The notes below the pieces were generated by a model, which searched no databases, had not been told where the DNA came from, and was given only the letters and a program-made list of their open reading frames with translations. Both the position numbers and the translations under genes were made by a program. Shown here in pieces: positions 1 to 10,160 of a stretch of DNA of 10,160 bases (positions are counted from its first letter, which is position 1; each line of letters opens with the position of its first letter). Source of the DNA: Thermoanaerobacterium sp. (GTDB lineage Bacteria; Bacillota; Thermoanaerobacteria; Thermoanaerobacterales; Thermoanaerobacteraceae); the NCBI GenBank assembly GCA_029960905.1, contig JASBVU010000038.1, forward strand, positions 1-10,160. Direction: 5' to 3'.

Positions 1-779
1 CTTCCTGATGGCAAATATGATGCTATCATCCTGTCAACATAAGTGTTTATGACTTGGATTGATGTTCCAGTTAGGACAGGCATCGCTAATATGATTACTC
101 TTTTTACACCTTCATCTTTCAAATCCAACACAAATTTGTACTTAAAGCCATATTTATAAAGGACTGGAAGCTGCATAATCACCTGAATGATAGAACCTAC
201 AACAGTTGCAACAGCTACACCATATATGCCGTATTTAGCTCCGTATAAAAGTACCACACCTATTATTATGATGTTGTACGGTATGCCTATCATGGCGGGT
301 ATAGCAAAATGGTCAAGAGACTGCAAAGCGCCTGTTATGATATTTGACACCGCTACAAATATCATGACAGGCATCAAGACCATAGTAAGCTTTAATGTGG
401 CGTAATAAACATCCCCTTTAAAACCTGGCGCCATTATCTTGACTACAATGGGTGCCATGACTACACCTATTGCCGTAAAAATTACTGTCAGTAAAATCAA
501 AACATTTAAAAGGTTGTTTATAAACTCAAAAGCCTTGTCTTTTCCCTTCTTTGCAAGATATTCTGAAAAAAGGGGTATGACTGTAGTACCAATAGATGCA
601 GCAATTGCGGCAAACAAAACCATCGGTATGTTCTGAGCCATGTTGTAAGCATCTACGTATTTTGTAGTGCCAAATTTTGACCCTATGACTACTTCTCTTA
701 AAAAACCGGTTATCTTGCTTATCAATGTTATAAACATCACAAGCCCTGCAGCTTTAGCAGTTTTCTTGACTGTTGACAT
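1..779 (-). CDS. murJ: MurJ/MviN lipid II flippase, N-terminal part (runs off the window)
   Basis: This is the first 259 codons of a polytopic membrane protein of the MurJ (MviN) family, part of the MOP superfamily, which moves lipid II across the cytoplasmic membrane for peptidoglycan synthesis. The protein starts MSTVKKTAKAAG and shows the family's N-terminal signature: SKITGFLREVV near residues 21-31 (R28) and DAYNMAQNIP near 43-52. Hydrophobic segments follow at about 53-70, 90-115, 130-150, 160-180 and 185-205. Full family members have roughly 500 residues, so the C-terminal half lies beyond base 1. The ATG at 777-779 is preceded by GAAGGTG at a workable distance. It lies 16 bases after the fabZ stop, so the two are probably cotranscribed. 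No stop interrupts the frame. The family assignment is firm; a role specifically in lipid II export is inferred from the family. Confidence 0.9.
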   Translation of the reverse strand, partial: MSTVKKTAKAAGLVMFITLISKITGFLREVVIGSKFGTTKYVDAYNMAQNIPMVLFAAIAASIGTTVIPLFSEYLAKKGKDKAFEFINNLLNVLILLTVIFTAIGVVMAPIVVKIMAPGFKGDVYYATLKLTMVLMPVMIFVAVSNIITGALQSLDHFAIPAMIGIPYNIIIIGVVLLYGAKYGIYGVAVATVVGSIIQVIMQLPVLYKYGFKYKFVLDLKDEGVKRVIILAMPVLTGTSIQVINTYVDRMIASYLPSG

Positions 780-795
780 TTAACGCACCTTCACT

Positions 796-1227
796 TTAAT
801 TTTTCTCCCCCAGCATAAACGATATCTCGGCTTCTGCTGCCAAGTCACCATCCACCGTCGCGATGCCTTTCGCCTTTATGAGATTTAATTTTGACGAGAT
901 TATTTCAACTTCAATCCTTAGCTGATCACCGGGCTTCACTACCCTTTTGAATTTACACTTATTGATGCCTGTAAAAAGTCCTATCATGCCATTATTATCT
1001 TTTCCATGCATCACGGTTATTCCACCAAGCTGTGCCATGGCCTCTACAATCAATACACCTGGCATAATAGGATTCCCCGGAAAATGCCCTTGAAAAAAAG
1101 GTTCATTTGCAGAAACATTTTTTATGCCTACGGCTTTTTTATTATCTTCAATCTCCAGCACTTTATCAATCATCAAAAATGGATACCTATGGGGTATGAC
1201 CTCCCTGATTTCTTTATTATCTAGCAT
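796..1227 (-). CDS. fabZ: 3-hydroxyacyl-ACP dehydratase FabZ
   Basis: FabZ dehydrates (3R)-hydroxyacyl-ACP to trans-2-enoyl-ACP in type II fatty-acid elongation in the cytoplasm. The 143-residue product has the usual family length and a single hot-dog fold. It opens with the typical IPHRYPFLMID stretch (11-21). The catalytic region GHFPGNPIMPGVLIVEAMAQ (47-66) contains the expected His (H48) and Glu (E62). The ATG is preceded by AGGAG eight bases upstream. An extended -10 promoter lies about 30 bases upstream (1259-1267). murJ follows after 16 bases, linking membrane lipid and cell-wall precursor functions in one transcript. In B. subtilis fabZ (ywpB) follows flhP directly; here the ABC pair and a rod-binding gene lie between them. 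FabA-type isomerase activity is unlikely given the short length. Confidence 0.96.
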   Translation of the reverse strand: MLDNKEIREVIPHRYPFLMIDKVLEIEDNKKAVGIKNVSANEPFFQGHFPGNPIMPGVLIVEAMAQLGGITVMHGKDNNGMIGLFTGINKCKFKRVVKPGDQLRIEVEIISSKLNLIKAKGIATVDGDLAAEAEISFMLGEKN

Positions 1228-1258
1228 CTAATCCACTCCTATTTTACTTTTTACTATG

Positions 1259-1267
1259 ATTATACCA
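1259..1267 (-). promoter_or_regulatory. Extended -10 promoter for fabZ-murJ
   Basis: Read on the minus strand this is TGGTATAAT, a perfect TATAAT with the TGn extension typical of sigma-A promoters. At 17-base spacing the -35 would be TTTCAT, which is poor, as is common when the -10 is extended. Transcription would start about 25 bases before the fabZ ATG. Confidence 0.65.
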
Positions 1268-1362
1268 CACAGGATGAAAATATGAAAATTGCTCAACAAC
1301 TTAAAATGTTATTTTGATGCGCTTTTTGGTTAATTAATAAAGCATTATAAAATAAATGTTGC

Positions 1363-1387
1363 AAAAATTCACAGATGTGCAATTTTT
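1363..1387. repeat. Imperfect dyad AAAAATTCACA-ga-TGTGcAATTTTT
   Basis: The arms AAAAATTCACA and TGTG(c)AATTTTT are inverted copies, with one extra C and a two-base centre. The centre is too tight for an RNA hairpin loop without fraying, and no T-run follows, so it looks more like a DNA-binding dyad than a terminator. It lies about 100 bases upstream of both the ABC -35 and the fabZ -10. In DNA this AT-rich, such a dyad can arise by chance. Confidence 0.35.
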
Positions 1388-1489
1388 CGGTCAATACTGA
1401 AAACTTACTTAAATTAATTAAAATAAAAGCATATGGAAGTTCATTTCTTATATTTAGCTGCCATAAAGATTAATTTTGATATTTTGAGC

Positions 1490-1517
1490 TTGATACTTTT
1501 TAATATGGTGGTATAAT
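1490..1517 (+). promoter_or_regulatory. Strong sigma-A-type promoter for the ABC exporter pair
   Basis: TTGATA at 1490-1495 and TATAAT at 1512-1517 are separated by 16 bases, and TG at 1509-1510 gives an extended -10 (TGGTATAAT). This is the best match to a vegetative promoter in the window. Transcription would start near 1524, leaving about 73 bases of leader before the first ABC ATG, enough to include the small ORF at 1541. Confidence 0.75.
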
Positions 1518-1540
1518 TCAATAAAGACTGAAAGGAAGTG

Positions 1541-1600
1541 ATGATTTGCTTAAACATTTTTTATAGTTTTAAATATCAAATGGAAGGGATGTATCTATGA
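1541..1600 (+). CDS. Putative 19-codon leader peptide ORF upstream of the ABC exporter
   Basis: An ATG at 1541 opens a 19-codon frame (MICLNIFYSFKYQMEGMYL) whose TGA at 1598-1600 overlaps the ABC ATG at 1597, an ATGA junction typical of translational coupling. Just upstream, AAAGGAAGTGAT (1532-1543) matches the anti-Shine-Dalgarno consensus except at one base. That Shine-Dalgarno is only about two bases from the ATG. Its spacing suits a TTG at 1546 better, which would give a six-residue peptide ending in TAG at 1564-1566. Either frame would be a leader on the ABC mRNA. B. subtilis bmrB is a known leader ORF controlling the similar bmrCD exporter genes, but I see no sequence kinship to it. It could also be a decayed gene start. 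Confidence 0.35.
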   Translation: MICLNIFYSFKYQMEGMYL

Positions 1601-3363
1601 ATAATGTTAAAAAACTTTTCATGTATATGAAACCGCAAAACAGATTTTTCTATGTAAGCATTGCTCTGCTCATCTTAAATATTGTTTTAGGCATGGTAAA
1701 TCCTTATTTGCAAAGACTTCTTGTTGACAATGTCCTCTTAAAAAAGGATACAACATTGCTAATAAAACTTGTAGGCTTAATGATTTCATTATCATTAATT
1801 ACTTCATTGTTCAATTATCTTTTTACATTGCTCGTAGAATTTTCCTCTCAAAAAACCGTATCCTCCATAAGACAAGAGTTGTATAGACATTTGCAAGAGC
1901 TATCTTTTAGTTTTTATGATAAAGCACGAACAGGTGAACTTATGTCGAGGCTTACAGGTGATCTTGAAGGCATTAGGGTTTTTATACCAGGAGGATTTTT
2001 ACAATTTATAAATAGTATCGCGACATTCTTAATAGCACTTATAATATTATTTACCATAAACTATAAATTAACGCTTTTATCATTATGTCTATCTCCATTT
2101 CTTGTATATATTTCCGGTATATTTAATAAAAAGCTAAGAAGTGCTTTTAAGGATATAAGGCAAGAATATGCTGTTTTAAATACAACTATTCAAGAAAATA
2201 TAACTGGCATTAAAGTAGTAAAAGCATTTGTACAGGAATTATCAGAAATAAATAAATTTAAAAACGTCAATAAGGAAAACATGGCAAAAAATATAAAAGT
2301 AGGATATATATCAGGTAAATATGCGCCCATAATGTGGTTCATAGGAGATATAAGTTTTGTAATCCTTATTTGGTTTGGAGGATTTTTGGTTCAACAGCAT
2401 GAAATGTCCCTTGGAGAACTTGTACAATTCAATGGTTATCTTTGGGCAATGATTTGGCCTCTTAGGGCCCTCCCAAATATTTTAAACATGTTTGAGCAAG
2501 CAAATACATCAGGAGAAAGAATTTTTGACCTTCTAAACCAAAAGCCACAAATTAAAAACCCTGAAAATCCAGTTACTGTAGATAAAATTTATGGGAACAT
2601 TGTTTTTGAAAACGTATCTATGAAATATGATGGAGAATACGTGCTTAAAAACATAAACTTAAGTGTTGAAAAGGGTAAAAAACTTGCTATAATGGGAACT
2701 ACAGGTGCAGGAAAAACTTCGCTTGTCAACTTAATTGGCCGCTATTATGATGCTACTGAAGGAAAAATAAAAATTGACGGTATAGATATAAAACAAATAG
2801 ATTTATATAAACTGCGAAGTAGCATTGGAATTGTTATGCAAGATACATTCTTGTTTTCAGACACCATAAAGAATAACATTGCTTTTGGCAAGCCTGATGC
2901 TACTATGGATGAGATAATTGAAGCTGCAAAGGCTGCAGAAGCCCATGACTTTATATTAGAAATGCCAAATGGTTACAACACAATTGTCGGTGAACGGGGT
3001 GTAGGTTTGTCTGGAGGTCAAAAGCAAAGAATATCTCTGGCGCGGGCAATACTTAAAGAACCTTCGATACTTATACTTGATGATGCCACATCAAGTGTAG
3101 ATATGGAGACAGAATCACTCATACAAGAAAATATAAAAAATATAGCCTATGGCAAAACGACATTTATTATAGCCCACAGAATTTCATCAGTAAAAGATGC
3201 TGATGAGATAATCGTGCTCGATAATGGATATATAGTGGAAAGAGGGACACATAAAGAATTATTAAAAAGGAAAGGCATATATTACCACAATTTTAGAGAA
3301 CAATATAGGACTATGATGGGTGAAAAAGCAATGGACGACTTATTGCAGGAGGTGAATGCTTGA
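1597..3363 (+). CDS. Heterodimeric ABC exporter half-transporter, degenerate-Walker-B subunit (BmrC/TM287-like)
   Basis: This 588-residue half-transporter has an N-terminal six-helix exporter domain (about 15-300) and a C-terminal ATP-binding domain (about 335-575). Motifs: Walker A GTTGAGKTS (367-375, K373), Q-loop Q415, canonical signature LSGGQ (471-475), Walker B ILILDD (491-496), D-loop SSVD (499-502) and H-loop H527. The residue after the Walker B aspartate is Asp (D496) instead of catalytic Glu, the hallmark of the degenerate-site subunit in heterodimeric exporters such as BmrC or TM287. The partner gene overlaps its stop by one base. The ATG is preceded by GGAAGGGATG. Export of drugs, lipids or peptides is likely from the family, but the substrate cannot be read from the sequence. 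The pair looks AT-richer by eye than its neighbours. Confidence 0.93.
   Translation: MNNVKKLFMYMKPQNRFFYVSIALLILNIVLGMVNPYLQRLLVDNVLLKKDTTLLIKLVGLMISLSLITSLFNYLFTLLVEFSSQKTVSSIRQELYRHLQELSFSFYDKARTGELMSRLTGDLEGIRVFIPGGFLQFINSIATFLIALIILFTINYKLTLLSLCLSPFLVYISGIFNKKLRSAFKDIRQEYAVLNTTIQENITGIKVVKAFVQELSEINKFKNVNKENMAKNIKVGYISGKYAPIMWFIGDISFVILIWFGGFLVQQHEMSLGELVQFNGYLWAMIWPLRALPNILNMFEQANTSGERIFDLLNQKPQIKNPENPVTVDKIYGNIVFENVSMKYDGEYVLKNINLSVEKGKKLAIMGTTGAGKTSLVNLIGRYYDATEGKIKIDGIDIKQIDLYKLRSSIGIVMQDTFLFSDTIKNNIAFGKPDATMDEIIEAAKAAEAHDFILEMPNGYNTIVGERGVGLSGGQKQRISLARAILKEPSILILDDATSSVDMETESLIQENIKNIAYGKTTFIIAHRISSVKDADEIIVLDNGYIVERGTHKELLKRKGIYYHNFREQYRTMMGEKAMDDLLQEVNA
3347..3354 (+). promoter_or_regulatory. 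Ribosome-binding site that fixes the second ABC start
   Basis: AGGAGGTG lies eight bases before the ATG at 3363, inside the end of the first ABC gene. It supports ATG 3363 over the in-frame TTG one codon earlier (3360). The stop and start share one base (TGATG), so translation of the two subunits is probably coupled. Confidence 0.8.
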
Positions 3364-5141
3364 TGGCTGTCAATAGATACAATGACGATGAAGAATTGGA
3401 AAGGCCTTTTAATTTACATCAATTCTTAAGACTTGTAAAATTCGCTTTGCCATATAAAAAGGAAATACTGGGAGCTGCCTTTTTTGTCCTATTAGTTACA
3501 ATTGGTGGATTGGCTGGACCGTATATATTGAAAGTTGCAATAGATAATTACATAAGCAAAAATGATTTTATAGGTCTTACAAAAATTTCTCTCTTATATA
3601 TTGCAATAACGCTGTCTGTAATGTATTTAAACAGATTTAAAACTTATATTTTATCAAAAACCGGCCAGGAAATAATCTTCAATATGCGTCAAAAATTATT
3701 TGAGCATGTAGAAAGTTTATCATTTAAATTTTTTGATTCCAGACCTGCAGGAAAAATAATGATGCGATTAGTAAATGACATAAATGCCCCTGCAGATCTA
3801 ATAACAAATGGATTTGTGAATATTTTGAGTGATGTTGTGTCGCTGGTTGGAATAATTTTGATAATGTTAAGCATGAATATAAAACTTTCGTTAATAACAT
3901 TTTCCGTCCTTCCAATCCTGATGATAGTCATCAGTGTTTTAAAAAGGAAAATAAGGAAGAGATGGTTCGAAGTCAGACAAAAAACTTCAAATATGAACGC
4001 TTTTTTAAATGAATGTATTCAAGGTATGAAAGTTACACAAGCCTTTGTACAAGAAAAATCAAACGAAGAAAATTTTAATATTTTAAATACCGACATAGTT
4101 AAAACTTGGATGAAAGCTATCAAATTAAATGGTCTATTTGGACCTTTTGTAAATACAACAGGCGCTATAAGCTCCTCCATACTTTTCCTATTCGGAACTA
4201 ATATGTATCTCAAAGGGGAAGTCAGTATTGGCGTAATATTTGCATTTCTAAGTTATATAGGAAGATTTTGGGGACCAATTAACGATATAAGCAATATTTA
4301 CAATCAGTTATTAGTCACTATGGCCTCTATTGAAAGAGTATTTGAGCTTTTTGATCAAAAACCGGATATTATTGATAAAAATGATGCAATAGATCTACCT
4401 CCGATAAAAGGTAATGTAGAGTTCAACAATGTGACATTCTTTTATGAGCCTGAAAAACCGGTTTTAAAAAATGTCAGTTTCAAAGTTAATCCAGGAGAAA
4501 CAATTGCTTTAGTAGGACCTACAGGAGCCGGAAAAAGTACTATTGTAAATTTAATTAGCAGATTTTATGAAGCTGTAGATGGAACAGTTGCCATAGATGG
4601 ATACGATGTAAAGAAAGTTACATTAAACTCTTTAAGATCTCAAATGGGTATAGTTTTACAAGACACATTTATTTTTGCTGGCACAATATACGACAATATT
4701 AAATATGGAAAGCCTGACGCCACATATGAAGAAGTTATAGCAGCAGCTAAAGCAGTACATGCTGATGAATTTATAACTCAATTGAAAGATGGTTATTATA
4801 CACAAGTTAATGAAAGAGGTTCAAGGTTGTCTGTAGGTCAAAGGCAGCTTATATCTTTCGCTCGCACATTGCTTAAAAATCCTGCAATAATAATACTGGA
4901 TGAAGCTACGTCTAGTATAGATACACATACAGAAATACTAGTTCAAATGGCATTGGAAGAGTTATTTAAAGGAAGAACTTCATTTGTAATAGCTCACAGA
5001 CTTTCAACAATAAGAAATGCCGATAGAATCTTTGTAGTAGAAGATGGGAATATTGTTGAAGAAGGGACACATGAAGAACTAATGGCAAGGCATGGTAAAT
5101 ATTATGATCTTCAAGTTTCACAAATTAAATTTGCGGTATAG
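3363..5141 (+). CDS. Heterodimeric ABC exporter half-transporter, catalytic-Glu subunit (BmrD/TM288-like)
   Basis: This 592-residue half-transporter is the partner of the preceding gene. A six-helix exporter domain (about 30-320) is followed by an ATP-binding domain (about 350-580). Motifs: Walker A GPTGAGKST (385-393, K391), Q-loop Q433, signature LSVGQ (489-493), Walker B IIILDE (509-514) with catalytic E514, and H-loop H545. The signature is non-canonical: Val491 replaces the first Gly of LSGGQ. In the head-to-tail dimer this altered signature faces the partner's altered Walker B, so both defects fall on one ATP site, and the other site pairs E514 with a perfect LSGGQ. That matches the known asymmetric exporters. 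The start was chosen at ATG 3363 from AGGAGGTG spacing. A hairpin follows 19 bases after the stop. The substrate is unknown. Confidence 0.93.
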   Translation: MAVNRYNDDEELERPFNLHQFLRLVKFALPYKKEILGAAFFVLLVTIGGLAGPYILKVAIDNYISKNDFIGLTKISLLYIAITLSVMYLNRFKTYILSKTGQEIIFNMRQKLFEHVESLSFKFFDSRPAGKIMMRLVNDINAPADLITNGFVNILSDVVSLVGIILIMLSMNIKLSLITFSVLPILMIVISVLKRKIRKRWFEVRQKTSNMNAFLNECIQGMKVTQAFVQEKSNEENFNILNTDIVKTWMKAIKLNGLFGPFVNTTGAISSSILFLFGTNMYLKGEVSIGVIFAFLSYIGRFWGPINDISNIYNQLLVTMASIERVFELFDQKPDIIDKNDAIDLPPIKGNVEFNNVTFFYEPEKPVLKNVSFKVNPGETIALVGPTGAGKSTIVNLISRFYEAVDGTVAIDGYDVKKVTLNSLRSQMGIVLQDTFIFAGTIYDNIKYGKPDATYEEVIAAAKAVHADEFITQLKDGYYTQVNERGSRLSVGQRQLISFARTLLKNPAIIILDEATSSIDTHTEILVQMALEELFKGRTSFVIAHRLSTIRNADRIFVVEDGNIVEEGTHEELMARHGKYYDLQVSQIKFAV

Positions 5142-5160
5142 CGATTAGGACTTATTAATT

Positions 5161-5191
5161 AAGAAGATGCAGTTCAATGCTGCATCTTCTT
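5161..5191. terminator. Bidirectional hairpin terminator between convergent operons
   Basis: AAGAAGATGCAG (5161-5172) and CTGCATCTTCTT (5180-5191) form a perfect 12-bp stem with a seven-base loop. It lies between the ABC stop (5141) and the stop of the oppositely oriented rod-binding gene (5194). The 3' side is T-rich in both directions but lacks a clean U-tract (TTCTTTGTC on plus, CTTCTTAATT on minus), so termination efficiency may be moderate. Confidence 0.75.
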
Positions 5192-5193
5192 TG

Positions 5194-5535
5194 TCATATC
5201 TTCTTTGACAATTGGTTGTACATTTCATCTGCCAATCCAAGCCCCGAGTTTTGCGCTATTTCCTGTGAATAATTGTCATACATCATTGTAGTAAACACGT
5301 CTGTAGCAAAGTCATCACCAGTTAGCGGATCCTTTGGTATCGTGTTTCTCATCTCAGTAAGCATTTGGTTTACAAATACGGCTTCCAAGTCGATACACGC
5401 CTCTTTCAATTTTTGCTTATCCTTGCTATTTAAAGCATCTTGTATCGCCTTTTGAAAATCACCAGTATTAGTATTGATATTAAGCTGGTTTGCATGATTT
5501 ACTTCATTTATACTGCTTACAGGATCTATGTTCAT
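5194..5535 (-). CDS. FlgJ-type rod-binding protein, single domain
   Basis: This is a 113-residue protein matching the N-terminal rod-binding domain of FlgJ, which helps cap or assemble the flagellar rod. The domain spans about 44-110. Its conserved features are FVNQMLTEMRNT (54-65), a central D/F-rich segment and the closing GLGLADEMYNQL (98-109). The peptidoglycan hydrolase domain of enterobacterial FlgJ is absent, as is common in Firmicutes and other bacteria where a separate enzyme cuts the wall. The first 40 residues are polar and probably flexible. The ATG is preceded by GGAGGAAG. It lies 25 bases after flhP and is the last gene before a terminator, so it is probably cotranscribed with the rod genes. 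Confidence 0.88.
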   Translation of the reverse strand: MNIDPVSSINEVNHANQLNINTNTGDFQKAIQDALNSKDKQKLKEACIDLEAVFVNQMLTEMRNTIPKDPLTGDDFATDVFTTMMYDNYSQEIAQNSGLGLADEMYNQLSKKI

Positions 5536-5560
5536 TTAAAACTTCCTCCAATTGTAAATA

Positions 5561-6361
5561 TTATCTCCTTAAATTGTTGGCAATGCTAAGCATATCGTCT
5601 GCCGCCTGAATGGCCTTTGAGTTTAATTCATAAGCTCTTTGAGCTGCTATCATGTTTACCATCTCATTTACCACTTGCACATTTGAGGTTTCTAAAAAGC
5701 CTTGCCGGACATTTCCCATTCTGCCCTGGAAATCATCTCTTGTGCCGGGATCTCCAGATGCTGCCGTTGCCTCATAAAGGTTATCACCTTTATCCAACAG
5801 TCCATCTGGATTTTGGAAATTGTAGATTCCTAAAGTCGCTACATCCTGCTGCGTCCCATCAGGGTTTTTTACAGATATGACCCCAAGAGGTGATATGGAT
5901 ATATCCTTTTGGGTACTATCAAATGTTATTGGGTTTCCTCCGTCGTCTAAAACAGGATAGCCATCAGCAGTAGTAAGTGTGGCAGTGTTTTGATCTACGC
6001 TTAATTTAAAGCTTCCATCTCTCGTGTAGTATGTATTTCCATCAGGGCCTAATACTGCAAAAAATCCTTCTCCATCTAGTGCTACGTCTAAAGGATTATC
6101 TGTTTCCTGCAGGCTCCCTTCGCTAAAGTCTTTAACGATAGCAGATGGCCTTACACCAACGCCTACCTGCATGTTTACAGGTTTTCCTTGTCCTCCATTT
6201 ACGTCTTCAGTCTGAAGTGTCTGATATATAAGATCCTGAAATTCCGCCCTGTCCCTCTTAAAAGCAGTCGTATTTACATTTGCAAGATTATTTGAAATCA
6301 CATCCACATTAAGCTGCTGTGCATTCATGCCTGATGCAGCAGACCACAATGCTCTTATCAC
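5561..6361 (-). CDS. flhP: Flagellar rod/hook-basal-body protein, FlgG type (FlhP)
   Basis: This 266-residue protein belongs to the flagellar rod/hook family and forms part of the distal rod or hook base. The N-terminal signature SNNLANVNTTAFKRDRAEF (about 23-41) is followed by DLIYQTL, as in FlgG. A middle domain carries LDVALDGEGFFAV and YYTRDGSFKL. The C-terminal heptad region SNVQVVNEMVNMIAAQRAYE (about 227-246) with NSKAIQAADDML packs with the N-terminal helix. The length is typical of FlgG. The start is GTG, with AGAGGTG upstream. It lies 18 bases after flhO. The symbol flhP is chosen from the B. subtilis-like order; flgG would be an equally usual name. No signal peptide is expected because export is by the flagellar type III system. 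Confidence 0.92.
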   Translation of the reverse strand: MIRALWSAASGMNAQQLNVDVISNNLANVNTTAFKRDRAEFQDLIYQTLQTEDVNGGQGKPVNMQVGVGVRPSAIVKDFSEGSLQETDNPLDVALDGEGFFAVLGPDGNTYYTRDGSFKLSVDQNTATLTTADGYPVLDDGGNPITFDSTQKDISISPLGVISVKNPDGTQQDVATLGIYNFQNPDGLLDKGDNLYEATAASGDPGTRDDFQGRMGNVRQGFLETSNVQVVNEMVNMIAAQRAYELNSKAIQAADDMLSIANNLRR

Positions 6362-6379
6362 TTATATCACCTCTTAATA

Positions 6380-7126
6380 TTATACTTTTCCAACTTCATT
6401 TACACTTTTATCAAGTGTTTCATCAAATGCCGATACTGTCTTTTGATTTGCCTCATAAGTCCTCATTGCACTTATCATCGTCACCATCTCATCTACTGGA
6501 TTTACATTTGAACCTTCTAAGTAGCCTTGCTTAACTTTTGAAGTTGCAGGTACAGCTTGTCCACCTGTTGTAAAAAACAGGTTATTGCCTTCTTTTCTAA
6601 GTGTATTGTAATTTGCAAAATCCACAATGTTTAACTTGTCGACAGTTTGTCCATTTACGCTTATGTTTCCAGATTCATCGACGGATATATCCCCATTATT
6701 AAGCTGTATCGGCCCATTTTGTCCTAAAACGTAGTATCCATCCTGCGTCACAAGATATCCACTGCTATTTAAAGTAAACGAACCATCTCTTGTGTACCTA
6801 ATGCCATTTGGCGTACTGACAGTAAAAAATCCTAAACCGTCTATGGCAAAATCCAGCTTTCCATCAGTCTTTTCAATGTCACCTTCAGAGAAATTGGTGT
6901 TAAAGGTCTCAATTAAAACACCGTAATCCATAGTCCCAATATTGCCATTGTAAGGCACATTGTCGCCGCCGTTTCTTGTAACCATATAATCAGGAAAAGC
7001 CATCGTCGTCACAGTATCTTTTTTGTAACCTGTCGTATTTACGTTTGCGATGTTATTTGAAAGCACATCTACGATCTTCTGCTGTGCTATCATTCCTGAT
7101 GACGCTGTGTATAAACCTCTTAGCAT
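6380..7126 (-). CDS. flhO: Flagellar rod/hook-basal-body protein, FlgF/FlgG type (FlhO)
   Basis: This 248-residue rod protein is paralogous to the next gene. It begins MLRGLYTASSGM and carries the family's N-terminal signature SNNIANVNTTGYKKD (about 27-41). The central GLGFFTV and RYTRDGSFTLNS segments and the C-terminal GSNVNPVDEMVTMISAMRTY with its coiled-coil tail are all present. These elements polymerise the rod and are exported by the flagellar type III apparatus. Its position directly after mbl and before a FlgG-type gene matches flhO in B. subtilis; annotation as flgF is the common alternative. The ATG follows AGAAGGTG. Transcription probably comes from the promoter upstream of mbl, since I see no terminator or promoter in the 12-base gap. 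Confidence 0.9.
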   Translation of the reverse strand: MLRGLYTASSGMIAQQKIVDVLSNNIANVNTTGYKKDTVTTMAFPDYMVTRNGGDNVPYNGNIGTMDYGVLIETFNTNFSEGDIEKTDGKLDFAIDGLGFFTVSTPNGIRYTRDGSFTLNSSGYLVTQDGYYVLGQNGPIQLNNGDISVDESGNISVNGQTVDKLNIVDFANYNTLRKEGNNLFFTTGGQAVPATSKVKQGYLEGSNVNPVDEMVTMISAMRTYEANQKTVSAFDETLDKSVNEVGKV

Positions 7127-7138
7127 TGTAACACCTTC

Positions 7139-8165
<1,027 letters not shown>

Positions 8166-8188
8166 CTAAACACACCTTTCTTCTGTTT

Positions 8189-8259
8189 TTCGACATTGTA
8201 TTGGCATCCATATTCTTTATCGACACTTAAAAATAAATATTTAATAAATAAATTCGACA
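8189..8259 (-). promoter_or_regulatory. Cluster of three Spo0A-box-like sequences upstream of mbl
   Basis: Reading the minus strand, TGTCGAA occurs at 8253-8259 (extended TTTGTCGAA), TGTCGAT at 8219-8225 and TGTCGAA at 8189-8195. The 0A box consensus is TGTCGAA, so two copies are perfect and one has a single mismatch. All have the same orientation, 34 and 30 bases apart, close to three helical turns each. The middle copy covers the putative -35 and the last abuts the -10 and start site, a layout that would suit repression of the mbl/flagellar operon by Spo0A. This is inference from motif matches only. Confidence 0.55.
8195..8223 (-). promoter_or_regulatory. Candidate sigma-A promoter for mbl-flhO-flhP-flgJ-like
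   Basis: On the minus strand TACAAT (8195-8200) is a five-of-six -10. At 17 bases the -35 is TCGATA (8218-8223), a four-of-six match that coincides with a Spo0A-like box. The start site would be near 8188, just upstream of the mbl AAAGGTG ribosome-binding site. No terminator hairpin is visible after spoIIID, so read-through from spoIIID is also possible. Confidence 0.4.
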
Positions 8260-8294
8260 AATATTTCATAATTCCTCTTTTTAATGTTAAATTT

Positions 8295-8546
8295 TTATTT
8301 GCCTGATTTGTACTTTATTTTAGTAGCATTGCCACCTCTTATATGTCGTTCAGCCTTATTTTTCTCCAGCACTTCTTTAACCTCTTTGTAAAGCTTAGGG
8401 TTTATATTCTCAAGTCTTTCCGTTACATCTTTGTGGACTGTGCTTTTGCTGACACCGAAAACTTTTGCGGCTTCTCTTACAGTCGATTTGTTCTTTATTA
8501 TATATTTTCCTATCTCCAATGTCCTCTCTTCGATATAATCCTTCAA
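8295..8546 (-). CDS. spoIIID: Sporulation transcription factor SpoIIID
   Basis: SpoIIID is a small DNA-binding protein that activates and represses sigma-E-dependent genes in the mother cell. The 83-residue product (from TTG 8546, M-K-D-Y-I-E-E-R-T-L-E-I) matches the family in length and along its whole sequence. A helix-turn-helix spans about 22-42 (STVREAAKVFGVSKSTVHKD), followed by VTERL, the basic KAERHIRGG segment (64-72) and a lysine-rich tail. The open frame extends 25 codons further upstream, but SpoIIID proteins begin at this position, and GGGGG eight bases before the TTG fits a ribosome-binding site, so the TTG start is preferred. It lies between the terminator of the M23 gene and mbl, as in B. 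subtilis where spoIIID precedes mbl. Confidence 0.95.
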   Translation of the reverse strand: MKDYIEERTLEIGKYIIKNKSTVREAAKVFGVSKSTVHKDVTERLENINPKLYKEVKEVLEKNKAERHIRGGNATKIKYKSGK

Positions 8547-8595
8547 TACAAAAACCCCCTTAAGTATAGACCTTTCAATATATTTATATGCGGGG

Positions 8596-8603
8596 ATTGT
8601 ATC
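8596..8603 (-). promoter_or_regulatory. Possible sigma-E-like -10 element for spoIIID
   Basis: On the minus strand GATACAAT differs at one base from the sigma-E -10 consensus CATACAAT and would start transcription about 43 bases before the TTG. I find no convincing sigma-E -35 at 13-15 bases upstream. TTGTCA precedes TACAAT by only 14 bases, too short for sigma-A. The promoter remains tentative. Confidence 0.3.
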
Positions 8604-8631
8604 AATAGAATAAAATGACAAGCTTCAATAC

Positions 8632-8660
8632 AAAAAAATAACAGGGTTTTTCCCTGTTAT
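8632..8660 (-). terminator. Rho-independent terminator of the M23 gene
   Basis: ATAACAGGG (8638-8646) and CCCTGTTAT (8652-8660) make a perfect 9-bp stem around a five-base loop. On the minus strand the stem is followed by seven T residues (complement of 8632-8638). It lies 22 bases after the stop of the M23 gene and isolates it from spoIIID. Confidence 0.9.
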
Positions 8661-8681
8661 CATGATAATAAACGTATTGTT

Positions 8682-9497
8682 TTATTTGTTAAAGTATTGC
8701 ATAGGGTCTATATAATTTCCATCTTTCAATAGCTCAAAGTGAACATGTGGATCTTCGGCAATTTCAAACTTAGCAGTGTTTCCAACTTTTCCTATGACGC
8801 TTCCTTGTTGTACTGCCTGTCCTACTTTTACACTGACGTTGTCGTCAAGATTGCTATAGCGGGTTATATAAGAACCATTTTTTATTTCTACAGTGCTTCC
8901 AAGCCTGCTATCGTCGTACACTTTTGTTACAACGCCGCTCATTGCTGCCACAACATCAGTGCCTAAATCCGCTTTTAAATCAACCCCTTTGTGGGTTGTC
9001 CACTCATCGAGGGTCTTTGAATATGTAAGCTTTGTCACAGCAAACTCCATTACCACATCGCCATTGACTGGTTTTATCAGTGAAAATGTAACATTACTTT
9101 GATTCTTCGTATCCGCACTTGCTGTCGTGATGTTTGACATGGTATTTACAGCGTTATTTGGTTGTGACTTGTTCTCCACTGCCTTCTGTGCTGTATTTGA
9201 TACATCAGTTTTCACGGACGATGCCACACCGGTTGAATTTGCGTTTTCAGCTTTCACCTTATTTTCTTCTTTTACCGTGCTATTATTCTTGGTAGTAGGG
9301 TACTCTGAAGCAGCATTCTTTGTGCTGGAGTCTGTTTTCACAGTGCTTTGTGCAGTACTAAGCTCTGCCATCTTCTTTAAGTTATTGTCTGTAACGTAAA
9401 CAGCAGTTACTGCCACAACAACTATGCACAGAAACAAAATTAAATAGAATCCTTTTCTGTCAAAAAACCTGGCTAAATCGTCTCTATTTATCTTCAC
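8682..9497 (-). CDS. spoIIQ: SpoIIQ-like membrane-anchored M23 (LytM) peptidase-domain protein
   Basis: The 271-residue protein has one N-terminal membrane segment (about 17-35), a long Ser/Thr/Asn/Lys-rich linker (about 45-135) and a C-terminal LytM/M23 domain (about 140-268). Zinc ligands are visible: H169 and D173 in THKGVDLKA, and H253 in HVHFEL with H251. B. subtilis SpoIIQ has lost part of this site, whereas clostridial SpoIIQ can keep it, so this copy resembles the latter and may cleave peptidoglycan. SpoIIQ sits in the forespore membrane and binds SpoIIIAH across the septum during engulfment. The identification rests on architecture and position between spoIID and spoIIID. The GTG start follows AGGAGGTG. 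A sigma-F-like promoter and a hairpin covering the ribosome-binding site lie immediately upstream, and a terminator follows. Confidence 0.8.
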   Translation of the reverse strand: MKINRDDLARFFDRKGFYLILFLCIVVVAVTAVYVTDNNLKKMAELSTAQSTVKTDSSTKNAASEYPTTKNNSTVKEENKVKAENANSTGVASSVKTDVSNTAQKAVENKSQPNNAVNTMSNITTASADTKNQSNVTFSLIKPVNGDVVMEFAVTKLTYSKTLDEWTTHKGVDLKADLGTDVVAAMSGVVTKVYDDSRLGSTVEIKNGSYITRYSNLDDNVSVKVGQAVQQGSVIGKVGNTAKFEIAEDPHVHFELLKDGNYIDPMQYFNK

Positions 9498-9506
9498 AAA
9501 AATTCA

Positions 9507-9555
9507 CCTCCTTTTGGTATTTTAACCAATATAATTTAATTTATACCAAAGGAGG
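9507..9555 (-). repeat. Inverted repeat that can mask the spoIIQ-like gene's Shine-Dalgarno
   Basis: In minus-strand RNA, CCTCCTTTGGTAT (complement of 9543-9555) pairs with ATACCAAAAGGAGG (complement of 9507-9520), giving 13 pairs with one bulged A and a 22-base loop. The 3' arm contains the whole GGAGG ribosome-binding site of the M23 gene, so RNA reading through from spoIID should have it sequestered. No T-run follows the stem directly, which argues against a terminator. Confidence 0.7.
9519..9546 (-). promoter_or_regulatory. Sigma-F/G-like forespore promoter inside the inverted repeat
   Basis: On the minus strand GTATA (9542-9546) and GGTTAAAAT (9519-9527) are separated by 14 bases. They fit the forespore pattern of GYATA and GGnnAnAnT at about 15 bases. 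The start site would be near 9512, just before the GGAGG, so promoter-made RNA would lack the 5' arm of the hairpin. B. subtilis spoIIQ is sigma-F controlled, consistent with this assignment. Confidence 0.55.
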
Positions 9556-9576
9556 TTTTACGACATTTATATAAAC

Positions 9577-10160
9577 TTAAGCTTTTTCATTTTTCAGTTT
9601 TAAAAGGTCATCTATTTTCATTATTTCTACACCTGTATAGTAGTGCTTTAATATGTCTTCAAAGTTTTTGCCGTCTTTCGCCATTGCATTCGCACCGTAT
9701 TGGCTCATTCCTACTCCATGTCCATATCCTATCACATTTATCACTACATTGCTTCCTTTCATGCTAAAGCTAAAGTTCGTAGAATTTAGCTGAAACAAAT
9801 CTTGTATGTCTGTTCCTGTAAAGTCTACACCGCCTATGTTTAGCGATAAAACGTGCCCTGCTTCAGTCCTTTTTACGTTTTTTATGTATCCTAATACGTT
9901 TCTTGTGCTTATATTAGCTTTAGGCGCTTTGCTTTTTATGCGGTTTACAAATTCCTCTGATGATACTGTAACAGTCGTCTTAAATTTCTGGGCTACTTCT
10001 TCCCCTGGAGATGGCACACTTTTTAAGTAAGGAAGATTCTCTTTCCACACGTTAATGGCGTCTTCCGTCTCACCACCGCTTATGGCATGGTATGCAGGCT
10101 CTATAAGCGAATCATCGTACACTATCACAAGGCCTTTTGTATCATTCACCGCTTTAACTA
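9577..10160 (-). CDS. spoIID: SpoIID lytic transglycosylase, C-terminal part (runs off the window)
   Basis: SpoIID is a membrane-anchored mother-cell enzyme that cleaves glycan strands during engulfment, acting with SpoIIM and SpoIIP. The window holds the last 193 codons. No start codon is claimed: the frame is open to base 10160, and the GTG at 10147-10149 is internal. Conserved features are AISGGETED (about 10057-10083), the following LPYLKSVPSPGEE, and near the end GYGHGVGMSQYGA (about 9691-9727) with AMAKDG and ILKHYYTGVEI. These match the SpoIID/LytB family, whose members have roughly 300-350 residues, so the N-terminal anchor and the catalytic Glu region lie outside. It lies upstream of the SpoIIQ-like gene, supporting SpoIID rather than the related LytB amidase enhancer. 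Confidence 0.93.
   Translation of the reverse strand, partial: VKAVNDTKGLVIVYDDSLIEPAYHAISGGETEDAINVWKENLPYLKSVPSPGEEVAQKFKTTVTVSSEEFVNRIKSKAPKANISTRNVLGYIKNVKRTEAGHVLSLNIGGVDFTGTDIQDLFQLNSTNFSFSMKGSNVVINVIGYGHGVGMSQYGANAMAKDGKNFEDILKHYYTGVEIMKIDDLLKLKNEKA

Follow-up and report, generated by a model that had tools for sequence, protein, structure and literature searches.

The window analyzed here, a 10,160-nucleotide stretch of Thermoanaerobacterium sp., carries on its minus strand spoIID, spoIIQ, an intrinsic terminator, spoIIID, and an mreB-like gene, in that order. The 3' part of spoIID, cut by the end of the window, lies at 9577 to 10158, and the spoIIID open reading frame (ORF), encoding a mother-cell regulator, lies at 8295 to 8621. 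A profile search of the window places the products of both above the NCBIfam cutoffs (TIGR02870 for SpoIID and TIGR02844 for SpoIIID). The TIGR02844 match begins at residue 27, and the true start of spoIIID is probably later than the first start codon of its ORF. The forespore gene spoIIQ (8682 to 9497, minus strand, GTG start at 9497) encodes an M23 domain protein whose best NCBIfam match is SpoIIQ, with 82.5 of 250 bits; because this score falls far below the cutoff, the name also leans on gene order. The terminator, called by a terminator scan at 8637 to 8661 (minus strand), is located 3' of spoIIQ and sets spoIIID apart.

A 79-base gap separates spoIID from spoIIQ. From the end of spoIID to the first arm of the hairpin described below, a distance of 20 bases, the scan calls no terminator. 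The start of spoIID falls outside the contig, and the count of sigma-E-type promoters was made in relatives from the order, where one lies within about 105 bases of the first spoIID start codon in 14 of 18 loci. The promoter is well kept in L004 to L015, L017, and L020 (e.g., TCATA-N16-CATATACT). At the other end of the cluster, the mreB-like gene (window positions 7139 to 8165, minus strand) is split into two ORFs (7770 to 8165 and 7139 to 7498) separated by an in-frame stop and a frame change. The DNA of relatives aligns straight through the split gene, and a sequencing error is possible, since the assembly consists of 606 contigs.

A hairpin over the spoIIQ ribosome site

In minus-strand RNA, ACCTCCTTTGGTAT (9556 to 9543) pairs with ATACCAAAAGGAGGT (9520 to 9506). 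The hairpin reported in a preliminary description of this DNA is thus present, but its length, given there as 13 bp, is 14 pairs with one bulged base when read directly. An automated repeat search of the window listed no inverted repeat at this site. The 5' arm, which is seen in the sequence, the fold, and the pairing in nine genomes, would act in this structure as an anti-Shine-Dalgarno sequence, and the 3' arm, as already proposed, wholly contains the GGAGG Shine-Dalgarno sequence of spoIIQ (9511 to 9507). A putative sigma-F-type promoter is embedded in the same structure. Its −35 element, GTATA (9546 to 9542), overlaps the 5' arm at its inner end, and its −10 element, GGTTAAAAT (9527 to 9519), lies in the loop and reaches two bases into the 3' arm; the pattern match spans 9519 to 9546 with a spacing of 14 bases. 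These elements match what we take to be the sigma-F promoter pattern, and the −10 is also placed by its position in relatives. Base 9512 is the seventh past the −10 and, from this distance, is the predicted start of the forespore RNA (±~2 bases), in agreement with the start near 9512 suggested earlier. Such an RNA would begin just 5' of the Shine-Dalgarno sequence and would lack the 5' arm.

The pattern GTATA, 13 to 16 bases, GGNNANANT has 42 matches genome-wide and 33 for the reversed control, and the motif alone is therefore weak evidence. The fixed position of the motif before spoIIQ in relatives, 51 of the 55 spoIIQ loci of our first survey set having a candidate promoter of similar geometry, is stronger evidence for a promoter than the motif itself.

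Folding energies were obtained for two transcripts, a long RNA beginning 60 nt 5' of the predicted start and a short one beginning at it. The opening energy, defined as the free-energy cost of exposing the Shine-Dalgarno sequence and the start codon, was 12.3 kcal/mol for the long RNA versus 3.8 kcal/mol for the short RNA at 37°C and 7.7 versus 1.0 kcal/mol at 60°C. The hairpin itself persists at 60°C (−8.9 kcal/mol). When the upstream 60 nt alone were shuffled, the mean opening energy was 5.5 kcal/mol (z = 3.88), and 1 of 300 shuffles was as high as the long RNA; the fold of a 121-nt stretch had a z score of −3.04, which was equalled by 1 of 200 shuffles. By both fold and opening energy, a stable hairpin covers the Shine-Dalgarno sequence in the long RNA.

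Conservation in the genus and order

The SpoIIQ query had a match in all 61 genomes searched, the distant ones possibly being other M23 proteins, and matched at an E value of ≤1e-25 in 23 of the 24 genomes from the order. The hairpin is kept throughout the genus, in nine of nine genomes, including that of Thermoanaerobacterium saccharolyticum NTOU1 (L001). In their alignment, every one of the 126 pair cells is standard, three changed cells being G-U or U-G. The loss of arm pairing in close relatives, which had been named beforehand as an observation that would speak against the proposal, is thus not seen in these nine genomes. The covariation that had also been suggested as a check does not appear within the genus either: 2 of the 14 pairs vary, on one side each, and the alignment of nine genomes contains no two-sided change. 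For the nine outermost columns of the 5' arm, none of which falls in a promoter element, the majority letter has a mean share of 96%, versus 75% for the preceding 30 columns (a gap counting as a letter).

Survey of spoIIQ loci across families

The labels f and g used below are our own designations for families and genera. The first survey set comprised stretches behind spoIID, taken from additional genomes in the phylum: 33 of 60 fetched stretches were kept and were joined with 22 loci from the order to give 55, the other 27 having been dropped because the stretch held no SpoIIQ-like ORF at an E value of ≤1e-5 or no usable start. This set was inspected by eye before testing. Its opening-energy z scores reached 2 in 24 of the 55 genomes; by family, 17 of 22 had a z of ≥1 and 10 of 22 a z of ≥2. 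Control genes, which were other genes with strong Shine-Dalgarno sequences from 20 of the surveyed genomes (152 analyzed of 243 called), reached these levels in 19/152 and 7/152 cases, respectively, in a comparison in which the controls had 60 shuffles and a start at the Shine-Dalgarno sequence and the spoIIQ sets had 300 and 200 shuffles and a start from the promoter. The genomes are not independent, and tests were run on family medians. On this basis, spoIIQ differs from the control genes with a Mann-Whitney P of 2.5e-8, or 3.7e-7 without the order of the window.

Because sigma-F motifs might pair with any spoIIQ ribosome site, a swap test was also run, in which the ribosome site of each genus was placed behind promoter regions of other families. 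Foreign promoters paired less: in the first set, 18 of 33 genera had their own promoter region ranked in the top tenth, and at the genus level Kolmogorov-Smirnov P values ranged from 2.1e-7 to 1.6e-11 over five choices of start and window. The gene spoIIR was tried as a matched sigma-F control and dropped, as too few loci had a promoter by the motif used; a good −35 was present in only 4 of 30 loci, 23 to 45 bases from the Shine-Dalgarno sequence.

A second set of 60 stretches, which was not viewed before testing, was analyzed under rules fixed beforehand. It yielded 32 loci with a SpoIIQ-like ORF and a start; 27 stretches lacked such an ORF at an E value of ≤1e-8, and one lacked a start. The z score was ≥2 in 19 of these 32 genomes and in 11 of the 20 families not seen before (Mann-Whitney P = 2e-7). 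The sigma-F motif was found in 22/32 loci. The swap test was weaker in this set, the own region ranking in the top tenth for 10 of 24 families (Kolmogorov-Smirnov P = 1e-5). Over both sets, spoIIQ behind spoIID had a z of ≥2 in 43 of 87 genomes and a lower value in 44, including families, such as G149, G122, G114, and G037, that fall below 2 despite having no called terminator.

Position of the pairing and diversity of the hairpins

Where a promoter was called (73 genomes), the long RNA loses most openness relative to the short one at −16 to −12 (0.26 to 0.33), followed by −2 to +2 (0.14 to 0.20). Lesser losses of 0.14 to 0.17 occur within the coding region at +10, +18, and +20, and these count against reading the structure as a read-through insulator. 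In the 39 genomes with a z of ≥2, the 5' arm is made up as follows: sequence preceding the −35 contributes 30%, the −35 together with the spacer 41%, the −10 13%, and the stretch from there to the start 16%. Since 71% of the arm mass is thus in or upstream of the spacer, most of the 5' arm would be missing from the forespore RNA whatever its exact start.

The hairpin sequences themselves differ between lineages. In G022, ACCTCCAACA in the sigma-F spacer is opposite TGTTGGAGGT; in G021 and G023, TATTCCACC is opposite GGTGGAATA; and in G013, CCTCC in the spacer is opposite GGAGG. A stem that starts near the promoter covers the Shine-Dalgarno sequence in G070, and in G144, G067, G179, and G108 it is the −10 region, GCATAATGCC (ACATAATGCC in G108), that is opposite the start-codon region. 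Given these differences, what recurs is an arrangement and not a sequence. Covariation was examined in f35, a type in which the start codon is covered by the arm, and in f55 (4 and 5 genomes), and the sole exchange on both sides of a pair, G-C to A-U, was seen by eye in the alignment for G108. In L100 (G162), six T follow the hairpin over the spoIIQ ribosome site, and this putative structure may also be a terminator for read-through RNA.

Relation to spoIID and to terminators

One family, f4, provides a counter-case in which spoIIQ has the sigma-F motif and no spoIID ORF was found within 1.5 kb upstream. In the 7 of its 13 genomes that had loci and were analyzed, z scores ranged from −1.56 to 0.73, and none reached 2. 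This result does not come from the absence of any upstream gene, because a codirectional ORF ends some 300 to 500 bases upstream.

An intrinsic terminator is located in the spoIID-spoIIQ gap in 13 of the 55 first-set genomes. By the criteria of the scan, nine of the 10 g3 genomes and the single g2 genome have one between spoIID and the promoter, and none of these 10 reached a z of 2; G013, the tenth g3 genome, has the hairpin together with a terminator-like stem with a longer loop. In the g3 genomes L016 and L018, spoIID ends ~290 bases further upstream than in the others, and the gap is filled by a repeat-like stretch, similar to one located on the other side of spoIIQ in L025.

In the first set, a z of 2 was reached by 0/13 genomes with a terminator versus 24/42 without, as would be expected if hairpin and terminator were mutually exclusive. 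This strict rule weakened once the second set was added: over both sets, the counts are 3/17 versus 40/70 (Fisher P = 0.006 by genome; family-level P = 0.14) and, with looser terminator rules, 7/23 versus 36/64 (P = 0.05 by genome and 0.08 by family). Replacement of the hairpin by terminators is therefore a tendency and not a rule, and it is not significant at the family level.

Comparison with known systems

In IS10 and IS50, the transposase genes are guarded from outside transcription by read-through RNA that folds back to cover the ribosome site; these cases differ from that of spoIIQ in that the gene belongs to a mobile element and the arm is supplied by the end of the element. The gap terminators of relatives (L012 to L020) act on transcription, unlike the hairpin, which would act on translation, but they probably share its purpose of keeping spoIID transcription out of spoIIQ.

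The nearest parallel within sporulation is sigG (spoIIIG) of Bacillus subtilis, which lies behind spoIIGA-sigE. According to the excerpt available of PMC5942855, which cites Masuda 1988 and Sun 1991, a large hairpin was proposed to block translation of the read-through RNA, and transcripts initiated at the sigG promoter are unable to form it. As described there, that system is like the one proposed here in that a forespore gene follows one that belongs to a different cell type or stage and its own promoter would yield RNA without the hairpin. It is unlike it in the gene, in the upstream neighbor, and in length (at least 20 pairs versus 14 here), and recurrence across families with unrelated sequences is not described in that excerpt. 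We ran the same analysis on sigG in 26 of the 28 genomes in which it was found, and the z score was ≥2 in 7 of the 26. By the opening-energy measure, none of the five Thermoanaerobacterium genomes had the effect, a result that weighs against the insulator reading of the spoIIQ hairpin. In L143, L145, L150, L152, L163, L167, and L169, sigG has a ribosome-site hairpin that uses sequence around the sigma-F-type promoter, like the B. subtilis proposal. In L144, L146, L148, L149, and L153 (Thermoanaerobacterium and g2), approximately CTCCGCAG before the sigG −10 pairs with the early codons CTGCGGAG; this pairing encloses the ribosome site in a large loop, and the start of the coding region is paired instead.

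In phage T4, a stable structure hides the ribosome site of I-TevI and other late genes in the long early or middle RNA only, and a late promoter inside the structure frees the late RNA, as in the arrangement proposed here (excerpt of PMC2988022). The T4 device described in that excerpt separates times of infection and not two cell types, and it uses a late phage promoter and not a sigma-F promoter.

For Clostridioides difficile, the part of PMC3789822 available lists CD0124 to CD0126 (spoIID, spoIIQ, and spoIIID) under sigma-E, sigma-F, and sigma-E, respectively, and a figure legend in PMC4982068 mentions a spoIID-spoIIQ operon. The available text of the latter also places the action of SpoIIQ on the forespore side, opposite the mother-cell protein SpoIIIAH. 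A C. difficile sigF mutant is without SpoIIQ, according to an excerpt of PMC4605598; this fits insulation, although it may have other causes. In the excerpts of open-license literature covered by our search, no report of such a device at spoIIQ was recognized. The mechanism is of a known kind; its use at this gene, at a border between cell types, and over such a breadth of families is new within the literature searched.

Interpretation

The reading that we favor, with a probability of about 0.7, is that the inverted repeat serves as a translational insulator of the forespore gene spoIIQ from mother-cell read-through. RNA from the spoIID promoter in the mother cell would run on into spoIIQ, carrying the 5' arm, and would fold into the hairpin that masks the Shine-Dalgarno sequence; since the ribosome site would be hidden, little SpoIIQ would be made from it. 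In the forespore, sigma-F would start RNA at ~9512, inside the hairpin, and because this start lies past the 5' arm, the ribosome site would be free. The proposal of insulation made in the preliminary description gains support from the comparison of sequences, in which the pairing is kept in the genus and the arrangement recurs above the levels seen with shuffles, other genes, and swapped promoters, and it is the best of the interpretations weighed here.

A hairpin 3' of spoIID might instead end or pause the spoIID RNA, with the masking of the ribosome site being incidental. The true intrinsic terminators that occupy this gap in other genomes and a run of five T downstream of the stem in the window are in keeping with this idea, but the scan calls no terminator here, GAA separates the stem from the T run, and no U run follows the 3' arm in G021, G022, and G144, among others. 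The pairing is also aimed at the Shine-Dalgarno sequence and the start codon, and insulation at the level of transcription is thus unlikely. A role in RNA processing or stability, in which a ribonuclease cuts the hairpin or the hairpin protects the 3' end of the spoIID RNA, is decidedly improbable as the explanation of the repeat, although it is possible as an additional one. Long intercistronic stems in general suit both tasks, but neither would require that the stem cover the ribosome site or start codon or span the sigma-F promoter, as it does in many families.

A DNA operator, bound by a protein controlling the sigma-F promoter irrespective of RNA folding, would likewise be expected to flank a promoter and to be well conserved among the genomes of the genus, as this repeat is. 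The arm sequences are wholly different between lineages, while their complementarity to the ribosome site is kept, and the pairing effect is centered on the Shine-Dalgarno sequence and start codon; both points make an operator very improbable. Least probable of all is coincidence, by which promoter motifs and Shine-Dalgarno sequences happen to pair and common descent accounts for the conservation in the genus. The close relatives do have few changes, none of them two-sided, and the first set was viewed before it was tested. Much less pairing is obtained, however, with shuffles, with the 152 control genes, and with swapped promoters, and the second set, with its fixed rules, repeats the result.

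For the translational insulator as a general feature, we lean slightly toward the view that throughout the phylum endospore formers retain spoIID immediately ahead of spoIIQ, and that unrelated hairpins around the sigma-F promoter evolved many times and silence spoIIQ in mother-cell read-through RNA, with terminators serving in some lineages. In many endospore formers, spoIIQ stands behind a mother-cell gene even though SpoIIQ works from the forespore side. Our survey points to leakage between these sigma regulons as a real problem under selection, which would have been met repeatedly by placing the promoter within a hairpin, and it would extend what has been proposed for sigG to another gene and to many families. 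If this is true, cell-type identity would be guarded at the level of translation, at the border of two developmental regulons.
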